From Agrobacterium tumefaciens (GTDB lineage: Bacteria; Pseudomonadota; Alphaproteobacteria; Rhizobiales; Rhizobiaceae), in NCBI RefSeq assembly GCF_005221325.1, contig NZ_CP039890.1, positions 186,001 to 250,000 of the forward strand: 64,000 nt of DNA, in the 5' to 3' direction. The position numbers and the translations under genes were made by a program. Below the pieces are notes generated by a model. The model had not been told where the DNA came from. It did no database searches and saw only the letters and a list, made by a program, of their open reading frames with translations. Shown here piece after piece: positions 1 through 64,000 of this stretch (position 1 is the stretch's first letter; every line of letters begins with the position of its first letter).

Positions 1-324
1 TACTATCGTTTTCCTACCACGGGTCGGCCAGAGGTCTGGGCGTTCAAGAATTCACACCAGGGAACACCAATCAAGCCGTCTACGATTTTGAACGACGGCG
101 AAGCACTTGCATCCGCCGCACTGGGCGGATTGGGGATTATTCAGGTGCCAAGCTATCTCGTAAGCGACGATATTGCAGCGGGGCGTCTCCAAGCCATTCT
201 CGCAGATTACACGGACGAACGTGGCAGCGTTTCGCTTGTCTGGCCGCCTATGTCGGCAAGAGCGCCTAAAGTTCGCGCTTTCATTGATTTCATGGCCGAG
301 CGCGTTTCTCAAAAGCTTTATTGA
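1..324 (+). CDS. LysR-type transcriptional regulator, C-terminal fragment cut by the window edge
   Basis: The reading frame is open from base 1 and ends at a TGA at 322-324, giving about 107 residues with no start inside the window. The stretch around ILNDGEALASAALGGLGI, then VPSYLV and a final APKVRAFIDFMAERV helix, is typical of the end of a LysR substrate-binding domain, where the effector fold is followed by a C-terminal helix. Family membership is recognised from these motifs. The DNA-binding half, the effector and the target genes lie outside the window. The gene is followed about 50 bases later by a decayed insertion sequence, so nothing downstream reveals its regulon. Confidence 0.8.
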   Translation, partial: YYRFPTTGRPEVWAFKNSHQGTPIKPSTILNDGEALASAALGGLGIIQVPSYLVSDDIAAGRLQAILADYTDERGSVSLVWPPMSARAPKVRAFIDFMAERVSQKLY

Positions 325-373
325 GGTGGCGCCCAAGATCCGTTGCCCATCGCCATCAGACAAATTGTCTGTT

Positions 374-810
374 TGAACCGCACCAGCGCTGTGCCGGAGA
401 CCCCAACTTGTGAGAAGTGGGGTCTATGACGAGCAAAACGACGAACAAATTCTCTCCAGAAGTCCGTGCCCGCGCGGTTCGAATGGCGACGGAGCATGAA
501 GCCGACATCCTTCGCGATGGGCGGCAGTATCTTCCATAGCCGCCACGATCCGCTGCTCGGCCCATACCCTCCATGAATGGGTGAAGAAGGCCAAGATCGA
601 CAGCGGCAAGCGTGCAGGTTTGCCGAGTGACATGGCGGAGAAGATGAAGGCTCTGTAGCGGGGCAACCGCGAGCTTCGTTAGGCGAATGAGATTTTCGCA
701 AAGCCTCGGCGTATTTGCCCAGGCGGAGTTAGACCGCCCAATGACGCGATGATTTCCTTCATCGACGAACACCGCTGCGATCATTCGCTGCATTCATCAC
801 CAGAGCCTCC
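374..810 (+). mobile_element. Decayed IS3-family element, left end plus orfA remnant
   Basis: A terminal-repeat-like start (TGAACCGCACC, from 374) lies just upstream of an ATG at 426 that opens an OrfA-type transposase reading MTSKTTNKFSPEVRARAVRM. A stop at 537-539 breaks this frame. Further on, other frames give LHEWVKKAKIDSGKRAGLP, then a broken ANEI(L)RKASAYFAQAEL helix and a beginning of OrfB (FIDEHR). Several single-base indels and in-frame stops are needed to restore the protein, and no complete orfB or right end is visible. The element is certainly inactive. It ends close to the 3' end of the reverse-strand glycogen synthase gene. Confidence 0.75.
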
Positions 811-823
811 GGTTATCGGTGGC

Positions 824-2353
824 CTAACCTGTCGATGATCCTGCGGTTCCCGTCTGTCGCCTGTGAGCTCTTATCTTTGCAAAGGCTTCCGGTCGAACAT
901 CGGCGACAAAAGCCTTCTCGGGATCGCTGTCGTCGACAAGGCTTTCGAAAAGCGTCATGTATTGCCTGGCACTTTTGTCCCACGAAAAATTGGCGCCCAT
1001 AGCCTGTGCCTGGAGGCGCCTGAAAAGCTCCCTGTCATTATACGCATGGATGGCGCGTTCGAGGGCGGCGCGCAGATCGTCCGTATTCGCCGGCTCGAAC
1101 TGAAAACCAGTCGCCACTCTCGCTTCGATTGCGGCATCGTTCGCATCAATGATGGTTTCCGCCAACCCGCCGGTGCGGCTTACAATGGGCAGCGCGCCAT
1201 ATCGCAATGCATAGAGTTGCGTGAGCCCGCATGGTTCAAATCGCGACGGCTGGATGATGAAATCCGAGCCGGCCTGGATCATGTGGGCCAGCCTCTCATC
1301 GTAACCGATATGCGCACAGACGAGTTCTGGATAGCGTTTTGCGAGCGCGCGCAAACTATCTTCTAACGCCCTGTCGCCTTCTCCGTGAATAATCAGTCTA
1401 CCTTTTTTCTCTATGATCAGGGGAACGACGTCAGGTAGGAGATCAATGCCCTTTTGCCAGGTCAGACGACTGACCACGCCGAAAACGGGGCCTTGCGTAT
1501 GTGCGAGACCGAGAGCTTGAAGCAGGGCATATTTATTCAGGTTCCGCCTCGTCGCCGTGGCCGAAGTGAAATTCGCAAGGATGTAGGGATCGGTCGCTGG
1601 GTCCCAGACGTCCTGATCCACGCCGTTGACAATGCCGCGCAGACTGTCACGCCGTCCGGCAAGCACCCCGTGCATTCCCATGCCCGCTTCCGGCATCAGA
1701 ATTTCCCGTGCATAGGTTGGACTGACGGTGGTGATGGCTGATGCCGTCGTCAGACCGCCCTTTAAAAACGACAGGTCGCCATAATATTCGAGGCAGTCGA
1801 CGGTGCAGAGGTGGGAGGGAAGGCCTAGCATGCTGGCACGCTCCAGTGGATATTGCCCCTGGAAAGCAAGATTGTGAAGGGTGAGGACCGAGGGCACCTT
1901 CGGCGTCGCCTCGGAAAGATAGACGCAGACTAAAGCCGCGTGCCAATCGTGAGCATGAACGATATCCGGTTGCCAGCCGTCCAGAGCGCCAAGGGCGATT
2001 TCTGCTGCGACCTTGGAAAGGACGGCAAAACGCACATCGTTGTCGCTGAAGGGCGCTTCCTTTTCGCCGTAGGGGTGACCGTCTCTGTCGAACAGGTCTG
2101 CGGCTTCCAGAAGCAGCAGGTTGCGACCACCCGCCGTGACGGAAAAAACCGAGACCGGTTGTCCCAGAATATTCGTAGTCAGACATGCCTCCTGGCCGCT
2201 GACAAGCGGACTAAGCCTTCGGTAGAGAGGCAACAGTGTACGCACCTCCCCTCCCAGGCTTTCCAAAGCTTCCGGCAGCGCGCCTGCCGCATCGGCCAAT
2301 CCGCCGGTTTTGACGAATGGAAACATTTCAGCCGTAACGGCAAGAATCCGCAT
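824..2353 (-). CDS. glgA: Glycogen synthase (ADP-glucose:glucan glucosyltransferase)
   Basis: This 509-residue GT5 enzyme would transfer glucose from ADP-glucose onto the non-reducing end of alpha-1,4-glucan in the cytoplasm. The ADP-glucose-binding KTGGL motif is at residues 15-19 near the N-terminus. The second nucleotide-site signature (SRFEPCGLTQLYALRYG followed by RTGGLAET) is in the C-terminal half. Bacterial GlgA is usually about 480 residues. The extra C-terminal tail (after about residue 480, ending QTGTAGSSTG) runs up to the decayed IS3 element, so the natural stop may have been replaced. No glgB, glgC or glgP gene is adjacent, so this may be an accessory copy. The gene is on the opposite strand to the transport operon at 3.1 kb. 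Confidence 0.9.
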   Translation of the reverse strand: MRILAVTAEMFPFVKTGGLADAAGALPEALESLGGEVRTLLPLYRRLSPLVSGQEACLTTNILGQPVSVFSVTAGGRNLLLLEAADLFDRDGHPYGEKEAPFSDNDVRFAVLSKVAAEIALGALDGWQPDIVHAHDWHAALVCVYLSEATPKVPSVLTLHNLAFQGQYPLERASMLGLPSHLCTVDCLEYYGDLSFLKGGLTTASAITTVSPTYAREILMPEAGMGMHGVLAGRRDSLRGIVNGVDQDVWDPATDPYILANFTSATATRRNLNKYALLQALGLAHTQGPVFGVVSRLTWQKGIDLLPDVVPLIIEKKGRLIIHGEGDRALEDSLRALAKRYPELVCAHIGYDERLAHMIQAGSDFIIQPSRFEPCGLTQLYALRYGALPIVSRTGGLAETIIDANDAAIEARVATGFQFEPANTDDLRAALERAIHAYNDRELFRRLQAQAMGANFSWDKSARQYMTLFESLVDDSDPEKAFVADVRPEAFAKIRAHRRQTGTAGSSTG

Positions 2354-2422
2354 GTGGCGTCTCCGGAAACTGTATCGATCTGCAACGACGAGGCCCCGGG
2401 GACTGCCGGGAACAGGCTGGCG

Positions 2423-2605
2423 CTATCTTTCCTGCTGGTGACCCTGATGTGTCGTGTTGATTTTTACGTTCGCCTGCTGGCCAGTCCGCGCGGAAGCTTT
2501 CTCTTCATTGATGAGAGAGATGTCCTCAGTGCTCAGGCGCTCAGTGTCACCAGGGCCTTCGTGGCTTCTGTTGTCGTTGGGGATGGGAAGGGATTTCTGG
2601 GCCAT
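2423..2605 (-). CDS. Small hydrophilic protein of a rhizobial NTTxQGxQQxR-tail type
   Basis: A 60-residue protein starting MAQKSLPIPNDNR and ending NTTHQGHQQER. The start at 2605 is preceded by a good ribosome-binding sequence (GAGGTG, five bases away), which is why it is preferred over the upstream ATG at 2767. The tail, rich in Asn, Thr and Gln, resembles short uncharacterised proteins I recall from Rhizobiales genomes. The middle has an LSTEDISLINEEKASA helix. It has no signal peptide or membrane segment. The function is unknown. It precedes glgA on the same strand with a gap of about 70 bases, so the two could be co-transcribed. Confidence 0.6.
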   Translation of the reverse strand: MAQKSLPIPNDNRSHEGPGDTERLSTEDISLINEEKASARTGQQANVKINTTHQGHQQER

Positions 2606-3092
2606 GCAACACCTCGTTTGGTATGAATTCAATCGAGCGACCCCAACCATGCTGGTGCGGGTTGGTTCCCGATTGCTTCCCGGCATGAATATTTTCCATT
2701 GTCGCCGATCCACGGGAATCACGACGCGTGGCAAAGCGCCGCCCCCCACGGGTACTCGTGAGTTCATGCAATCGTGCAGTTAGGACAATGTGCCTCGAGC
2801 CTCGAAGCAAGGCATCGGCCGAGTTCAGCCGACGCGCAGTACGGTAGCTCTCCAGCAATGCAGCCACGGATAGCAGAGTAACTGTATCGCAGGCAGCAAA
2901 ATTAGGAGCATTTCCGTAGGCTTTACCCGCCTCAGCTATTATTCCCAAATGCGGGTGTGACAAAGGCCAACTGCGATTATCCAGCAAAAGCTGGATGGCT
3001 TATGTATCGTACACTGGAACATCCTCGGGTACGATTGGTTCAAACCTGCAAACACATCCGATCATATAGGACGAGTTAGAGATCGAAGCCTC
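2606..3092. other. Intergenic region between divergent transcription units
   Basis: About 490 bases between the small reverse-strand gene and the forward ABC-transporter operon. Several overlapping open frames exist but none has convincing protein character. A short hairpin (CCAGC-AAAA-GCTGG, 2981-2994) is present without a following T-run. The promoters of both divergent units must lie here, but I cannot assign -35/-10 elements with confidence. Confidence 0.5.
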
Positions 3093-3752
3093 ATGATTCT
3101 GTCAATTTCCGACATCAGAAAGTCCTATGAGACCGCTGAAGGCACAATAGCCGTACTCAATGGTGTCGGCTTTTCGCTCGATGTGGGAGAGAGCCTTGCC
3201 CTGACGGGCGAATCCGGCAGCGGGAAGAGCACACTCCTTCATCTTGTCGGCGGCCTCGACGTCCCCGACAGCGGCACCATCATAGCGAGTGGCCGCAATA
3301 TCACCGATCTGGACGATAAAGGTCGTGCGATGTTTCGTCGCCATGACGTCGGTTTGATCTTTCAGCAGTTCAATCTCATCCCAAGCCTTGATGTCGGCTC
3401 CAATGTTTCGTTTCATGCCAGACTTGCGGACCGCTTCGATCCGGTCTGGGAGAAGACGCTGGTCGAAACCCTTCGGATCGAAGAGCTGCTCGGCCGCTAT
3501 CCCGAGCAGCTCTCTGGCGGTCAGCAACAGCGGGTTGCGATCGCGCGGACACTTGCGGCGAGGCCGCCGCTGATCCTTGCCGACGAGCCGACCGGCAATC
3601 TCGACGAAGCGACGGCGGACATTGTCATCGATATCATGTTGCAGATGACGAAGTCAGCGCAGATCGCACTTCTGCTTGTCACCCATTCCAGCCGGCTGGC
3701 GGCAAAACTTGATCGGCGCATCACGCTCAGTGGCGGGAAGGTTTCGCAATGA
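3093..3752 (+). CDS. ABC transporter ATP-binding protein, LolD/MacB (AttE-like) type
   Basis: A 219-residue cytoplasmic ATPase. Walker A is GESGSGKST at residues 39-47, the Q-loop region is VGLIFQQFNLIP, the signature is LSGGQQQRVAIARTLA, and Walker B is LILADEPTGNLD. This pattern (FQQFNLIPSL, DEPTGNLD) is characteristic of the LolD/MacB/FtsE branch, which works with FtsX-type permeases rather than with importer channels. The stop overlaps the start of the permease gene (ATGA at 3749-3752), which indicates translational coupling. With the following permease and lipocalin-like protein it matches the arrangement of the agrobacterial attE-attH genes. That comparison is from memory of the family, so the att names are not asserted. 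Confidence 0.88.
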   Translation: MILSISDIRKSYETAEGTIAVLNGVGFSLDVGESLALTGESGSGKSTLLHLVGGLDVPDSGTIIASGRNITDLDDKGRAMFRRHDVGLIFQQFNLIPSLDVGSNVSFHARLADRFDPVWEKTLVETLRIEELLGRYPEQLSGGQQQRVAIARTLAARPPLILADEPTGNLDEATADIVIDIMLQMTKSAQIALLLVTHSSRLAAKLDRRITLSGGKVSQ

Positions 3753-6157
3753 ACCGGGCTGCCTTTTGGGCGCTGCTCTCGCATTGGCGCTACAGACCGC
3801 TTCAGTTTTTCACCCTTATTCTGGGCGTGGCGCTTGCGACCGCTCTTTGGTCTGCCGTGCAGGCCATCAATGCCGAGGCTCGCGCGAGTTACGACCGGGC
3901 TGCCTCAGTGTTGGCGCAAAACCAACTCGACCAACTGGTGGCAAAAGACGGCGGAACGATTTCCTTGAAGACTTATGCCCGACTTCGGCGGGCTGGCCTT
4001 GATGTCTCTCCGATTATCGAGGGTGAACACAGGTTCGGGACAACGCGTATCAGGCTTGTCGGCATCGACCCGTTGACGATGCCGTCTGAAGGAACGGTTC
4101 TTCCCGCTTCGGAGCCATCCGGGCTGATCGACTTCATGACGGTGCCCGGTATGATGATCGTATCGCCTGCAACGGCCAGCACATTAAAAGATACTGCAGA
4201 CCTTGCCGTCAGAACGGCGGCGAATATTCCTGACAGAGCGGCTTTTGTAGACATTTCCACAGCTGACCGCGTTTTGGAACGCAATGGAAACCTAAGCCGG
4301 ATCGTCATTTCGCCCTCACAAAAAGTGGATCTTCAGGCATTTGCCACCATCGCACCGGAGCTGACGGTGAAACAGGCCGGCGGGAGGCCGGATGTGGCAA
4401 GGCTCACCGACAGTTTTCACCTCAATCTCACTGCATTCGGGTTTCTTGCTTTTGTTGTCGGTCTCTTCATCGTCTATTCTGCAACCGGCTTGTCGTTCGA
4501 GCAAAGGCGCGGCACGTTCAGAACCCTCAGATCCCTCGGTATCTCGCTTCGCGCCCTGACGACGATGCTTGTCGTCGAAATAACGCTCTTTTCGCTGTTG
4601 TCGGGCGCCCTGGGCGTGGCTCTCGGATACGTGGTGGCCTCGGCGCTACTGCCCGGTGTCGCCATGACGCTGCGCGGCCTTTACGGGGCGAGCGTGGCGG
4701 GTTCACTTTCCATTCGGCCAGAGTGGTGGTTGGCGGGCCTTGGCATTGCGGTGGTCGGGACCGGACTTTCGTCGCTGCAACATCTCTGGCGCGTCTGGCG
4801 GATGCCGCTATTGTCGGCAGCACAGAGCCGGGCGTGGACAATGGCATCCGCCAAAGGACTGGTGTTCCAGGCAATCACAGGGATAGTTCTTGTTTTGACA
4901 TCCGGCCTGCTCGTCCGGTTCGGGGGCGGTCTCCTCTCGGGATTTGCGGTGCTGGCGGCGTTTCTTCTTGGTGCGGCATTCGTTCTTCCGCCGCTGCTGG
5001 CCGTTGCCATGAAAGCGGGCGAGCAAACGTCCCGGCACGTGCTCACTCGATGGTTTTTTGCCGATACACGCCAGCAATTGCCCGGGCTTTCTCTCGCATT
5101 GATGGCGTTGCTACTTGCTTTATCCGCCAATATTGGCGTCGGTACCATGGTTTCGAGCTTCCGGCAGACGTTTCTCGGCTGGCTCGATCAGCGGCTTGCT
5201 GCAGAGGTCTATGTAACTGCACGCGACGAGGCTGAAGCGGCCCGCCTGCGCCAATGGTTTCCGGAAAATGCAAGGGCGGTCCTGCCCATCTGGAGCACCA
5301 GAGGCGAAATCTCCGGAGGGCAGGTGCAGATTTTCGGCGTTGCCGACGACCCGACCTACAGGGATCACTGGCCGCTGATCCTTGGAACGGCTGCGACCTG
5401 GGATGACATTGCAAGCGGGCACGGGGCGCTCGTCAATGAGCAGCTCTGGAGAGCCGGAAAAGCTTCGCCTGGTCAGAAAATCGACTTGCCGGGCGGCTGG
5501 AGCGCGACTGTGGTCGGTGTCTTTTCAGATTACGGCAATCCGATGGGCCAGGTGATTATCGGTATCGATGCTTTGGTTCGACACTATCCGGACGTTGAAA
5601 AACTGAGATATGGCCTTCGCATGGGGCCGGATGACGTGGCGGATTTCCGCCGACGGCTGATAGACGAGTTCAGCCTGCCGGAGGCCAATATTGTTGACCA
5701 GGCTTCGCTCAAACGGCAGTCTGCCGCCATTTTCGAACAGACCTTTGCGGTGACCGGCGCGCTGAACGTACTGACGCTTGCCGTCGCTGGCTTCGCCATG
5801 TTTTCGAGCCTGTTAACACTCGCCTCGCTGCGATTGCCGCAGCTTGCACCCGTCTGGGCACTTGGGCTTCGCCGCCGCGACCTGGCGCTCTTGGAGTTCC
5901 TTCGAACGCTGGCGTTGTGGTTTGTCACCTTTGTTACTGCCATTCCTGTCGGCCTCGCGCTCGCCTGGGTTCTGCTGGCGATCATTAATGTGGAAGCGTT
6001 CGGATGGCGGCTGCCAATGATTCTGTTTCCGTTAGAATGGCTCAAACTCGGCCTCGTCGCGCTGTTCGCCGCCGTCGTTTCGGTTCTCATCCCCGTCCGC
6101 CGATTGGCGAAAACGGCACCAGCCGATCTTCTGAAGGTATTTGCCAATGAACGTTAA
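3749..6157 (+). CDS. FtsX-family ABC transporter permease (AttF/AttG-like), 802 residues
   Basis: A long MacB/FtsX-type permease. The N-terminal membrane anchor (residues about 15-35) is followed by a large extracytoplasmic domain. A set of hydrophobic segments begins around residue 230 (LTAFGFLAFVVGLFIVYSATG), a second block lies around 370-460, and a final FtsX block follows residue 665 (FAVTGALNVLTLAVAGFAMF ... PVRRLAKTAPADLLKVF). The length, near 800 residues, fits a fused two-half permease. Such proteins with a LolD-like ATPase extract or move lipids or lipoproteins rather than import solutes. The gene overlaps the ATPase gene by 4 bases and the next gene by 11, so the three form one operon. 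The substrate is unknown. Confidence 0.85.
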   Translation: MNRAAFWALLSHWRYRPLQFFTLILGVALATALWSAVQAINAEARASYDRAASVLAQNQLDQLVAKDGGTISLKTYARLRRAGLDVSPIIEGEHRFGTTRIRLVGIDPLTMPSEGTVLPASEPSGLIDFMTVPGMMIVSPATASTLKDTADLAVRTAANIPDRAAFVDISTADRVLERNGNLSRIVISPSQKVDLQAFATIAPELTVKQAGGRPDVARLTDSFHLNLTAFGFLAFVVGLFIVYSATGLSFEQRRGTFRTLRSLGISLRALTTMLVVEITLFSLLSGALGVALGYVVASALLPGVAMTLRGLYGASVAGSLSIRPEWWLAGLGIAVVGTGLSSLQHLWRVWRMPLLSAAQSRAWTMASAKGLVFQAITGIVLVLTSGLLVRFGGGLLSGFAVLAAFLLGAAFVLPPLLAVAMKAGEQTSRHVLTRWFFADTRQQLPGLSLALMALLLALSANIGVGTMVSSFRQTFLGWLDQRLAAEVYVTARDEAEAARLRQWFPENARAVLPIWSTRGEISGGQVQIFGVADDPTYRDHWPLILGTAATWDDIASGHGALVNEQLWRAGKASPGQKIDLPGGWSATVVGVFSDYGNPMGQVIIGIDALVRHYPDVEKLRYGLRMGPDDVADFRRRLIDEFSLPEANIVDQASLKRQSAAIFEQTFAVTGALNVLTLAVAGFAMFSSLLTLASLRLPQLAPVWALGLRRRDLALLEFLRTLALWFVTFVTAIPVGLALAWVLLAIINVEAFGWRLPMILFPLEWLKLGLVALFAAVVSVLIPVRRLAKTAPADLLKVFANER

Positions 6158-7214
6158 GCGTATCCTTCTTCTTCTTTACGCATCTTGCTTTCTTTCACCG
6201 ACGGCGGCGGTGGGGCAGGGTTTTGCCGGCCTTGGGTCAAATGCCGAAGGCTTCAACATTCCGCAAAGGGGCGTGCCGCTTGTTTTTCCAAAAGACCACG
6301 GGCCGCATCCGGATTTCAGGATCGAGTGGTGGTACGTCACCGCCAATCTGCAGACGGCAGACGGCGAACAGCTGGGTGCCCAGTGGACGCTCTTCCGTTC
6401 CGCACTTCACCCCGGAGAAGGTGCCGGATGGGCAGATCCGCAGACATGGTTAGGTCACGCCGCCGTCACGACCGCAAGCCGTCACCATGTTGCAGAAAGA
6501 CTGGCGCGCGGAGGCATCGGGCAGGCGGGTGTTGGAGCTATCCCTTTTGAAGCCTGGATCGATAACTGGCAGATGAAGACGGCGACGGCCGGTCTCCCCG
6601 ATCCGATTGACCAGCTTGATCTGAACGCCAGCGGTGATGGTTTCGAATATCGTCTGAAACTTCAGGCGAATGGGCCTTTGGTTCTCCAGGGAGACCGAGG
6701 TTTTTCGGTCAAATCGGCGGCAGGACAGGCAAGCTATTATTATTCTCAGCCATTCTACGACGTCAGCGGCGCCGTCCGTCTCGATGGCAGGCTCCTTGAA
6801 GTAACGGGAAGAGCCTGGCTCGATCGCGAATGGTCTTCGCAGCCGCTGGCTTCCAATCAGACGGGATGGGACTGGTTTTCGCTTCACCTGGCATCCGGCG
6901 AGAAGCTTATGGCGTTCCGGCTACGCGACGACCGAGGTGGGTATACGTCTGCAAACTGGATTTCAGCCGATGGCGAAACATCCCCGATCGATCCGGCGGA
7001 CGTGCTGCTCCGCCCCTTGCGAACCGCGAATGTGAACGGCAGGGCGATCCCGGTGGAATGGAGCGTGCAGATACCGAGCCGTGGTCTCGACATCAAAACA
7101 GTCCCTCTCAACGAGCAAGCATGGATGGCAACCTCGACACCCTACTGGGAGGGGCCGATAGAGTTTAGTGGAACCACCTCGGGGAGAGGCTATCTTGAGA
7201 TGACCGGATATTGA
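6147..7214 (+). CDS. CrtC/AttH-like lipocalin-fold secreted protein
   Basis: A 355-residue protein with an N-terminal signal sequence (KRILLLLYASCFLSPTAAVGQG). The body carries the CrtC/AttH family signatures: FPKDHGPHPDFRIEWWYVTA near residue 45, GAQWTLFRSAL, then LDREWSSQPLASNQTGWDWF and MAFRLRD. The family comprises hydroxyneurosporene-synthase-like double-lipocalin proteins, and it includes AttH of Agrobacterium. Paired with a LolD/FtsX transporter it most probably binds a hydrophobic ligand outside the inner membrane. The start at 6147 (ATG, GAAGG nine bases upstream) overlaps the permease stop. An upstream TTG at 6141 is in the same frame. No carotenoid genes are nearby, so a carotenoid role is unlikely. 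Confidence 0.85.
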   Translation: MNVKRILLLLYASCFLSPTAAVGQGFAGLGSNAEGFNIPQRGVPLVFPKDHGPHPDFRIEWWYVTANLQTADGEQLGAQWTLFRSALHPGEGAGWADPQTWLGHAAVTTASRHHVAERLARGGIGQAGVGAIPFEAWIDNWQMKTATAGLPDPIDQLDLNASGDGFEYRLKLQANGPLVLQGDRGFSVKSAAGQASYYYSQPFYDVSGAVRLDGRLLEVTGRAWLDREWSSQPLASNQTGWDWFSLHLASGEKLMAFRLRDDRGGYTSANWISADGETSPIDPADVLLRPLRTANVNGRAIPVEWSVQIPSRGLDIKTVPLNEQAWMATSTPYWEGPIEFSGTTSGRGYLEMTGY

Positions 7215-7235
7215 AAATCGGATGTCCTACAGTGG

Positions 7236-7253
7236 AACTGCAGATCTGCAGTT
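7236..7253. promoter_or_regulatory. tra-box-like perfect 18-bp palindrome, first of a pair
   Basis: AACTGCAGATCTGCAGTT is an exact inverted repeat. It shares the TGCAGATCTGCA core with the TraR operators (tra boxes) of Ti-type plasmids. It lies about 165 bases upstream of the decayed traI copy and 22 bases after the lipocalin gene stop. Confidence 0.65.
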
Positions 7254-7325
7254 GAAACACCTGCACGCAACGCGCTCGGCTTTCCCGGATCGACACTATG
7301 ACGTCCCTCCAGAGATAGAATCACG

Positions 7326-7343
7326 CGCTGCAGATCTGCAGAT
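7326..7343. promoter_or_regulatory. tra-box-like palindrome, second of a pair
   Basis: CGCTGCAGATCTGCAGAT contains the 14-bp palindrome CTGCAGATCTGCAG. The distance to the downstream ATG (about 60 bases) matches that of the box in front of the intact traI at 22438. The intervening sequence is also recognisably related, so this is the paralogous promoter. Confidence 0.7.
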
Positions 7344-7401
7344 TGCGACATCGTTTTTCATATGATCATTCTCCTCACGTTCGAAACGAGCGGAGAGAGA
7401 A

Positions 7402-8091
7402 ATGCGAATCTTGACGGTCCCTCGTGATCAATACGCCTATCAATTATATGAACTGGCACAGATGCATCGACTTCGCGCGACCGGTTTTCGAGACCGCCTC
7501 GAACGGGATGTTACAATCAGCGAGTCGGGCGAGTTTGAGCAACACGACCAGCTGAACCCCACGAACATCCGCGCGGTAGTTGCCTGCGCGCGTCGGCTTC
7601 CCACAGTCAACCGGACTATGTCGGAGCGGACATTCCCGCAGCTTTTAGCGAGCGGCTCACTCAATGCGACCGACAGGATGATCGAGAGTTTTCGCGTCTG
7701 CATCGCGACAAGGTTACCCCCGGGTAGGGGAGGGGGCCCAAGTCCATCTCGCAGCACTCACAGTGTTCGCGTCATCATCGAGTGGTCGATGGCGAATGGC
7801 TACGATGAGATCGGCACGGCAAAAGATCTGTACTTCGAATGCACCCGGGACCGGCCCCGGTGGCCGATAACACCGCGAAGAGAGCCGGTGGAGATCGACA
7901 AAATCTCCAGCACTCTTCCTACCGATCAAGCGAGTTTCGAACAGGTCTGCCCGCGGGGCTATCGTTCGATCGCTTTCGGCAATGGCGTGGACCCTGCCGG
8001 CGCCAAAACTTCCGGAGCAATCCCGCCACGTTTGACCAACCTAAAGGCGCGTCGCAATTCGGCGCGGGCAAGGACGTGCAAAGATGGATGA
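7402..8091 (+). pseudogene. Decayed second copy of the TraI acyl-homoserine-lactone synthase
   Basis: The 229-residue open frame clearly matches the intact TraI at 22512 (MRILTVP, ELAQMHRLR, GSLNAT, IIEWSMANGYD, SFEQV). It differs at sites expected to be essential: W35 is Arg, the second Asp of the D49/D52 pair is Asn, and six codons are missing just before CARRLP. About eleven codons near 7738-7771 are in the wrong frame because a one-base insertion is followed by a one-base loss. The C-terminus is also unrelated and extended. LuxI-family synthases need the altered residues for S-adenosylmethionine binding and catalysis, so the product is probably inactive. It overlaps the next gene by 8 bases and heads an apparent operon. 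Confidence 0.85.
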
Positions 8092-9157
8092 CACGGTAAA
8101 AGACGCTTGGCGACGTGCGCCGAGACTGAATGAGTTTGCCGACTTCTTCGAGAGAACTGCAAGCGGGCTGGAGGGCGCGCCCGACTATGGCGCGCCGATC
8201 GCTTCAGCCGATCTTCTGCAATTTGATCTGGATTGCCTGACATACGCAGACACTCACCGGCGACTGTGGGGCAAGTTTGAGCATCACTATTTTGCCAGCA
8301 TCCCCTTCCGGCTGGAAGAGGAGTGCCGTATTGCAGCTGCGGCATTCCGGTTTTGTTTAGGGGCTTGGGCACTGGAGTGCCGGCCGGCGACATTGTACAC
8401 GCTGGGAGCCGGAGCTGGCAGCCTTTCCCGCTCGCTCGCGAAACTCGGCGACGGCCGCATCAGTACTCTTAACTGCAGTCCGACCGCTGCGAACCGTGTG
8501 TGCTTTTACGAAAAGCGCGGCAGCGAGTACGCGCATTTCTTCGAGGGCCCTTTTTTCGAACTCGATGCTGATCGGATCGCAAGTGATCGGGACCTCAAGC
8601 CATTTCGGCGAGGATTCGATGTACTTATCGAAGACACCACGTTCCAGATGTATGGAAGCGACAGGGATAATCAGACAGAATTTGTCGCCCGCTCGCTCAG
8701 GCCGACAGGGGTGCTGGTGCAGGTGCAGAAGCTCCGGCATCCCGATCCTCTGATCTACGCAGAGCGTGAACGTCAAAAAGACGAGATGTTCAAATCGCTT
8801 TTTTTCTCACAGAGCCAGATTTCGGAAAAGAAACGTGAAATCCTCAACACCATGTTGGATTTCCAGGTCGATATGGCGACGACCGTTGCGGCACTTGGCC
8901 TGTCTTTTCGCTACAGCGTGGTGACCTGGAACAGTGGCAATTTTTACACGATCGTCTCGTCGAACTCTCGACGATCCATGATTGAATACGTTTCGTTGCT
9001 GTTGAGCCCTGCAATACCCGCTGACTTCTCTAACGGGCGACTGCCGCTGACGATTATTGACGACGCCAACGAGCCGCTCCCCACAAACTGGAAATGGCGC
9101 CCTCCTTGGTCAGTAAAGCCGGTCGTTGCTCCATTGCCTGGACCGCGCGGAGATTGA
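8084..9157 (+). CDS. Class I SAM-dependent methyltransferase-like protein
   Basis: A 357-residue protein. A glycine-rich nucleotide motif, LGAGAG at residues 107-112, follows a hydrophobic beta strand (ATLYT). A motif-IV-like strand FDVLIEDTTFQMY (residues 178-190) and a post-motif RPTGVLVQVQKL follow in the expected order for a Rossmann methyltransferase. The N-terminal 100 residues are helical and do not resemble a domain I can name. The C-terminal part after residue 255 is also unassigned. There is no signal peptide or membrane segment. The ATG overlaps the end of the decayed traI. The next gene starts 5 bases after its stop, so it is the central gene of the operon. The substrate is unknown. 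Confidence 0.65.
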   Translation: MDDTVKDAWRRAPRLNEFADFFERTASGLEGAPDYGAPIASADLLQFDLDCLTYADTHRRLWGKFEHHYFASIPFRLEEECRIAAAAFRFCLGAWALECRPATLYTLGAGAGSLSRSLAKLGDGRISTLNCSPTAANRVCFYEKRGSEYAHFFEGPFFELDADRIASDRDLKPFRRGFDVLIEDTTFQMYGSDRDNQTEFVARSLRPTGVLVQVQKLRHPDPLIYAERERQKDEMFKSLFFSQSQISEKKREILNTMLDFQVDMATTVAALGLSFRYSVVTWNSGNFYTIVSSNSRRSMIEYVSLLLSPAIPADFSNGRLPLTIIDDANEPLPTNWKWRPPWSVKPVVAPLPGPRGD

Positions 9158-9161
9158 ACTC

Positions 9162-10556
9162 ATGAGTGGCAGTTTCGGAGAACCTTGCTTTTCCGCCTCG
9201 CAAATCAGACAGGCGCTGACCCTTCTGATGCCCAAACTCCAGAAATTCTGGCAACGTCCGCTCCTGGATTATGCACATGCGGTATATGACGATGTCCACC
9301 GGGGACACTGCTCTGTGCGTAACGATGCGATTGGGCGTTTGCAGATGCTGGTCCGCAGTGTGGCAATTCGCGCAGGTGCTGATGAGGACCAAGCGCTGGA
9401 TGCGGCCAGGCAGATATCAGAGGTGCCCGTATTACAAAGCGGACCGCATAGTTTCCTGATTGTGGACCCGGAGGCGTTCTACACGCATCTGTTCAGCGCA
9501 TTGGGCTTGAGTTCTCACAAACGCCGGTGGTACCTTTACTTTGGCTGTTCGACCGTCAAGTTTACGGAGAGCCCCGGAAAGGGGCCAGGGTGGCTGGATG
9601 CCGGTGGTGATCTCATCAATGTCTTTGGCTTGTCCAAGCGGCGCATGGGATCAACCAACCTTTGCGGCCGCAACGGGCCATACCAATTCGAGCTCTCACC
9701 CACCACCGCAACGGCTCCAAACCCATACGCCGCATTGCTGAGAACCGAGCTGCCCGACGCCACGTTCCCGACGGCGGCCGACGCGATCATCGCTGCCAAT
9801 CAGGCTCTCTGGAAGAAGTCATTTCCGCTGTCACTGCAGTTACTACAGTTCAACGATGTGGATGTGGGAGACCTCGTTGCCGATCACTTCGAAGACCCGG
9901 ACTCATGGCTATCGAGACGTTTCACGGGTGATGGTCAGGCTGCGGAGAGAATGCTGTCGATAATTGACGCACTGAACGAGGGCCCGTGGGCAGGTTGGAT
10001 CAGGCGAACAACCGATTTTTTCTGGGGACTTGTAGACGGACGGATTGTGCCGCTTCACCTCGATTGCGGTGTCCTGACTGGTTCAACTTCGGCACCCTTC
10101 AGTATTCCGCTCACCCCTGAGCATCTTGCAAGGTCGTTGCGCCAGCGCCAGTTGGTTCCGAATTTGCTGACGATGGCGCTCGTCACATCAATCCTCCCGG
10201 GCATTCGATTGCTCGGTGGTAGTCGGCAGACTGTCTACCACCCGCTGATGCGATACGTCGTTGCTGCCTCGCTCGACGCAAACCACGACCGAGCGCTTTT
10301 GACTGCAATGCGTGAGGACAGCCACGCTAGCATGTGGGGCCATCGCGTTCTTCGTCCAGCAAACGCCTCTCCGCTTCAAGAAACGGAAGAGGTCGGACAT
10401 TGGTTGGCCGTCGCCGCGGCATATGGTGAGCAGCCACTGGAAGTGGCGGCAGGCGATCTTGGTTTCTTCACCGCCGATCCTATTTGGCGGGAGATGTATG
10501 GCCATCTCACAAGCCAAAGGATTACCACTGCATCACCGGAGTGGCGGTGGGCCTAG
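9162..10556 (+). CDS. Unrecognised 464-residue protein of the tra-box-linked operon
   Basis: I do not recognise this family. The start at 9162 (GGAGATTGAACTCATG) is preferred over an in-frame ATG at 9126 inside the methyltransferase gene. The protein is soluble, with no signal peptide or clear membrane helix. Notable stretches are GPHSFLIVDPEAFYTHLFSALGL, a WYLYFGCSTVKF strand, NLCGRNGPYQFEL and a long helical centre (FPLSLQLLQF). Near the C-terminus HASMWGHRVL and GHWLAVAAAYGEQPLEVA look conserved in character. It could be an enzyme or a scaffold acting with the methyltransferase, since the two genes are separated by only 4 bases. No catalytic motif can be assigned. Confidence 0.6.
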   Translation: MSGSFGEPCFSASQIRQALTLLMPKLQKFWQRPLLDYAHAVYDDVHRGHCSVRNDAIGRLQMLVRSVAIRAGADEDQALDAARQISEVPVLQSGPHSFLIVDPEAFYTHLFSALGLSSHKRRWYLYFGCSTVKFTESPGKGPGWLDAGGDLINVFGLSKRRMGSTNLCGRNGPYQFELSPTTATAPNPYAALLRTELPDATFPTAADAIIAANQALWKKSFPLSLQLLQFNDVDVGDLVADHFEDPDSWLSRRFTGDGQAAERMLSIIDALNEGPWAGWIRRTTDFFWGLVDGRIVPLHLDCGVLTGSTSAPFSIPLTPEHLARSLRQRQLVPNLLTMALVTSILPGIRLLGGSRQTVYHPLMRYVVAASLDANHDRALLTAMREDSHASMWGHRVLRPANASPLQETEEVGHWLAVAAAYGEQPLEVAAGDLGFFTADPIWREMYGHLTSQRITTASPEWRWA

Positions 10557-10581
10557 GCAAGATTCGAACGGAGGAACCCCG

Positions 10582-11100
10582 ATGGAAACATCCAGTTGGC
10601 AGATCCGCACAATCTCGCCAGGGGAAGTGGACGTGTTCCGCCAGATTCGACTGGAAGCATTGCAAAGCGAACCTGGTGCCTTCGCGAGCGTCTATGAGGA
10701 TTGGGTAGGGCTCTCGGATGCGGAATGGCGTGAGCGGATGAATATTCCTGTTTTCGTAGCATTCGCCGAAAGACGTCCTGTCGGATTGATGGCGCTAAAG
10801 CAATTGCACCAACCCAAGATGATCCACCGAGCAACGATTACGATGGTGTACGTAAACCAGCGCTTTCGCTCTTCCGGTCTTGCAAACGCACTATTGGACA
10901 CGACCATTAGATACGCTCAGCAACACGGGATGAGGCAGATCGAGCTGGGAGTGCGAGCCAACCGTGCAGGGGCGATACGATTCTACAAACGCGCCGGTTT
11001 CAGAGAGATCGGGACTGTCCCACAGGGATACGTCGATGATGGACTTGAATTTGATGAAATCCTCATGGCCAAGCGACTAGACGCGAAGACTTGCCTCTAG
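10582..11100 (+). CDS. GNAT-family N-acetyltransferase
   Basis: A 172-residue GNAT protein. The N-terminal IRTISPGEVDVFRQIRLEAL segment, the beta-4 strand TITMVYVNQRF, the acetyl-CoA loop RFRSSGLANALL and the later IELGVRANRAGAIRFYKRAGF (motif B) occur in the standard order. The start at 10582 has a GAGGAA ribosome-binding sequence. It lies 25 bases after the 464-residue protein on the same strand, and is likely the last gene of the operon. GNAT enzymes acylate amines on small molecules, antibiotics or proteins. Here it could modify the product of the methyltransferase pair, which is inference from position only. Confidence 0.8.
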   Translation: METSSWQIRTISPGEVDVFRQIRLEALQSEPGAFASVYEDWVGLSDAEWRERMNIPVFVAFAERRPVGLMALKQLHQPKMIHRATITMVYVNQRFRSSGLANALLDTTIRYAQQHGMRQIELGVRANRAGAIRFYKRAGFREIGTVPQGYVDDGLEFDEILMAKRLDAKTCL

Positions 11101-11359
11101 TCACTTTCTCCAACAAACGATCAAAGATGTGTAGAACAATAAGCTGACAGCTCCATCGTTCTAGATCGATCACGGGGAGCGTGCCGCAATCGCGTATCGT
11201 TGCAGGGGTTTTGTGCCACTACGCCGCCAAGGTGAGCGCTGAACCCTCGGAGGCGCCATACCTCATTGCCACCGGTCATGATGCGGTTTAGCAACTTCAT
11301 CTCCCGACGCCGCATTTTTGCTTGTTAGCAATGAAGACATAAGAGCGACACGTAGTCTG

Positions 11360-11758
11360 TCAGGTTGCTTTGTGAAAGACATCTGCTTCGGCTTGGGTCG
11401 TGAAGGTGAATGTGATCAATTCACTGTCGTCGTCCTGACGGATACCGATTGCAGTCACAATCAACCGAGCGATTTCATCCTGGGCTTCATTACCCGACCG
11501 GTACGAACTCACTGCTTTATCGATGGCTGGGCCGAATACCTCGCTGATGACACCAAGGCGCATATTGTATTTCATTATGATATCCCGATCCTCGATGATC
11601 GCTGCCTGTTCGGCCTTCGGGATGCCGGCATTGTCCATTGCAGTTATCGTTGCATTCGTCGCAAGCTTGATGGGACCTTCTCCCAGCCATCGATCAACCA
11701 TTTGGTGGAACTGGCGCATTCGCTCGGCAGGGATTGTTCTCTGTACAGTGATCGACAT
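11360..11758 (-). CDS. Hypothetical protein, 132 residues
   Basis: A soluble protein starting MSITVQRTIPAERMRQFHQMV and ending TFTFTTQAEADVFHKAT. It has an ordinary mix of helices and strands and no motif I can assign, no signal peptide and no membrane helix. It stands alone on the reverse strand between the GNAT gene and the peroxiredoxin gene, with more than 200 bases on both sides. It may be a real monocistronic gene because the frame has normal protein composition and no competing frame is better. Confidence 0.5.
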   Translation of the reverse strand: MSITVQRTIPAERMRQFHQMVDRWLGEGPIKLATNATITAMDNAGIPKAEQAAIIEDRDIIMKYNMRLGVISEVFGPAIDKAVSSYRSGNEAQDEIARLIVTAIGIRQDDDSELITFTFTTQAEADVFHKAT

Positions 11759-11986
11759 TTGTGTTCCTCGTCAGCTTCCGTGCAACTGCGGCTTTCCGCT
11801 TCATACCGATTTCGGTGCAAATGGGTGGTCACTATGAACTGTGGTTCAGTCTGCAGCCGGCCCCAAATCGGCCTTTCCGGAAACACCTAACACGGCGACA
11901 ATCGTGCCGATAGACGCGGCATCTGTGCGGGAACCACAAGACAAAAAGCGGGTAGCGTCTCTCTCTCTTGTCGGCAATCCGTGTAC

Positions 11987-12520
11987 TCATGAGGAAGAGT
12001 TCGCTACCAGCCAAGAAATCACCGCTTCGGCATTTTCATCGGGCAAATGTACCGGATAGAAAACATGCTTGATGGTGCCTTCTTCGATTATCATCGTCAG
12101 CCTCTTGAGCAGCGTGAACCCTCCAGCTTCAAAGGTGGGCAAGTTAAGAGCGTTGGCCAGCGAAAGCGAACTGTCGGAAAGTAATGGAAAAGGCAGATGG
12201 AGCCGGTCTGCGGCCTCCTTTTGATATTCAGTGGGCTGAGTTGAAAGTCCGAAAAGCCGACTCACCCCTAATCGCCTCAACTCAGCGAAATGATCTCGAA
12301 AAGCACAAGATTGCGGCGTGCACCCTCTAGCTCCGGGTATTTCTTCCCATCCGTCAAATACCCTGCCGTCCGGTGGACTTGTACGTGGGTAGGCATAGAC
12401 TACGGATAGACCCGGTCCTCTAAGGTCAACGGACGTACCATCGGTCGCATTAAGCACCACGCACGGCAGTTGCATCCCTAGCAAATAGACCCCTGCGAAA
12501 TCTTCCTGTGAGGTTTTCAT
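11987..12520 (-). CDS. Peroxiredoxin (AhpC/TSA-Redoxin type, Bcp-like)
   Basis: A 177-residue thioredoxin-fold peroxidase. The opening (MKTSQEDFAGVYLLGMQLP ... LSVVYAYPRT) corresponds to the first beta strands. The reactive loop GARGCTPQSCAFRDHF holds cysteines at 67 and 72, the CxxxxC spacing of atypical two-cysteine enzymes. The later FGLSTQPTEYQKEAADRLHLPFPLLSD segment is standard for the family. The ATG at 12520 is preferred because the longer version would need a TTG at 12577. It would reduce hydrogen peroxide or alkyl hydroperoxides in the cytoplasm. It lies alone between a hypothetical gene and the XRE regulator, all on the reverse strand. Confidence 0.8.
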   Translation of the reverse strand: MKTSQEDFAGVYLLGMQLPCVVLNATDGTSVDLRGPGLSVVYAYPRTSPPDGRVFDGWEEIPGARGCTPQSCAFRDHFAELRRLGVSRLFGLSTQPTEYQKEAADRLHLPFPLLSDSSLSLANALNLPTFEAGGFTLLKRLTMIIEEGTIKHVFYPVHLPDENAEAVISWLVANSSS

Positions 12521-12757
12521 ATCAGTGGGCTTTCGGCCATCTACGATCAATTCAATCCCGGGAGTCCCCAACCACAAGAACCTGACAAATTTTGCATCTC
12601 CACGATGCGTTATTGCCGAAGATCCAGCTCATAGACCTTGTCTTGGCGGCCAACCCAAAAGTTCGCCTTTGAAAGGCAGATATTGGAGAGTGACGGTGTA
12701 TCGAGAAAAATCAGTCGACGATCGCAACATCCATGCAATCGTCCGCACAGACATCCT

Positions 12758-13003
12758 TTAACTAGGGTTCTTAAAGCGAACGCCAACCCCACCACCGTTT
12801 TCCTCTATGAATTCAATTCCCGCATCTTCGAAAGCCATATGTATAAGCTTCAAGTTCGCAGAGGTAATTGATGGCAATCCGTTATCTGCTTCAGCTCTTC
12901 GTATTGTCGATAATCCAACAGACGCATGACTGGCCAACTCTTCAGCCGTCCACCTCTTTAGCGCTCTTGCCGCTCGAATCTGAGCACCGGTTATTTTCTT
13001 CAT
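12758..13003 (-). CDS. Small XRE-family DNA-binding regulator
   Basis: An 81-residue protein consisting almost entirely of a helix-turn-helix domain (MKKITGAQIRAARALKRWTA, then ASVGLSTIRRAEADNG as the recognition region) plus a short C-terminal beta hairpin (IEFIEENGGGVGVRF). This type is common in rhizobia as small autoregulated repressors. It is divergent from the peptide-transport operon at 13.45 kb. A perfect inverted repeat lies 19 bases upstream of its start. The likely role is local repression of its own gene and possibly of the transport operon, but no target has direct support beyond position. Confidence 0.8.
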   Translation of the reverse strand: MKKITGAQIRAARALKRWTAEELASHASVGLSTIRRAEADNGLPSITSANLKLIHMAFEDAGIEFIEENGGGVGVRFKNPS

Positions 13004-13021
13004 AAATCCACGATTTCGGGT

Positions 13022-13038
13022 TGAACTTTTTTAGTTCA
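13022..13038. promoter_or_regulatory. Candidate XRE operator, inverted repeat TGAACT-N5-AGTTCA
   Basis: Exact six-base arms around a five-T spacer. A related half site (ACTTTTAGTTTCA, 13045-13057) follows on the other side. It lies just upstream of the XRE gene start (reverse strand) and about 400 bases before the transport operon. It fits an autoregulatory site. Confidence 0.5.
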
Positions 13039-13057
13039 TGTGGCACTTTTAGTTTCA

Positions 13058-13449
13058 CTTGACTGTATCTTGTGCACGAACGCCGGATACGGCCTGACCA
13101 CACTCAAGCTGTTAGGGAGCTCGGATCATGGCTGATTCCGACAATAGCAGAACTATGCCTTCTTTCGCGAGGGCAGATTTCAGCTCAGGTTCTCCATCTC
13201 ATTTCCAGACCATTCCCATTGCGGCCGATCCACCGTCACGGAAGATTGCGCCTATCCAACCAAATAGGGCAGGGGACCGAAACGGGAAGGCCGTAGCCCT
13301 CTAAATTCGAGCACCGTCACATTTATCCGGCGGGGTCAGAGCGTCCCGTCGTGTTTCCGATTCAACCATCTGTCTGCTGAACCAAGCTGCAGCCTTTTCG
13401 CAGCATGGGTCCCCGGCCGTCCAAATTCCAACGACAAAAAGGGAACTCG
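13058..13449. other. Upstream region of the peptide-transport operon, no gene recognised
   Basis: Roughly 390 bases. A possible forward promoter (TTGACT at 13059) occurs next to the XRE operator. A forward open frame from 13072 has no convincing protein character. The region ends with the ribosome-binding sequence AAGGGAA in front of the binding-protein gene. Confidence 0.4.
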
Positions 13450-15054
13450 ATGATCAATTTCACCAAAACAATTCGGCCAAGCACCATCGCCACAGCCGTT
13501 CTATCAATTGCGCTCCTCACCCAGCCCTCCACGCCAGCGAGTGCCCAGACGAAGTCCGACTTGCGCATCGCAACATCCTACAAGCTGATGACGCTCGACC
13601 CACATTATGCGAACCTTAACGAAAACACATCGCTGCTGTCGAATATCTACGAGCGACTGGTTTACCAAGACGAAAAGCTCGCGTTAAAGCCCAGTCTTGC
13701 GGTTTCATGGTCGATGATCTCCGACAATCGCTGGGAGTTCAAGCTGCGTGACGGCGTCAAGTTTCATGACGGTTCGCCGTTTACGGCGGACGATGTCGTC
13801 TATTCCATCGAGCGTATCAGGAACTTCCTGCAATCACCCAGCGGCGGATACCGTTCCTATGTAACAGATATCAAGTCCGCCACGGCACCGGATCCGTTGA
13901 CGGTCCTCTTCGAAACGGATGGGCCAGTCCCCAATTTTCCTCTTTTGATGTCCTCCGTCTTCATCATGCACAAGCCGGGGGAGGGGTTTCAGACAACGGA
14001 AGAACTCAATTCCGGGAGGGCGTCCGTAGGTACCGGCCCTTACAAGCTGGACGGCTGGAGTTCGGGCGAGACCCTGCGACTGATACGAAACGATGACTAC
14101 TGGGGCAGCCGTCCCGCATGGCCCACGGTCACCTTCAGGGTCATGGAAAGTCCTGCAGCCCGTGTCGCTGCTTTGTCTGCCGGTGATGTGGACGTGGCTG
14201 ACTCGGTCCCGGCAAGGGATGTCAGTTCCCTGAAACAGCGCGGCGCCAGCATCGCCAGCATCAGTGCGGCTCGCATCAATTTTCTGCAGTTCGACGTCGA
14301 GAAGGAGAAGGTGTCAGGCGTAACTGACAAATCCGGCGCCCCTATCCCCAACCCGTTTCGAGACATAAGGGTAAGAAAGGCCCTGGCGCTTGCTACAGAT
14401 CGCGATGTGATCGCAGAGAAGATCCTCTCGGGTTACGGTACTGCCGCGTCACAGGTGTTTCCCGAAGGCTTGCCTGGAACCTCCCCCAATCTGAAGGCAG
14501 AATCGCCCGACTATGACGCCGCCAAAGCGCTGCTTTCAAAGGCGGGTTACTCTGAAGGCTTCATAATCATTCTAGCTGGCCCTGCCGGCCGCTACCCCGG
14601 AGACAGCGACAGTCTTCAGGCGGTGGCACAGAGCTGGGCGCGTATCGGCGTTTCTGTCCAGCCCCAAGCATCACCGTTTTCGGTGTTCAACACCAAACGC
14701 GCCGCCGGCGAATACGCCGCGTGGTACGGTGGGACCTCTGGTGAATCTGTGGACGTCATCCTGCGAGCCTTGCTGGCTTCTCCTGATAAGGAGCGCGGCA
14801 CCGGTGCGCTCAATTTCGGGCATTATCGCAACTCATCCTTTGATACACTTCTTGCAAAGGCAGAGAGCATCGAAGAGGGTAAAGAGCGCGATGCTGCGCT
14901 TGCAGCGGCGACTGAACTTGCTCTCAAAGACCAGCCGATCATACCGCTCTATCACTTCCATCATATCGTCGGCTACGGCCCGAAAGTTGGATCATACGTG
15001 ATGCACCCACGCGGGTGGACAACTGCCATGCAGACCATCGCAGCGACGGAGTAA
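13450..15054 (+). CDS. Periplasmic peptide-binding protein of an ABC importer (SBP family 5)
   Basis: A 534-residue DppA/OppA-type binding protein. A signal peptide (IATAVLSIALLTQPSTPASA, cleaved before QTKSD) is followed by the family pattern: MTLDPHYANLNEN, LKPSLAVSW, EFKLRDGVKFHDGSPFTADDVVYSIERI and, later, GTGPYKLDGWSSGETLRLIRNDDYWG. Start 13450 has AGGGAA upstream. It would deliver an oligopeptide or a related ligand such as an opine or amino-acid conjugate to the two permeases encoded directly downstream. The stop is 4 bases before the first permease gene. The peptidase and guanidino-hydrolase genes downstream suggest a peptide or arginine-like cargo, which is inference. Confidence 0.9.
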   Translation: MINFTKTIRPSTIATAVLSIALLTQPSTPASAQTKSDLRIATSYKLMTLDPHYANLNENTSLLSNIYERLVYQDEKLALKPSLAVSWSMISDNRWEFKLRDGVKFHDGSPFTADDVVYSIERIRNFLQSPSGGYRSYVTDIKSATAPDPLTVLFETDGPVPNFPLLMSSVFIMHKPGEGFQTTEELNSGRASVGTGPYKLDGWSSGETLRLIRNDDYWGSRPAWPTVTFRVMESPAARVAALSAGDVDVADSVPARDVSSLKQRGASIASISAARINFLQFDVEKEKVSGVTDKSGAPIPNPFRDIRVRKALALATDRDVIAEKILSGYGTAASQVFPEGLPGTSPNLKAESPDYDAAKALLSKAGYSEGFIIILAGPAGRYPGDSDSLQAVAQSWARIGVSVQPQASPFSVFNTKRAAGEYAAWYGGTSGESVDVILRALLASPDKERGTGALNFGHYRNSSFDTLLAKAESIEEGKERDAALAAATELALKDQPIIPLYHFHHIVGYGPKVGSYVMHPRGWTTAMQTIAATE

Positions 15055-15058
15055 GCTG

Positions 15059-16036
15059 ATGGGTCTGATCTTCGCCGTTTCGGCAAGGCTCTCACAGGCC
15101 GTGCTTCTCCTCCTCGCCATGTCGCTGATCGGCTTCATCGGCATCCACAGCGTTGGTAATCCAGTTTTCAACGTGGTCAATATTGAAACTGCCACCCCTG
15201 AGGATATCAGGCGTGCGACGGCTGCGCTGGGGCTCGACCTTCCGATATGGCAACAATATGGATTGTTTCTGAAAAATGTCGTCAGCGGCAATTTCGGCAC
15301 CTCCTATATCTACCACCAACCCGCATTTAATCTTGTTCTAGGCAAGCTGCCGGCGACGTTGGAGCTTGCATGTGCGGCAATGCTTCTGTCGGCCATCACC
15401 GGCGTCGGCCTCGGTCTCGTTGCCGGCAGAAGAAAGGGAACGGAGCTCGATCGGGCAGTCCTCAACGGCAGCGTCTTTGCTCTCAGCGTTCCCTCGTTCT
15501 GGCTCAGCATGATGTTGATCCTGACGGGTGCGGTCCTGACCGGCTGGTTCCCGTCGGGCGGCCGAGGGACGACGGCAAGTTTTGCGGGAAACGAATGGAG
15601 TTTTCTGACCGCAGATGGATTGCGGCACATGATCCTCCCGATGCTGGCACTCGCCATTCCGAACATCGCGCTGATTGCCCGACTGACGAGATCAGGAACG
15701 ATCGAGATAGAACAGCAGGAGTTCACGCGTTTTTGCAGGGCACGAGGCCTCTCACCAAGGCGGATACTGTTTGCTCACACCCTGCCGAACATCAGCGTGC
15801 CCCTTGTCACGATCATCGGCATGCAATTTGGCGGAATGCTCGCCTTTGCCGTCGTGGTTGAATCGATCTTTGCCTGGCCGGGGATTGGCAAGCTGCTGAT
15901 CGATTCCATCCAGTTACTTGACCGGCCCGTCGTCATGGCGAGCCTGACCTTCACGGCCGTGAGCTTCGTAGTGTTGAACGCGCTCGTCGATCTCTATTAC
16001 GCGCTCGTCGACCCACGTGTGCGCCTGTCGTCATAA
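15059..16036 (+). CDS. Peptide ABC transporter permease, DppB type
   Basis: A 325-residue inner-membrane permease with six predicted helices. The N-terminal helix (AVLLLLAMSLIGFIGIHS) is followed by a periplasmic loop with the DppB-type pattern RATAALGLDLPIWQQYGLFL. The EAA loop region is QQEFTRFCRARGLSPRRILFAHTLPN, which contacts the ATPase. The end (ALVDLYYALVDPRVRLSS) is standard for the family. It lies 4 bases after the binding-protein gene and 13 bases before the second permease. It forms the channel with the DppC-type partner. Confidence 0.9.
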   Translation: MGLIFAVSARLSQAVLLLLAMSLIGFIGIHSVGNPVFNVVNIETATPEDIRRATAALGLDLPIWQQYGLFLKNVVSGNFGTSYIYHQPAFNLVLGKLPATLELACAAMLLSAITGVGLGLVAGRRKGTELDRAVLNGSVFALSVPSFWLSMMLILTGAVLTGWFPSGGRGTTASFAGNEWSFLTADGLRHMILPMLALAIPNIALIARLTRSGTIEIEQQEFTRFCRARGLSPRRILFAHTLPNISVPLVTIIGMQFGGMLAFAVVVESIFAWPGIGKLLIDSIQLLDRPVVMASLTFTAVSFVVLNALVDLYYALVDPRVRLSS

Positions 16037-16049
16037 GGAGGAATATATC

Positions 16050-16949
16050 ATGAAACCGCTTATTCTCCGGGCGCTCAGAATGCGCACCCACACGTCCGAA
16101 CACCGCACACTCCCTAATGCATCGGCTCACCTGTCGACAATTGTTCTGTGCTGCTTCGTTCTGGCAGCGCTCGCAGCACCACTAATTGCATTACAGAACC
16201 CCTATGACCCGCTCCAGATTTTCGGGTGGGAGGCGTCGTCGGCGCCGGGCACCGCCGGCAGCGGAGGCTACATTTACCTCCTCGGCACCGATGGACTGGG
16301 ACGAGATATTTTCAGCACCATTCTCTATGGGCTGCGCATCAGTCTGGTCGTCTCGCTTACAAGCTCGGCTATCGCTGCACTCATCGGTCTGACGGCGGGG
16401 GTAAGCGCTGCGTATTTCGGGCGCTGGGTCGATGTCATGATCATGCGGATCGTTGACCTGCAGCTCAGCCTTCCTACAATTCTCGTTGCGCTGATTGCCA
16501 TCGTCACGCTTGGACCGGGCGTGGACCGGATCATTCTTGCGCTGGTCATCGCGCAATGGGCAAGCTACGCGCGGCTGGTGCGGGGCGTCGCCCTCAGTGA
16601 GACGCAAAAGCCATACATGGACGCAGCACGCCTGAAGCGTCTGCCGACGCACAGGGTCATATTCCGGCACCTGTTACCAAACAGTATCGCTCCGGCAGTC
16701 AGTCTAATTCCGATTGAAGTCGGTCATGCGGTGGCACTTGAAGCAACATTGTCGTTCCTCGGCCTTGGTGTTCCCCTGGACAAACCGTCGCTCGGCTCGA
16801 TGGTCGCGAACGGATTTCAGTACCTTCTGACTGGCCAGTACTGGATCAGCCTGTTTCCCGGCCTTGCACTGTTCTGCCTGATCGCCGCCATCAACTTTAC
16901 CGGCGAGGGAATTCGCCTGCGCCTCGACCCCAGGAGCAAGCCACGATGA
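16050..16949 (+). CDS. Peptide ABC transporter permease, DppC type
   Basis: A 299-residue permease, start 16050 with a strong AAGGAGGAA ribosome-binding site. DppC hallmarks are visible: the N-terminal helix (STIVLCCFVLAALAAPLIA), then PYDPLQIFGW, LLGTDGLGRDIFSTILYGLRISLVVSL, and the EAA loop (KPYMDAARLKRLPTHRVIFRHLLPNSIAPAV). The C-terminus (INFTGEGIRLRLDPR) is also typical. It overlaps the following ATPase gene (ATGA at 16946-16949), indicating translational coupling. It pairs with the DppB-type permease to make the membrane channel. Confidence 0.9.
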   Translation: MKPLILRALRMRTHTSEHRTLPNASAHLSTIVLCCFVLAALAAPLIALQNPYDPLQIFGWEASSAPGTAGSGGYIYLLGTDGLGRDIFSTILYGLRISLVVSLTSSAIAALIGLTAGVSAAYFGRWVDVMIMRIVDLQLSLPTILVALIAIVTLGPGVDRIILALVIAQWASYARLVRGVALSETQKPYMDAARLKRLPTHRVIFRHLLPNSIAPAVSLIPIEVGHAVALEATLSFLGLGVPLDKPSLGSMVANGFQYLLTGQYWISLFPGLALFCLIAAINFTGEGIRLRLDPRSKPR

Positions 16950-18661
16950 ACAGCTCGGCACCAGCATCCACGACACTTGTAACGGACATTAAAACCGTGC
17001 CGCTTCTTGAAATCAGCAATCTGAGCCTCCGCCATCTGTCAAAGTCTGGATCTTCGAAAATCCTGGAAGATGTCAGCTTTACGCTCAGCCGCGGCGAGAT
17101 CCTGGGAATCATCGGCGAGTCGGGTGCCGGAAAATCAACGATTGGAAACGCGATCCTTGGGCTGCTACCTCCTGAAATCGAGCAGGTGTCCGGGACAATC
17201 GTCATCGAAGGGAAACCCCTCGATCCACTCGACAGACAGAGCGACCTGGCGCGGCGTCGGCGGGTTTCGGCGGTATTTCAGGACCACACCGCTTCCCTCG
17301 ATCCGCTGATGAGCGTCGGTGCCCAGATCACCGAGACGGTTCGAGCCCATAACGCGGACCTCACCATGGGTGATGCCCGCATGCGTTCGCTGGACCTTCT
17401 CGGCCGGGTTGGCATTCCCGACCCGGAGCGTCGCTATGGTCACTTTCCGCACCAGTTTTCCGGTGGGCAGCGACAGCGGGCGGTGATCGCCATGGCCCTG
17501 GCCGGATCGCCAGATTTCATTATCGCGGATGAACCGACCTCTGCACTGGATGCAACCGTGCAAAAGCAAATTCTGACACTGTTGCGCACTCTCGTTAATG
17601 AAACGGGGGTTTCAGTCATTCTTGTCACCCATGACATGGGTGTCGTCGCGGAAGTGACTGATCGCGTACTGGTCATGCGCAAGGGAAAGGTCGTTGAGGA
17701 AAACGACACCGACAGTGTGATCGACAAACCTGCCGAGGACTATACTCGTGATCTTCTCGCCGCGGTTCCCCGGTTACTTCTGAACACCCCGGATACTGGC
17801 GGGACGAGCCACAACGGTCAACGGGGGGAACAAGCAGGTCCCGCTTCAAGGGATGCTTCCAATCCATCTCTTGTGGTCGAAGGCATTGGAAAGACTTTCG
17901 TTGCAAGGGGGCTGTCCTCGTTGATCGACAGAGGGCGTGGCTCTTCACGATACGCCTTGAGCGATATCAGCCTGACGCTGCTACGCGGCGAGATCACCGG
18001 TGTAGTGGGGGAAAGTGGTAGCGGAAAAACGACCTTCGGCCGGATCATTGCGGGGCTGGAAACGGCATCGACAGGAACGATGCTGCTGGAGGGCCGTCCC
18101 TACGACGTGACACAATCGGGGCAGCGCAATGGCCTGCTCGGACAGGTTCAGATGATTTTTCAGGATCCAGCTGTTTCGTTAAACCCAACGATGCGCATAG
18201 GCGAAACCTTGCGCGAAAGCCTTCACTTCTGCGCAGGTGCCAGAGACGACAGCAAGACGCTCTTACTCGACGCCATGATGGAACGGCTTGGGCTTTCGCT
18301 GGGCCTGCTGACCCGGTATCCGCATCAGCTCTCCGGTGGGCAGAAACAGCGCGTTTGCATCGCAAGGGCTCTTCTGGCGCGTCCGCAAATCATCGTCGCT
18401 GACGAGCCGACCTCGGCACTTGATGTCTCGGTGCAGGCCCAGATCATCGAACTGCTCAGGGAGACCGTTCAAAGCCAGAACCTTTCGATGCTGTTTATCT
18501 CGCACGATCTGGCGGTCGTTCAACAGCTCTGCCGATCGGTTTTCATCTTGAGGGACGGCAAGATCGAGGACAGCGGCCCTTGTGACGACGTCTTCTCGAA
18601 TTCGCGAAATCCATACACGCGGAGTCTCATTGACGCACGTCCACAAAGATTCACGCACTGA
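16946..18661 (+). CDS. Fused peptide ABC transporter ATPase, DppD-DppF type
   Basis: A 571-residue protein with two complete ATPase halves. The first has Walker A GESGAGKST, signature FSGGQRQRAVIA and Walker B FIIADEPTSALD. The second, starting near residue 300, has Walker A GESGSGKTT, signature LSGGQKQRVCIA and Walker B IIVADEPTSALD. Each half ends with a His switch (LVTHDMG, FISHDLA). A single fused ATPase commonly replaces separate DppD and DppF subunits in alphaproteobacteria. It completes a four-gene importer with the genes upstream. The CapA-like gene follows about 110 bases later. Confidence 0.92.
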   Translation: MNSSAPASTTLVTDIKTVPLLEISNLSLRHLSKSGSSKILEDVSFTLSRGEILGIIGESGAGKSTIGNAILGLLPPEIEQVSGTIVIEGKPLDPLDRQSDLARRRRVSAVFQDHTASLDPLMSVGAQITETVRAHNADLTMGDARMRSLDLLGRVGIPDPERRYGHFPHQFSGGQRQRAVIAMALAGSPDFIIADEPTSALDATVQKQILTLLRTLVNETGVSVILVTHDMGVVAEVTDRVLVMRKGKVVEENDTDSVIDKPAEDYTRDLLAAVPRLLLNTPDTGGTSHNGQRGEQAGPASRDASNPSLVVEGIGKTFVARGLSSLIDRGRGSSRYALSDISLTLLRGEITGVVGESGSGKTTFGRIIAGLETASTGTMLLEGRPYDVTQSGQRNGLLGQVQMIFQDPAVSLNPTMRIGETLRESLHFCAGARDDSKTLLLDAMMERLGLSLGLLTRYPHQLSGGQKQRVCIARALLARPQIIVADEPTSALDVSVQAQIIELLRETVQSQNLSMLFISHDLAVVQQLCRSVFILRDGKIEDSGPCDDVFSNSRNPYTRSLIDARPQRFTH

Positions 18662-18774
18662 GCATCTCCGCGGAACACGCCGTTCCACTCCCGGCACAGC
18701 AGCTCCACAAGCGCCGTTGTTGCGGTTGTCAACCAATACGCCGTCCGATGGGCGGTCAACACAGGCAAAAGCGT

Positions 18775-20007
18775 ATGACAGGACGATTTACCTTGGCCGT
18801 GACCGGCCAGTCTCTCATCAAGCATGACATTCGGGATATCGACGCCGCGGAATTCAGGGCGGTCCAGAATATCCTTCGAAAAGCAGATCTTTCTTTTACA
18901 AATTTTGAGGGCACCATACTTGGAGATCATGGCGGATGGCCACTGAAAGGTTCGTTTTTCGGATGTAGCCGACCAATCGTTCTCGATGCTCTGGCCGAGA
19001 CGGGTTTCGGCGCACTGTCGCTATCCAACAACCACGCGTTTGACCTAGGTCCGTCAGGGGTTCTGGCAACGTTGGACGAAGTGGAACGACGTCGGATGCT
19101 GCATGCAGGGATCGGACGGGATCACCGGCACGCAACCCAAGCAGGCAGGGGAGTGGTTGGCACAAACCGCATAGCGATGGTTGCCATGGATGGGGGGCCA
19201 GGGCCTGATCTCATGTATGCAGCTGACGGCGACGAACATCGCCCCGCGCGTCCCGGCATCAACCGTCTTAAACTTTCTCAGCTCATTGAGGTGGACGATC
19301 GCGCCTTTGAAGAGCTGAGCGCGATCCGGGACAAGGTCGGATATACTGCAATCGATCTTTCCAATGACAGTCAACCGAACGACCCGCCATTCGTGGATCC
19401 CATTGACGAACTGGCGCTCGGCCGGACAATCTTCAAGCGCGCAGGTCGATTTGGGCGCAACGTGCGCATCGACGACCGCGACATGGAGCGAAACCTCCAG
19501 GAAATCGCGTCAGCCGCGAGCGAGGGATACCTCGTCGTCGCCTATCTGCATCATCATCACTGGGCGTCCGACTGGTACAAGGTTCCTGAGTGGGTTGGCT
19601 CCATCGCACGTCGCTGTATTGACGCAGGGGCCGCAATGTTCCTGAGCCACGGCGCGCCGGTGCTTCAGCCACTGGAGATTTATAACGGACGGCCGATTTT
19701 CTACAGCCTCGGCAATTTCATATTCCATGTTCCTTCCAAATCAACCTGGCATTCACCGGAAGTCTGGGAGAGTGTGATTGGTGTGTGCAGCTTCGAGGCC
19801 GACAACCGACTGGTAGAGATCGAATTCCATCCCGTTGTCATCGGTGGCGAGGAGGGTTTGAGCCATTCAAGACTGGAGGAGCGACTGGCGCCCCATATTG
19901 CGACCGACGGTAGAGCGAACCGAATTCTCGCGCGGTTTCAGGCGCAGTCGGCCGAGCTGGGGGCACAAATCCACATAGAAGACAACATCGGCATTCTTCG
20001 GCTCTGA
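18775..20007 (+). CDS. CapA-family metallophosphoesterase-like protein
   Basis: A 410-residue protein of the CapA/PgsA family (calcineurin-like phosphoesterase fold). The metal-binding motifs are DLSFTNFEGTIL, LSNNHAFDLGPSGV, YLHHHHWASDWYKVP and MFLSHGAPVLQPLEIY, ending with the family signature FYSLGNFIF. Unlike classical CapA it has no N-terminal membrane anchor. The start at 18775 (MTGRFTLAVTGQSLIKHDI) is chosen because this strand begins the fold; an in-frame ATG at 18748 adds only nine polar residues. CapA proteins act in poly-gamma-glutamate synthesis or transport. Here, placed between a peptide importer and a peptidase, a role in degrading or processing a gamma-linked substrate is possible. 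Confidence 0.8.
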   Translation: MTGRFTLAVTGQSLIKHDIRDIDAAEFRAVQNILRKADLSFTNFEGTILGDHGGWPLKGSFFGCSRPIVLDALAETGFGALSLSNNHAFDLGPSGVLATLDEVERRRMLHAGIGRDHRHATQAGRGVVGTNRIAMVAMDGGPGPDLMYAADGDEHRPARPGINRLKLSQLIEVDDRAFEELSAIRDKVGYTAIDLSNDSQPNDPPFVDPIDELALGRTIFKRAGRFGRNVRIDDRDMERNLQEIASAASEGYLVVAYLHHHHWASDWYKVPEWVGSIARRCIDAGAAMFLSHGAPVLQPLEIYNGRPIFYSLGNFIFHVPSKSTWHSPEVWESVIGVCSFEADNRLVEIEFHPVVIGGEEGLSHSRLEERLAPHIATDGRANRILARFQAQSAELGAQIHIEDNIGILRL

Positions 20008-20123
20008 GTTCCGGACCACCTGATATGAGGCAGGACAAAATGCCTTCAGGCCCTCGTGTCAAACCAACGAACTGACATCGCCTAACCAAAACCATATCCA
20101 GATAAAGAGCGGAGCACAGATCC

Positions 20124-21419
20124 ATGGAAACGACGGCAAGAAACGATACCGGGTTACGTGACGAGCTTCTCGAAAGGTTCTTCCGATATGTCGGCATCGA
20201 AAGTCAGAGCAATGTGGCAGCGGCCGAATTGCCCTCGACGCCGGGACAACTGAAACTTGCCTTGTTGCTGGCACAGGAACTTCAGGAGCTCGGCATTGAA
20301 GACGTACTTGTCGACGAAAATGCAATCGTCACGGCGGTAAGGCGCGGTTCAAATCCGAATGCCCCGCGCATCGGCTTTATTGCCCACCTCGATACGGTCG
20401 ATGTTGGACTATCCGCGAATATCAAGCCGCAGATCAAGCGATTTGAAGGGCGCGATTTATGCATGAACGAGGACCGGCACATCTGGCTGCGGGTGGCTGA
20501 CCATCCGGAAATAGAATCCTGGAGGGGAGGAGACGTCATCCTGAGCGACGGAACAAGTGTACTTGGCGCCGACAACAAAGCGGCAATCACTGTGATCATG
20601 ACGCTGCTCGCCCGATTTGAAGATGACACGCCTACCGGTGATATTGCGGTTGCCTTCGTGCCGGACGAAGAGATCGGCTTGCGGGGAGCAAAAGCCCTCG
20701 ATCTTGCCCGTTTCCCCTGCGATTTCGCCTATACGATCGATTGCTGCGAGGAGGGCGAGGTGGTGGTGGAAAACTTCAATGCGGCATCTGCGGAGATTAT
20801 TTTCACGGGCGTCAGCGCCCATCCGATGTCGGCCAAGGGCGTCCTCGTAAATCCTCTTTTGATGGCGATTGATTTCATCTCCCATTTCGATCGTAGGGAT
20901 ACACCTGAACACACCGTGGGCAGGGAAGGGTATTTCTGGTTCAGGGATCTCAGCGCCAGCGATAGTGAGGCGCGGCTAAAAGTCATGATCCGCGACTTCG
21001 AGCGGAACAGCTTCGAAGAGCGCAAGAAGCGAATTGGCGAAGTGGCGACACTTGTTGCCGCACAATACCCGACAGGCGCAGTTCGCAGCTCCGTTTTGGA
21101 CACATATGACAATATCGGCGATCATCTTGCCGCCGATTCCCGCGCGGCTGACCTGCTGTTCAGCGCTCTTGACGAGCTCGGCATAAAAAAGAAGATCGTC
21201 CCGATGCGGGGCGGGACTGATGGTGCAGTGTTGTCCGCTCGCGGCATCCCGACGCCGAACTTTTTCACGGGCGCCTATAACTTCCACTCGCGCTTCGAAT
21301 TCCTTCCTGTCTCCGCATTCGTAAAATCCTACGAGACAGCCCGGACAATCTGCAAACTGGCGGCACAGGGCGGCATCAACGTGCGGCGCTCCGCTGCAAA
21401 ATTTCTGGAAGCGGACTGA
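20124..21419 (+). CDS. M20-family peptidase, PepT-like
   Basis: A 431-residue zinc peptidase. The metal ligands and catalytic residues are in the expected places: FIAHLDTVDVG (first zinc His and catalytic Asp), SVLGADNKAAI (bridging Asp), VPDEEIG (catalytic Glu pair) and a late IPTPNFFTGAYNFHSRFEFLPV (final His). The TGAYNFHS ending is characteristic of peptidase T, which releases the N-terminal residue of tripeptides in the cytoplasm. The length is close to known PepT (about 410). It follows the CapA-like gene by 116 bases and precedes the CtlX-like gene by 4 bases. It probably hydrolyses the imported peptide. Confidence 0.85.
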   Translation: METTARNDTGLRDELLERFFRYVGIESQSNVAAAELPSTPGQLKLALLLAQELQELGIEDVLVDENAIVTAVRRGSNPNAPRIGFIAHLDTVDVGLSANIKPQIKRFEGRDLCMNEDRHIWLRVADHPEIESWRGGDVILSDGTSVLGADNKAAITVIMTLLARFEDDTPTGDIAVAFVPDEEIGLRGAKALDLARFPCDFAYTIDCCEEGEVVVENFNAASAEIIFTGVSAHPMSAKGVLVNPLLMAIDFISHFDRRDTPEHTVGREGYFWFRDLSASDSEARLKVMIRDFERNSFEERKKRIGEVATLVAAQYPTGAVRSSVLDTYDNIGDHLAADSRAADLLFSALDELGIKKKIVPMRGGTDGAVLSARGIPTPNFFTGAYNFHSRFEFLPVSAFVKSYETARTICKLAAQGGINVRRSAAKFLEAD

Positions 21420-21423
21420 ACCC

Positions 21424-22347
21424 ATGCGATATTCTGCCCAAGCACCGGCCTCAGTCGTGATGATCCGGCCTCATAATTTTACGGTTAATACCGAGACGGC
21501 TGATGACAACAGTTTTCAAGCCGCGGGCATCGGTGTCTCGGACATCACACAAATGGCTTATGCCGAGATAACCAACGCAGCCAAAACGCTCCGACATCAC
21601 GGTGTGACCGTCCATATGTTTGACGATGAGGGGACGACGACACCTGACTCGGTCTTTCCCAACAACTGGTTCTCGACACATGCCGGCGGGCTTGTTGCGA
21701 TTTATCCCATGCGGGCAAAAAATCGCAGAAAAGAGCGACGGGTCGATGTTATCGAAATGCTGAAATCGGAATACCGGGTGCAGCAGGTTATCGACTACTC
21801 CGGGCTGGAACCTGATGGACTTTTTCTCGAAGGAACGGGTGCGATGGTCCTCGACCACGTTGACAGGGTCGCATACGCCGCCCGCTCGGATCGCACAAAT
21901 CCTGTTGCGCTCGAGCGGTTCGCCACACAATTCGGCTTTGAGCCGATGGTGTTTGATGCATGCGATGCGCAGGGAATGCCCGTCTACCATACAAATGTAT
22001 TGATGTGCATCGGAACCGATTTTGCCATGATCGGGAGCGGTATGATACGCGACACCTCCCGTCGTGAAGAGATTCTGGCCCGCTTGCATAGGTCAGGGCG
22101 GGAGGTGATTGAACTGCGCGACGATCAGATTGGCAAATTTGCCGGCAATGCACTGGAACTTGGGGGGAATAGTGGGCGCTTTCTGGCCATGTCTACGACG
22201 GCTGTGGCATCGCTTGAACCTCACCAGCGAGAAGCGATCGAAGACTGCGTACGAATTGTTGCGCTTGATATACCCTCTATTGAGATGGCCGGAGGGTCCG
22301 TGCGTTGCACCCTGGCCGGCATTCACCTGCTCCCCCGCAAAACTTAG
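21424..22347 (+). CDS. CtlX-like guanidino/ureido hydrolase (amidinotransferase superfamily)
   Basis: A 307-residue protein of the arginine deiminase/DDAH superfamily. Recognised features are VVMIRPHNFTVN at the start, the substrate-Asp motif PDSVFPNNWFSTH near residue 75, FLEGTGAMVLDHVDRVAYAARS, MPVYHTNVLMCIG with the catalytic His, and GGSVRCTLAGIHL near residue 296 with the catalytic Cys. The FLEGTG and VYHTNV motifs are those of CtlX (citrulline-utilisation hydrolase) proteins. The reaction would cleave a ureido or guanidino side chain, giving ornithine and ammonia from a citrulline- or arginine-like compound. It is the last gene of the import-and-degrade operon. The next gene is traI, about 165 bases downstream. 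Confidence 0.8.
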   Translation: MRYSAQAPASVVMIRPHNFTVNTETADDNSFQAAGIGVSDITQMAYAEITNAAKTLRHHGVTVHMFDDEGTTTPDSVFPNNWFSTHAGGLVAIYPMRAKNRRKERRVDVIEMLKSEYRVQQVIDYSGLEPDGLFLEGTGAMVLDHVDRVAYAARSDRTNPVALERFATQFGFEPMVFDACDAQGMPVYHTNVLMCIGTDFAMIGSGMIRDTSRREEILARLHRSGREVIELRDDQIGKFAGNALELGGNSGRFLAMSTTAVASLEPHQREAIEDCVRIVALDIPSIEMAGGSVRCTLAGIHLLPRKT

Positions 22348-22435
22348 GATTTTCCAAGTCGCGCCTTCCCTGTTGGCCGATGCGTTTGATGAATAGGAAA
22401 GGAAAGTAAAAGCGGCATGGACTGCTGACGGCGAG

Positions 22436-22453
22436 CACTGCAGATCTGCAGAT
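22436..22453. promoter_or_regulatory. tra box of the traI-trb operon
   Basis: CACTGCAGATCTGCAGAT holds a 14-bp exact palindrome (CTGCAGATCTGCAG). It lies 58 bases upstream of the traI start codon, at the position used by TraR with its AHL in Ti-type plasmids. The core matches the known box, but the outermost palindromic bases are C/G where the textbook box has GTGCAG...CTGCAC. Confidence 0.8.
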
Positions 22454-22511
22454 AGCCACGTCGCTTTCGAGATGCTCTTTCTTCGCACGGTGAAATCAAG
22501 CGGAGAAAGAT

Positions 22512-23150
22512 ATGCGGATCCTGACCGTTCCCCCTGATCAACACGCCCATCACAAAGATGAACTGGCGCAGATGCACCGACTTCGCGAAATGGTCTTCCG
22601 AGGTCGCCTAGAATGGGATGTCACAGTCACCGAGACAGGCGAATTTGACGAGTACGACCGGTTCGACCCCACCTATGTCCTTGCGGTGACAGACTATGGA
22701 CGTGTGATCGGATGCGCGCGCCTTCTGCCCGCACAAGGCCCGACCATGCTGAAACGCACATTTCCGCGACTTCTGGCGGATGGCTCGCTCAACGCGACCA
22801 ATGCGATGATCGAGAGTTCCCGCTTCTGCGTCGATACGACATTACCCGCAGGTAGGGAAGGGAGCCAACTCCACCTTGCAACATTGACCATGTTCGCCGG
22901 GATCATCGAATGGTCGATGGCGAATGGCTACGACAAGATCGTTACCGCCACCGATCTACGTTTCGAGCGTATCTTGAACCGAGCGGGATGGCCGATGGCG
23001 CGGTTGGGTGAACCCGTTCCGATTGGCAATACCGTCGCCATCGCCGGCACGCTTCCAGCGGACCAGGAGAGCTTCGAACAGGTTCGCCCTTCGAACTATC
23101 GATCCGTTCTCTCTTGTGCCGATGATCACCCGGAGAGGAGCGCGGCGTGA
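22512..23150 (+). CDS. traI: TraI, acyl-homoserine-lactone synthase
   Basis: A 212-residue LuxI-family enzyme that makes the AHL signal (3-oxo-octanoyl type in Ti plasmids) from S-adenosylmethionine and acyl carrier protein. The invariant residues are present: R25, F29, W35 (REMVFRGRLEWDV), D49, D52 (DEYDRFDP), R70 (CARLLP) and the ESSRFCVD strand. The gene starts 58 bases after a tra box with a GGAGAAAG ribosome-binding site. It overlaps trbB by 4 bases, the standard head of the quorum-controlled trb operon. A decayed paralogue lies at 7402. Confidence 0.95.
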   Translation: MRILTVPPDQHAHHKDELAQMHRLREMVFRGRLEWDVTVTETGEFDEYDRFDPTYVLAVTDYGRVIGCARLLPAQGPTMLKRTFPRLLADGSLNATNAMIESSRFCVDTTLPAGREGSQLHLATLTMFAGIIEWSMANGYDKIVTATDLRFERILNRAGWPMARLGEPVPIGNTVAIAGTLPADQESFEQVRPSNYRSVLSCADDHPERSAA

Positions 23151-24118
23151 ACCAGCTACGTTCCCACCCTCGCCTCGTTCGCAAGCTCCAGGATGCGCTT
23201 GGCGACCAGCTATGCGTCGCGCTAGACGATGCGACAGTCGTCGAGATCATGCTCAATCCGGACGGCCGACTGTTCATTGAACGCCTCGGTCACGGTGTAG
23301 CCGGGGCCGGGGTCATGACACCAGCGGCTGCGGAAGTCATCATCGGTAGCGTCGCCCATGCATTGCAGTCGGAGGCAGATGACGAGCACCCTATCATCTC
23401 CGGCGAACTGCCCATCGGTGGCCATCGCTTCGAGGGTCTTCTTCCGCCCATCGTGTCCGGTCCGACCTTCACGATCCGTCGCCGCGCCTCGCGTCTCATC
23501 CCGCTCGACGATTATGTGACGTCGAAGGTGATGACAGAGGCCCAGGCATCAGCCATCCGAAGCGCCATAGGCGCCCGCATGAACATCGTCATTTCCGGCG
23601 GCACTGGCTCCGGCAAGACCACGCTCGCTAATGCAATCATCGCGGAGATCGTTCTGAGCGCACCGGATGATCGGACGGTGATCCTCGAGGACACCGCCGA
23701 GATCCAATGCGCAGCGGAGAATGCAGTCTGCCTGCATACCAGCGATAGAATCGACATGGCGCGGTTGCTTAAGAGCACCATGCGACTGCGTCCAGACCGC
23801 ATCATCGTCGGTGAGGTCCGCGACGGTGCAGCGCTCACGCTCCTGAAGGCCTGGAACACCGGTCATCCCGGCGGGGTCACTACAATCCATTCAAACACCG
23901 CGATGTCGGCGCTGCGGCGGCTTGAGCAACTGACTGCCGAGGCCAGCCAGCAGCCCATGCAGGAAGTGATCGGCGAGGCGGTCGATCTCGTCGTCTCCAT
24001 CGAGCGGACGGGAAAGGGGAGGCGGGTCCGAGAGGTGATTCACATCGAGGGTTACCGCAACGACCACTACCAGACCGAACACTATGCCCAGATCGACGAG
24101 GACAGCCATGTCGCGTAA
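23147..24118 (+). CDS. trbB: TrbB, VirB11-type traffic ATPase
   Basis: A 323-residue ATPase of the mating channel, acting as a hexamer at the cytoplasmic face of the inner membrane. Walker A ([15 protein letters not shown]) is near residue 150, an acidic Asp box ([11 protein letters not shown]) follows, Walker B-like [22 protein letters not shown], and the His box is [12 protein letters not shown]. All are standard for the VirB11 family. The N-terminal domain ([23 protein letters not shown]) matches TrbB of Ti and RP4 plasmids. The gene overlaps traI and trbC on either side. Confidence 0.95.
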
Positions 24119-24518
24119 GACTTATTCCATTCTCGCAGTGATTACGTTTGCCGCCGTCTGCTTTAGCATTTCCGAGCAAGCATTGGCGTCCTCGGGAGGT
24201 GGCGGTCTCCCCTGGGAATCGCCGCTGCAGCAGATTCAGCAATCCATTACTGGCCCCGTCGCGGGGTTCATCGCCCTTACAGCGGTCGCGATCGCCGGCG
24301 CAATGCTGATCTTCGGTGGGGAACTCAACGATTTCGCGCGGCGGCTCTGCTACGTCGCGCTGGTCGGCGGCGTGCTGCTCAGCGCCACCCAAATCGTCGC
24401 CCTGTTTGGCGCGACCGGCGCCTCAATTGGCGAGCGCCACGCCGAGGGAGGCGTGGCTCCAGTCGTCTCTGTACCCGTGACGACGCCGTCAGCAGTAGGG
24501 GAGGGAGCCCGTGGCTGA
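24108..24518 (+). CDS. trbC: TrbC, conjugative pilin precursor
   Basis: A 136-residue protein with a cleavable signal (ending SEQALA before [23 protein letters not shown]). Two hydrophobic segments follow ([17 protein letters not shown] and [20 protein letters not shown]), the layout of TrbC/VirB2 pilins. The ATG at 24108 lies inside the end of trbB. The mature pilin of related plasmids is trimmed and circularised. The extended tail after GERHAEGG would be the part removed, by analogy. Confidence 0.9.
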
Positions 24519-24810
24519 AGCCGGTTCCAATCTCATCCGGTCGCGGGTACATCGGGCGCTGTCACGTCCCAACCTGTTGATGGGCGCCGATCGCGAGCTT
24601 GTCCTCGTAACGGCGCTCGCCGCCGTCATCCTGATCTTCGTGGTTCTGACCTGGTATGCGGCGCTCTTCGGTATCGCAATCTGGCTGGTCACCGTCGCCG
24701 CCCTTCGTATGATGGCCAAGGCTGATCCGCTGATGCGACGGGTCTATATCCGACATATTTCGTATAAGACCTTCTACCGCGCGACATCATCGCCGTGGCG
24801 CAGCTACTGA
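24511..24810 (+). CDS. trbD: TrbD, VirB3-type membrane protein of the mating channel
   Basis: A 99-residue inner-membrane protein beginning with GTG (GAGGGAGCCCGTG). The residues [32 protein letters not shown] are a VirB3/TrbD family signature, and two hydrophobic helices follow. The gene overlaps trbC by 8 bases and ends just before the trbE start. It is needed for channel assembly together with the TrbE ATPase. Confidence 0.9.
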
Positions 24811-24821
24811 GGGAGTACGGC

Positions 24822-27284
24822 ATGGTTGCCCTCAAATCCTTCCGCCATTCCGGACCGTCCTTCGCCGATCTCGTTCCCTATGCCGGGCTGGTCGATAACG
24901 GCGTCATTCTCCTGAAGGACGGCTCGCTGATGGCCGGCTGGTATTTTGCCGGCCCGGACAGCGAAAGTTCAACGGACGCCGAGCGCAACGAGGTGTCGCG
25001 CCAGATCAATGCCATCCTTTCGCGCCTCGGGTCCGGCTGGATGATCCAGGTCGAGGCTATTCGAGTGCCGACGGGGGATTATCCAACGGAGGAAGCCAGT
25101 CATTTCCCCGATCCGGTCACCCGCGCCATCGATGCGGAGCGGCGGGCACACTTCCAGAAGGAGAGGGGGCACTACGAAAGCCGGCATGCCCTGATCCTCA
25201 CCTGGCGCCCACCGGAACCGCGGCGGTCGGGACTGACGCGCTATGTCTATTCCGACGTTGGCAGCCGATCCGCGACGTATGCCGACAAGGCGCTTGAAAC
25301 CTTTCTGACGTCGATCCGTGAGGTCGAACAGTATCTCGGCAATGTCGTGTCGATCCGGCGGATGATGACACGAGAGACGCCGGAGCGCGGCGGTCATCGT
25401 GTCGCCCGCTACGACGAGCTCTTCCAGTTCGTCCGTTTCTGCATTACCGGCGAGAACCATCCGGTGCGCCTGCCCGAAATCCCCATGTACCTCGACTGGC
25501 TGGTGACGGCCGAACTCCAGCACGGTCTGACGCCACTCGTCGAGAACCGGTTTCTCGGCGTGGTGGCGATCGACGGCTTGCCCGCGGAAAGCTGGCCCGG
25601 AATTCTCAACAGCCTTGATCTGATGCCGCTGACGTACCGCTGGTCGTCCCGCTTCATCTTCCTTGATGCTGAGGAGGCCCGCACAAGGCTCGAGCGTACG
25701 CGCAAGAAGTGGCAGCAGAAGGTGCGGCCGTTCTTCGATCAGCTCTTCCAGACGCAGTCGCGGTCGCTCGACCAGGATGCGATGCTGATGGTGGCAGAGA
25801 CCGAAGACGCGATCGCCGAAGCCTCGTCGCAGCTTGTGGCCTATGGCTACTATACGCCGGTCATTGTCCTCTTCGATGAGGATCAATCCCGTCTTCAGGA
25901 GAAATGCGAGGCGGTCCGCCGCCTGATTCAGGCCGAAGGCTTTGGCGCACGGATCGAGACAATCAACGCGACCGATGCATTTCTTGGCAGCCTGCCGGGC
26001 GTCTCCTATGCCAACATCCGCGAGCCGCTGATCAACACGCGCAATCTCGCCGACCTCATCCCGCTCAATTCCGTGTGGTCGGGCAGCCCGGTCGCACCTT
26101 GTCCGTTTTATCCGGCCGGATCTCCTCCGCTAATGCAGGTCGCCAGCGGGTCGACACCGTTCCGACTGAACCTGCATGTCGACGATGTCGGCCACACGCT
26201 GATCTTCGGTCCGACCGGCTCCGGCAAATCAACTCTGCTTTCACTGATCGCAGCCCAGTTCCGACGCTATGCCGGTGCGCAGATCTTCGCCTTCGACAAC
26301 GGTGGCTCGATGCTGCCGCTGACGCTTGGAATCGAGGGCGATCATTACCAGATCGGTGGCGATATGCCGGAGGAGGGAGAGGGGAGGGCACTCTCATTTT
26401 GCCCGCTGGCCGATCTCTCGTCCGATGCTGATCGTGCCTGGGCTTCCGAGTGGATCGAGATGCTGGTCGCGCTGCAGGGGGTCACCATCACCCCCGACTA
26501 TCGCAATGCGATTTCACGGCAGATCGCGCTGATGGCCGAGTCGCGTGGCCGCTCCCTTTCCGACTTCGTCTCGGGCGTGCAGATGCGCGAGATCAAGGAC
26601 GCCCTGCATCACTACACCGTCGACGGTCCGATGGGGCAGCTTCTCGATGCCGAGGAGGACGGTCTGGCGCTCGGCGCCTTCCAGTGCTTCGAGATCGAGG
26701 AACTGATGAACATGGGCGAGCGCAATCTTGTTCCTGTCCTGACCTATCTCTTCCGACGCATCGAAAAGCGGCTCACCGGTTCACCTAGCCTGATCATTCT
26801 CGATGAAGCCTGGCTGATGCTCGGCCATCCGGTGTTCCGCGACAAGATCCGGGAATGGCTGAAGGTGCTTCGCAAGGCCAATTGCGCCGTGGTGCTCGCC
26901 ACCCAGTCGATCTCTGATGCCGAGCGGTCCGGCATCATCGATGTGCTGAAGGAATCCTGCCCGACCAAGATCTGCCTGCCGAATGGTGCTGCCCGGGAGC
27001 CGGGAACGCGCGAGTTTTACGAACGGATCGGCTTCAACGAACGGCAGATCGAGATCGTCGCGACCGCTATCCCGAAGCGCGACTATTACGTCGTCTCTCC
27101 CGAGGGCCGCAGGCTCTTCGACATGGCGCTTGGACCGGTGGCGCTCTCTTTTGTCGGAGCGTCCGGAAAGGAAGACCTCAAGCGCATCCGCGCCCTGCAT
27201 CTTGAACATGGGGCCGCCTGGCCTCTCTATTGGCTCCAGCAAAGGGGTATCGCCCATGCCGACACGCTCTTCCCAACTCAGTAG
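24822..27284 (+). CDS. trbE: TrbE, VirB4-type ATPase
   Basis: An 820-residue ATPase that powers channel assembly and substrate transfer. Start 24822 (ATG with GAGGGAG upstream) matches the usual beginning MVALKSFRHSGPSFADLVPYA. An in-frame GTG at 24795 overlaps trbD and is less likely. Walker A is GPTGSGKSTLLSLIAA near residue 470 and Walker B is LIILDEAWLML near residue 660, followed by the CAVVLATQSISDAE motif of VirB4 proteins. The length agrees with TrbE of Ti plasmids. Confidence 0.95.
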   Translation: MVALKSFRHSGPSFADLVPYAGLVDNGVILLKDGSLMAGWYFAGPDSESSTDAERNEVSRQINAILSRLGSGWMIQVEAIRVPTGDYPTEEASHFPDPVTRAIDAERRAHFQKERGHYESRHALILTWRPPEPRRSGLTRYVYSDVGSRSATYADKALETFLTSIREVEQYLGNVVSIRRMMTRETPERGGHRVARYDELFQFVRFCITGENHPVRLPEIPMYLDWLVTAELQHGLTPLVENRFLGVVAIDGLPAESWPGILNSLDLMPLTYRWSSRFIFLDAEEARTRLERTRKKWQQKVRPFFDQLFQTQSRSLDQDAMLMVAETEDAIAEASSQLVAYGYYTPVIVLFDEDQSRLQEKCEAVRRLIQAEGFGARIETINATDAFLGSLPGVSYANIREPLINTRNLADLIPLNSVWSGSPVAPCPFYPAGSPPLMQVASGSTPFRLNLHVDDVGHTLIFGPTGSGKSTLLSLIAAQFRRYAGAQIFAFDNGGSMLPLTLGIEGDHYQIGGDMPEEGEGRALSFCPLADLSSDADRAWASEWIEMLVALQGVTITPDYRNAISRQIALMAESRGRSLSDFVSGVQMREIKDALHHYTVDGPMGQLLDAEEDGLALGAFQCFEIEELMNMGERNLVPVLTYLFRRIEKRLTGSPSLIILDEAWLMLGHPVFRDKIREWLKVLRKANCAVVLATQSISDAERSGIIDVLKESCPTKICLPNGAAREPGTREFYERIGFNERQIEIVATAIPKRDYYVVSPEGRRLFDMALGPVALSFVGASGKEDLKRIRALHLEHGAAWPLYWLQQRGIAHADTLFPTQ

Positions 27285-28065
27285 GACATTGCACCCCGTG
27301 CTTGGTGCGGCTCTCATGCTCTCGTCTGCTCTCTCGCTTCCTACGCAGGCCGGTGGCGTCACGGGACAGGCAACGGAATGGACTCAGCTGGCCAACAATA
27401 CCGAACTGATCAGTCTCGTCGGCAAGTCCGCTGAGCAGGTCAACAACCAGATCACCCAGATTTCGCAGCTGGCCGAGCAGATCCAGAACCAGCTCAACAT
27501 CTACAAGAACATGCTGCAGAACACGGCGCAGCTTCCGAACCATGTCTGGGGACAGGTCGAAAGCGATCTGAAGAACCTCCAGACCATTGTCAACCAGGGA
27601 CAGGGCGTCGCCTTCTCCATGGGCAATGTCGACGATGTCCTCAAGCAGCGCTTCCAGAGCTTTGCCGATATGAAGAGCAATCTGCCTGACGGTGCGAGCT
27701 TCTCCACGACCTATCAGAGCTGGTCCGACACCAATCGCGACACCATCGCCGGCACGCTGAAGGCCGCGAATCTGACGGCCGAGCAATTTTCCAGTGAAGA
27801 AAGCACCATGTCGGAGCTCAGGTCGATGTCGGAATCGGCCGACGGCCAGATGAAGGCTCTGCAGGTCGGGCACGAGATCGCCGCCCAGCAGGTCGCGCAA
27901 ATGCAGAAACTGCGGGGCCTGGTCTCCCAGCAGATGACGATGATGGGCACCTGGTACCAGTCCGAACAGGCGCAGAAGGATCTCGCGCAGGCGCGGCGCC
28001 AACAATTCTTCAGCGGAACCGAGCGTGACATCAGGGGCGGCCAGACGATGGAGCCCCGCTGGTGA
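27256..28065 (+). CDS. trbJ: TrbJ, VirB5-like periplasmic/pilus component
   Basis: A 269-residue exported protein with a signal peptide (TLHPVLGAALMLSSALSLPTQA). A long coiled-coil body (NNQITQISQLAEQIQNQLN onwards) is followed by Gln-rich helices. The ATG overlaps the end of trbE by 29 bases. TrbJ/VirB5 proteins localise to the pilus tip and influence entry exclusion. The last 20 residues (QFFSGTERDIRGGQTMEPRW) resemble the end of the next gene product, TrbK, and are described as a finding. Confidence 0.9.
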   Translation: MPTRSSQLSRTLHPVLGAALMLSSALSLPTQAGGVTGQATEWTQLANNTELISLVGKSAEQVNNQITQISQLAEQIQNQLNIYKNMLQNTAQLPNHVWGQVESDLKNLQTIVNQGQGVAFSMGNVDDVLKQRFQSFADMKSNLPDGASFSTTYQSWSDTNRDTIAGTLKAANLTAEQFSSEESTMSELRSMSESADGQMKALQVGHEIAAQQVAQMQKLRGLVSQQMTMMGTWYQSEQAQKDLAQARRQQFFSGTERDIRGGQTMEPRW

Positions 28066-28289
28066 GCCCCCGCCTGATCACTATTGTCGCGCTCGTCGCG
28101 GTCGTTTCCGCGGCCGGCGCGAGCGCGATCACCTGGATTATCGTTCGACCGGAGCCACTTTCCGGATCCGGCGGGATTGCGACAGGCTCATCCGCCAACG
28201 AAGAACAGCGCCGACACCGTGAACAGTTCTTTGGCGGAGATACAAGCCGTGGCATTCGTGGGGGCCAGGAGATGAAACCGCGATGGTAG
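28062..28289 (+). CDS. trbK: TrbK, entry-exclusion-type small membrane protein
   Basis: A 75-residue protein starting with GTG, overlapping the end of trbJ (GTGA). It has one hydrophobic segment (ITIVALVAVVSAAGASAITWIIV) and a short hydrophilic exported tail. TrbK of related plasmids is a small inner-membrane protein that blocks redundant mating between donors. The tail ends IRGGQEMKPRW, nearly the same as the TrbJ end. Position between trbJ and trbL fits trbK. Confidence 0.8.
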   Translation: MSPRLITIVALVAVVSAAGASAITWIIVRPEPLSGSGGIATGSSANEEQRRHREQFFGGDTSRGIRGGQEMKPRW

Positions 28290-29473
28290 CTGTTCATCCT
28301 TCCCGCACACTTGAACATATGTTCATTGCGATTGCGGTGGTGTTGCTGGCGGCCACGCCGACGATGGCACAACAGGGCCATGTCCTGACCACACTCGAAA
28401 ATTCCGTCGTCACCGCCGCCAGGGGCTGGGAAACGACGGTAATGAACGCAGCTCGCTCGTTGTTCTGGATCCTCGCCGGCATCGAGGTCGGGGTTGCTGC
28501 CGTATGGCTGGCAATCAGTGCCGCCTCGCTCGACAGCTGGTTTGCTGAACTCGTCAAGCGCATCATGTTCATCGGCCTGTTCTCCTTCATCCTCGACAGA
28601 GGACCAGAGTTCGCCAAAGCAGTGGTCGACAGTCTCTACCAGATCGGCGCGGGTGGCGGCTCCGCATCTCCCGCCAACATCTTCGATGCCGGCATTCGTG
28701 TCGCAACGAAGATGTCGGAACAGGCGAAATTTGGCCTCTGGCAGGATAATGCACTGGCGATCGCCGCCGTCTTCGCCATGGTCGTGGTCGTCGTGTCGTT
28801 CTCGCTGCTAGCAGCGATCTTCGTGGCTGTCATGGTCGAGATGTATGTCGGCCTGCTCGCCGGCATGATCATGCTCGGGCTCGGTGGTTCCTCCTATACC
28901 AAGGATTTCGCGATCAAATACCTGGTCTATGCCTTCTCCGTCGGCATGAAGCTGATGGCGCTGGTGATGATCGCCAAGATCGGCTCGGACATCCTTCTCG
29001 GTCTGGCGGAGGCACCAACCGCGACCTCTGAACAATTCATCACGACGCTGGCGATCGCCGGCATCTCGGTCGTCGTCTTCGTCATCGCCATGTATGTGCC
29101 CCCCATTCTACAAGGCGTGGTCCAGGGCGCTTCGGTCGGCGGCGGCATGGAAGCCATCCGTCATGGCGGACAAGCGACATCCGCGGCACTCGGCGCCGGG
29201 TTTCTTACGATCGGCGCGGCCAACAGAGGCTTGGGGGCCGCCAGTGCCGCAAGGGCAGGGGGCGCGTCCCTGGCCAGTGCGGCACTGCGCGGCATGCAGG
29301 CCGGGATCGGAGGAGCCGCTGGTGCCGTCGGCTCGGCAGCAAAGGAAAAGGCGATTGGCTCGCCCGGCGCCTATGCCGGATCGATGCTCGGCCTTGCCAA
29401 CGCCAAACTCGATCAACCATCCGGCCGGCCAGGCACACCGCCTCCACCACCGCCGATCAACGACACCAAGTGA
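28283..29473 (+). CDS. trbL: TrbL, VirB6-type polytopic membrane protein
   Basis: A 396-residue protein with a signal-like N-terminus (FIAIAVVLLAATPTMAQQG). A run of at least six hydrophobic helices between residues about 50 and 270 includes SLFWILAGIEVGVAAVWLAI and a long CAxx-type core. After residue 290 it becomes Ala/Gly-rich and ends with a Pro-rich tail (GRPGTPPPPPPINDTK), typical of TrbL. The ATG overlaps the trbK stop by 7 bases. It forms part of the inner-membrane channel. Confidence 0.92.
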   Translation: MVAVHPSRTLEHMFIAIAVVLLAATPTMAQQGHVLTTLENSVVTAARGWETTVMNAARSLFWILAGIEVGVAAVWLAISAASLDSWFAELVKRIMFIGLFSFILDRGPEFAKAVVDSLYQIGAGGGSASPANIFDAGIRVATKMSEQAKFGLWQDNALAIAAVFAMVVVVVSFSLLAAIFVAVMVEMYVGLLAGMIMLGLGGSSYTKDFAIKYLVYAFSVGMKLMALVMIAKIGSDILLGLAEAPTATSEQFITTLAIAGISVVVFVIAMYVPPILQGVVQGASVGGGMEAIRHGGQATSAALGAGFLTIGAANRGLGAASAARAGGASLASAALRGMQAGIGGAAGAVGSAAKEKAIGSPGAYAGSMLGLANAKLDQPSGRPGTPPPPPPINDTK

Positions 29474-29488
29474 CGGGACGCTGAAAGA

Positions 29489-30151
29489 ATGACGGGTCGG
29501 AATATTCCAGATAATCCCTACATCGCCGCTCGCAACGAATGGAACGAGCGTTATGGCTCGTACGTCAAAGCGGCAGCCGCCTGGCGCGTCGTCGGCATCG
29601 CCGGCATGACCATGGCCGTTATCGGTTTTGGTTATGCGCTTTATCAGAGCACGCAGGTCAAGCTGATCCCCTATATTGTCGAAGTCGACAAGCTTGGTAC
29701 GGCTGTCAATGCCGGCTTCCCTGAGCAGATCGAATATGCCGATCCACGGGTGGTGCGCGCGACACTCGGCAGTTTCGTGTCGAACTTCCGCTCGGTGACC
29801 CCGGATGCGGTCGTGCAGAAGCAGTATATCGACCGCACCTACGGGCTGCTTCGCACCTCCGATCCCGCGACGGAAAAGGTCAACGCCTGGTTTCGTTCGA
29901 ACTCGCCCTTCGAGAAGGCGAAGAACGCGACGGTGGCAATCGAGGTCAACAACATCGTCGCGCTGTCGAACCAGAGCTACCAGATCGACTGGACCGAGTT
30001 CGAGCGGGATCGCCGCGGCAAGGAGACAGCCACGCGCCGCTTCCGTGCGATTGCCACCGTGACACTGACGCCGCCCCAGGACGAGGGCGTCATCCGCCTC
30101 AATCCCATCGGTCTCTATCTCCGCGACTTCGACTGGACTGCACAGCTTTGA
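29489..30151 (+). CDS. trbF: TrbF, VirB8-type bitopic membrane protein
   Basis: A 220-residue protein with a short cytoplasmic N-terminus ([20 protein letters not shown], the TrbF signature). A single helix ([19 protein letters not shown]) is followed by a periplasmic VirB8/NTF2-like domain containing [12 protein letters not shown] and [14 protein letters not shown]. It is the assembly hub of the channel's inner-membrane part. The gene follows trbL by 15 bases. Confidence 0.93.
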
Positions 30152-30156
30152 AAGGC

Positions 30157-31020
30157 ATGGCCCCGAACATGAACAGATCACACGAACTATCTCGGGTCAC
30201 GATGAGCGCCGGCATCATTGCTATCGCCGTTGCTGCCTCCTCCGCCTTCCCGTCTGCTTCTCTCGCCGCCGATGGTGTCACCGCCAACGAGGCGAAAGGC
30301 ATGGGGATTTCGACACAATGGCGCGGAAGCCGCGGGCTGGTGACGAAAGGTGCTGATGGAAAGGTGGTCTTCCTCTATGGCGAAGTGCAGCCGTCCGTCG
30401 TCTGCTCACCGCTACAAGTCTGCGACATCGAACTTCAGGGTGGCGAAGTGGTTCGCGACGTGCTGGTCGGCGATACCGTGCGCTGGAAGGTCGAGCCTGC
30501 GACCTCGGGTGCGGTCGGTGGCCAGGCGATTCATCTGATCGTCAAGCCGTCGGAGCCGGATCTGGTTACGTCCATGGTCGTGACGACGTCGCGGCGGACC
30601 TATCATATCCAGCTGAAATCGCACGTCACGCAGTATATGGCGCGCGTCGGGTTCGAATATCCCGAGGACGTCTCGGCAAAGCTTGCCGACGTCAACGCAC
30701 GGCTGGAAGCCAGCACGATACCTGGCGCCGGAGTTCCCGCCGAGCAACTAAGCTTCGCCTATTCCATGTCGGGCAGTGCCGGCTGGCGACCGACCCGAGT
30801 CTACTCGGATGGGCAGAAGACATATATTCAGTTTCCGCGGTCGATTTCCGGTCAGGATGCGCCGATTCTCTTCGTCGTCTCCGGCGGCCAAAACCGCATC
30901 GTCAACTATCGCATGAAGAGCAACATGATGGTGGTCGATTACAATATCGATCGCGCTGTCCTCGTCTCGGGCGTCGGCTGGAAACAGCAGAAGGTGACAA
31001 TCAGCAGGGGAGGGCGGTGA
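30157..31020 (+). CDS. trbG: TrbG, VirB9-type periplasmic protein
   Basis: A 287-residue exported protein with a signal peptide ([20 protein letters not shown]). The VirB9-like body includes [22 protein letters not shown] and ends with the conserved [22 protein letters not shown]. The exact start is uncertain: ATG 30157 is given, while TTG 30148 and ATG 30169 are in the same frame. VirB9 proteins form the outer-membrane-core ring with TrbH and TrbI. The stop overlaps trbH. Confidence 0.9.
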
Positions 31021-31499
31021 TGCTGAACTTCCGCAGCCAGACCCCGCTCCGTCATGGCCAGATACTGTGCTTCGCCGCAGTCTGCGCTCTCGCCATCCTA
31101 CTTTCCGGTTGCCAGTCGATGGACACAGACGGTCTTGCCACCAGCGCAGCAGCGCCAGAGGTCTCCGGACCAGCCGCGGGCGCCATTGCGGGCGATATGG
31201 TCAGCCGACTTGCCGAACAGATCGGACAGGGGAAGGCGACCATCGTGCTCAAGCAGGATGGTTCTCCCTTCGGACAGGCACTTGAAGCCGCGTTGAAGGG
31301 ATGGGGCTATGCCGTTGTCACCGACCAAAAGACGGATAGCGGCGCCACCGTCGTTCCGCTCGCGTATGTCATCGTGCCCCACGACGGCCAGGTGCTCGCG
31401 CGGCTTTCGACCAGCAGTATCGAACTCGGCCGGGCCTACACAGTGACGACATCGGGTGCGACACCGGCAAGCGCCCTGTCCCTCATGCGGCGCGGGTGA
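31020..31499 (+). CDS. trbH: TrbH, lipoprotein of the channel core
   Basis: A 159-residue protein whose N-terminal signal ends in a lipobox (LLSGCQSMD), so it should be a lipid-anchored outer-membrane protein like VirB7. The body includes [20 protein letters not shown] and [20 protein letters not shown], typical of Ti-type TrbH. The ATG at 31020 overlaps the trbG stop (TGATG). It is larger than VirB7, as expected for TrbH. Confidence 0.88.
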
Positions 31500-31510
31500 G
31501 GGAGGGTATC

Positions 31511-32815
31511 ATGGTGCAGTCTCTCAAACTCGGTGGTGCGCAAAACAATCAGGCCGCATCCGGCATCAAGCGGGTGAACCGCGTGCCGGTCATCCTTGTG
31601 ATCGTGCTGCTGGTCGCCTTCCTCGGAATCATTTTCTTTGGCTTCGCCTCGCGCGGGCTTTACTTCGGCAAGGACAGCGGCCCGGACACCAGTTCCGGCA
31701 ATCTGGCATCGACCTATGCCGACCAGATCAAGCGTGGTGTCACCGACGGTATCATCGGCGAGCCACAGCCGCAGACGACGTTTCAGCCGACGCCAGCCGA
31801 GACGAAACAGGCCGAAGAGAAGGCGGCGAATCCGTTCGCGCAGGCCGAACAGAGACAGGAGCAACGGCGCGAATCTGAACTGGAGCCGGAGGCGGTGTGG
31901 CGTGCGCGTCTGGCCCGTGAACAACAGGAACAGGTCCTGCGCGAGCAACAGCGCCAACGGATGGCGCGGATGCAGGCGCGGGACTCCGCCTATGATGCGC
32001 CGCTTGCCATCGATCGCGGCAAACTGCGAGTGGGGTCGGAAAACGATGCGAGCGCCGGAGCCCGGACGACGACAGCTGCGGCGAACGGAAACGCTTCCGA
32101 TCTTTACGCCGCGGCCCTGCGCGCCGGTCTGGGGGGACAGAACGTCGATCCGAACGGACAGAGCTCCAAGGAAGACTTCTTCAATGCCGATCTCAAGGAT
32201 CTCGGCTATCTGCCGAACCGCGTCGTGCCGCAGCAGTCCCTGTACGAGCTGAAACGGGGCTCGGTTATTCCGGCGACATTGATCTCAGGCATCAACTCTG
32301 ATCTGCCAGGGCGTATCACCGCTCAGGTCAGTCAGAACGTCTATGACAACGCAACAGGCCATCGTCTGCTGATTCCGCAGGGCACTAAACTGTTCGGTCG
32401 CTATGACAGCAAGGTGTCGTTCGGCCAGAGCCGGGTTCTTGTCGTGTGGACCGACATCATCTTTCCGAACGGCTCGACATTGCAGATTGGCGGCATGGCC
32501 GGCACGGATGCGAGCGGCTACAGCGGCTTCAATGACAAGGTGAACAACCACTATCTGAAAACCTTCGGCTCGGCGGTCATGATCGCGCTGATCGGGACGG
32601 GCATCGACATGGCGGTGCCTCAGAGCTCAACGCTAGCCACCCAGGATACGGCATCCGATGCTGCGAGGCGGAATTTTGCTGAAACCTTTGGGCGAGTGGC
32701 CGACCGGACGATCCAGCGGAATATGGATGTGCAGCCGACGTTGGAGATCCGACCGGGCTACAAATTTAATGTTCTCGTGGATCAGGACATTGTCTTTCCA
32801 GGTCAATACCGTTGA
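31511..32815 (+). CDS. trbI: TrbI, VirB10-type protein of the channel core
   Basis: A 434-residue protein with a short cytoplasmic segment, one membrane helix (VPVILVIVLLVAFLGIIFFGF), a Gln/Arg/Glu-rich linker and a C-terminal TrbI/VirB10 domain. That domain carries YELKRGSVIPATLISGINSD, GHRLLIPQGTKLFGRYDS and PNGSTLQIGGMAGTDASGYS. It spans the envelope and links the inner and outer parts of the channel. Start 31511 has GAGGGAGGG upstream. It is the last trb gene. In Ti plasmids the repABC genes normally follow the trb operon, but here a HAD phosphatase does. Confidence 0.93.
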   Translation: MVQSLKLGGAQNNQAASGIKRVNRVPVILVIVLLVAFLGIIFFGFASRGLYFGKDSGPDTSSGNLASTYADQIKRGVTDGIIGEPQPQTTFQPTPAETKQAEEKAANPFAQAEQRQEQRRESELEPEAVWRARLAREQQEQVLREQQRQRMARMQARDSAYDAPLAIDRGKLRVGSENDASAGARTTTAAANGNASDLYAAALRAGLGGQNVDPNGQSSKEDFFNADLKDLGYLPNRVVPQQSLYELKRGSVIPATLISGINSDLPGRITAQVSQNVYDNATGHRLLIPQGTKLFGRYDSKVSFGQSRVLVVWTDIIFPNGSTLQIGGMAGTDASGYSGFNDKVNNHYLKTFGSAVMIALIGTGIDMAVPQSSTLATQDTASDAARRNFAETFGRVADRTIQRNMDVQPTLEIRPGYKFNVLVDQDIVFPGQYR

Positions 32816-33082
32816 AAAATAAGAATAGACAATCACTAGCATAAGCGAAGCGGGAAGGTTGTTGAGGGGCTCAGGCCTCCCGATCTGAAGATGAGGTGGT
32901 ATGAATCACTTGGCTTCCTAACGATTTCCGGCTCACAACGAAACAGCGGGCTATGCTTTGCTCTTTCGTATATCATGTGATATCTGGATATTCAGTGAAA
33001 TTTAAAATGCAGGCGGACTGATGGCAGTTCGTGGGGCTTCGCCATCACGAAGACAAACCGGCCTGGGTTTACGCGAGGGATC
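32816..33082. promoter_or_regulatory. Intergenic region after the trb operon with an ATATCAT-type motif
   Basis: No gene is seen. At 32970-32993 lies ATATCATGTGATATCTGG, continuing ATATTC; it contains the inverted repeat ATATCA-TG-TGATAT. This is the best of several similar motifs spread across 33-38.4 kb. It is placed about 90 bases before the HAD gene. Confidence 0.45.
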
Positions 33083-33769
33083 ATGATGTTGCGATATATG
33101 CCTTCTGCAGTCGTCTTCGACATGGATGGTTTAATTTTCGATACAGAGGTACTCTATCAGCAAGCGTTTATGGAGGCCGCTCGCGAGGTGAGGCACGATG
33201 TGCCGTTGGCATTAATGCAGGGTGCCATTGGCGTGCCATGGGCCCAAAACAAACTTTCCTTTCTGCAGCAAATGGGACCGGATTTCCCGGTCGACCAATA
33301 CGGCGACGCAGTGATGAGATATTTCGAAACGCTCGCCAGCAAGCAACTCCGTTTAAAGCCGGGGGTTGTCGAACTTCTTGACGTGCTTGATAAACTTGTG
33401 CTCCCGCGATGTATCGCGACATCGTCGTCCCATGCCACAGTGCAAAAACATCTTTCCGCTCACCGTTTGCAGGGCCGGTTCGACGCGATTATCGCGCATG
33501 GGGATTACGCTGCTGGTAAACCTTCGCCTGATCCATTTCGGGTCGCAGCGAGGAGGCTCCAGGTGGAGCCCGATCAGTGCCTGGCCCTGGAGGATTCGTT
33601 CAACGGAGTCCGCTCTGCCTCCTCCGCCGGGATGATGACTTTCATGGTCCCCGATATCTACAAGCCGACGCCGGAAATCCGGTCACTGTGCACTGGTGTA
33701 GTCACCGACCTCCATGTCATTTGCGATCTCCTCCTCGGGGCTTCTACAACCTGCCCGACAAGTCGATAA
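33083..33769 (+). CDS. HAD-superfamily phosphatase (phosphoglycolate phosphatase/beta-PGM type)
   Basis: A 228-residue HAD subfamily IA protein. The nucleophile motif is VVFDMDGLIFDTE (residues 9-21), motif II is IATSSSHATV, and motif III/IV is GDYAAGKPSPDPFRVAARRL followed by CLALEDSFNGVRSASSAGM. The helical cap (residues about 22-90) is the short alpha cap of phosphoglycolate-phosphatase-like enzymes. It dephosphorylates a small phosphate ester, and the substrate is unpredictable. The start is one of two adjacent ATG codons (GAGGGATCATGATG). It stands alone in the AT-rich insert between trbI and traR. Confidence 0.85.
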   Translation: MMLRYMPSAVVFDMDGLIFDTEVLYQQAFMEAAREVRHDVPLALMQGAIGVPWAQNKLSFLQQMGPDFPVDQYGDAVMRYFETLASKQLRLKPGVVELLDVLDKLVLPRCIATSSSHATVQKHLSAHRLQGRFDAIIAHGDYAAGKPSPDPFRVAARRLQVEPDQCLALEDSFNGVRSASSAGMMTFMVPDIYKPTPEIRSLCTGVVTDLHVICDLLLGASTTCPTSR

Positions 33770-34134
33770 CGGGCAGCAAGAATTCTGGATGTCCCAAGTT
33801 CGATGACGGAAAGATCCGCCGGGTTGCAGCAGTTTGGAGCACGCCGGATCGACTTGTATATCCTGATAAACGGGCGCTACATATCATTTACAATCTGAAT
33901 ACCATATGCTATTCAAAGTGAATAGAGAACTTGACCCCAGGCTGCCAACCAAGAAAGGAGCGTTGAGCAACGCTCGTTTGCTGACGGCTAATCGAGAAGC
34001 GCAAGAATGCAAATCACCTACTGAAAATCGGCCTCGCGCCAGTTGCTAATTGAGCCTGCTGCGCAGGTAGCGCCGCGAAGTATACTCAACTGGTCGGGTC
34101 GACGAATTTCTTCAACTGCAAATGGAGTAGACTC
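33770..34134. other. Intergenic region with an ATATCAT-type motif and a hairpin
   Basis: No gene is recognised in these 365 bases. ATATCATTTACAATCTGAAT at 33881-33900 resembles the motif before the HAD gene. A perfect 7-bp hairpin (GAGCGTT-GAGC-AACGCTC, 33958-33975) follows and could act as a weak terminator or structured leader, though no T-run is adjacent. Confidence 0.4.
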
Positions 34135-34680
34135 ATGCTCGATCAAATGCTTCGGGAACGAAATTCGGATACCGCGACGGTTCTGAGGGTCTTCGATGAG
34201 CTCGACCCTGTGTCCACCGACTTCTTGATTGGTCGTTGGAAGGGCTTTGTGATTGCGACTGATCACCCTATGGACAGCCTGCTGGACACTCTCGGCTGGT
34301 ACGGAAAAGTATTTAAGGGTGTCGAGGATGCGCATCCGCTTATCGTACACTCGCTAGATGGGACGGAGCTTTTCGCTATAGATCCCAGTCGGCTTCCGCT
34401 CTCGGTTAACGCAACCTCAGTGCCGGAAGCTGTGTCCGAGTTCACTAAGCTTTCGCGCGCGGACCTACGCACGAGTTTTTCCGGGGGGCGCCTGCGTACC
34501 GTTCGATATCGTGAAAAACTCACCGGTTCCCTACTTTACGACGCGAGGCCGATCCTTGATCATTTCGCGAAAATCGATGCGAATACGATATTGGGAATCA
34601 TGGATTTCAAGGATATTCCGCAGGCAGGTGCCTTCGTGCTCGAACGCGATGAGGGCAACGCAATTCCAATCGACCTGTAG
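34135..34680 (+). CDS. GXWXG/DUF4334-domain protein
   Basis: A 181-residue soluble protein. The N-terminal FLIGRWKGFVI segment is the GXWXG motif (residues about 31-41), followed by GWYGKVFKGVEDAHPLIV. The C-terminal part (VRYREKLTGSLLYDARPILDHFAKIDANTILGIMDFKD ... FVLERD) matches the DUF4334 domain that usually accompanies it. The family is widespread and biochemically uncharacterised, possibly lipid- or ligand-binding. The gene is followed 50 bases later by the PAS-GGDEF gene on the same strand. Confidence 0.75.
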   Translation: MLDQMLRERNSDTATVLRVFDELDPVSTDFLIGRWKGFVIATDHPMDSLLDTLGWYGKVFKGVEDAHPLIVHSLDGTELFAIDPSRLPLSVNATSVPEAVSEFTKLSRADLRTSFSGGRLRTVRYREKLTGSLLYDARPILDHFAKIDANTILGIMDFKDIPQAGAFVLERDEGNAIPIDL

Positions 34681-34730
34681 AGAGGAGCGATCGTACAACA
34701 CCGGTCGCTATAAACGATGGCAAAGAAGCG

Positions 34731-35684
34731 ATGAAGGAACTATTCGAACGCGCAGAGAACGGCAGGTTGGTATCGCATCGCGATTTGCACATCATTCTTG
34801 ACGCTGTACCCGTGCCCCTTTCATGGGCAACTTTGTCGGATGGTCGTATTCAGTTCGTAAACCGTGCGTTTAAACGCGTGTTCTCCTACGAAGATGACAG
34901 TTTCCTAACGGTCGATGACTGGATTGATAACGCCTATGTAGACCAGTCAGAGCGCGCAGATGCCCGTCAACGCTGGCGAACGGTATGGACCATCGCGGAA
35001 GAAGGGATTTCCGAAGTCGATGTGCAAGAGTTACGCGTGTGTTGCGGTGACGGAAAAATACTGACCGTACAACATCGCGGGATCCTGCTCCACGATATAG
35101 GGATTGGGATCGCTACTTTCGAAGACGTGACGGCACGTAAGGTTGCCGAAGAGGCTCTCAGCCGGTTTTCTTTTGAAGACCCGCTCACGGGGGCGGGCAA
35201 TCGACGAGCCCTCCAGGCTCAATGGAGCATCGAAACAACCGCCGCCGCCGGCGAGCCATCGCAACACCTTGCGGTGTTGATTGTCGACCTTGATGATTTC
35301 AAACCGATCAATGATACATTGGGCCACGACTGCGGAGATGCAGTCCTAAAGGCCGTCGCATGCCGACTACGCGAGTGTACAAGGAGGAGCGACCTCCTTT
35401 TCAGAATTGGCGGCGACGAGTTCGTCCTGCTGGTGCCTGGCTTGAGCGTGAGGGAGACTGAGATCGTCTGCCGACGTGTTGGGTATGCATTCGACAAGCC
35501 CTTCAAGTGCGCGGAAATGGAAGTCAGCGTAGGGGCAACCATCGGCGCGAGCCTTTGGCCAAGAGACGGTGATGATTTGCGGGAGGTTTTACGGCGCGCT
35601 GATAACGCGCTTTACCGGCTCAAAAAAACTGGGAAAGGAGGCTGGGAATGGTACGTGCCCCTCTTGAACAACAACTCGGTGTAA
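34731..35684 (+). CDS. PAS-domain diguanylate cyclase
   Basis: A 317-residue cytoplasmic signalling protein. An N-terminal PAS domain (ILDAVPVPLSWATLSDGRIQFVNRAF ... ITLTVDDWIDNAY region, to about residue 135) is followed by a GGDEF domain starting DPLTGAGNRRAL near residue 150. The active-site signature RIGGDEFVLL is intact at about residue 224, so it should make cyclic di-GMP from two GTP. No EAL domain is fused. No RxxD inhibitory site can be placed with confidence upstream of the signature. It sits directly upstream of traR, which is unusual for conjugation loci. Confidence 0.88.
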   Translation: MKELFERAENGRLVSHRDLHIILDAVPVPLSWATLSDGRIQFVNRAFKRVFSYEDDSFLTVDDWIDNAYVDQSERADARQRWRTVWTIAEEGISEVDVQELRVCCGDGKILTVQHRGILLHDIGIGIATFEDVTARKVAEEALSRFSFEDPLTGAGNRRALQAQWSIETTAAAGEPSQHLAVLIVDLDDFKPINDTLGHDCGDAVLKAVACRLRECTRRSDLLFRIGGDEFVLLVPGLSVRETEIVCRRVGYAFDKPFKCAEMEVSVGATIGASLWPRDGDDLREVLRRADNALYRLKKTGKGGWEWYVPLLNNNSV

Positions 35685-35875
35685 GCAGACCCGGTGGCGC
35701 GATACAGAGGAATGAGACCCACCAGTGGACATCTAGAGAATAGGAACCCAAATCGGCGCTAGCACAGTGCAGATCGGAGAGAGACTAACCACCTCAGCCA
35801 GCGAGTTCAGACACAGCACTAATATTGGAGTCTACGAATGACCTGTCCCAACTGATTCCTAAAGCGGGGTATATC

Positions 35876-36580
35876 ATGCACTCTTGGCTGGACAAGCTGA
35901 CCGATATCAGCGCGCTGCAGGGCAGCGACAGCGTGCTTCAGCACGCCCTCGAAAATCTGACCAAGGACGCTGGCTTTGAGGGCTATGCGTACCTTCACCT
36001 GCAGCCTGGCCATATTCTCGCTGTCACGAATTATCATCCAGAGTGGCGGTCTATTTATTTTAAGCAAAAGTTCACCACGATCGACCCTGTCGTGAAACGC
36101 GCAAGGACTCTGAGACAGGCTTTCGTCTGGAGCGGTGATGAGGACAGCCCCCGCGTGACAAAGGCAGAAAGGTTGTTTTATGCGCGTGCCGCAGAGTTCG
36201 ACATCCGCTCCGGCGTAACCATTCCAGTAAGGGCAGCCAACGGTTCTATGTCGATGTTCACGATGGCTTCTGCAAAGCCGACCCTTAACCTGGGCCGCGA
36301 TATTGATGTCGTGGCAGCCGCAGCCGTTGTCGGACAACTTCATGCACGGATGTGCCTTCTTCCGCTCACACCCACTGTACAACACCCAGCTTGGCTCGAT
36401 CCCAAAGAGGCGGCCTATCTAAAATGGATCGCCGTTGGAAAAACCATGGAAGAGGCGGCTAACTTGGAAGGAGTAAAATACAACTCAGTCAAGAGCAAGC
36501 TCCAAGAGACCAGGAAGCGCCTCGGGGTCCACACGATGTCTCACCTGGTCGCTTTGGCAATCCGCGCGCATCTTATTTGA
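35876..36580 (+). CDS. traR: TraR, LuxR-type quorum-sensing activator
   Basis: A 234-residue protein, the same length as TraR of Ti plasmids. The AHL-binding domain keeps the contact residues in YAYLHLQPGHILAVTNYHPEWRSIYF, DPVVKRARTL, FVWSG and SGVTIPVRAANGSMSMFTMAS. The C-terminal helix-turn-helix is EAAYLKWIAVGKTMEEAANLEGVKYNSVKSKL. ATG 35876 (MHSWLDKLTD) fits the family start; an upstream ATG at 35825 would add an untypical extension. With its AHL it should dimerise on the tra boxes at 22436 and probably at 7236 and 7326. No traM antiactivator is recognised nearby. Confidence 0.93.
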   Translation: MHSWLDKLTDISALQGSDSVLQHALENLTKDAGFEGYAYLHLQPGHILAVTNYHPEWRSIYFKQKFTTIDPVVKRARTLRQAFVWSGDEDSPRVTKAERLFYARAAEFDIRSGVTIPVRAANGSMSMFTMASAKPTLNLGRDIDVVAAAAVVGQLHARMCLLPLTPTVQHPAWLDPKEAAYLKWIAVGKTMEEAANLEGVKYNSVKSKLQETRKRLGVHTMSHLVALAIRAHLI

Positions 36581-36690
36581 GGACTGCGTGATGCTGGAAT
36601 GCTTCTCTCTTTGCGGCTTTTCCATTTGAAAACGGATCGTTCGACAAGTGAGCCACGCCTAGATCGGCTAAAAGAATTTTGATACTTCAT

Positions 36691-36722
36691 ATATCACTTG
36701 ACATTTTGATATATATTGATAT
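36691..36722. promoter_or_regulatory. ATATCA-type motif with an overlapping -35-like element
   Basis: ATATCACTTGACATTTTGAT at 36691-36710 continues as ATAT and resembles the motifs at 32970, 33881, 37185 and 38362. It carries a good -35 (TTGACA, 36698-36703), but no confident -10. Confidence 0.4.
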
Positions 36723-36863
36723 TTGAATATTAAGCGCCACCTGCTTGGCGATATCAGTCCGAACTTCGCTAGTTGCCACACAACGATCCAAGCGAGCGAG
36801 CGCGCGTTCGTACTCACGTTGACTTGGCGATCGCTCTTCCGTTTCTCAAGAAGTCACTCCTCA

Positions 36864-37145
36864 GTGCCCCTAAAATCAAACTACATTCGTGAGCTTCTTC
36901 ACTCTGCCAATAGAATTGAGCACCTTAGTCAGCAAGAAATCCGGCAGAGGCTAAATGTTGCGGCCATTCTGATCGGTCGCGCGCTCAACGACACTCAGAT
37001 CCGCAACGTTCCTCTTGTATTAGAAGCGGAAAATTACCTCCGCGCTGTCAACGCATCTAAGCGAGAACTTCATTCGCAGGATGCGAAAGCTGCATTTTTG
37101 CATGCGGCCCATATTATTCATGTTCTGAAGAAGTCGGCGTTTTAG
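36864..37145 (+). CDS. Hypothetical helical protein downstream of traR
   Basis: A protein of about 93 residues if started at GTG 36864 (PLKSNYIRELLHSANRI). The open frame extends upstream to a TTG at 36723, but that part has poor protein character. The product is almost entirely helical (LSQQEIRQRLNVAAILIGRAL, LVLEAENYLRAVNASKREL), with no membrane segment. It occupies the place where traM lies in some related plasmids, but I see no TraM similarity. The function is unknown. Confidence 0.4.
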   Translation: MPLKSNYIRELLHSANRIEHLSQQEIRQRLNVAAILIGRALNDTQIRNVPLVLEAENYLRAVNASKRELHSQDAKAAFLHAAHIIHVLKKSAF

Positions 37146-37184
37146 GGTGTGCGTCAAGGGCACCATGTTTCGTTGCAAATCGGA

Positions 37185-37208
37185 ATACTGCGTGATATCG
37201 GAATTGTA
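37185..37208. promoter_or_regulatory. ATATCAT-like motif immediately upstream of the TetR gene
   Basis: ATACTGCGTGATATCGGAAT at 37185-37204 shares GTGATATC with the motif at 32970. It lies directly in front of the TetR start codon, the usual position of an autoregulatory TetR operator. Confidence 0.4.
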
Positions 37209-37819
37209 TGACTGAAGAGACCCGTCGTCGCCTTACAAGGGAAGAAACCAGAGAACAGACCCGCCAGCGTCTGATCGAATCTGCTCGTCGGCAGGTAGCT
37301 GCGCGCGGATTCAACGGTGCTTCTGTGCGCGATATTGCCGAAGGTGCCGGCTACTCGCAGGGCGCATTCTACTCCAACTTCGATAGCAAAGAGGCCTTGC
37401 TGTTGGAAGTCTTGAAGCTCTACAAGCTCGAGGAAGCAGGCCGCATTAACTCCATCATCGAGGCTGCAGGGGATGACCTAACTGCAGCCCTGGACGGTCT
37501 TGATGCTCGGGCCGAACGGTTAGCTGCAGGTACTGAACACGCTGTTGTTTCAGCGGAACTTCAACTACACGCGGTACGCAATTCTGAATTTGGTAGGGCA
37601 TATTGGTTGCTCATGGAGGAGCAACGCGCACTTTACGCGGAGTTCGCTCGGCGACTTTTCGCCCTCAGCAATGTTCCTCCACCTGCCGCCCTAGAGGACC
37701 TCGCGGGGGGGCTGATGTCACTAGGGCGGGGTGCCATCCTCGACAGCGCTATCCATAAAGGTGCGGGCGTTAACCTCATGTCCAATATCTTGCGCGCGTT
37801 GTTGCATCAACCACGCTGA
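37208..37819 (+). CDS. TetR-family transcriptional regulator
   Basis: A 203-residue regulator. The N-terminal helix-turn-helix is clear (RQRLIESARRQVAARGFNGASVRDIAEGAGYSQGAFYSNFDSKEALLLEVL), followed by a helical ligand-binding domain. The target is not known, but similar ATATCAT motifs precede its own gene and several neighbours. The molybdenum hydroxylase operon 700-1300 bases downstream is the most natural target for such a ligand-sensing repressor. The ligand is unknown. Confidence 0.88.
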   Translation: MTEETRRRLTREETREQTRQRLIESARRQVAARGFNGASVRDIAEGAGYSQGAFYSNFDSKEALLLEVLKLYKLEEAGRINSIIEAAGDDLTAALDGLDARAERLAAGTEHAVVSAELQLHAVRNSEFGRAYWLLMEEQRALYAEFARRLFALSNVPPPAALEDLAGGLMSLGRGAILDSAIHKGAGVNLMSNILRALLHQPR

Positions 37820-37852
37820 CTGAGCAATCGCGTGCACGACACGGGATATGGG

Positions 37853-38300
37853 GTCATCCATTCAGCCCCTGGTCTGTCACAGAGCTGATCGTCTCGGGGG
37901 CAAGAGGCTCTTTCGAAACCGCTTCTATTAGCTTTGCGCGATCGCCGGAAAGCGGTTCGACCAACGGGTCGTACCGGAGTCGCGTAATCAACCTCGATCA
38001 GGGTTTTCGCGACATGAACAATATCCAACGAGTTCCGTCAAATTGAATGTCAGACTAAGCGCTGAGAGCAACTCCGCAACGTCGGGAACCCAGACCGTCT
38101 CGTGCGTGGCAAGTTGGTCATCGACATGCGACACCGCTGGAGAAACCTTGACTTTCATAATCCTGGCGGTGCTGATCGCGCCGGTATCATAAAGCACCGC
38201 GAGATCGACCAGTCCCTCCGCTAGCCCAGACGTTTGGCTCTCCGGACCCTTCAGGAAGTTTGACGCCGGCGCGGGCGCGTTCTCAAAATGTCATCGGGAA
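37853..38300 (-). pseudogene. LysR-type regulator remnant, effector domain
   Basis: On the reverse strand one frame reads PASNFLKGPESQTSGLAEGL and then VDLAVLYDTGAIS, a LysR effector-domain segment. A second frame further on reads SGDRAKLIEAVSKEPLAPET and ends at a TGA, in the style of a LysR C-terminus. Between them at least one frameshift is needed, and upstream a stop cuts the frame, so no DNA-binding domain remains. It lies between the TetR gene and the aldo/keto reductase gene and may be the former regulator of the latter. Confidence 0.5.
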
Positions 38301-38343
38301 GGTCTGGAATGGCCGGAGACATTTGCCTGGATCAGGCCAAAAT

Positions 38344-38384
38344 ATACTATTGTATATCAAAATATCATATGCTATCTGAAATTC
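38344..38384. promoter_or_regulatory. Tandem ATATCAT-type motifs upstream of the aldo/keto reductase
   Basis: ATATCATATGCTATCTGAAA at 38362-38381 is the closest match to the motif at 32970. An additional TATATCA lies just upstream, at 38353. Both are about 110-140 bases before the reductase ATG, suggesting a controlled promoter. Confidence 0.45.
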
Positions 38385-38491
38385 AATCGCTCTTATAATT
38401 TCACGCCAAATTCACAATATCGGGCTGGATTGCCAATGACGGTAAGGGTTTCCCGTTTAACAACAGTCATAACATAAGCGAGGTCATCGCC

Positions 38492-39376
38492 ATGACGAAG
38501 CCAGACGCAACACTTTCAGGTCAATTCAAAGTCGGAGGAGAAATTGAGGTTAATAGGCTGGGTTTCGGAACGATGCGGCTCACGGGCCCTGGCATATGGG
38601 GAGAACCAGAAGACCGAGAAGAAGCTATCCGTGTTCTACGACGCTTGCCCGAGCTCGGCGTAAACTTCATTGATACGGCCGACAGCTACGGTCCTTTTGT
38701 TAGTGAGTATCTCATCGCTGAGGCGCTGGCCCCTTACCAGGGACTGACGATAGCGACGAAGGGAGGGCTCGTGCGTCCGGGGCTCACTGAAGGTACGTGG
38801 CCTCAAGTAGGCGATCCAAACTATCTTGGACAGGCCGTTCGGATGAGCCTGCGTCGCCTGAAAATCGATCGCATCGATCTGTGGCAACTGCACCGCATCG
38901 ATCCGAAGGTACCGGCACTCGAGCAGTTTGAGGCGATCCGTTCCTTTATCGATCAGGGATTAATCCGCTTCGCCGGTCTCAGTCAGGTCACAGTCGAGGA
39001 AATCGAGGCGGCGCGAAAGATCTTTCCAGTCGCCACGGTGCAGAATCGCTATAACTTGGCGTACCGGGCCGACGAAGCCGTGCTTGAGTATTGCGAAGCA
39101 AACGGTATCGGCTTTATTCCATGGTTCCCATTGGCCGCTGGCACGCTAGCGCAGCCAGGCGGGATTGTTGACACTCTGGCCAAAGCAAAGGGTGCGACAC
39201 CAGGACAAATCGCATTGGCTTGGACACTGAAGCGCAGTCCGGTGATGCTGCCAATTCCGGGAACAAGCCGAGTAGCTCACCTGGACGAGAATGTGGCCGC
39301 AGCAGCCGTCACCCTTTCAGACAGAGAATTTCAGCAACTGAACGAAGCCTCGCTGAGCGGGTCTGGCCAGCGATAA
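38492..39376 (+). CDS. Aldo/keto reductase (PdxI/YdbC-like)
   Basis: A 294-residue TIM-barrel NADPH-dependent reductase. Catalytic residues are in [15 protein letters not shown] context ([11 protein letters not shown], Asp and Tyr) and IATKGG (Lys), with [10 protein letters not shown] carrying the His. A late cofactor segment is [19 protein letters not shown]. Start 38492 is preceded by AGGTC. It reduces aldehydes or ketones, with no substrate assigned. The molybdenum hydroxylase operon starts about 140 bases downstream on the same strand, so it may supply or remove an aldehyde substrate. Confidence 0.88.
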
Positions 39377-39516
39377 AGCCAGCTGTTGTTCGTCTGCCCA
39401 GGGCCGAGCGGGTTACTCTCATGGATCGTCCGCACTTGTCACGTGTGCGGGCACCTGAGCAAAACGGATCCACCGCAAAGGCTGTCCTGCCGATCGTTTA
39501 ACTGGAGGTCACCTGT

Positions 39517-39978
39517 TTGAAACTGCTCGTCAATAATCAAACGTATGACGTGGATTCTGAACCCGATACCCCGCTGCTCTGGGTGATCCGGGACGAACTT
39601 GGTCTCATCGGAACGAAGTTTGGCTGTGGCCTCGCTCAATGCGGCGCGTGTTCGGTGCTAGTCGATGGACAGATCACGAGATCGTGCGTGACACCCCTCG
39701 ACGGTGTCATCGACAAGAAAGTCACGACGATCGAAGCCATCCAGGAGGACGAGGTCGGCCGACGTGTCGTCGCCGCCTGGGTCGCGCATCAGGTCCCGCA
39801 ATGCGGCTATTGTCAGTCCGGACAGGTGATGGCAGCGACTGCGCTTTTGAAAAAGACCGCTAACCCGAGCGACGACGATATTGCTGCGGCTATGATTAAC
39901 CTCTGTCGCTGTGGGACTTACAACGCGATAAAGGCGGCCGTGAATGACGTAGCAGAGCGCACGGAGGCCACTCTATGA
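39517..39978 (+). CDS. Molybdenum hydroxylase iron-sulfur subunit (IorA-like)
   Basis: A 153-residue subunit with two [2Fe-2S] clusters. The plant-type cluster uses C37, C42, C45 and C57 (FGCGLAQCGACSVLVDG); the second uses C96, C99, C130 and C132 (QCGYCQSGQ, LCRCGTYNAI). The start is TTG with GGAGGT upstream. It passes electrons from the molybdopterin subunit, encoded next and overlapping by 4 bases, to the cytochrome encoded further on. It belongs to the family of isoquinoline 1-oxidoreductase and related aldehyde oxidases. Confidence 0.9.
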   Translation: MKLLVNNQTYDVDSEPDTPLLWVIRDELGLIGTKFGCGLAQCGACSVLVDGQITRSCVTPLDGVIDKKVTTIEAIQEDEVGRRVVAAWVAHQVPQCGYCQSGQVMAATALLKKTANPSDDDIAAAMINLCRCGTYNAIKAAVNDVAERTEATL

Positions 39979-42239
39979 ACGAGCATTTCCGCGAGTGGCC
40001 GACAAAGGGCGAGATGTCCTCAGGTGCTCCGATTAATCTTTCTCGTCGTGGTTTTATGTTGGCTTCCGCCGGTCTGACTGCCGGAGCGCTCGTTATTGGC
40101 TTCGGAATACCTGTCCAGTCGACGCGAGCGCAGGAAGCGGCTGGCAAGGTCGCGCCCGGTACGCGTGTTCCAGCATTTTTGGAAATTCGCCCGGACAATA
40201 CCGCACGTCTGTTGAGCCCTTTCGTCGAGGGCGGTCAAGGCATATTCACCGGGATGGCGCAAATCGTTGGTGAGGAACTTGACCTCGACCCCGCGTCTTT
40301 CACGGTGGAAAATGCGCCTGCGGGCCCCGATTATCAAATCATTTTTGGCATGCGATTGACCGGAGGAAGTAATTCCACGCGTCTCAGTTACGATACAATG
40401 CGCCGTCTCGGTGCGTCGGCTCGACTGATGATTCTTCAGGCATCGGCCACGCGGCTCGATGTTCCCCTTGATGAACTGACAACCGAACCAGGACGCGTTG
40501 TCCATGCAGCGACAGGCCGGTCGTTTTCGTACGGCGACATCGCCCGGCATGCGTTTGACCTTCCGATCCCAGCCGCAGATCACGTGACATTGAAGGACCG
40601 CAGCCAGTTCCGATGGATTGGAAAGTCGATCCCGCGCCTGGATGTTTTTGACAAAACCGTCGGGCGCGCTGTTTATGCCATCGACTGTAGGGTTGAGGGC
40701 ATGTTGCAAGCCGCTGTGCAGCACGCACCGCGACTTGGTATGTCGGCTGGTACAATTTTCAACGAGGATGCGGTCAAGGCAATGCGCGGCGTCCTGTCGG
40801 TTCATCGCCTGCCCGGCGCAGTCGCTGTTGTTGCAGAGCGCTGGTGGACTGCAAAGCGGGCCGCCGAAGCACTTCAGGTAGACTGGCAGGAAGCTGACGG
40901 AATTTCGGCCGTTGAAGGCGGGCGTATCATGCCGATCGACTTCTCAACCAAAGCATTTGCGGATCGACTCGTACACGAGCCTGGTGATGGCAGGGATGCC
41001 GAAACGGAAGGTGATCCAGCCGGCGTCCTCGCGTCTGCCAAGAAAATCGTCTCGGCAACTTATCAGAGTCAGTACCTCAACCACGCTCAGTTAGAGCCCC
41101 CGTCAACGCTTGCCCGCTTTAGCAGCGACGGCACCCTCGATGTATGGATGCCCAACCAATCGCCGGAAGTGTTCCAGGCCGATATCGCCAAAAGCACGGG
41201 CTTGGACCTTGCGAAAATCAATATCCACAGTCCCTTGCTTGGCGGCTTCTTCGGCAGACACTTCCTTTGCGTTGCTGCCAATCCATATAAACAGGCCATT
41301 CAGCTTGCGAGAGAAACTGGGCGCCCGATCAAATTGATCTGGAGCCGCGAGGAAGAGTTTCTGAGGGACACCTTGCGGCCGATGGCGGCGGTTCGGTTTC
41401 GCGCTGCCCTTGACGACAGCGGCATGCCAATGGCGGTCGAAGCCGTTAGCGTCTCTGAGGGGCCGACCGAAGGGATTCGGGGACACAATCCTGAAAAAAT
41501 CGACAAGACCGCAGTCGAGGGATTGACTGGAAAATCCTATCTAATCCCCAACAGACGCATCGCACAAATCTATGTTCAAAATCCCGCGATGGTCTCTTAC
41601 TGGCGCGGGGTGGGCCACTCAATGAATGACTTTTTCTACGAGTGCTTTCTCGACGAAATGGCTGACGCGGGCGGCAAGGACCCGTATGACCTCCGCCTTC
41701 AGTTGCTCAGGAACAACGCCCGTTTGACCAATCTCCTCGAGGCTGTGTCCGATATGTCAGGCGGCTGGAAACGTGGTCCATTTACAGCAGAAGACGGTTC
41801 CCGACGTGCCCGCGGGATCGGCATGGCATCCCCGTTCGGTAGCCACACCGCTGCGATTGCCGAAGTGTCGATCCAATCCGGAGAGGTTGTAGTTCACGAT
41901 CTTTGGCAAGCGATAGATCCAGGCAGTATTATCAACCCGGGTATCATCGAGGCCCAGATAAACTCAGCCGTTGCCCTTGGTCTGTCCCAGGTCCTCTTCG
42001 AAGAAGCCGTCTATGAGAAGGGTCGGCCCGTCGCCCGCAACTATGATCTTTACAGGGTCCTGTCTCCGGACCAAATGCCGCGCGTGCATACGAAGATCAT
42101 CGAAAGCGGAGAGAAAATGGGCGGAATAGGCGAACCAGGCCTCCCGGCGGTGCCCCCGGCGGTCGCGAATGCTGTCTCTACTCTGACCGGGAAGCGCCTA
42201 CGCAGCATGCCCCTATCACATTACAGATTCGAGACTTGA
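39975..42239 (+). CDS. Molybdenum hydroxylase large subunit (IorB-like), Tat-exported
   Basis: A 754-residue molybdopterin-binding subunit. Near the N-terminus is a twin-arginine signal (NLSRRGFMLASAGLTAGALVIGFGI, Arg 24-25), so the folded enzyme should be exported to the periplasm. The body has the family segments VEGGQGIFTGMAQIVGEELD, GGSNSTR, QSQYLNHAQLEPPSTLARF, GGFFGRHF and a late KMGGIGEPGLPAVPPAVANAV with the catalytic Glu. The length fits IorB and aldehyde-oxidase homologues that use cytochromes as electron acceptor. The substrate is an aldehyde or N-heterocycle and cannot be told. Confidence 0.92.
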   Translation: MNEHFREWPTKGEMSSGAPINLSRRGFMLASAGLTAGALVIGFGIPVQSTRAQEAAGKVAPGTRVPAFLEIRPDNTARLLSPFVEGGQGIFTGMAQIVGEELDLDPASFTVENAPAGPDYQIIFGMRLTGGSNSTRLSYDTMRRLGASARLMILQASATRLDVPLDELTTEPGRVVHAATGRSFSYGDIARHAFDLPIPAADHVTLKDRSQFRWIGKSIPRLDVFDKTVGRAVYAIDCRVEGMLQAAVQHAPRLGMSAGTIFNEDAVKAMRGVLSVHRLPGAVAVVAERWWTAKRAAEALQVDWQEADGISAVEGGRIMPIDFSTKAFADRLVHEPGDGRDAETEGDPAGVLASAKKIVSATYQSQYLNHAQLEPPSTLARFSSDGTLDVWMPNQSPEVFQADIAKSTGLDLAKINIHSPLLGGFFGRHFLCVAANPYKQAIQLARETGRPIKLIWSREEEFLRDTLRPMAAVRFRAALDDSGMPMAVEAVSVSEGPTEGIRGHNPEKIDKTAVEGLTGKSYLIPNRRIAQIYVQNPAMVSYWRGVGHSMNDFFYECFLDEMADAGGKDPYDLRLQLLRNNARLTNLLEAVSDMSGGWKRGPFTAEDGSRRARGIGMASPFGSHTAAIAEVSIQSGEVVVHDLWQAIDPGSIINPGIIEAQINSAVALGLSQVLFEEAVYEKGRPVARNYDLYRVLSPDQMPRVHTKIIESGEKMGGIGEPGLPAVPPAVANAVSTLTGKRLRSMPLSHYRFET

Positions 42240-42345
42240 AGCAACTTCGGCTTACCTCGTGATTGCATCCTCACCGTCGCACAATCGCAATGGCTCCCTC
42301 ATCAATTGAGGCTGTCACCCAACAAGACACCTTACACAGGATCGA

Positions 42346-43692
42346 TTGCCTTTGCAGAAAATGCTTCTAGTTCTAAGCGGGATCGCTGTCATTGTCGCTG
42401 GCAGTCTGACCTTGTTCGTCACCCGCTTGCCGACATCAGCCTTCGACAATGACATAGCAGCTACCAAGGCAACCCCGGAGCTTCTAATACGGGGCGAAAT
42501 GGTTGCACGTCAGGCCGATTGTGTCGCCTGTCACAGCACTCCGGTGAGCAAGCCCTTTGTCGGTGGGCTAGAGATGGACACGCCACTCGGCTCAATTTTC
42601 GCGACAAACATTACGCCGGATAAAACGACGGGTATCGGCAACTACTCCCTTGCGGATTTTGACCGGGCCGTCCGGCACGGCGTAACCCCCGACGGACGCC
42701 GTCTCTACCCTGCGATGCCCTATCCGTCTTATGCCAAAATGACCGATGATGACATCACTGCGCTTTATGCTTTTTTCATGAATGACGTGGCGCCGGTGAA
42801 GCAACTGAACGAACCAGCGGATATTGAGTGGCCGTTAAACATACGTTGGCCGCTGGCACTCTGGAATGCCATGTTCGTCGATGGAGGCGTGTATGCGCAA
42901 AAGCCGGGTAAGGACGAGAGATGGAACCGGGGCGCATATCTTGTTCAGGCTGCCGGACATTGTGGTGCTTGCCACACGCCCCGCGGCCTCGGCATGAATG
43001 AAAAAGGTCTAGATGAATTGAGCCCCGACTTCCTATCAGGTGCCGTACTGGATGGGTGGTATGCACCAAGCCTTCGTCAGGATCATAACACAGGTCTTGG
43101 TCGCTGGAGCGAGGAGGACATCTTTCAGTTTCTCAAAAATGGCCGTAACCGACATGCGGTTGTTTTTGGCTCGATGACCGAGGTCTACAACAACTCATTG
43201 CAGTTCATGACTGAAAGCGATTTGCGTGCGATCAGCCATTATCTGAAATCCCTACCCGGCGACCCCTCCGGTGACGGTGCCCCTTGGCGCTATGTCGAGG
43301 CGCCGACCTCGATTTCGATCAGCAAGCGCACTCCGGGGGAACAGACATATGCAGAACGCTGTGGTTTCTGCCATGGCCCCGACGGTCGGGGACAGAACCA
43401 ATGGATATCTCCGCTTGCCGGCGCTGCTTCTTCACTGATCGAGCACACGGACTCGCAAATCAATGTGGTATTGAACGGATCGGTTCGGGTCGTCAGCAAT
43501 ACCGTCCCGGGCGCATATCGAATGCCGCCTTTCCGTGAACAACTAACGGACAAAGAGATCGCCGATGTCCTGACATATGTGCGCTCAGCCTGGGGCAATC
43601 ACGGCAAGACGGTAGCGGAAGAAGACGTCAAGGGGCTTCGCCAACACACCGATCCGGCCAGCAGCGACCCCATTATCTTGCAAATGCGATAG
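42346..43692 (+). CDS. Tri-haem cytochrome c subunit of the molybdenum hydroxylase
   Basis: A 448-residue membrane-anchored cytochrome with three CxxCH haem sites: CVACH (residue 59), CGACH (about 206) and CGFCH (about 343). Each is followed by a Met-ligand context. One N-terminal helix (MLLVLSGIAVIVAGSLTLFV) anchors it. The start is a TTG at 42346; an ATG at 42361 is an alternative. Such AdhB-like subunits accept electrons from Tat-exported dehydrogenases and pass them to quinone or oxidase. It follows the large-subunit gene by about 110 bases. Confidence 0.9.
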   Translation: MPLQKMLLVLSGIAVIVAGSLTLFVTRLPTSAFDNDIAATKATPELLIRGEMVARQADCVACHSTPVSKPFVGGLEMDTPLGSIFATNITPDKTTGIGNYSLADFDRAVRHGVTPDGRRLYPAMPYPSYAKMTDDDITALYAFFMNDVAPVKQLNEPADIEWPLNIRWPLALWNAMFVDGGVYAQKPGKDERWNRGAYLVQAAGHCGACHTPRGLGMNEKGLDELSPDFLSGAVLDGWYAPSLRQDHNTGLGRWSEEDIFQFLKNGRNRHAVVFGSMTEVYNNSLQFMTESDLRAISHYLKSLPGDPSGDGAPWRYVEAPTSISISKRTPGEQTYAERCGFCHGPDGRGQNQWISPLAGAASSLIEHTDSQINVVLNGSVRVVSNTVPGAYRMPPFREQLTDKEIADVLTYVRSAWGNHGKTVAEEDVKGLRQHTDPASSDPIILQMR

Positions 43693-43698
43693 CATCCG

Positions 43699-44619
43699 AT
43701 GCTGGCTCCAACCTCACATGCAGTTCCGGAAAGAGCATCGTCAAGCGATGATCCCGTAGATTTGCTGCAATTTGTCGTTGACCAGTTTCGCAACGGACCA
43801 GTCGCTTTGGCGACGCTCAGCGAAGTCCGCGGTGGTGCGGCACGCGCGCTTGGCTCGCATGTCGCTGTTGCGGCGGACGGCCGTTTTTGCGGTTATGTCT
43901 CTGGCGGATGTGTGGAAGCCGCCGTCGCGGCCGAGGCGCTTCTCGCAATATCGGACGGCCGTGATCGCGTGGTAAGTTTTGGAGAAGGGTCTCCGTTTTT
44001 TGACATAGTTCTTCCATGTGGCGGAGGTCTCTCCCTGGCAATTCATGTTGTTCGCGACATACATCCGCTTTGCAGCGTCTTGAATGACTTGCGCCGGAGA
44101 AAAGCGGCAGGGCTTTGCTATATTCCAAAAGAATGTAAGCTCAGCAATGCAGTCACGGCCTCGAAAACGGGTTGGGTGGAAGATCGTTTCGAGGTAATCT
44201 ATCGACCAAGAACACGCCTTCTAGTCTCTGGCCCAACGGCCGAAGCCGAAGCGGTGGTCCGTCTTGCCAGGGCATCATTTTACCAGGTCCTGCAATTTAG
44301 CTCCGCCACCGAAGGGCTGAATGACCCAAACGCAATCGACCCATTCACGGCGGTAGTTCTGCTACATCACGAGCTCGACGCCGAGTTTCCGGTCCTCAAG
44401 GCAGCACTTCGATCGCCAGCCTTTTACGTAGGAGCGCTCGGCAGCACTCGCACCCACCGAAAACGCTCGGAGCGTCTACGCTTGCAGTCTTTCACACAAT
44501 CGGACATCGCTCGCATAAAAGCGCCGATCGGCATCTTCGGTCCGGCGCGAGACGCAACATCAATCGCATTATCGGTTTTGGGCGACGTGGCTGCCTCTCG
44601 GCTGGCAGCGTTCGGATGA
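43699..44619 (+). CDS. XdhC/CoxF-family maturation factor
   Basis: A 306-residue XdhC-type chaperone that delivers sulfurated molybdenum cofactor to the hydroxylase. The N-terminal domain contains LATLSEVRGGAARALGSHVAV and the cysteine-containing YVSGGCVEAAVAAEAL. The C-terminal Rossmann part includes LLVSGPTAEAEAVVRLA and YVGALGSTRTHRKRSERL, and ends PIGIFGPARDATSIALSVLGDVAAS. It lies 6 bases after the cytochrome gene and overlaps the mocA-like gene by 4 bases, so it belongs to the same operon. Confidence 0.88.
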   Translation: MLAPTSHAVPERASSSDDPVDLLQFVVDQFRNGPVALATLSEVRGGAARALGSHVAVAADGRFCGYVSGGCVEAAVAAEALLAISDGRDRVVSFGEGSPFFDIVLPCGGGLSLAIHVVRDIHPLCSVLNDLRRRKAAGLCYIPKECKLSNAVTASKTGWVEDRFEVIYRPRTRLLVSGPTAEAEAVVRLARASFYQVLQFSSATEGLNDPNAIDPFTAVVLLHHELDAEFPVLKAALRSPAFYVGALGSTRTHRKRSERLRLQSFTQSDIARIKAPIGIFGPARDATSIALSVLGDVAASRLAAFG

Positions 44620-45251
44620 GAAACGCGTTCGTCAAAGAATGCCCGTTCTTCAGTGTTTCCGTGGTTGTGCTTGCTGCAGGAAGATCGAGCCGTGCAAGCC
44701 CGAATGGGTTTCACAAACTGCTCGCAGAGTTTCAAGGGGTGTCCCTCATTCGGCGCTCAACACTGATCGCCCTCGGTTGCCAAAGCCACTCGATCACGGT
44801 GGTGACGGGATACATGAGGGCAAAGATAGAAGCCGAGATAGCGGACTTAGCTGTAGGCGTGGCCCACAACGAACACTACATGTCAGGCATGGCAAGTTCA
44901 CTGCATGTAGGGGTAGCCGTCGCGGAAACGAGTCAGCCGGACGGCATTATGATCATGCTCGCTGATATGCCCGACTTGATCGTGGATGACCTGGACAAGT
45001 TGATTGCGGAGTTCCGCCGCCACCTTGGCCAGTCTGTGGTTCGTGCAGTCTCGCAGGGTGTGCCAGGCAATCCTGTGATTTTTCCGAGGTATTTGTTTGG
45101 ACCGTTAAAAGAGCTAGTTGGCGACACAGGTGCTCGCAGCCTGATTGATCTAGCCGCACCTCTGGTTGCCGAAGTAGAAATCGGAAATGGCGCTCTGATC
45201 GACGTCGATACATTGGAACAGATAGTCGCGGCGGGCGGCATTTTCCGTTGA
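44616..45251 (+). CDS. MocA-like molybdenum cofactor cytidylyltransferase
   Basis: A 211-residue nucleotidyltransferase. The CTP-binding loop is VLAAGRSSRASPNGFHKLLAEF, a MocA/MobA-type signature. Downstream are the active-site strands IMIMLADMPDLIVDDLD and VPGNPVIFPRYLF. It converts molybdopterin to its cytosine dinucleotide, the form used by the IorAB/xanthine-oxidase family, which agrees with the operon. The ATG overlaps the xdhC-like gene by 4 bases. It is the last gene of this operon. Confidence 0.85.
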   Translation: MRNAFVKECPFFSVSVVVLAAGRSSRASPNGFHKLLAEFQGVSLIRRSTLIALGCQSHSITVVTGYMRAKIEAEIADLAVGVAHNEHYMSGMASSLHVGVAVAETSQPDGIMIMLADMPDLIVDDLDKLIAEFRRHLGQSVVRAVSQGVPGNPVIFPRYLFGPLKELVGDTGARSLIDLAAPLVAEVEIGNGALIDVDTLEQIVAAGGIFR

Positions 45252-45406
45252 AGCACCTGCCGCCTGAGCAGAACCTTTGATGGTGGCCGGCGCTTATAAA
45301 ACGTCTTCAAACTCAGGGTGTAACCGACGCTCCTGGAACTCCTGAGAAGTTCCGATCAGCCCAGGTATCTCGTTTCAGTAGCAGTAGCGGGCATCAAGGG
45401 AAAGAT

Positions 45407-45892
45407 TTAGAACATAGTATTGTTGTGGGGTATGGTCTCGGGGACGGCCTGCAGGACGTCCCAATGTTCGACAATTTTACCGTTATCAAGCCGGAAGATA
45501 TCGACGACAGCTTCGCCCCTGCTTCCTGGTTCGCGCACGAGATGAACATGAAGGATCACATAGTCACCATCTGAGAATACGCGAAGGATCTGGCTATGGG
45601 AGGCGGGATATTTTTCCCGAAAGCTCTCAATGAACGTCCGGAACCCATCTTTTCCGTCGGGTGCACGGGCGTTGTGCTGGGTGTAGGTCGGTCCCATCAG
45701 TGCGATGGCCGCATCCGCGTTTTTCTTGTTCAGCGCCAGGTTATAGAATTCGATGACGACACGTTTGTTTGCCTTGAGCTCCTCGTCGCCACGCGCGGGC
45801 TGATGGAGTGGTGCGGGATCGGCAGTGGAAGCCACCGAGAGTGCCGGCGGCTGTCCAACAGCAACTGCTGCAAGAAGGAAGAGCGGGATCAT
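45407..45892 (-). CDS. Exported SnoaL/NTF2-like protein
   Basis: A 161-residue protein with a hydrophobic N-terminus (MIPLFLLAAVAVGQPPALSVAS) that should act as a signal peptide. The SnoaL-like domain follows: KRVVIEFYNLALNKKNADAAIALMG, YTQHNARAPDGKDGFRTFIESF, VHLVREPGSRGEAVVDIFRLDNGKIVEHWDVLQ. The fold binds small hydrophobic ligands and may isomerise or cyclise. It is the last reverse-strand gene of the redox operon, about 60 bases after the flavodoxin gene. Confidence 0.75.
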   Translation of the reverse strand: MIPLFLLAAVAVGQPPALSVASTADPAPLHQPARGDEELKANKRVVIEFYNLALNKKNADAAIALMGPTYTQHNARAPDGKDGFRTFIESFREKYPASHSQILRVFSDGDYVILHVHLVREPGSRGEAVVDIFRLDNGKIVEHWDVLQAVPETIPHNNTMF

Positions 45893-45950
45893 GGTTCAAC
45901 TTTCTATGGTGCGCCGGATTGTTCGGCGGGTGAAAGGGTCGTCAAGAATG

Positions 45951-46505
45951 CTACGCCTTCAGCTTGGTAGCGATGGCGGCTACGCGCTCGCCGTAGAGCG
46001 CTGCGGTATGAAGATCGCCGGAATGGACTTCGTCCACGGAGGCGTCAGCAGGCGAACGGGCTAGCAGTCCAACCGAACCTCCGAGATTATTGGGATCGTC
46101 CGAGGTAGCCGCTTTCGTGCTGGACGGTGCCTGGCCCAAGCTCACCCAGATACCACCGTGCTGCGAAGCAAGCGTTTGCAAAGCGATCATCGATACCTGC
46201 TTGTCCCCGCTGGGACTCGCGGAATTCGTGAAGCCCCCAAAGACCTTGTCTTGCCAATTCCGAGCGAACCAGACCTTCGACGACGCGTCAGCAAATTTTT
46301 TAAACTGCCAGCTGACATTGCCCATATACGTCGGCGTCCCAAAGATGATGGCGTCGGCGGCATTCAGCGCTTGCCAATCCTCATCCGTAATATTGCCTTC
46401 AGAGCTGATTGCGATCAATTCTGCATTAGCTCCCTTGGCCACATGTTCAGCGACAGATTTAGTGTGACCGTAGCCTGAATGATAAATCACGATCGTTTTC
46501 GTCAT
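45951..46505 (-). CDS. Flavodoxin/WrbA-type NAD(P)H:quinone reductase
   Basis: A 184-residue flavodoxin-fold protein. The FMN phosphate loop is IVIYHSGYGHTKSVAEHV at the N-terminus, followed by DAIIFGTPTYMGNVSWQFKKFAD and VFGGFTNSASPSGDKQ. This is the pattern of WrbA-like and flavodoxin-like quinone reductases. It has AGGAAA upstream of the start. It sits between the Old Yellow Enzyme and SnoaL-like genes on the reverse strand, so it may supply or accept electrons in the same redox response. Confidence 0.88.
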   Translation of the reverse strand: MTKTIVIYHSGYGHTKSVAEHVAKGANAELIAISSEGNITDEDWQALNAADAIIFGTPTYMGNVSWQFKKFADASSKVWFARNWQDKVFGGFTNSASPSGDKQVSMIALQTLASQHGGIWVSLGQAPSSTKAATSDDPNNLGGSVGLLARSPADASVDEVHSGDLHTAALYGERVAAIATKLKA

Positions 46506-46603
46506 TAGTAATTTCCTGTGTTTGCCTGTTTACGGGAGTTTGTGCAGCAGAACGGCATCCACCACTCTCTCAGCTGGCGCCTTTCAACCCATGGGGGATT
46601 GGC

Positions 46604-47686
46604 TCAGCTGTGAGCGTGGAGCTCAGGGTAGTCGGTGTAGCCCTCGGGGCCAGGCGTATAGAAAGTCGCCATGTCCAAGGGATTGAGTGGTGCCCCTGTC
46701 TGCATGCGTGCCACCAGATCCGGGTTGGCGATGAAAGGGCGGGCGAAAGCAATCATATCTGCCTGACCTTCCTCAAGCGCATGCTCGGCGCTTGCCCGGT
46801 CGAAGCCACCGGCGAGGATGAACACACGCTTGAACGCGGCGCGCAGGAGTAGCTTTAGCTCGGCAGGCACTGGAGGGGCGCCCAAAGCGGAATGGTCCAG
46901 AAGGTGGACGTACAGAATGCCCAACTGCGACAGCTCTTCGACGAGCGCCAGATACTGGGCTTCGACATCGGGGTAGGCGCCCGTGCCGTTCAACACGCCG
47001 CATGGCGATAGGCGAATGCCAACGCGGTCTGCGCCAATGGCGGCCACAGTGGCACGAACCACTTCCAGCGCAAAACGGTTACGGCCATGGAAACCGTCCC
47101 CATACCCATCGCTGCGCCGATTCACGTTGGCGTTCAGGAACTGCTCGATCAAATAGCCATTGGCCGCGTGCAATTCGACTCCGTCGAACCCCGCCTCGAT
47201 GGCCAATTGAGCCGACCGAGCGTACTCCGCTACCGCGTGGGCGATGTCCTCCGCGGTCATGGCGCGCGGCGCGCTGTGTGGCTGCATGCCCAACGTGTCG
47301 GTGCGGATCTCGCCGGGGCAAACGTCTGCCATCGGTCCCAGAACTTCAGCGTCCGCCGGCAGGTTGTCCGCATGAGTCACGCGGCCGGTATGCATCAGCT
47401 GCACAAAAATCTTGCCGCCCTGTGCGTGGACAGCCTGCGTCACTTGCTTCCACGCCTGCACATGGGATTGGTTGAACAGGCCCGGAATGCGTGGATAGCC
47501 CAGCCCATTGGGCGACGGCGAGGTGCCCTCGGTGACGATCAGGCCGGCAGTGGCCCGTTGGCTGTAGTATTCGGCCATCAGGGCGTTGGGCGTGTTGTGC
47601 TCCACGGCGCGATGCCGCGTCATGGGCGCCATCACTATGCGATTGCTCAGCTGCAGGGAGGGGTTAACGAAGGGTGTGAAGAGCAT
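46604..47686 (-). CDS. Old Yellow Enzyme family flavin reductase (NemA-like alkene reductase)
   Basis: A 360-residue FMN-dependent TIM barrel. Motifs are RIVMAPMTRHRA near the start, VEGTSPSPNGLGYPRIPGL-type loop (TEGTSPSPNGLGYPRIPGLF), HTGRV, the active-site pair in VELHAANGYLIEQFLN, and DRVGIRLSPCG. It reduces activated C=C bonds (enones, maleimides, nitrate esters) using NADPH. The SDR gene lies about 37 bases upstream on the same strand. A TetR gene at the head of this operon fits electrophile-responsive control, as in nemRA. Confidence 0.9.
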   Translation of the reverse strand: MLFTPFVNPSLQLSNRIVMAPMTRHRAVEHNTPNALMAEYYSQRATAGLIVTEGTSPSPNGLGYPRIPGLFNQSHVQAWKQVTQAVHAQGGKIFVQLMHTGRVTHADNLPADAEVLGPMADVCPGEIRTDTLGMQPHSAPRAMTAEDIAHAVAEYARSAQLAIEAGFDGVELHAANGYLIEQFLNANVNRRSDGYGDGFHGRNRFALEVVRATVAAIGADRVGIRLSPCGVLNGTGAYPDVEAQYLALVEELSQLGILYVHLLDHSALGAPPVPAELKLLLRAAFKRVFILAGGFDRASAEHALEEGQADMIAFARPFIANPDLVARMQTGAPLNPLDMATFYTPGPEGYTDYPELHAHS

Positions 47687-47723
47687 GTCGGGCTTTCTGT
47701 CGATGGGGATTTGCAGCGTCGGT

Positions 47724-48428
47724 TCACTGGGCTTGGGGAAGGTAGGCCGGACGTGGGGCCGTCAAGCCTTGCCAGACCTGCTGGGTGAACGTGTCAGCCA
47801 GGACTTCGTCGGCGCCCGCAGCCAGGCCATCGAGTGCGCGCTGAACGATCTCTTCGGGGCTCGTCTTCGGAATCTCGAAGCCGCGCGTGAGGTCGGTATC
47901 GACGCCGGCCATGTGCAGGCCGAGAACCTGGGTCTTCTGGCCAGAGAGCTCGTGGCGCAAGGCATTGGTCAAAGACCATGCCGCTGACTTGCTCGCCGAG
48001 TAGGCAGCCAACTCGCCGCCGTTGACCCAGGAGGCCACTGACAGCACATTGATCAATGCGCCACCGCCGTTGCCATTGAGCACGGGCGCAAAGGCCTTGC
48101 TCACGTTCAGCACGCCGAAGAAGTTAGTCTCGAAGATGCGCCGAGCCACTTCTTCGCTATCATCGGCAAGAAAGCCACCGACTTGGGCGATCCCGGCGTT
48201 GTTGATCACCAGGTTCACATCGGGGGCCACCCGTGCTGCAGCCGCGATCTCTTCGGGCTTGGTGACATCAAGTCGCAGGGCCTGCACGCCCGGCAGCGTC
48301 ACAGTGGCAGGGTCTCGTGCGGCGGCGTAGACCTTGCGGGCACCACGTGCAAGGAGTTCGCGGGCAAATGCCAGGCCGATACCGCGGTTAGCACCGGTGA
48401 CGAGGACGACAGAGTTTTCAATGTTCAT
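47724..48428 (-). CDS. Short-chain dehydrogenase/reductase
   Basis: A 234-residue SDR. The cofactor loop is VLVTGANRGIGLAFARELL, with the NNAG motif NLVINNAGIAQVGG and the catalytic Ser and Tyr-x3-Lys in VASWVNGGELAAYSASKSA. The start at 48428 (MNIENSVV, GGAG seven bases upstream) is preferred over the ATG at 48473. The 234-residue length is typical. It is preceded by the zinc-type dehydrogenase gene and followed by the Old Yellow Enzyme gene on the reverse strand. Confidence 0.9.
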   Translation of the reverse strand: MNIENSVVLVTGANRGIGLAFARELLARGARKVYAAARDPATVTLPGVQALRLDVTKPEEIAAAARVAPDVNLVINNAGIAQVGGFLADDSEEVARRIFETNFFGVLNVSKAFAPVLNGNGGGALINVLSVASWVNGGELAAYSASKSAAWSLTNALRHELSGQKTQVLGLHMAGVDTDLTRGFEIPKTSPEEIVQRALDGLAAGADEVLADTFTQQVWQGLTAPRPAYLPQAQ

Positions 48429-48506
48429 GGAAGGCTCCAGATGATTGTTTGAGAGTTCGAGTAAGTTCGTCATGTTTCGGGGGGTGCGATGTCGTTCTGT
48501 GGGACT

Positions 48507-49508
48507 TCATCGCATCCTGATCACCACCTTGCCCTTGGCGCGGCCGCTTTCGACATAAGCTAGGGCTTCGTTGGTGGATTCGAAGGGGAAGACCTTGTCG
48601 ATCACCGGGCGGATGACGCCCACCTCGATGAGCGATGCGATCTGTCGAAGCTGGCTTCCGTTGCCCCTCATGAATAGGAAGGTGTAGTTGAGCCCGAGGC
48701 GCCGGGCTTTCCGGCGAACGCTGAAACCCAGCGCTCTGAAGAGCTGTCTCACTGGCCACGAAGCCTTGATGTCCTTGCCAAACTGGAGGTCCGGCGGCGC
48801 TGTGATGGACACGACGTGGTCGCCAGGCTTGGGCACGCCCAGGGACTTTTTCGATGTCTTTTCATCCTGACTGTTCAGCACCACGTCGTAGTCCCGCAGC
48901 CGATCTTCAAAGGCATCCTTCCTGTAGTCGATCACGACATCCGCGCCCATGTCTTTCACTAGCGCGGCGTTGCCGGCGCTGGTGGCGGTGGCCACAGTGG
49001 CGCCCAGGTGCTTGGCCAACTGGATCGCAAATGTTCCGACGCCCCCGGAACCCGCCTGGGTGAAGACCTTCTGACCCGTCTGAAGCTTGGCCTTCTCGAA
49101 CAACGCCTGCCATGCAGACAAACCGACCAAGGGGATGGAGGCGGCCTCCTCCATGGAGATGTTTCTGGGCTTGAGCGCCACTGTGTCTTCATTGACCGCA
49201 ACGAATTCTGCAAAGGTTCCGATGCGCAGGTCACGGGGCCTGGCGTAGACCTCGTCGCCGACTTTGAATTGACTAACGCGGGAGCCGACACGCACCACCA
49301 CGCCCGCCACGTCGTGCCCCAGGATGAAGGGTGTGCGGTAAGGCAGGATGAGTTTGAACTCGACATTGCGCACTTTGGCGTCGATGAGGTTGACGGCTGA
49401 CGCGTGGGCCTCGATCAACACCTCGTCGGCCCCCAGTTCCGGTTCTGGAACGTCGCCAGCCCGCAGATGCTCCCGCTTGCCGTAACTATCCACGATGAAG
49501 GCTTTCAT
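48507..49508 (-). CDS. Zinc-type NAD(P)-dependent alcohol dehydrogenase/quinone oxidoreductase
   Basis: A 333-residue MDR-superfamily enzyme. The N-terminal GroES-like domain (VPEPELGADEVLIEAHASAVNLID, FILGHDVAGVVVRVGS) is followed by the Rossmann domain with VFTQAGSGGVGTFAIQLAKHLGATV. No catalytic or structural zinc cysteines stand out, so the quinone-oxidoreductase branch is more likely. A candidate TetR operator (49570-49585) lies about 60 bases upstream of the start, and an AGGAGAA sequence precedes the ATG. Confidence 0.88.
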   Translation of the reverse strand: MKAFIVDSYGKREHLRAGDVPEPELGADEVLIEAHASAVNLIDAKVRNVEFKLILPYRTPFILGHDVAGVVVRVGSRVSQFKVGDEVYARPRDLRIGTFAEFVAVNEDTVALKPRNISMEEAASIPLVGLSAWQALFEKAKLQTGQKVFTQAGSGGVGTFAIQLAKHLGATVATATSAGNAALVKDMGADVVIDYRKDAFEDRLRDYDVVLNSQDEKTSKKSLGVPKPGDHVVSITAPPDLQFGKDIKASWPVRQLFRALGFSVRRKARRLGLNYTFLFMRGNGSQLRQIASLIEVGVIRPVIDKVFPFESTNEALAYVESGRAKGKVVIRMR

Positions 49509-49569
49509 AGGTTCTCCTTGGTAGCTCCAGATTCAGGACCACAACCAGTGGCAGTTGACGGGAATTTGG

Positions 49570-49585
49570 TATGATGATCATCATA
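49570..49585. promoter_or_regulatory. Candidate TetR operator upstream of the dehydrogenase gene
   Basis: TATGATGATCATCATA is a perfect 16-bp palindrome. The same sequence with one central change occurs over the start of the TetR gene (50206-50221), so both are probably bound by that regulator. Confidence 0.6.
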
Positions 49586-49613
49586 TGTAAGATCAAAAAA
49601 ATGAAGCGGTCAG

Positions 49614-50207
49614 TCACGACCCTGAGGGCTCAAGACGCTTCAATGCAGCACTGCACAAAGAGTCAGACAAGGCAGCGTCATCGACTGCGCGGGCCAAAAT
49701 CAACGTGCCTACCATGGTGGCCACCGTCACCAAAGCGCGTTCATGCGCACCTCGCTGCCCCCAATCCGGTAACTGGCGCGCGACCTGATCGATCATTTCC
49801 TTGATGCCACGCGTGGCCACTCGGCGCACCTCAGGCGCTTGACGGTGCATCTCGGAACCCAGTGCGGCCACGGGACATCCCGTCTCGACGCTCATAAGAT
49901 GTGCCTTGGAAAGATAGGCGTGCACCAAGGCCTGGAAAACCTGCTCCGAAGACGCTGAGGCGATGGCACTTGCGCCAGCGGCGTTTGACTCGGCGCCAGC
50001 TTGGTCCGCCGCCTCGGCCAGCATGGCCTCGCGCGAGTCGAAGTGGGCGTAGAAGGCGCCATGCGTCAAGCCGGCCTCTTTCATGATGTCGGCCACACCC
50101 GTGCCGTCAAAGCCGCTGCGCCGGATGGCGCGTGCGGCAGCCTGCACGATCCTCTTGTGGGAAGCCTCCTTGGCGGCGGCTCGGGAGTTGATTGTTGATT
50201 TTCGCAT
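49614..50207 (-). CDS. TetR-family regulator of the redox operon
   Basis: A 197-residue repressor if started at 50207 (MRKSTINSRAAAK); closely spaced in-frame ATGs upstream (50216, 50219) allow a slightly longer form. The helix-turn-helix is RIVQAAARAIRRSGFDGTGVADIMKEAGLTHGAFYAHFDSREAML. The ligand-binding domain has cysteines (one in VETGCPVAALG) that could sense electrophiles, as in NemR-like repressors. An operator-like palindrome overlaps the start codons. It is the first gene of the reverse-strand redox cluster. Confidence 0.88.
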   Translation of the reverse strand: MRKSTINSRAAAKEASHKRIVQAAARAIRRSGFDGTGVADIMKEAGLTHGAFYAHFDSREAMLAEAADQAGAESNAAGASAIASASSEQVFQALVHAYLSKAHLMSVETGCPVAALGSEMHRQAPEVRRVATRGIKEMIDQVARQLPDWGQRGAHERALVTVATMVGTLILARAVDDAALSDSLCSAALKRLEPSGS

Positions 50208-50221
50208 GATGGTCATCATAT
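50206..50221. promoter_or_regulatory. Second candidate TetR operator, overlapping the TetR start
   Basis: ATGATGGTCATCATAT at 50206-50221 is a near-palindromic variant of the site at 49570. Its position over the translation start suggests autorepression. Confidence 0.55.
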
Positions 50222-50399
50222 ACAGAATGGATCGATAGCGCAAGGGCCGAAAGGGTCAGCGTTTAAAATTGCCGATTGGGGCCTGACTACGGGCACGGAG
50301 CCGAACGCCTGTCACATCGCGCCCCAGGCGAACTGCTCAAAGGTCATCGCAAGGCTAGTGCACATGATACCCGGCTTGGCGGACTGAGCAGAGTGCGGC

Positions 50400-50658
50400 C
50401 AACGAAGTTTGAGGTGCCACGCCCGCGTTTGGTGGGCGACGCGATTGACAGTCAGCGCCGGCCCTTGCAACGGCAAGCCGCCACCGATGGCCGCCTGCCT
50501 CGGGGGATACATTCTGGCGCTGGCGTGAACAAACTGTCCCATGATAGCTGCATTGATGGTCTGCGGATCCGACGCCAAGCCCGACCATACCAAGGTTTCG
50601 CGGATAGCCAATGCTCTCAGCGTCGTGGCGAGCAGACGACAATCTTTGAGTTAGCCAT
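50400..50658 (-). pseudogene. Remnant of an acetyl-CoA acyltransferase (thiolase) gene
   Basis: The reverse strand starts MANSKIVVCSPRR at 50658, overlapping the end of the thioesterase gene, then meets a stop. Another frame gives INAAIMGQFVHASARMYPPR and then GLPLQGPALTVNRV, which matches the thiolase segment leading to the active-site cysteine. The catalytic CGSG motif and the rest of the protein are gone, so this is a short, frameshifted remnant of about the first 90 residues. Confidence 0.6.
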
Positions 50659-51193
50659 TCTTGGCTCCTTGGTGCTGGAAAATGAGACAGGTCGTTGATG
50701 CGTGCGCATACAGCTTGCCATCGGGGCCGATGATCCGGCCTTCGGCCGTCGCTGTCTGGCGGCCGACGTGGATGATGGCGCCCTCGGCGCGCACTATGCG
50801 AACCTTCTCTGTCAGGGGGCGGATGTAATTCACTTTCAGTTCGAGCGTTGTGTAGCTTTGGCCACGCTCCAGGGTCGAGTGGATGGCGCAGCCTACGGCT
50901 GAATCCAGCAAGGTCGCGAACCAGCCGCCATGCACGCCTCCCAGAGGATTGTAGTACCTCTTCGAAGGCCGCCCTTGGAATACCGCTTTGCCTGTCTCGA
51001 TGTGTATCGGAACGAGATCCAGGGTTTCGCCTATCGGAGGAGGGGGAAGTTCGCCTGAGAAGATCGCATTCAGCGTTTCCAACCCGGACCGCTCCGCGAG
51101 TTTCTCGATCGGCATCACACCGGCCGGAAGGAACCTGCCGCGCACCTCCTCTTCTTCCCGAATCCAAGAGGCAGTCAACTCGTCAACGCCCAT
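50651..51193 (-). CDS. PaaI-type hotdog thioesterase
   Basis: A 180-residue thioesterase. The hotdog core is recognisable: KRYYNPLGGVHGGWFATLLDSAVGCAIHSTL (the HGG motif), then YTTLELKVNYIRPLTEKVRIVRAEGAIIHVGRQTATAEGRI. Such enzymes hydrolyse acyl-CoA, often phenylacetyl-type CoA. It is divergent from a MarR gene with only 45 bases between start codons, and it overlaps the thiolase remnant downstream. The broken thiolase suggests a former acyl-CoA degradation unit. Confidence 0.88.
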   Translation of the reverse strand: MGVDELTASWIREEEEVRGRFLPAGVMPIEKLAERSGLETLNAIFSGELPPPPIGETLDLVPIHIETGKAVFQGRPSKRYYNPLGGVHGGWFATLLDSAVGCAIHSTLERGQSYTTLELKVNYIRPLTEKVRIVRAEGAIIHVGRQTATAEGRIIGPDGKLYAHASTTCLIFQHQGAKNG

Positions 51194-51238
51194 ACTGAAA
51201 CCCTTGTATATGCAAATAATCTCTGTAAGTTAAAAGCC

Positions 51239-51706
51239 ATGATCAAGTCGGTCAAGATAAACGAATGCACGAATCTCGTGTTGCGGAAGCTTACACGTGC
51301 GGTGAGCCGCCACTACGACCGATATCTGTCTAGCGCGCAGCTGAAGATCACGCAGTACACTCTGCTATCTCACGTTGCCGTCTTGGGCCCGGTGGGGCTC
51401 GGGAAGTTGGCGCGGGTGATGGAAATGGATGCGTCCACCTTGACCCGGAACATGCGGCCGCTCCTGGATCAGAAGCTCATCAGTCTCTGTCCTGGCCTCG
51501 ACGCCCGCAGTCGTTCTGTGGAGATGACCGGGGAGGGGCGAGCGAGATGGACGACAGCCCGCCTCGCATGGCGGGAGGCGCAAAACAGCCTTCATGAGAA
51601 GCTAAGTCCGGAACGCGTGTGTGAATTGCACGAAATTCTCGGCCACAGCCTTAAAGCTATGAATAAAGATCACGGTAGTCCGCGTGGCATATGCGATGCT
51701 GAATAG
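51239..51706 (+). CDS. MarR-family transcriptional regulator
   Basis: A 155-residue winged-helix regulator: TQYTLLSHVAVLGPVGLGKLARVMEMDASTLTRNMRPLLDQKLIS is the DNA-binding core, and GLDARSRSVEMTGEGRA is the wing. It is divergent from the thioesterase gene and separated by 45 bases, the usual arrangement of a MarR repressor with its target. The inducer may be an aromatic carboxylate or its CoA ester, which is inference. Confidence 0.88.
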   Translation: MIKSVKINECTNLVLRKLTRAVSRHYDRYLSSAQLKITQYTLLSHVAVLGPVGLGKLARVMEMDASTLTRNMRPLLDQKLISLCPGLDARSRSVEMTGEGRARWTTARLAWREAQNSLHEKLSPERVCELHEILGHSLKAMNKDHGSPRGICDAE

Positions 51707-51758
51707 CCCCGAGATTTGTAGACACCTTCTTTCCTAAATTTGAGGCAAGAAGAGCACC

Positions 51759-52022
51759 ATGAGCAAATCGAATTTCAGCGAAGAGCTTTAAGCGCGACGC
51801 ACAGTGTCAGATTACTGAGCGAGACTTTCGGGTTGCGGAGGCTTCGCAGCAGCTCGAGGTTAGCCAGCATTTTCTGTACGAATGGAAGGAGAAGTTTGCT
51901 GCGTCGAGCGCCAAGGGCTACGACGAGGAGATCAGGCGACTGAAAAGGAACTGGCTCGCGTCACCGAGGAGCGAGACATCCTAAAAAAGGCGAGCGCTTA
52001 TTTCGCCGGGGATGCAAAGTGA
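51759..52022 (+). mobile_element. Decayed IS3-family orfA remnant
   Basis: Translation from 51759 gives MSKSNFSEEL then a stop. With one base shifted it continues RDAVSQITERDFRVAEASQQ and then QHFLYEWKEKF, and a further shift gives RVTEERDILKKASAYFAGDA, a typical IS3 OrfA sequence. The second open reading frame is missing or unrecognisable. The remaining 200 bases to the chemoreceptor gene (52022-52222) show nothing certain. Confidence 0.75.
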
Positions 52023-52222
52023 GGCCAATCAGCAATCTGCGCTTACGAAAAGCAAATCGTGGACTGTTTTCCTAGATGAATCAATCTGCGCCATGCACAG
52101 TATTCCATGCCCGGACACGGCCTGCCCGATTGCGTCCGGCTTTCGCCAGGGGTTCGGACTGGCGAGCCAGCACCGACGCTTCAGTCACGGTTCCCAGAGT
52201 TAGCCAACCTATCCCCGGAAAG

Positions 52223-54607
52223 TCAAAATTCCTGCCAGTCGTTTTTCTCTACCGCGACATTGCCATGCGTAGGCGCCACACGCATGCGAGATGTGGTGGT
52301 AACCGCAGGTCGCAAGCCAACCGGTACTGACGGACGTGGGGGGGCGCCTGAAGGCATGGGCGATACGACCGCCTCCATCCTCCGGGCAATCTGATGGAGC
52401 ACGGAGGCAGTCTGCCCAAGCTGAAACTCGGAAAGCAGGCTCTGCAGAGTTAGGCATTCCTGTGCGAGACCGGCACCTGCGGCATTCATCTCCTCAACCA
52501 TCGCAGCATTCTGCTGTGTTGCCTGGTCCATGTGGTTAACAGCGGTGTTCACCTGTGTAAGTCCAGCGGACTGTTCTTGTGCAGCCGTGGCAATGGCTTC
52601 CATATGATCACTGACCGAGAGAACGAGTTGCCCGATTTCCCCGAGACCGACGCCGGTATCGGCAACCAGCTTGACGCCTTCCGTGACGGCGACGGCGGAC
52701 GTCCCAATGAGCGTCTTGATCTCTTTAGCGGCGTTAGCCGAACGCTGGGCAAGTTCACGCACTTCTTGCGCGACAACAGCAAAGCCCTTGCCGGCATCGC
52801 CAGCACGAGCGGCTTCCACACCCGCGTTCAGAGCAAGAAGATTTGTCTGGAATGCGATCTCGTCAATCACGCCGATGATCTGGCCGATCTGCCTAGACGA
52901 CCGTTCAATGCGCTCCATCGCGGCTACGGCGTCGCTGACGACTTTGCCCGAATCATCCGCCTTGTTGCGGGCGTGCCGAACGGTATCACGGGCTTCACTC
53001 GCTCGCTTCGATGTTGAAACGACATTTGCCGTGATCTCTTCCAACGCGGCTGCGGTTTCTTCTAGAGAGGCTGCTTGCTGCTCTGTGCGGCGGGAAAGAT
53101 CGTCGGATGCCGTAGAGACTTCCTGGGATCCGCCATTGACAGTCGAGACCGATTCGCCAACCCGTAACAGTGCCTCACGTAGTTGGAGAACCGACGAATT
53201 GAAGTCGTGACGCAGACTTTCGAACTGGGGGTCGAAAGGCGTTTTGATCTCACAGACCATGTCGCCCGACGACAGGCGACGAAGACCTGACGCCAACAAA
53301 CCAGTAGCTTGGTTCAGTCGCTCTTCGGCCTCGGCCTCGGCCCTGAACTGTGTCTCGACGCGGTCGCGCTCGGCCTGCTCGCGGCTTGTGGCAGCATCCA
53401 GTTCCAATTGCTTGTTGCGGATGCCGGCCTCGCGGAACACTTCGACGGAACGGGCCATTTCGCCAATTTCGTCTCGGCGGTACGCGCTTGGCACCGTCAC
53501 AGCCAGATTTCCGGAAGAGAGTTCACCCATGCAGGATGTCAGTCTGCTGATCGGCCGAGTCACCCGGAAGATGATCACAGCCATACCGGTCACGCAAATG
53601 GCGAGCGTGATGATAAAGACCGCCAGATAGATCATGGCTTCGAGAACGGCGCCCTGGCGGCCGACTTCGGCTTGGCGGTCGAGCACATCCATCGTGGATG
53701 ACGCCACGGCTGCAATTGTGCCTAACGCAGCGGTGACGGTCGTGCGCCAGCTATCCTTCGTGAAATTCAGAGGCTTTCCGGCGGCGAGATCAGCTAGCAG
53801 CTGTACGCGCTGCTCGGCAAATTGTCCCTTGAAGTAGCTATTGTCAGCGACGGCAAAGTCAGCCTTCAAAACATCAGGAGTGTCATCATGGGAAACAAGG
53901 TCTGAAACAGACTTCCATGCGAAAGCGACGCTAGCGTCAAGTCCAGACAACTTAACTAGCTCGGCTTCGGTCAACGGACGGCCAGCACCGACAACACCTG
54001 TTAGAATAACCGTGGCATTGCCGCCAAAAGCACGAGCAGACCAAGCGAAGGATCGCACTTCGAGCAGTGCGATCTGGCTGGCATCTAGAGAACGAACGCG
54101 GCGCTCCATCGCAACAGAACCGGCCTCGAGCGCCGCAAGGAATTCACTACCGACGCTGAGGATGGACGTGTCAAGTCCGACCTCGCGCTGCGCAAGTGGC
54201 AGAGCGATGTTTGCATCTATCCTCTGTCTCAAACTGACAAACTGACTATAGATCTGCTGAGCGCGATCGAGCGCCGATCTGAGCTCTGGGCGTGCGAGCG
54301 TCCCGGCTTTGGCGATGGCTTGCGCCATTGCCGCATCGACCCGTCCTCGTGCGCCGGTCGCTGCCGCCCAAGCACCCGCCCCGTCGGCGGGAGAAAGTGT
54401 CAATGCGGTTGCCGAGTCTCCCCGTTCGCCGCGCACGTTCACCAGAACCTGAAAAAGATATTTATCCATCGATATCAAATTTGACACTTCGGTATACACG
54501 CGGGCACGTTCTAAAGAAGACAGCAGAGAATTCCCCAACAATCCGGCCAAAGCGACACTAACGAGTATAAAGAGCCCGATCAGGACATTCCGTATGTTGA
54601 ATATCAT
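52223..54607 (-). CDS. Methyl-accepting chemotaxis protein
   Basis: A 794-residue chemoreceptor. The first membrane helix is [21 protein letters not shown] near residue 8. A large periplasmic sensor (about residues 35-330) is followed by the second helix ([24 protein letters not shown]), a HAMP domain ([17 protein letters not shown]) and a cytoplasmic signalling hairpin. The hairpin tip includes [36 protein letters not shown]. The last five residues are DWQEF, similar to the NWEEF-type docking site for the CheR methyltransferase. The ligand is unknown. It stands alone. Confidence 0.93.
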
Positions 54608-55498
54608 TTTTCCCCATCCCCTTATCTAATAACTTCAAGATCCGCGCATCAAAACGGAGGGACTCCGGCTTTGCCTCTACGCTCAGACGCTTCAAATTAC
54701 CGACTGACGTCACATCCAAGGCGCGCACGGCAAAACAGCACGAAGAATACATACCAATGCAGCGGCACTCGTCACATTCCGAGCACTGTCTTAGTTGCCC
54801 ACCGAAGGTGTTAAGAAGATAAATGGAATTAGTTTCTATTTTGCAAACAATTTCTATCCGTGCTCAGCGATGTCGCATTTTTGAATAGGCGGGCGGTTTC
54901 TCGCAGCTTTTCGAGGGCGAAGCTGGAGTGCCTACTCTGTTTCCAGTAGGGCCTTGAGATTGCCGTGATCAATCTCTCGCCGGCAGCGAAAACGCGCGGC
55001 GCGGTGATACTGAGCGTAAAGCATCGAACACCGCAAGAAAATCACTTGATTGTATATAGCTGCTGAGAGGTTCTGCGTAGCCTAGCGCGTCCTAGTCCAT
55101 GCAACGGGAGGCGTCGGCGGCTTGAAACGAAGCGCGCTCATGGGCGGGCGTGCGTAGGAATGCCACGGAAATAGCGTATTCCCTTAGGGCTGAGAATATT
55201 CTTCAATCGACCTTCGCGAATCGTGACGAAGCTGGGTTTGCCGCTCGAGGAGCGGCTCTGAGTGCACCATGTATCCGCCGGGATAGCCGGTCGGTTCGCG
55301 CAAATGCTCGACGATTTGTGAGAAACAGAAGGCTGCTTGAAGCGGCGCGCTCCAATACTTGACGTCTATTCAACATAAGTAGCCTCCTGCTTTGTTCAGG
55401 TTGAGCCCGCCTTGTGCGTGCGCATTTGCACCCCTTAGCTAGGCCCACGAAGGTCTACGAGTTGGCCTTCGCAGCCTTCGAGGGGGCGACCTCGCCGA
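54608..55498. other. Long intergenic region, nothing recognised
   Basis: About 890 bases between the chemoreceptor start and the SDR end. A reverse-strand open frame (55203-55448) contains MLNRRQVLERAASSSLLFL, which looks like a Tat-signal-like start, but the continuation has no recognised domain. Low coding character and no repeat, RNA or transposase remnant that I can support. The chemoreceptor promoter should lie just upstream of 54607. Confidence 0.5.
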
Positions 55499-56290
55499 CT
55501 ATGATTTTGAGCTTGGACGCCCAGGGATGTGGCTTAGGATCGATTTTGAGAAGCCACCGTCGACGCACAGGTCTTGACCGGTGATGTAAGCTGCAAGCGG
55601 ACTGATCAGGAACTCGATTGCGTTTGCTATATCTTTGGGATCTCCGATCCTCGATAGCGGGATCAGAGCCTCTCTCGCCTGCTTGATCGCTGGATCGGCG
55701 TACATCTTCGCGGACATTGGAGTGTGCGTCATTCCAGGGGAGACGACATTCGAGCGAATGCCATCCGGCGCCCATTCCAGGGCAAGAGTTTTTGCAAGCA
55801 TAGTCAACCCTGCTTTGCTTGGGCTATAGGCTCCTGACCCGGCATGAGGGACTTGTCCCGACATCGATGATGTGAAGCATGCCGCTCCGCGGCTTTGCTT
55901 CAAGTGCGGGTAGCAATATTTGGCCAGAAGCCACGCTCCGCGAAGGTTGACCGCGAACATGTTATCCCAATCGGCAACTGACAAATCACAGATATTTCCT
56001 GGACTTGCCACGCCGGCATTGGCAACCAAAGCGTCAAGACCACCGAATTCCGATACCGCGGCTTCCACGAGCCTTGGAACCACATCGACATTGCCCAGGT
56101 CGCCCGATAGAGTGATAGCATCCCCTCCAAACGCGCGCACCGAGCGTGCAACGTCGTCTTGCCCTTCAAATGAACCGAGACCACACACCGCGATCTGGGC
56201 GCGCTCGCCCCTTGCTGCAGCCGCTTCCGCGATGCGGACACAAACCGCTGCGCCGATCCCGCGACTTCCTCCACTGACTAAGACTTTCAT
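55499..56290 (-). CDS. Short-chain dehydrogenase/reductase
   Basis: A 263-residue SDR of the classical type. The cofactor motif is VLVSGGSRGIGAAV near the N-terminus, the NAG motif is DALVANAGVASPGN, and the catalytic residues are in FTSSMSGQVPHAGSGAYSPSKAG (Ser and Tyr-x3-Lys). The C-terminal DGGFSKSI is typical. It is the last gene of the reverse-strand catabolic cluster. It probably oxidises a polyol or cyclic alcohol intermediate. Confidence 0.9.
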   Translation of the reverse strand: MKVLVSGGSRGIGAAVCVRIAEAAAARGERAQIAVCGLGSFEGQDDVARSVRAFGGDAITLSGDLGNVDVVPRLVEAAVSEFGGLDALVANAGVASPGNICDLSVADWDNMFAVNLRGAWLLAKYCYPHLKQSRGAACFTSSMSGQVPHAGSGAYSPSKAGLTMLAKTLALEWAPDGIRSNVVSPGMTHTPMSAKMYADPAIKQAREALIPLSRIGDPKDIANAIEFLISPLAAYITGQDLCVDGGFSKSILSHIPGRPSSKS

Positions 56291-56528
56291 GAACGGTTCT
56301 CCGATTGTTGTTAGTAATTAATATGGAATTCACTTCCAAATCACAATTAGATTCTAGACGTGCGTGATGATGTTTCATGCTGCCGGAGGAGTTGCATCTG
56401 CAAAGCCCGTCTCTCCCTCGAACGCACCGTTACGGTACGGCACCCGTCGCTTGAGATGAGTTATGGGCGAGCTTTGCCATCCCGACGCGGAACTCGTGCG
56501 CCAAACATGATTGCAAAACGGCACTACA

Positions 56529-57338
56529 TCAATCGAGGCTCCAGCCACGCTTTTTGAGCTCCTGAATCGCGTTGTTGATTTCCAGTAGTGGTTCTTCTTC
56601 CCGAATGACCTCTAGAACGACGCGGTCGACATTGAAGACCGAATCCACGGCGCGTCCAAGGCTCTCGAAATCTATGATGCCCGTACCGATCGGATCATGA
56701 CCCCACACGTCCGTGCCCGTGTCCGAGATATGTACCAGACCAATGTAAGAGTGATGAGAAAGCAGCGCTGCCACAGGATCCTCGCCAATATATGCGGCGT
56801 TCGCGACATCATAGACGATACTCACATTGTCGCTTTTGATCTTCTTTACGAGGTCTACGAGCTCGCCGATTGTGGGCGTCCAGCAATATGGGGTATTCTC
56901 AACGAGTAGATGAACGCCCGCCTGCTCCGCGACCGGGAGGAGCACGTCAAGACTTTCCGAGAACCACCTGTAGGCCTGCTCGAGCGTAGGGGATATCATC
57001 GGTCGACGCGTACCGGGAGAGATGACTACGTCCGTCACTGCCCAATCGACTGCGAGTTCGATGACGTCTTTGATATGGTCAACGCTTTTGCGCCTCATGT
57101 TTGCGCCGGGGCTAGCTAGATTGATATCGTAGCCGCCAGCATTCAGCGACCTTACGCTCGCTCCGTGGTCCTTCAAACGCTCTCTTGCATCGGAACGCGT
57201 CTTTGGCGACATTTCGTCTGGCCAGCAATGCGGTGATCCGATGGGAACCTCAAACTCCGTGAAGCGGTGCTTGGTTAGTTCGCACATTGCGTCTACTGCG
57301 GTGGATTTCCAGAGGTATGAAAAAGTATTGATGATCAT
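56529..57338 (-). CDS. Sugar phosphate isomerase/epimerase-like TIM barrel
   Basis: A 269-residue xylose-isomerase-like TIM barrel (IolE/IolH/DTE superfamily). Characteristic strands are MIINTFSYLW at the start, DVVISPGTRRP, HLLVENTPYCWTPTIGELVDL with the metal-binding Glu, and VSIVYDVANAAY with the Asp. Later VHISDTGTDVWGHDPIGTGIIDF is the family's last metal-site segment. It shares DVANAA and HDPIG/GxG with the next gene upstream (57425), so the two are diverged paralogues. The substrate is unknown. Confidence 0.85.
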   Translation of the reverse strand: MIINTFSYLWKSTAVDAMCELTKHRFTEFEVPIGSPHCWPDEMSPKTRSDARERLKDHGASVRSLNAGGYDINLASPGANMRRKSVDHIKDVIELAVDWAVTDVVISPGTRRPMISPTLEQAYRWFSESLDVLLPVAEQAGVHLLVENTPYCWTPTIGELVDLVKKIKSDNVSIVYDVANAAYIGEDPVAALLSHHSYIGLVHISDTGTDVWGHDPIGTGIIDFESLGRAVDSVFNVDRVVLEVIREEEPLLEINNAIQELKKRGWSLD

Positions 57339-57424
57339 GGTATCTCCTCATCGCCTAAGCGCGACGCTCCAGCTTCATTGAATTGGCATCCGTGGGCGGC
57401 GTTTCACTGCCAATCACGTGATAT

Positions 57425-58288
57425 TTATGAGCGGTTCTCTCCGACGGCATTTGCGAAGGGATCTGATCTCGTCTGCCAGAACGGCGTCAGCAAGGACGCG
57501 CTGCTTAGGAGCGCCTCGTCGGGATCAGCTGAAACGATTTCGAAAATCGATGGGCCGCGATAATCGATGGTGTCGAGAACCTTGGCGATAGGTTCGAAGG
57601 ACACCGCACCTCCGCCGACTGGGTCATGGCGAAACTCTTCCAGCGGCGTGTCCGCAACGTAGACGGCCAGCAGATGCTCTTTCAATTGGGGAAGAGCGTC
57701 TAACGTCGAGTCATGTCCGAATGCCGCGTTCGCGACATCGTATCCCAATCCGATGCTCGTCCATCCGTAGCGATCAAAAAACGACAGAAGGTCTGCTCCT
57801 CTGTAAAGCCATGACAAAGGATGATTCTTAACGATCAGCTTGACCTGCAGGTCCGCCGCACGTTTCACCAATGTGTCCAGCGAGGATTGGAAGCATTCGG
57901 TAAGTTTATCGGAACTCGCGGGGAAAACGGGGTTCGTCTTGCCGGGGTTGACGACGACCCCGATAGCGCCCCAGTCAGCCGCGACTTCAAGCGCAGAAGC
58001 GACAACATCGCAGGAGTATTTTCGGCATTCCGGTGTCAGGGCTGCTAGATTAACGTCCAGGTTTGGCTGATTGAGCGTGTAGATCCGGATGTTTCGTTCG
58101 TTAAGCAGATCTTTGATTGCTTTGCGCTCAGCAACTGTAGCGGTGCTGGGCCAAAAATGGCCTGGTATCAGCATCATTTCGAAACCGGAAAAACCCATAT
58201 CCGAAACATGGCGCAAGCATTCCACCGCCGAGAAGCGGCTTGTGTACGAGTAGGTGTTCACGGTGAAGCTGGGATTTAATTTTCTCAT
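57425..58288 (-). CDS. Sugar phosphate isomerase/epimerase-like TIM barrel
   Basis: A 287-residue paralogue of the gene at 56529, with the same markers: FTVNTYSYTS, GVVVNPGKTNP, LIVKNHPLSWLYRG, YDVANAAFGHDS and YVADTPLEEFRHDPVGGGAVSF. Start 58288 (MRKLNPSF, AAGGG upstream) is preferred over a longer frame. The second metal-site Glu found in the paralogue is replaced by a Lys (IVKNH for LVENT), so its catalysis may differ or be lost. It lies between an FAH-type hydratase and the other barrel on the same strand. Confidence 0.83.
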   Translation of the reverse strand: MRKLNPSFTVNTYSYTSRFSAVECLRHVSDMGFSGFEMMLIPGHFWPSTATVAERKAIKDLLNERNIRIYTLNQPNLDVNLAALTPECRKYSCDVVASALEVAADWGAIGVVVNPGKTNPVFPASSDKLTECFQSSLDTLVKRAADLQVKLIVKNHPLSWLYRGADLLSFFDRYGWTSIGLGYDVANAAFGHDSTLDALPQLKEHLLAVYVADTPLEEFRHDPVGGGAVSFEPIAKVLDTIDYRGPSIFEIVSADPDEALLSSASLLTPFWQTRSDPFANAVGENRS

Positions 58289-58320
58289 TTCAGTGCCCTT
58301 CTTGGCCCGACGGATCCGAC

Positions 58321-59088
58321 TTATGAGAGTGCGAGGTGTAGCGAAACGTCTCCCGCGACTTTTATGTTGACGTCGCAAGAACCGGCAATTTCGATTGCGC
58401 CACAGAAGCTTCCTGTCGTGATAATTGAGCCCGCTCTGAGCGATGCGTCAGGCCTCGATAGATCGTTTGCGTAGTCGCGAAGCCAAGTCAGCACGTCTTT
58501 AGTGGGATGCTGTGCCGTTGCGTCAAAAACGACGTTCTCGTCGAACGAAATCGTTAGCGGCAAACTTGAACCGGGTCGAAGGGTTGCTAATGATAGGGAA
58601 GGGCCCTTTACGTAGCCCGAGTTCCCCAGTCGGTCTGCCAAGAATGCCAGGAATGATATTTCGCCCCCCTCCGAAATACCGCTCCAAACCAGTTCAGCGC
58701 CTAGATAGGCGTTGGAAATAGCGGCCTCGATGTCGGCCCGCTCATAGGTTCTATCGGTGCGAAGAGGCAGATCCCGGCAAAGCTCAACGGCAATTTCCAC
58801 CTCGATTTTCATGCCCTTACGCCAAGTCAGAACTGCACGGGGAGGATTATCCAGATAGGGATGAAGTGGAGCGGCGACGGAGTCGCCGCTGGGCGATTTG
58901 GCTACCTTCCACGCGCTCAGGTCTGCCCCCTCAAGCGTCGATAACTGGCGCTGTACGTCGATCGCATCCTCAAGTGCCACGGGCACTGAGACGAGCTGAC
59001 CTGTCAGAACCTTGCTTCCGTTTTGACGGAGGCTGCATAGCTGATGGGCCAATGCATTTATGTCAGTGGTTGCTAGCATAGAATTCAT
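58321..59088 (-). CDS. FAH-superfamily 2-keto-4-pentenoate hydratase-like enzyme
   Basis: A 255-residue protein of the MhpD/hydratase-decarboxylase branch. The N-terminal LAHQLCSLRQNGSKVLTGQLVS and DAIDVQRQL is typical of the family. The metal-binding Glu pattern is KIEVEIAVELCRDLP, then AYLGAELVWSG, with a late RAGSIITTGSFCGAIEI. It would add water to, or cleave, a 2-keto acid in a catabolic route. The gap to the barrel gene is about 30 bases, so the genes are co-transcribed. Confidence 0.82.
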   Translation of the reverse strand: MNSMLATTDINALAHQLCSLRQNGSKVLTGQLVSVPVALEDAIDVQRQLSTLEGADLSAWKVAKSPSGDSVAAPLHPYLDNPPRAVLTWRKGMKIEVEIAVELCRDLPLRTDRTYERADIEAAISNAYLGAELVWSGISEGGEISFLAFLADRLGNSGYVKGPSLSLATLRPGSSLPLTISFDENVVFDATAQHPTKDVLTWLRDYANDLSRPDASLRAGSIITTGSFCGAIEIAGSCDVNIKVAGDVSLHLALS

Positions 59089-59219
59089 GACTGCCTCTTG
59101 GTCATTTTAACGACGCCGCCTTAACGATGAAGGTATCCGGCCATCCGACGATCAGTGCTTTGAACTTAGACGCCCTCGGCGACATATGTCGTTCGGAGCA
59201 AATCCGCCGGCCACTATCC

Positions 59220-60152
59220 TCAGGACGCCTGCTTGATCCGCTCGCGAAACCTCTCCGTCCCCAGCTGGATATGGTCCAGAAGATTCATGACCGCCCAATG
59301 CCGCTCGGCAATGTCATAATCCGTCACACGAGAATAGATGCTCTCAAACGTGCCAAGGCGCTTGTGCCAAACCTTGGCAAGACCAGGATATCCCATCGGC
59401 TCAGCCATCGCTGCGAGCGCGAGGAAGTTTTCAAGTTCGCGGCGCAGATCGTTTTCTTCCGAAGCGTGCTTGTAAAGCCACGCGTAGAGGTCAGGGTGAA
59501 TGTTGGTGAAGACGCCAGAGAAGCCCTTTGAACCCGCCCGCATAGCGGCTGCGGCGATGGCCGCATTGGCATTGACGATCGCAAAGCCGGAATCGCCGGA
59601 GAGTGCGACGCGCCGCTTGACGGTTTCGAGATCGCACGAGACGTCTTTCAGCGTTACGAAGCGGCCCGTGTCACGGCACAGCTTGAACTCGTCATCGCTC
59701 AAAAGACGGCGATACGGAGCCGGGCATTCGTACAGACCGAGGGCCAGGTCGCTCGGGAGCCAGCTCAAGATGGCGTCGAGGCTGGAGCGAAATACTTCGG
59801 TTCCTTCATTTTTTGTGTCGAGCCTGTTGCTGACCAGGACAAGCGCGTCGATCCCGGTTTCGGCCATCGCCACCAGTTCGGCGCGCTGGTCATCGCGGCT
59901 GTCGCTAATGTGTCCCGATGAGATGACCGGCACACGCCCTGCAGCGAGCGAGACAACCTGTTTGGAAAGCTCAACGCGCTCTTCCAGCGACAGCTTCTGC
60001 ATCTCGCTGGACTGGCAAACAGCAAAGAGCGTATCTGCACCATTGACGATATACCATTCCACGAGTTGTTCAAGACCTTGCCAATCGATCCGGTTGTCCG
60101 GCGTAAAAGGGGTAAGCATGACGGGGACAATGCCCTGGGCCTGGATTCTCAT
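59220..60152 (-). CDS. DapA/NanA-family aldolase
   Basis: A 310-residue dihydrodipicolinate-synthase-like TIM barrel. The N-terminal GIVPVMLTPFTPDNRIDWQGL, the Schiff-base Lys in GRFVTLKDVSCD and the active-site Tyr region LGLYECPAPYR mark the family. DapA itself has a GTTGE motif, which is here replaced by VCQSSEMQKLS, so this is a catabolic aldolase or keto-acid dehydratase rather than lysine biosynthesis. It is between the hydratase and the AroE-like gene on the reverse strand. Confidence 0.88.
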   Translation of the reverse strand: MRIQAQGIVPVMLTPFTPDNRIDWQGLEQLVEWYIVNGADTLFAVCQSSEMQKLSLEERVELSKQVVSLAAGRVPVISSGHISDSRDDQRAELVAMAETGIDALVLVSNRLDTKNEGTEVFRSSLDAILSWLPSDLALGLYECPAPYRRLLSDDEFKLCRDTGRFVTLKDVSCDLETVKRRVALSGDSGFAIVNANAAIAAAAMRAGSKGFSGVFTNIHPDLYAWLYKHASEENDLRRELENFLALAAMAEPMGYPGLAKVWHKRLGTFESIYSRVTDYDIAERHWAVMNLLDHIQLGTERFRERIKQAS

Positions 60153-60181
60153 GATGTACTCTTTCGCTCTTTGTTAGGTGT

Positions 60182-61009
60182 TTAAAGCGCAGTTCCTGCC
60201 GGCAAACCTGCGGCAAAGCCTGCCATCAGGCGGATTTGTGCAAGCAGCATGTCATTCCCGTCGGACACCGTCGCGCCGGCTGCCTTGGCAGCGGACAATA
60301 AGGCTGTCTCGCTGCTTAAGCTGGCGATGTCTGCTATGAGCATTTCGGGCCGTATCGCGTCAGCCGGCATGGGAAATATGCTATCTCCCTTGACGCCGAT
60401 CGGAGATGCATTGATGACGATATCGTAGTCCCAACCTGCTGATCCATCGACGGCAACCGCGCATTCTTCACCACGAACGGTATTGACCATAGCCGCAGTG
60501 AAGGCGACGGATTCAGCCGAGAGGTCCATGAGGTTAATCTTGCTTACGCCTTCTTCAGCCAGCGCGAAGGCGATCGCGCGGCCTGCTCCCCCTGCTCCGA
60601 CAATCAGCACGCGGGCGCCGCGCAGTCGGGATTTCGCCCCTCCCAGTCCTTCAACGAAGCCCACGCCATCGAAGAGCGCACCGTTCATCTGGCCGTCCTC
60701 TCCGCGCTGGACGCAGTTGACGGCGCCGACTGCCTTCGCCGTTGGGGTGAGCGTTGAGCACCTTTTGGCCGCCGCAACCTTGTGAGGCACCGTGGTGCTG
60801 ATACCGCAGAGGTTGGGGATGGCGGAGAAACAATCCCATGCCGTCGCGAAGTGCTCGGCGGTTATCAGGAATGGCACCGCGTAGATGTTCACCTCGGCGG
60901 CCGCAAAGATCGGGTTGATCAGCCGCGGCGTCTGTACCTGATATATTGGGTCGCCAAACACGGCGTAGATACGCGAGTTGCCGTTGAGGTTAGGAATATT
61001 AACGTGCAT
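60182..61009 (-). CDS. Shikimate-dehydrogenase-like oxidoreductase, atypical
   Basis: A 275-residue AroE-fold protein. The Lys of the catalytic pair is in TTVPHKVAA and the Asp in GALFDGVGF, and the cofactor loop is VLIVGAGGAGRAIAFALAEEG. The N-terminal substrate motif, usually SxS, is here VQT (FGDPIYQVQTPRLINP), so the natural substrate may not be shikimate. Start 61009 (MHVNIPNLN) lies 4 bases after the preceding gene's stop. It would act as a dehydrogenase in the cluster's catabolic route. Confidence 0.88.
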   Translation of the reverse strand: MHVNIPNLNGNSRIYAVFGDPIYQVQTPRLINPIFAAAEVNIYAVPFLITAEHFATAWDCFSAIPNLCGISTTVPHKVAAAKRCSTLTPTAKAVGAVNCVQRGEDGQMNGALFDGVGFVEGLGGAKSRLRGARVLIVGAGGAGRAIAFALAEEGVSKINLMDLSAESVAFTAAMVNTVRGEECAVAVDGSAGWDYDIVINASPIGVKGDSIFPMPADAIRPEMLIADIASLSSETALLSAAKAAGATVSDGNDMLLAQIRLMAGFAAGLPAGTAL

Positions 61010-61013
61010 GATT

Positions 61014-61817
61014 TTATTCCGCCCTGAACAGGCTGCGACAGCGATCGATCGCAATATCGATCACCTCCGCCGGGTCGCGAGACCACCAGTCGGTGGAGAA
61101 GATCTCCACCTCGACCGCTCCCTTATATCCGGCACTTCGGACCATCGAGTAGATTCCGCGCAGGTCTATGATCCCATCGCCCATCATGCCTCGATCGGTC
61201 AGGAGATGCCGTGTCGGAAGCAGCCAGTCGTTTACGTGAAAACCGAGAAGCCGGCCTGCTTCGCCCGCGCGCTCAATCTCGGCTGCCAGTCGCTCGTCCC
61301 ACCAGCAATGATAGACATCGACGACCACTCCGATGCCCGGCCCCAGTGCTTCGCATATGGAATTTGCATGCGAGAGGCTGGAGATGAGGGCGCGATCGCC
61401 CGTGACCATGGGATGAAGTGGCTCAATGGCGAGTTTCACGCCAATCTTTCGTGCGCTGTCGAGAACTTTGCCGATTGAATCCTCGACCCTTCGTCTTGCT
61501 GTCGCCAGATCCTTTTCATTGGCTTGAAAGCCCCCGGTAAAAAGGAAGACATGGTCAGCCTCAAATCTGGCGGCTCGCTCGAGTTCCGCCTCGACGCGGT
61601 CAAGGGAATCCGCTGTCAACGGCCCAACACGGTTATATCCTGAGACAGTCATTCCGAAATCGCGCAAAACGGAGAGAGCGTCAGTTTCACCCACCTTGGC
61701 GATTTCGTCTCCCCATATGGATACTGTTTTCAGTCCTCGCTCCACGCAGAGACGAAGGAAGGTCAACATATCTGCTCTCTCGCGCACTGTGGCGTGGTTG
61801 ATGACGATGTTGGTCAT
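61014..61817 (-). CDS. Sugar phosphate isomerase/epimerase-like TIM barrel
   Basis: A 267-residue barrel of the same superfamily as the two downstream, but more distant. Visible motifs are KTVSIWGDEIAKVG, VFLFTGGFQANEKD, KLAIEPLHPMVTGDRALISS with the metal Glu, GVVVDVYHCWWDERL with the Asp and His, and FHVNDWLLPT, ending AVEVEIFSTDWW. Start 61817 with GAGGGG upstream is preferred over an upstream frame. It precedes the AroE-like gene by 4 bases. Confidence 0.85.
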   Translation of the reverse strand: MTNIVINHATVRERADMLTFLRLCVERGLKTVSIWGDEIAKVGETDALSVLRDFGMTVSGYNRVGPLTADSLDRVEAELERAARFEADHVFLFTGGFQANEKDLATARRRVEDSIGKVLDSARKIGVKLAIEPLHPMVTGDRALISSLSHANSICEALGPGIGVVVDVYHCWWDERLAAEIERAGEAGRLLGFHVNDWLLPTRHLLTDRGMMGDGIIDLRGIYSMVRSAGYKGAVEVEIFSTDWWSRDPAEVIDIAIDRCRSLFRAE

Positions 61818-61893
61818 CGGCCCCTCTTGGTTTTTTGAGTATTCATTGTTTTCGGACCGTTGCTGGGTCGCAGGAAAGGTGGCGGTTCGTGTC

Positions 61894-62961
61894 TCAGGCA
61901 GCGGTTCCCGCATGACGACGAACCTCTGGCGCTAGCCACGGAGAAACGTAGCCACGGTCGGCTTCTTCAATGAGTGCTCCCGGAGGAACTAGTTCATCGA
62001 TCCGGTCAAGCGTCGCGGACTGAAGAACGGCGTTGAACCCGGCTTCCATGACGTTGAACTGCTCAAGGGTGCGCGGACCGAGGATCACGGACGTCACGGC
62101 AGCGTGCGCAAGCGGGAAAGCCTGAGCCATGTGCATAAGCGACATACCTGCCTCCGTTGCAATGCGCTCGAGTTCCGGGAGCAGTTCCAGCTTTCGCCGG
62201 TTACCCTCGCGCTGCATGTCGAAGCGTGTTTGTAGGATCGGATAGTGCTGTCCCCACTGCCCCTTTACACGCTCGGCCCTCGATCCTGACGGCACCGAGC
62301 CATCGGCCTTGTACTTGCCGGTCAACCAGCCGCCGTTCAGTGGGCTCCAGGCGGTGAAACCCATGCGGTAGTGTTGGACGGCGGGGAGGGTTTCCCTCTC
62401 TGCGGCCCGCTGGAAAATAGAGTAGGGCGAGCTTTCATTGATAAATCGCGCTGTCTTGTTCAATCGGCTTACAGATTGTGTCTCCGCCAGATACCAGCTC
62501 GGCATCGTCGAGCAGCCGATGTAGCGAACTTTCCCCTGCGTGACCAAGTCGTCGAGAGCACCGAGTGTTTCATCAAGATCGGCCTGAAGGTCGGGCCGAT
62601 GCATCTGATAGAGATCGATGTGATCCGTGTTCAACCGTCGCAGGCTGTTTTCCACCTGCTTCATGATCCAGTAGCGCGACGCGCCTTGTTCGTTGCGTCC
62701 CTCACCGGCCGCCAGGCGAAACTTGGTCGCAAGCACCACTTTGTCCCGCCGGCCTGCAATCGCTTTGCCGACGATCTCCTCGGATTCACCATGAGAGTAA
62801 GTGTCGGCAGTGTCGATAAAGTTGATGCCGCGATCAAGCGCACTGTGCAGGATGTCTATACACTCTTTCTCGTCAGTATTCCCATCCGTTCCGTAGCTCA
62901 TCGTGCCCAGCATGTACTCGCTGACCTGAACTCCAGTTCGTCCAAGGTACCGATATCTCAT
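61894..62961 (-). CDS. Aldo/keto reductase
   Basis: A 355-residue AKR of the YghZ/potassium-channel-beta type. Motifs are RYLGRTGVQVSEYMLGTMSYG, INFIDTADTYSHGESEEIVGKAI with the Asp and Tyr, VVLATKFRLA with the Lys, and IDLYQMHRPDLQADLDETLGALDDLV with the His. A late VILGPRTLEQF region binds NADPH. It lies about 80 bases upstream of the barrel gene on the same strand. It probably oxidises or reduces a sugar or cyclitol in the pathway. Confidence 0.9.
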   Translation of the reverse strand: MRYRYLGRTGVQVSEYMLGTMSYGTDGNTDEKECIDILHSALDRGINFIDTADTYSHGESEEIVGKAIAGRRDKVVLATKFRLAAGEGRNEQGASRYWIMKQVENSLRRLNTDHIDLYQMHRPDLQADLDETLGALDDLVTQGKVRYIGCSTMPSWYLAETQSVSRLNKTARFINESSPYSIFQRAAERETLPAVQHYRMGFTAWSPLNGGWLTGKYKADGSVPSGSRAERVKGQWGQHYPILQTRFDMQREGNRRKLELLPELERIATEAGMSLMHMAQAFPLAHAAVTSVILGPRTLEQFNVMEAGFNAVLQSATLDRIDELVPPGALIEEADRGYVSPWLAPEVRRHAGTAA

Positions 62962-63201
62962 GGCGGATGCCTTTCATCAGTTTGAATGTGGCTCATGGGC
63001 CTACGGTTCGCGCGCGATCTGAGATCGCATGGCACAGCACTCCCGTCGGCCTTTCAACCGTCGTTGAGCGAGAATTAAGGCCGCCCAAACCAATAATTTT
63101 TGTCGTCTATATTCCGGTGACGTCTGTCGATGGTCGTCTCGGAAAGGAACTGGATGGCGGTTACTATCCCCGCCATCCCGGCTTGTTACGAGGAGCTTGG
63201 C

Positions 63202-64000
63202 TTACTGCGCCTTCGCGAGTGCTGCACCATACCGTTCGATCAACTCATCGTAGGCATCCGCGGGCGATCCGTCTTTCAGGATCATTCTTTGGAAGGCTTC
63301 GCCGAGAATGGTATGGTAAGTGGACAGGATGGGAGTGTAGGTCACGGTTTGACCTCGCTGTGCCACCAGATCTGCCCATGCCTTCTGGTCTTTGCCGGCA
63401 TCGCCCTGGAAATAAGGCGCTGTATAAGCCGACTTGCGCGACACGACTTCACCACCTTCCGCTGCGAAGGCCTGCGCTTCGGGTGACACCATGAACTTCA
63501 CGAAGGTCCAGGCCGCATCCGGATTGGCGGTCTTCTTGTTGATGGCGATGTTGTAGCTGTACACGGTCTGTTTGTCGGTTGCCGCATAACCGGGCGCCGG
63601 AGCCCAGGCCAGATCGTCACCACCGCCTTGCTGCTTCACTGTCTTGTAGCGATAGACACCAAACACCGCGGTCGCCGCACTGCCGGACCGGAGCGCGTCA
63701 TGCAACTCATTGAACCCCATCTGGGCGCTGCGAAGAGGCGTGACTTTGCATTTCGTGTAGAAGTCTTTGATCGTTTGCGCCGCCTTGACAAACGACTCCT
63801 TGGAAAACGCGATCTTCCCCTCAGGCGTGAAGTATTCGCCGCCGTTTCCAGGCAACATCGTGCTCAGGAAGAATTCACCGAGGCTCTGGGCGCCACCAAG
63901 GCCACCGGTTGCTCCGAGCGGAACTGCGAACGGGATCGTATCCGATTGGCCGAGTTTGTCGCCCAGTGCACACACCTCATCCCAGGTCGTCGGCGGATTT
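63202..64000 (-). CDS. Sugar ABC transporter substrate-binding protein, partial
   Basis: The reverse frame is open to the window edge and ends at 63202, giving about 265 residues of C-terminal sequence. The start lies beyond 64000. The edge reads PPTTWDEVCALGDKLGQ, then PFAVPLGATGGLGGAQSLGEFFLSTML, and later VYSYNIAINKKTANPDAAWTFVKFMVSPEAQ, the family-1 (MalE/UgpB-like) pattern of sugar-binding proteins. The ABC importer it serves must lie to the right. Its position suggests that the catabolic cluster consumes the ligand it binds. Confidence 0.85.
   Translation of the reverse strand, partial: NPPTTWDEVCALGDKLGQSDTIPFAVPLGATGGLGGAQSLGEFFLSTMLPGNGGEYFTPEGKIAFSKESFVKAAQTIKDFYTKCKVTPLRSAQMGFNELHDALRSGSAATAVFGVYRYKTVKQQGGGDDLAWAPAPGYAATDKQTVYSYNIAINKKTANPDAAWTFVKFMVSPEAQAFAAEGGEVVSRKSAYTAPYFQGDAGKDQKAWADLVAQRGQTVTYTPILSTYHTILGEAFQRMILKDGSPADAYDELIERYGAALAKAQ

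What the first reader, a model, noticed from the sequence alone, without database searches (positions are those of the whole stretch)
7215..11100. Unrecognised methyltransferase-X-GNAT operon behind twin tra boxes and a dead traI copy
Seen: two tra-box-like palindromes, a decayed AHL-synthase gene and then three tightly packed genes (methyltransferase-like, 464-residue protein of no known family, GNAT), with 8-base overlap, 4-base and 25-base gaps. Known: TraR activates operons from such boxes on Ti-type plasmids. Inference: a small-molecule-modifying pathway that came under quorum control by traI promoter duplication. No described system of this gene order comes to mind.
Basis: partly seen in the sequence, partly recalled or inferred. 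Interest (0 to 1): 0.8.

Follow-up and report, generated by a model that had tools for sequence, protein, structure and literature searches.

The report
Quorum-linked small-molecule operon on rhizobial plasmids
A three-gene set that probably makes a small amino-acid-like molecule is widespread on the transferable plasmids of plant-associated bacteria, often beside a cell-to-cell signalling gene; in this Agrobacterium lineage the signal-responsive start of a broken signal-synthase gene stands there instead.

The parts
7236..7253 (.). distal 18-bp perfect palindrome (tra-box-like), found in the window only among six aligned copies
7327..7343 (.). proximal tra box of the traI-remnant promoter, 0 of 17 sites variable in six copies
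   Evidence: same offset as the box before intact traI (22438-22451)
7402..8091 (+). decayed traI (AHL synthase) ORF, 229 aa
   Evidence: its pAt15955 counterpart gave no detectable AHL (PMC7856919 section 14)
8084..9157 (+). MT: 357-aa class I methyltransferase-fold enzyme of unknown reaction
9162..10556 (+). X: 464-aa protein with BshC / class I aminoacyl-tRNA-synthetase-like predicted fold
10582..11100 (+). GNAT N-acetyltransferase, 172 aa
   Evidence: PF00583, 5e-16
13405..18661 (+). possibly linked module: peptide-type ABC importer (binding protein, two permeases, fused ATPase)
   Evidence: relatives of the binding protein in the fetched stretch of 18 of 36 type-1 loci
18748..20007 (+). 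linked module: CapA/PGA_cap family protein
   Evidence: close relative in 14 of 14 genomes with a close X
20124..21419 (+). possibly linked: PepT-like tripeptide aminopeptidase
   Evidence: NF009920 618 bits, cut-off 293; near X in only 3 of 80 fetched stretches
21424..22347 (+). possibly linked: CtlX, citrulline/guanidino hydrolase family
   Evidence: NF046062 405 bits, cut-off 334; near X in only 3 of 80 fetched stretches
22512..23150 (+). intact traI, overlapping trbB, with box 22438-22451
35825..36580 (+). TraR, the candidate activator at the boxes
   Evidence: NF010444 404 bits, cut-off 250

Best explanation
MT-X-GNAT is a plasmid-borne operon that makes a small peptide-like amino-acid derivative, and the family is widely under LuxR/AHL-type control. 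X, with a BshC/class I synthetase-like fold, most likely activates an amino acid or joins it by an amide bond to a substrate prepared by the MT-fold enzyme; the GNAT acetylates the product or protects the producer (inferred from folds). In the window's lineage a luxR unit was probably replaced by a traI promoter segment, so that the trio would be switched on by TraR-AHL together with conjugation (inferred; box conservation and traI decay are shown). The product, or a related compound, is taken up again by a co-occurring module marked by CapA, in the window with an ABC importer, PepT and CtlX (inferred from co-occurrence).
Against: No sequence-level link of X to BshC: no PF10079 hit, hhalign against three BshC gives probability 0.1. 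MT lacks an acidic residue at the position recalled as ribose-binding in 25 of 25 rows, so its cofactor is open. GNAT was not detected next to X in 15 of 36 type-1 and in 36 of 36 type-2 loci; no luxR within 900 bases in 11 of 36; PepT and CtlX near X in only 3 of 80 fetched stretches each, CapA in 37. L048 shows no CapA in its fetched stretch. 7 of 21 CapA-bearing genomes have no close X; in 4 of 14 genomes the two are on different contigs; the thresholds for 'close' were set after seeing the lists, and at the search thresholds overlap is 17 of 20. An invariant 17-base box is not extreme: at 20 percent variable sites chance gives about 2 percent. No product or expression data were found.
Confidence: 0.5

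Rival explanations
1. The operon is biosynthetic, but the traI remnant and boxes are only relics and TraR does not drive it in this lineage.
For: The distal box is in the window alone; the remnant is decaying; an invariant 17-base box could arise by chance at about 2 percent; in the passages and section that I read, the paper on pAt15955 tested the traI copy but not the genes behind it.
Against: Proximal box 0 of 17 variable while about 20 percent of neighbouring sites vary; the trio stays under purifying selection behind it.
Confidence: 0.25
2. MT and X modify an RNA or protein rather than make a free metabolite: MT is CmoA-like (tRNA wobble pathway), X is a synthetase relative, and GNAT acts on the same macromolecule.
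Against: Neighbours include transporters, a peptidase and guanidino enzymes; enterobacterial MT sits beside LysE in the three loci opened; patchy distribution, 20 of 247 family genomes with any X match.
Confidence: 0.15
3. A low-molecular-weight thiol pathway analogous to bacillithiol or mycothiol: X adds cysteine and GNAT acetylates it.
For: BshC fold of X plus a GNAT; the MshC/MshD parallel is recalled, not from a call.
Against: The neighbours seen are quorum, transport and arginine-type genes, and the patchy plasmid distribution is unlike a housekeeping thiol. BshA/BshB-like or MshA/MshB-like genes were not searched for.
Confidence: 0.1

Closest known systems
BshC (bacillithiol cysteine-adding enzyme, PF10079, PDB 4wbd)
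   Different: No profile or profile-profile sequence match, the latter with only three BshC sequences; different gene company
CmoA (PDB 4gek) and CysG/BelI (PDB 9g0k, 9fce)
   Same: MT fold and, for CmoA, weak profile similarity of the C-terminal half
   Different: The position aligned with CmoA Arg199 is K, R, Q or E
TraR/TraI regulon of Ti and pAt15955 plasmids (PMC7856919: abstract, passages and section 14 read)
   Same: Box sequence type and position; intact traI-trb and TraR in the window; traI-At2 of pAt15955 (RS25205) is the gene before MT in L002
   Different: A metabolic trio sits behind the box instead of conjugation genes; the paper calls the place an uncharacterized locus
AZE synthases AzeJ/VioH (PMC11794875: abstract and passages read)
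   Same: MT-fold enzyme in mobile biosynthetic contexts
   Different: Signature motifs PFNxxGN and RxxYYxxC absent from every MT row of A1 and A3

Membership tests
BshC (PF10079) | match to the family profile | tested here: not met
   no hit for X or for the 30 rows of A2 at E 10; none in 39 same-genus genomes with the own genome
BshC (PF10079) | BshC fold | tested here: met
BshC (PF10079) | profile-profile homology to BshC sequences | tested here: inconclusive
   probability 0.1 with both X alignments, but only three BshC sequences
CmoA (carboxy-SAM synthase) | Arg199 that holds the carboxyl group | tested here: not met
   aligned column K 18, R 5, Q 1, E 1 of 25 (alignment; feature from PMC3663124 passages); not an invariant arginine, although 5 rows have R
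AZE synthase | PFNxxGN and RxxYYxxC motifs | tested here: not met
   absent from all 25 rows of A1 and 33 of A3 (motifs from PMC11794875)
functional TraI AHL synthase (remnant) | score above the curated TraI cut-off | tested here: not met
   window 192.7 against 250 bits. Against: the pAt15955 sister scores 265, above the cut-off, yet gave no AHL detectable by the biosensor
TraR regulon | tra box in promoter position | tested here: met
TraR regulon | TraR- and AHL-dependent expression | not testable with these tools
   needs reporter or RNA data

The most novel reading that the evidence does not exclude
A bacterial, self-made counterpart of opines: plasmids encode quorum-timed synthesis of a new class of guanidino or arginine-type peptide by a synthetase-fold ligase, plus its export, re-import and breakdown, so that plasmid carriers share a private nutrient or signal linked to conjugation.
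Probability: 0.22. Interest if true: 0.85.

Novelty: new variant of a known kind. Interest (0 to 1): 0.62.

Why it matters
It ties a widespread biosynthetic module, which my searches did not find described, to quorum sensing and conjugation on symbiotic and Agrobacterium plasmids, and gives a likely fold-level function for a family annotated as hypothetical protein. It also suggests rewiring of one operon from a dedicated LuxR to a traI promoter, leaving a dying synthase gene whose box persists; that would account for the silent second traI of pAt15955. The product can be sought directly.

Tried and rejected
Azetidine-2-carboxylate synthase for MT: rejected, motifs absent. Carboxy-SAM synthase: Arg199 position not kept. 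Searches of X against PDB sequences gave nothing useful: single sequence, profiles. The Streptomyces X-like protein (L011) was tried as a bridge to BshC; no Pfam hit at E 0.1. A BshC search in 398 Pseudomonadota genomes gave 8 sub-cut-off hits, unused. MT in the 398-genome sample: 7 strong hits, all in the family, plus 8 weak ones that look CmoA-like by their matched part; of the 7 short loci, 2 show X beside MT, 2 show AraC and the start of MFS, 3 show AraC, and X would lie beyond their ends. Print searches for a described system; these are listings of the top hits only (10 of 525, 10 of 7,245, 2 of 2, 4 of 4), so absence in print is not proven; in PMC13133039, a survey of Rhizobium quorum systems that sets LuxR solos aside, the word methyltransferase does not occur (passages). 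One search (small E. coli plasmid with LysE) listed 8 of 57 papers, none relevant by title.

Full report
Where it lies. The window appears to be NZ_CP039899.1:186001-250000 (A. tumefaciens, 438,854-bp record): X matches there at 100 percent at the same offset. The window also holds an intact traI overlapping trbB (from 22512) and a TraR (35825-36580), both above their curated cut-offs.

The observation. The two palindromes, the decayed traI and the three packed genes are present as described. I aligned six sister loci (window, L002, L013, L118, L119, L120; L002 and L120 look identical over the aligned stretch, so there are five distinct ones). The proximal box is in all six, at the same offset as before intact traI. 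The distal box is in the window alone. It falls in a short junction between the lipocalin-gene flank, which the best other plasmid matches only to about 7226, and the stretch shared by the sister loci from about 7270.

Decay of traI. Among five remnant copies (10 pairs) dN/dS is 0.48-0.99. For the trio, window against four of those relatives gives MT 0.09-0.14, X 0.19-0.33, GNAT 0.21-0.32. The box has 0 of 17 variable sites, against 12 of 58 between box and ATG and 12 of 60 upstream; at that rate 17 invariant sites arise by chance in about 2 percent of cases (my arithmetic), so this is support, not proof. Remnants against the plasmid's own traI give dS about 1.2-1.3 and dN/dS about 0.2, which fits a long constrained past and recent relaxation, and speaks against a recent local duplication. 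Barton et al. 2021 (PMC7856919; abstract, passages and section 14 read) cloned the pAt15955 sister gene (traI-At2, RS25205, the gene before MT in L002) and detected no AHL; they leave open that it is non-functional or makes a product their biosensor does not see, and call the place an uncharacterized locus.

Distribution. X relatives: 150 of 72,556 plasmid records, 138 covering 80 percent or more of the query; 65 Rhizobium, 43 Sinorhizobium, 17 Agrobacterium, 6 Streptomyces. The three Streptomyces rows listed cover only a third. MT relatives: 198 records, 193 at 80 percent or more, including 25 Escherichia and 2 Salmonella. A genome scan found 98 X relatives and kept the best 80 loci. In my tally of those 80, 78 have MT within 9 kb. 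36 are type 1 (MT and X in one direction), with luxR within 900 bases upstream in 24, traI in 1, neither in 11, and GNAT in 21; in at least L019 and L070 a luxR lies further up. 36 are type 2 (MT away from an AraC-MFS-X group, no GNAT detected). 8 are other. Loci end at most 10 kb from X and some contigs sooner, so neighbour counts are lower limits. At least two members of a conjugation reference set that includes TraR and TraM are matched in 39 of 80.

Regulation. All 32 LuxR proteins upstream of MT that I aligned (27 from the genome loci, 5 from plasmid records) have the TraR residues W57, Y61, D70, P71, W85 and G113 (their role in the AHL pocket is recalled). A palindrome close to TCTACCGAATTCGGTAGA stands at -108 to -175 before MT with 4 or fewer mismatches to its 16-bp core in 20 of 37 MT-X loci. 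Shuffled upstream regions average about 6.4-6.8 mismatches, with minima of 3-5 in 100 shuffles each, so single weak matches mean little; the recurring position is the better sign, and the pattern was chosen from these same loci. AHL-synthase-like genes, all below the TraI cut-offs (two were given slightly short of their ends), stand 2-8 kb from the operon in L027, L032 and L078. Inference: LuxR/AHL control is common in the family, and the window's lineage, where I saw no luxR beside MT in the six copies, exchanged that unit for a traI promoter.

Functional company. In 247 Rhizobiaceae genomes, 14 have a close X (E below 1e-100) and 21 a close CapA (E below 1e-120); all 14 are among the 21 (expected 1.2; hypergeometric 5e-18, kinship ignored). 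These limits were set after seeing the lists. In 10 of the 14 both genes are on one contig, from about 1 to 52 kb apart; in 4 they are on different contigs. 7 of the 21 CapA genomes lack a close X. In the window CapA follows a peptide-type ABC importer and precedes PepT and CtlX. In the 80 loci CapA is seen in 37, the type-1 binding protein in 19, another binding protein in 24, but PepT and CtlX in only 3 each, so their link is weak. In Mesorhizobium L048, arginase, ornithine cyclodeaminase, CtlX, a DDAH-like gene (200 bits, cut-off 450) and a second MT-like gene precede MT-X, with no CapA in the fetched stretch. On enterobacterial plasmids the MT homologue stands beside a LysE-family gene in the three loci opened, where no X is annotated. 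Together these point to an amino-acid-like, perhaps guanidino, compound; this is inference.

Odds. On checking the counts I lowered the best explanation from 0.55 to 0.5 and the novel case from 0.25 to 0.22, because PepT and CtlX are near X in only 3 of 80 fetched stretches each and the box invariance is only moderately unlikely by chance.

Verdict. A real, conserved, quorum-linked operon whose biosynthetic nature is likely and whose product is unknown. The gene order is common rather than unique, the distal box is local, and TraR control in this lineage still needs a test.

Noticed in passing
L008:4297-5689, L009:6977-8566, L117:2007-3536: An MT homologue (35-37 percent identity) is paired with a LysE-family gene on enterobacterial plasmids, often about 5.7 kb; in E. 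coli 29 of 5,426 genomes match, 19 over 80 percent of the pair, with no chromosomal place. It may make and export an amino-acid analogue.
   Followed up: partly
L116:2291-16125 (Streptomyces sp. NBC_01423 plasmid): An X-like protein (35 percent over a third of X) sits in what looks like a biosynthetic cluster with genes annotated or matched as amidinotransferase, ATP-grasp ligase, FemAB-like, decarboxylase-like and TauD-like.
   Followed up: partly
L010:4112-8975 (A. vitis pRvVAR031a): A distant MT (32 percent) lies among genes annotated as adenylate-forming enzyme, ectoine synthase, RidA and MFS.
   Followed up: no
window 18748-20007: The CapA-family protein scores 142 bits with the lasso-peptide epimerase MslH model (cut-off 700), so it may act on a peptide.
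   Followed up: no
L078:5588-20232 (Brucella pseudogrignonensis): A luxI/luxR-type pair stands divergent to MT-X-GNAT, and PepT, CapA and the importer genes follow on the opposite strand.
   Followed up: partly
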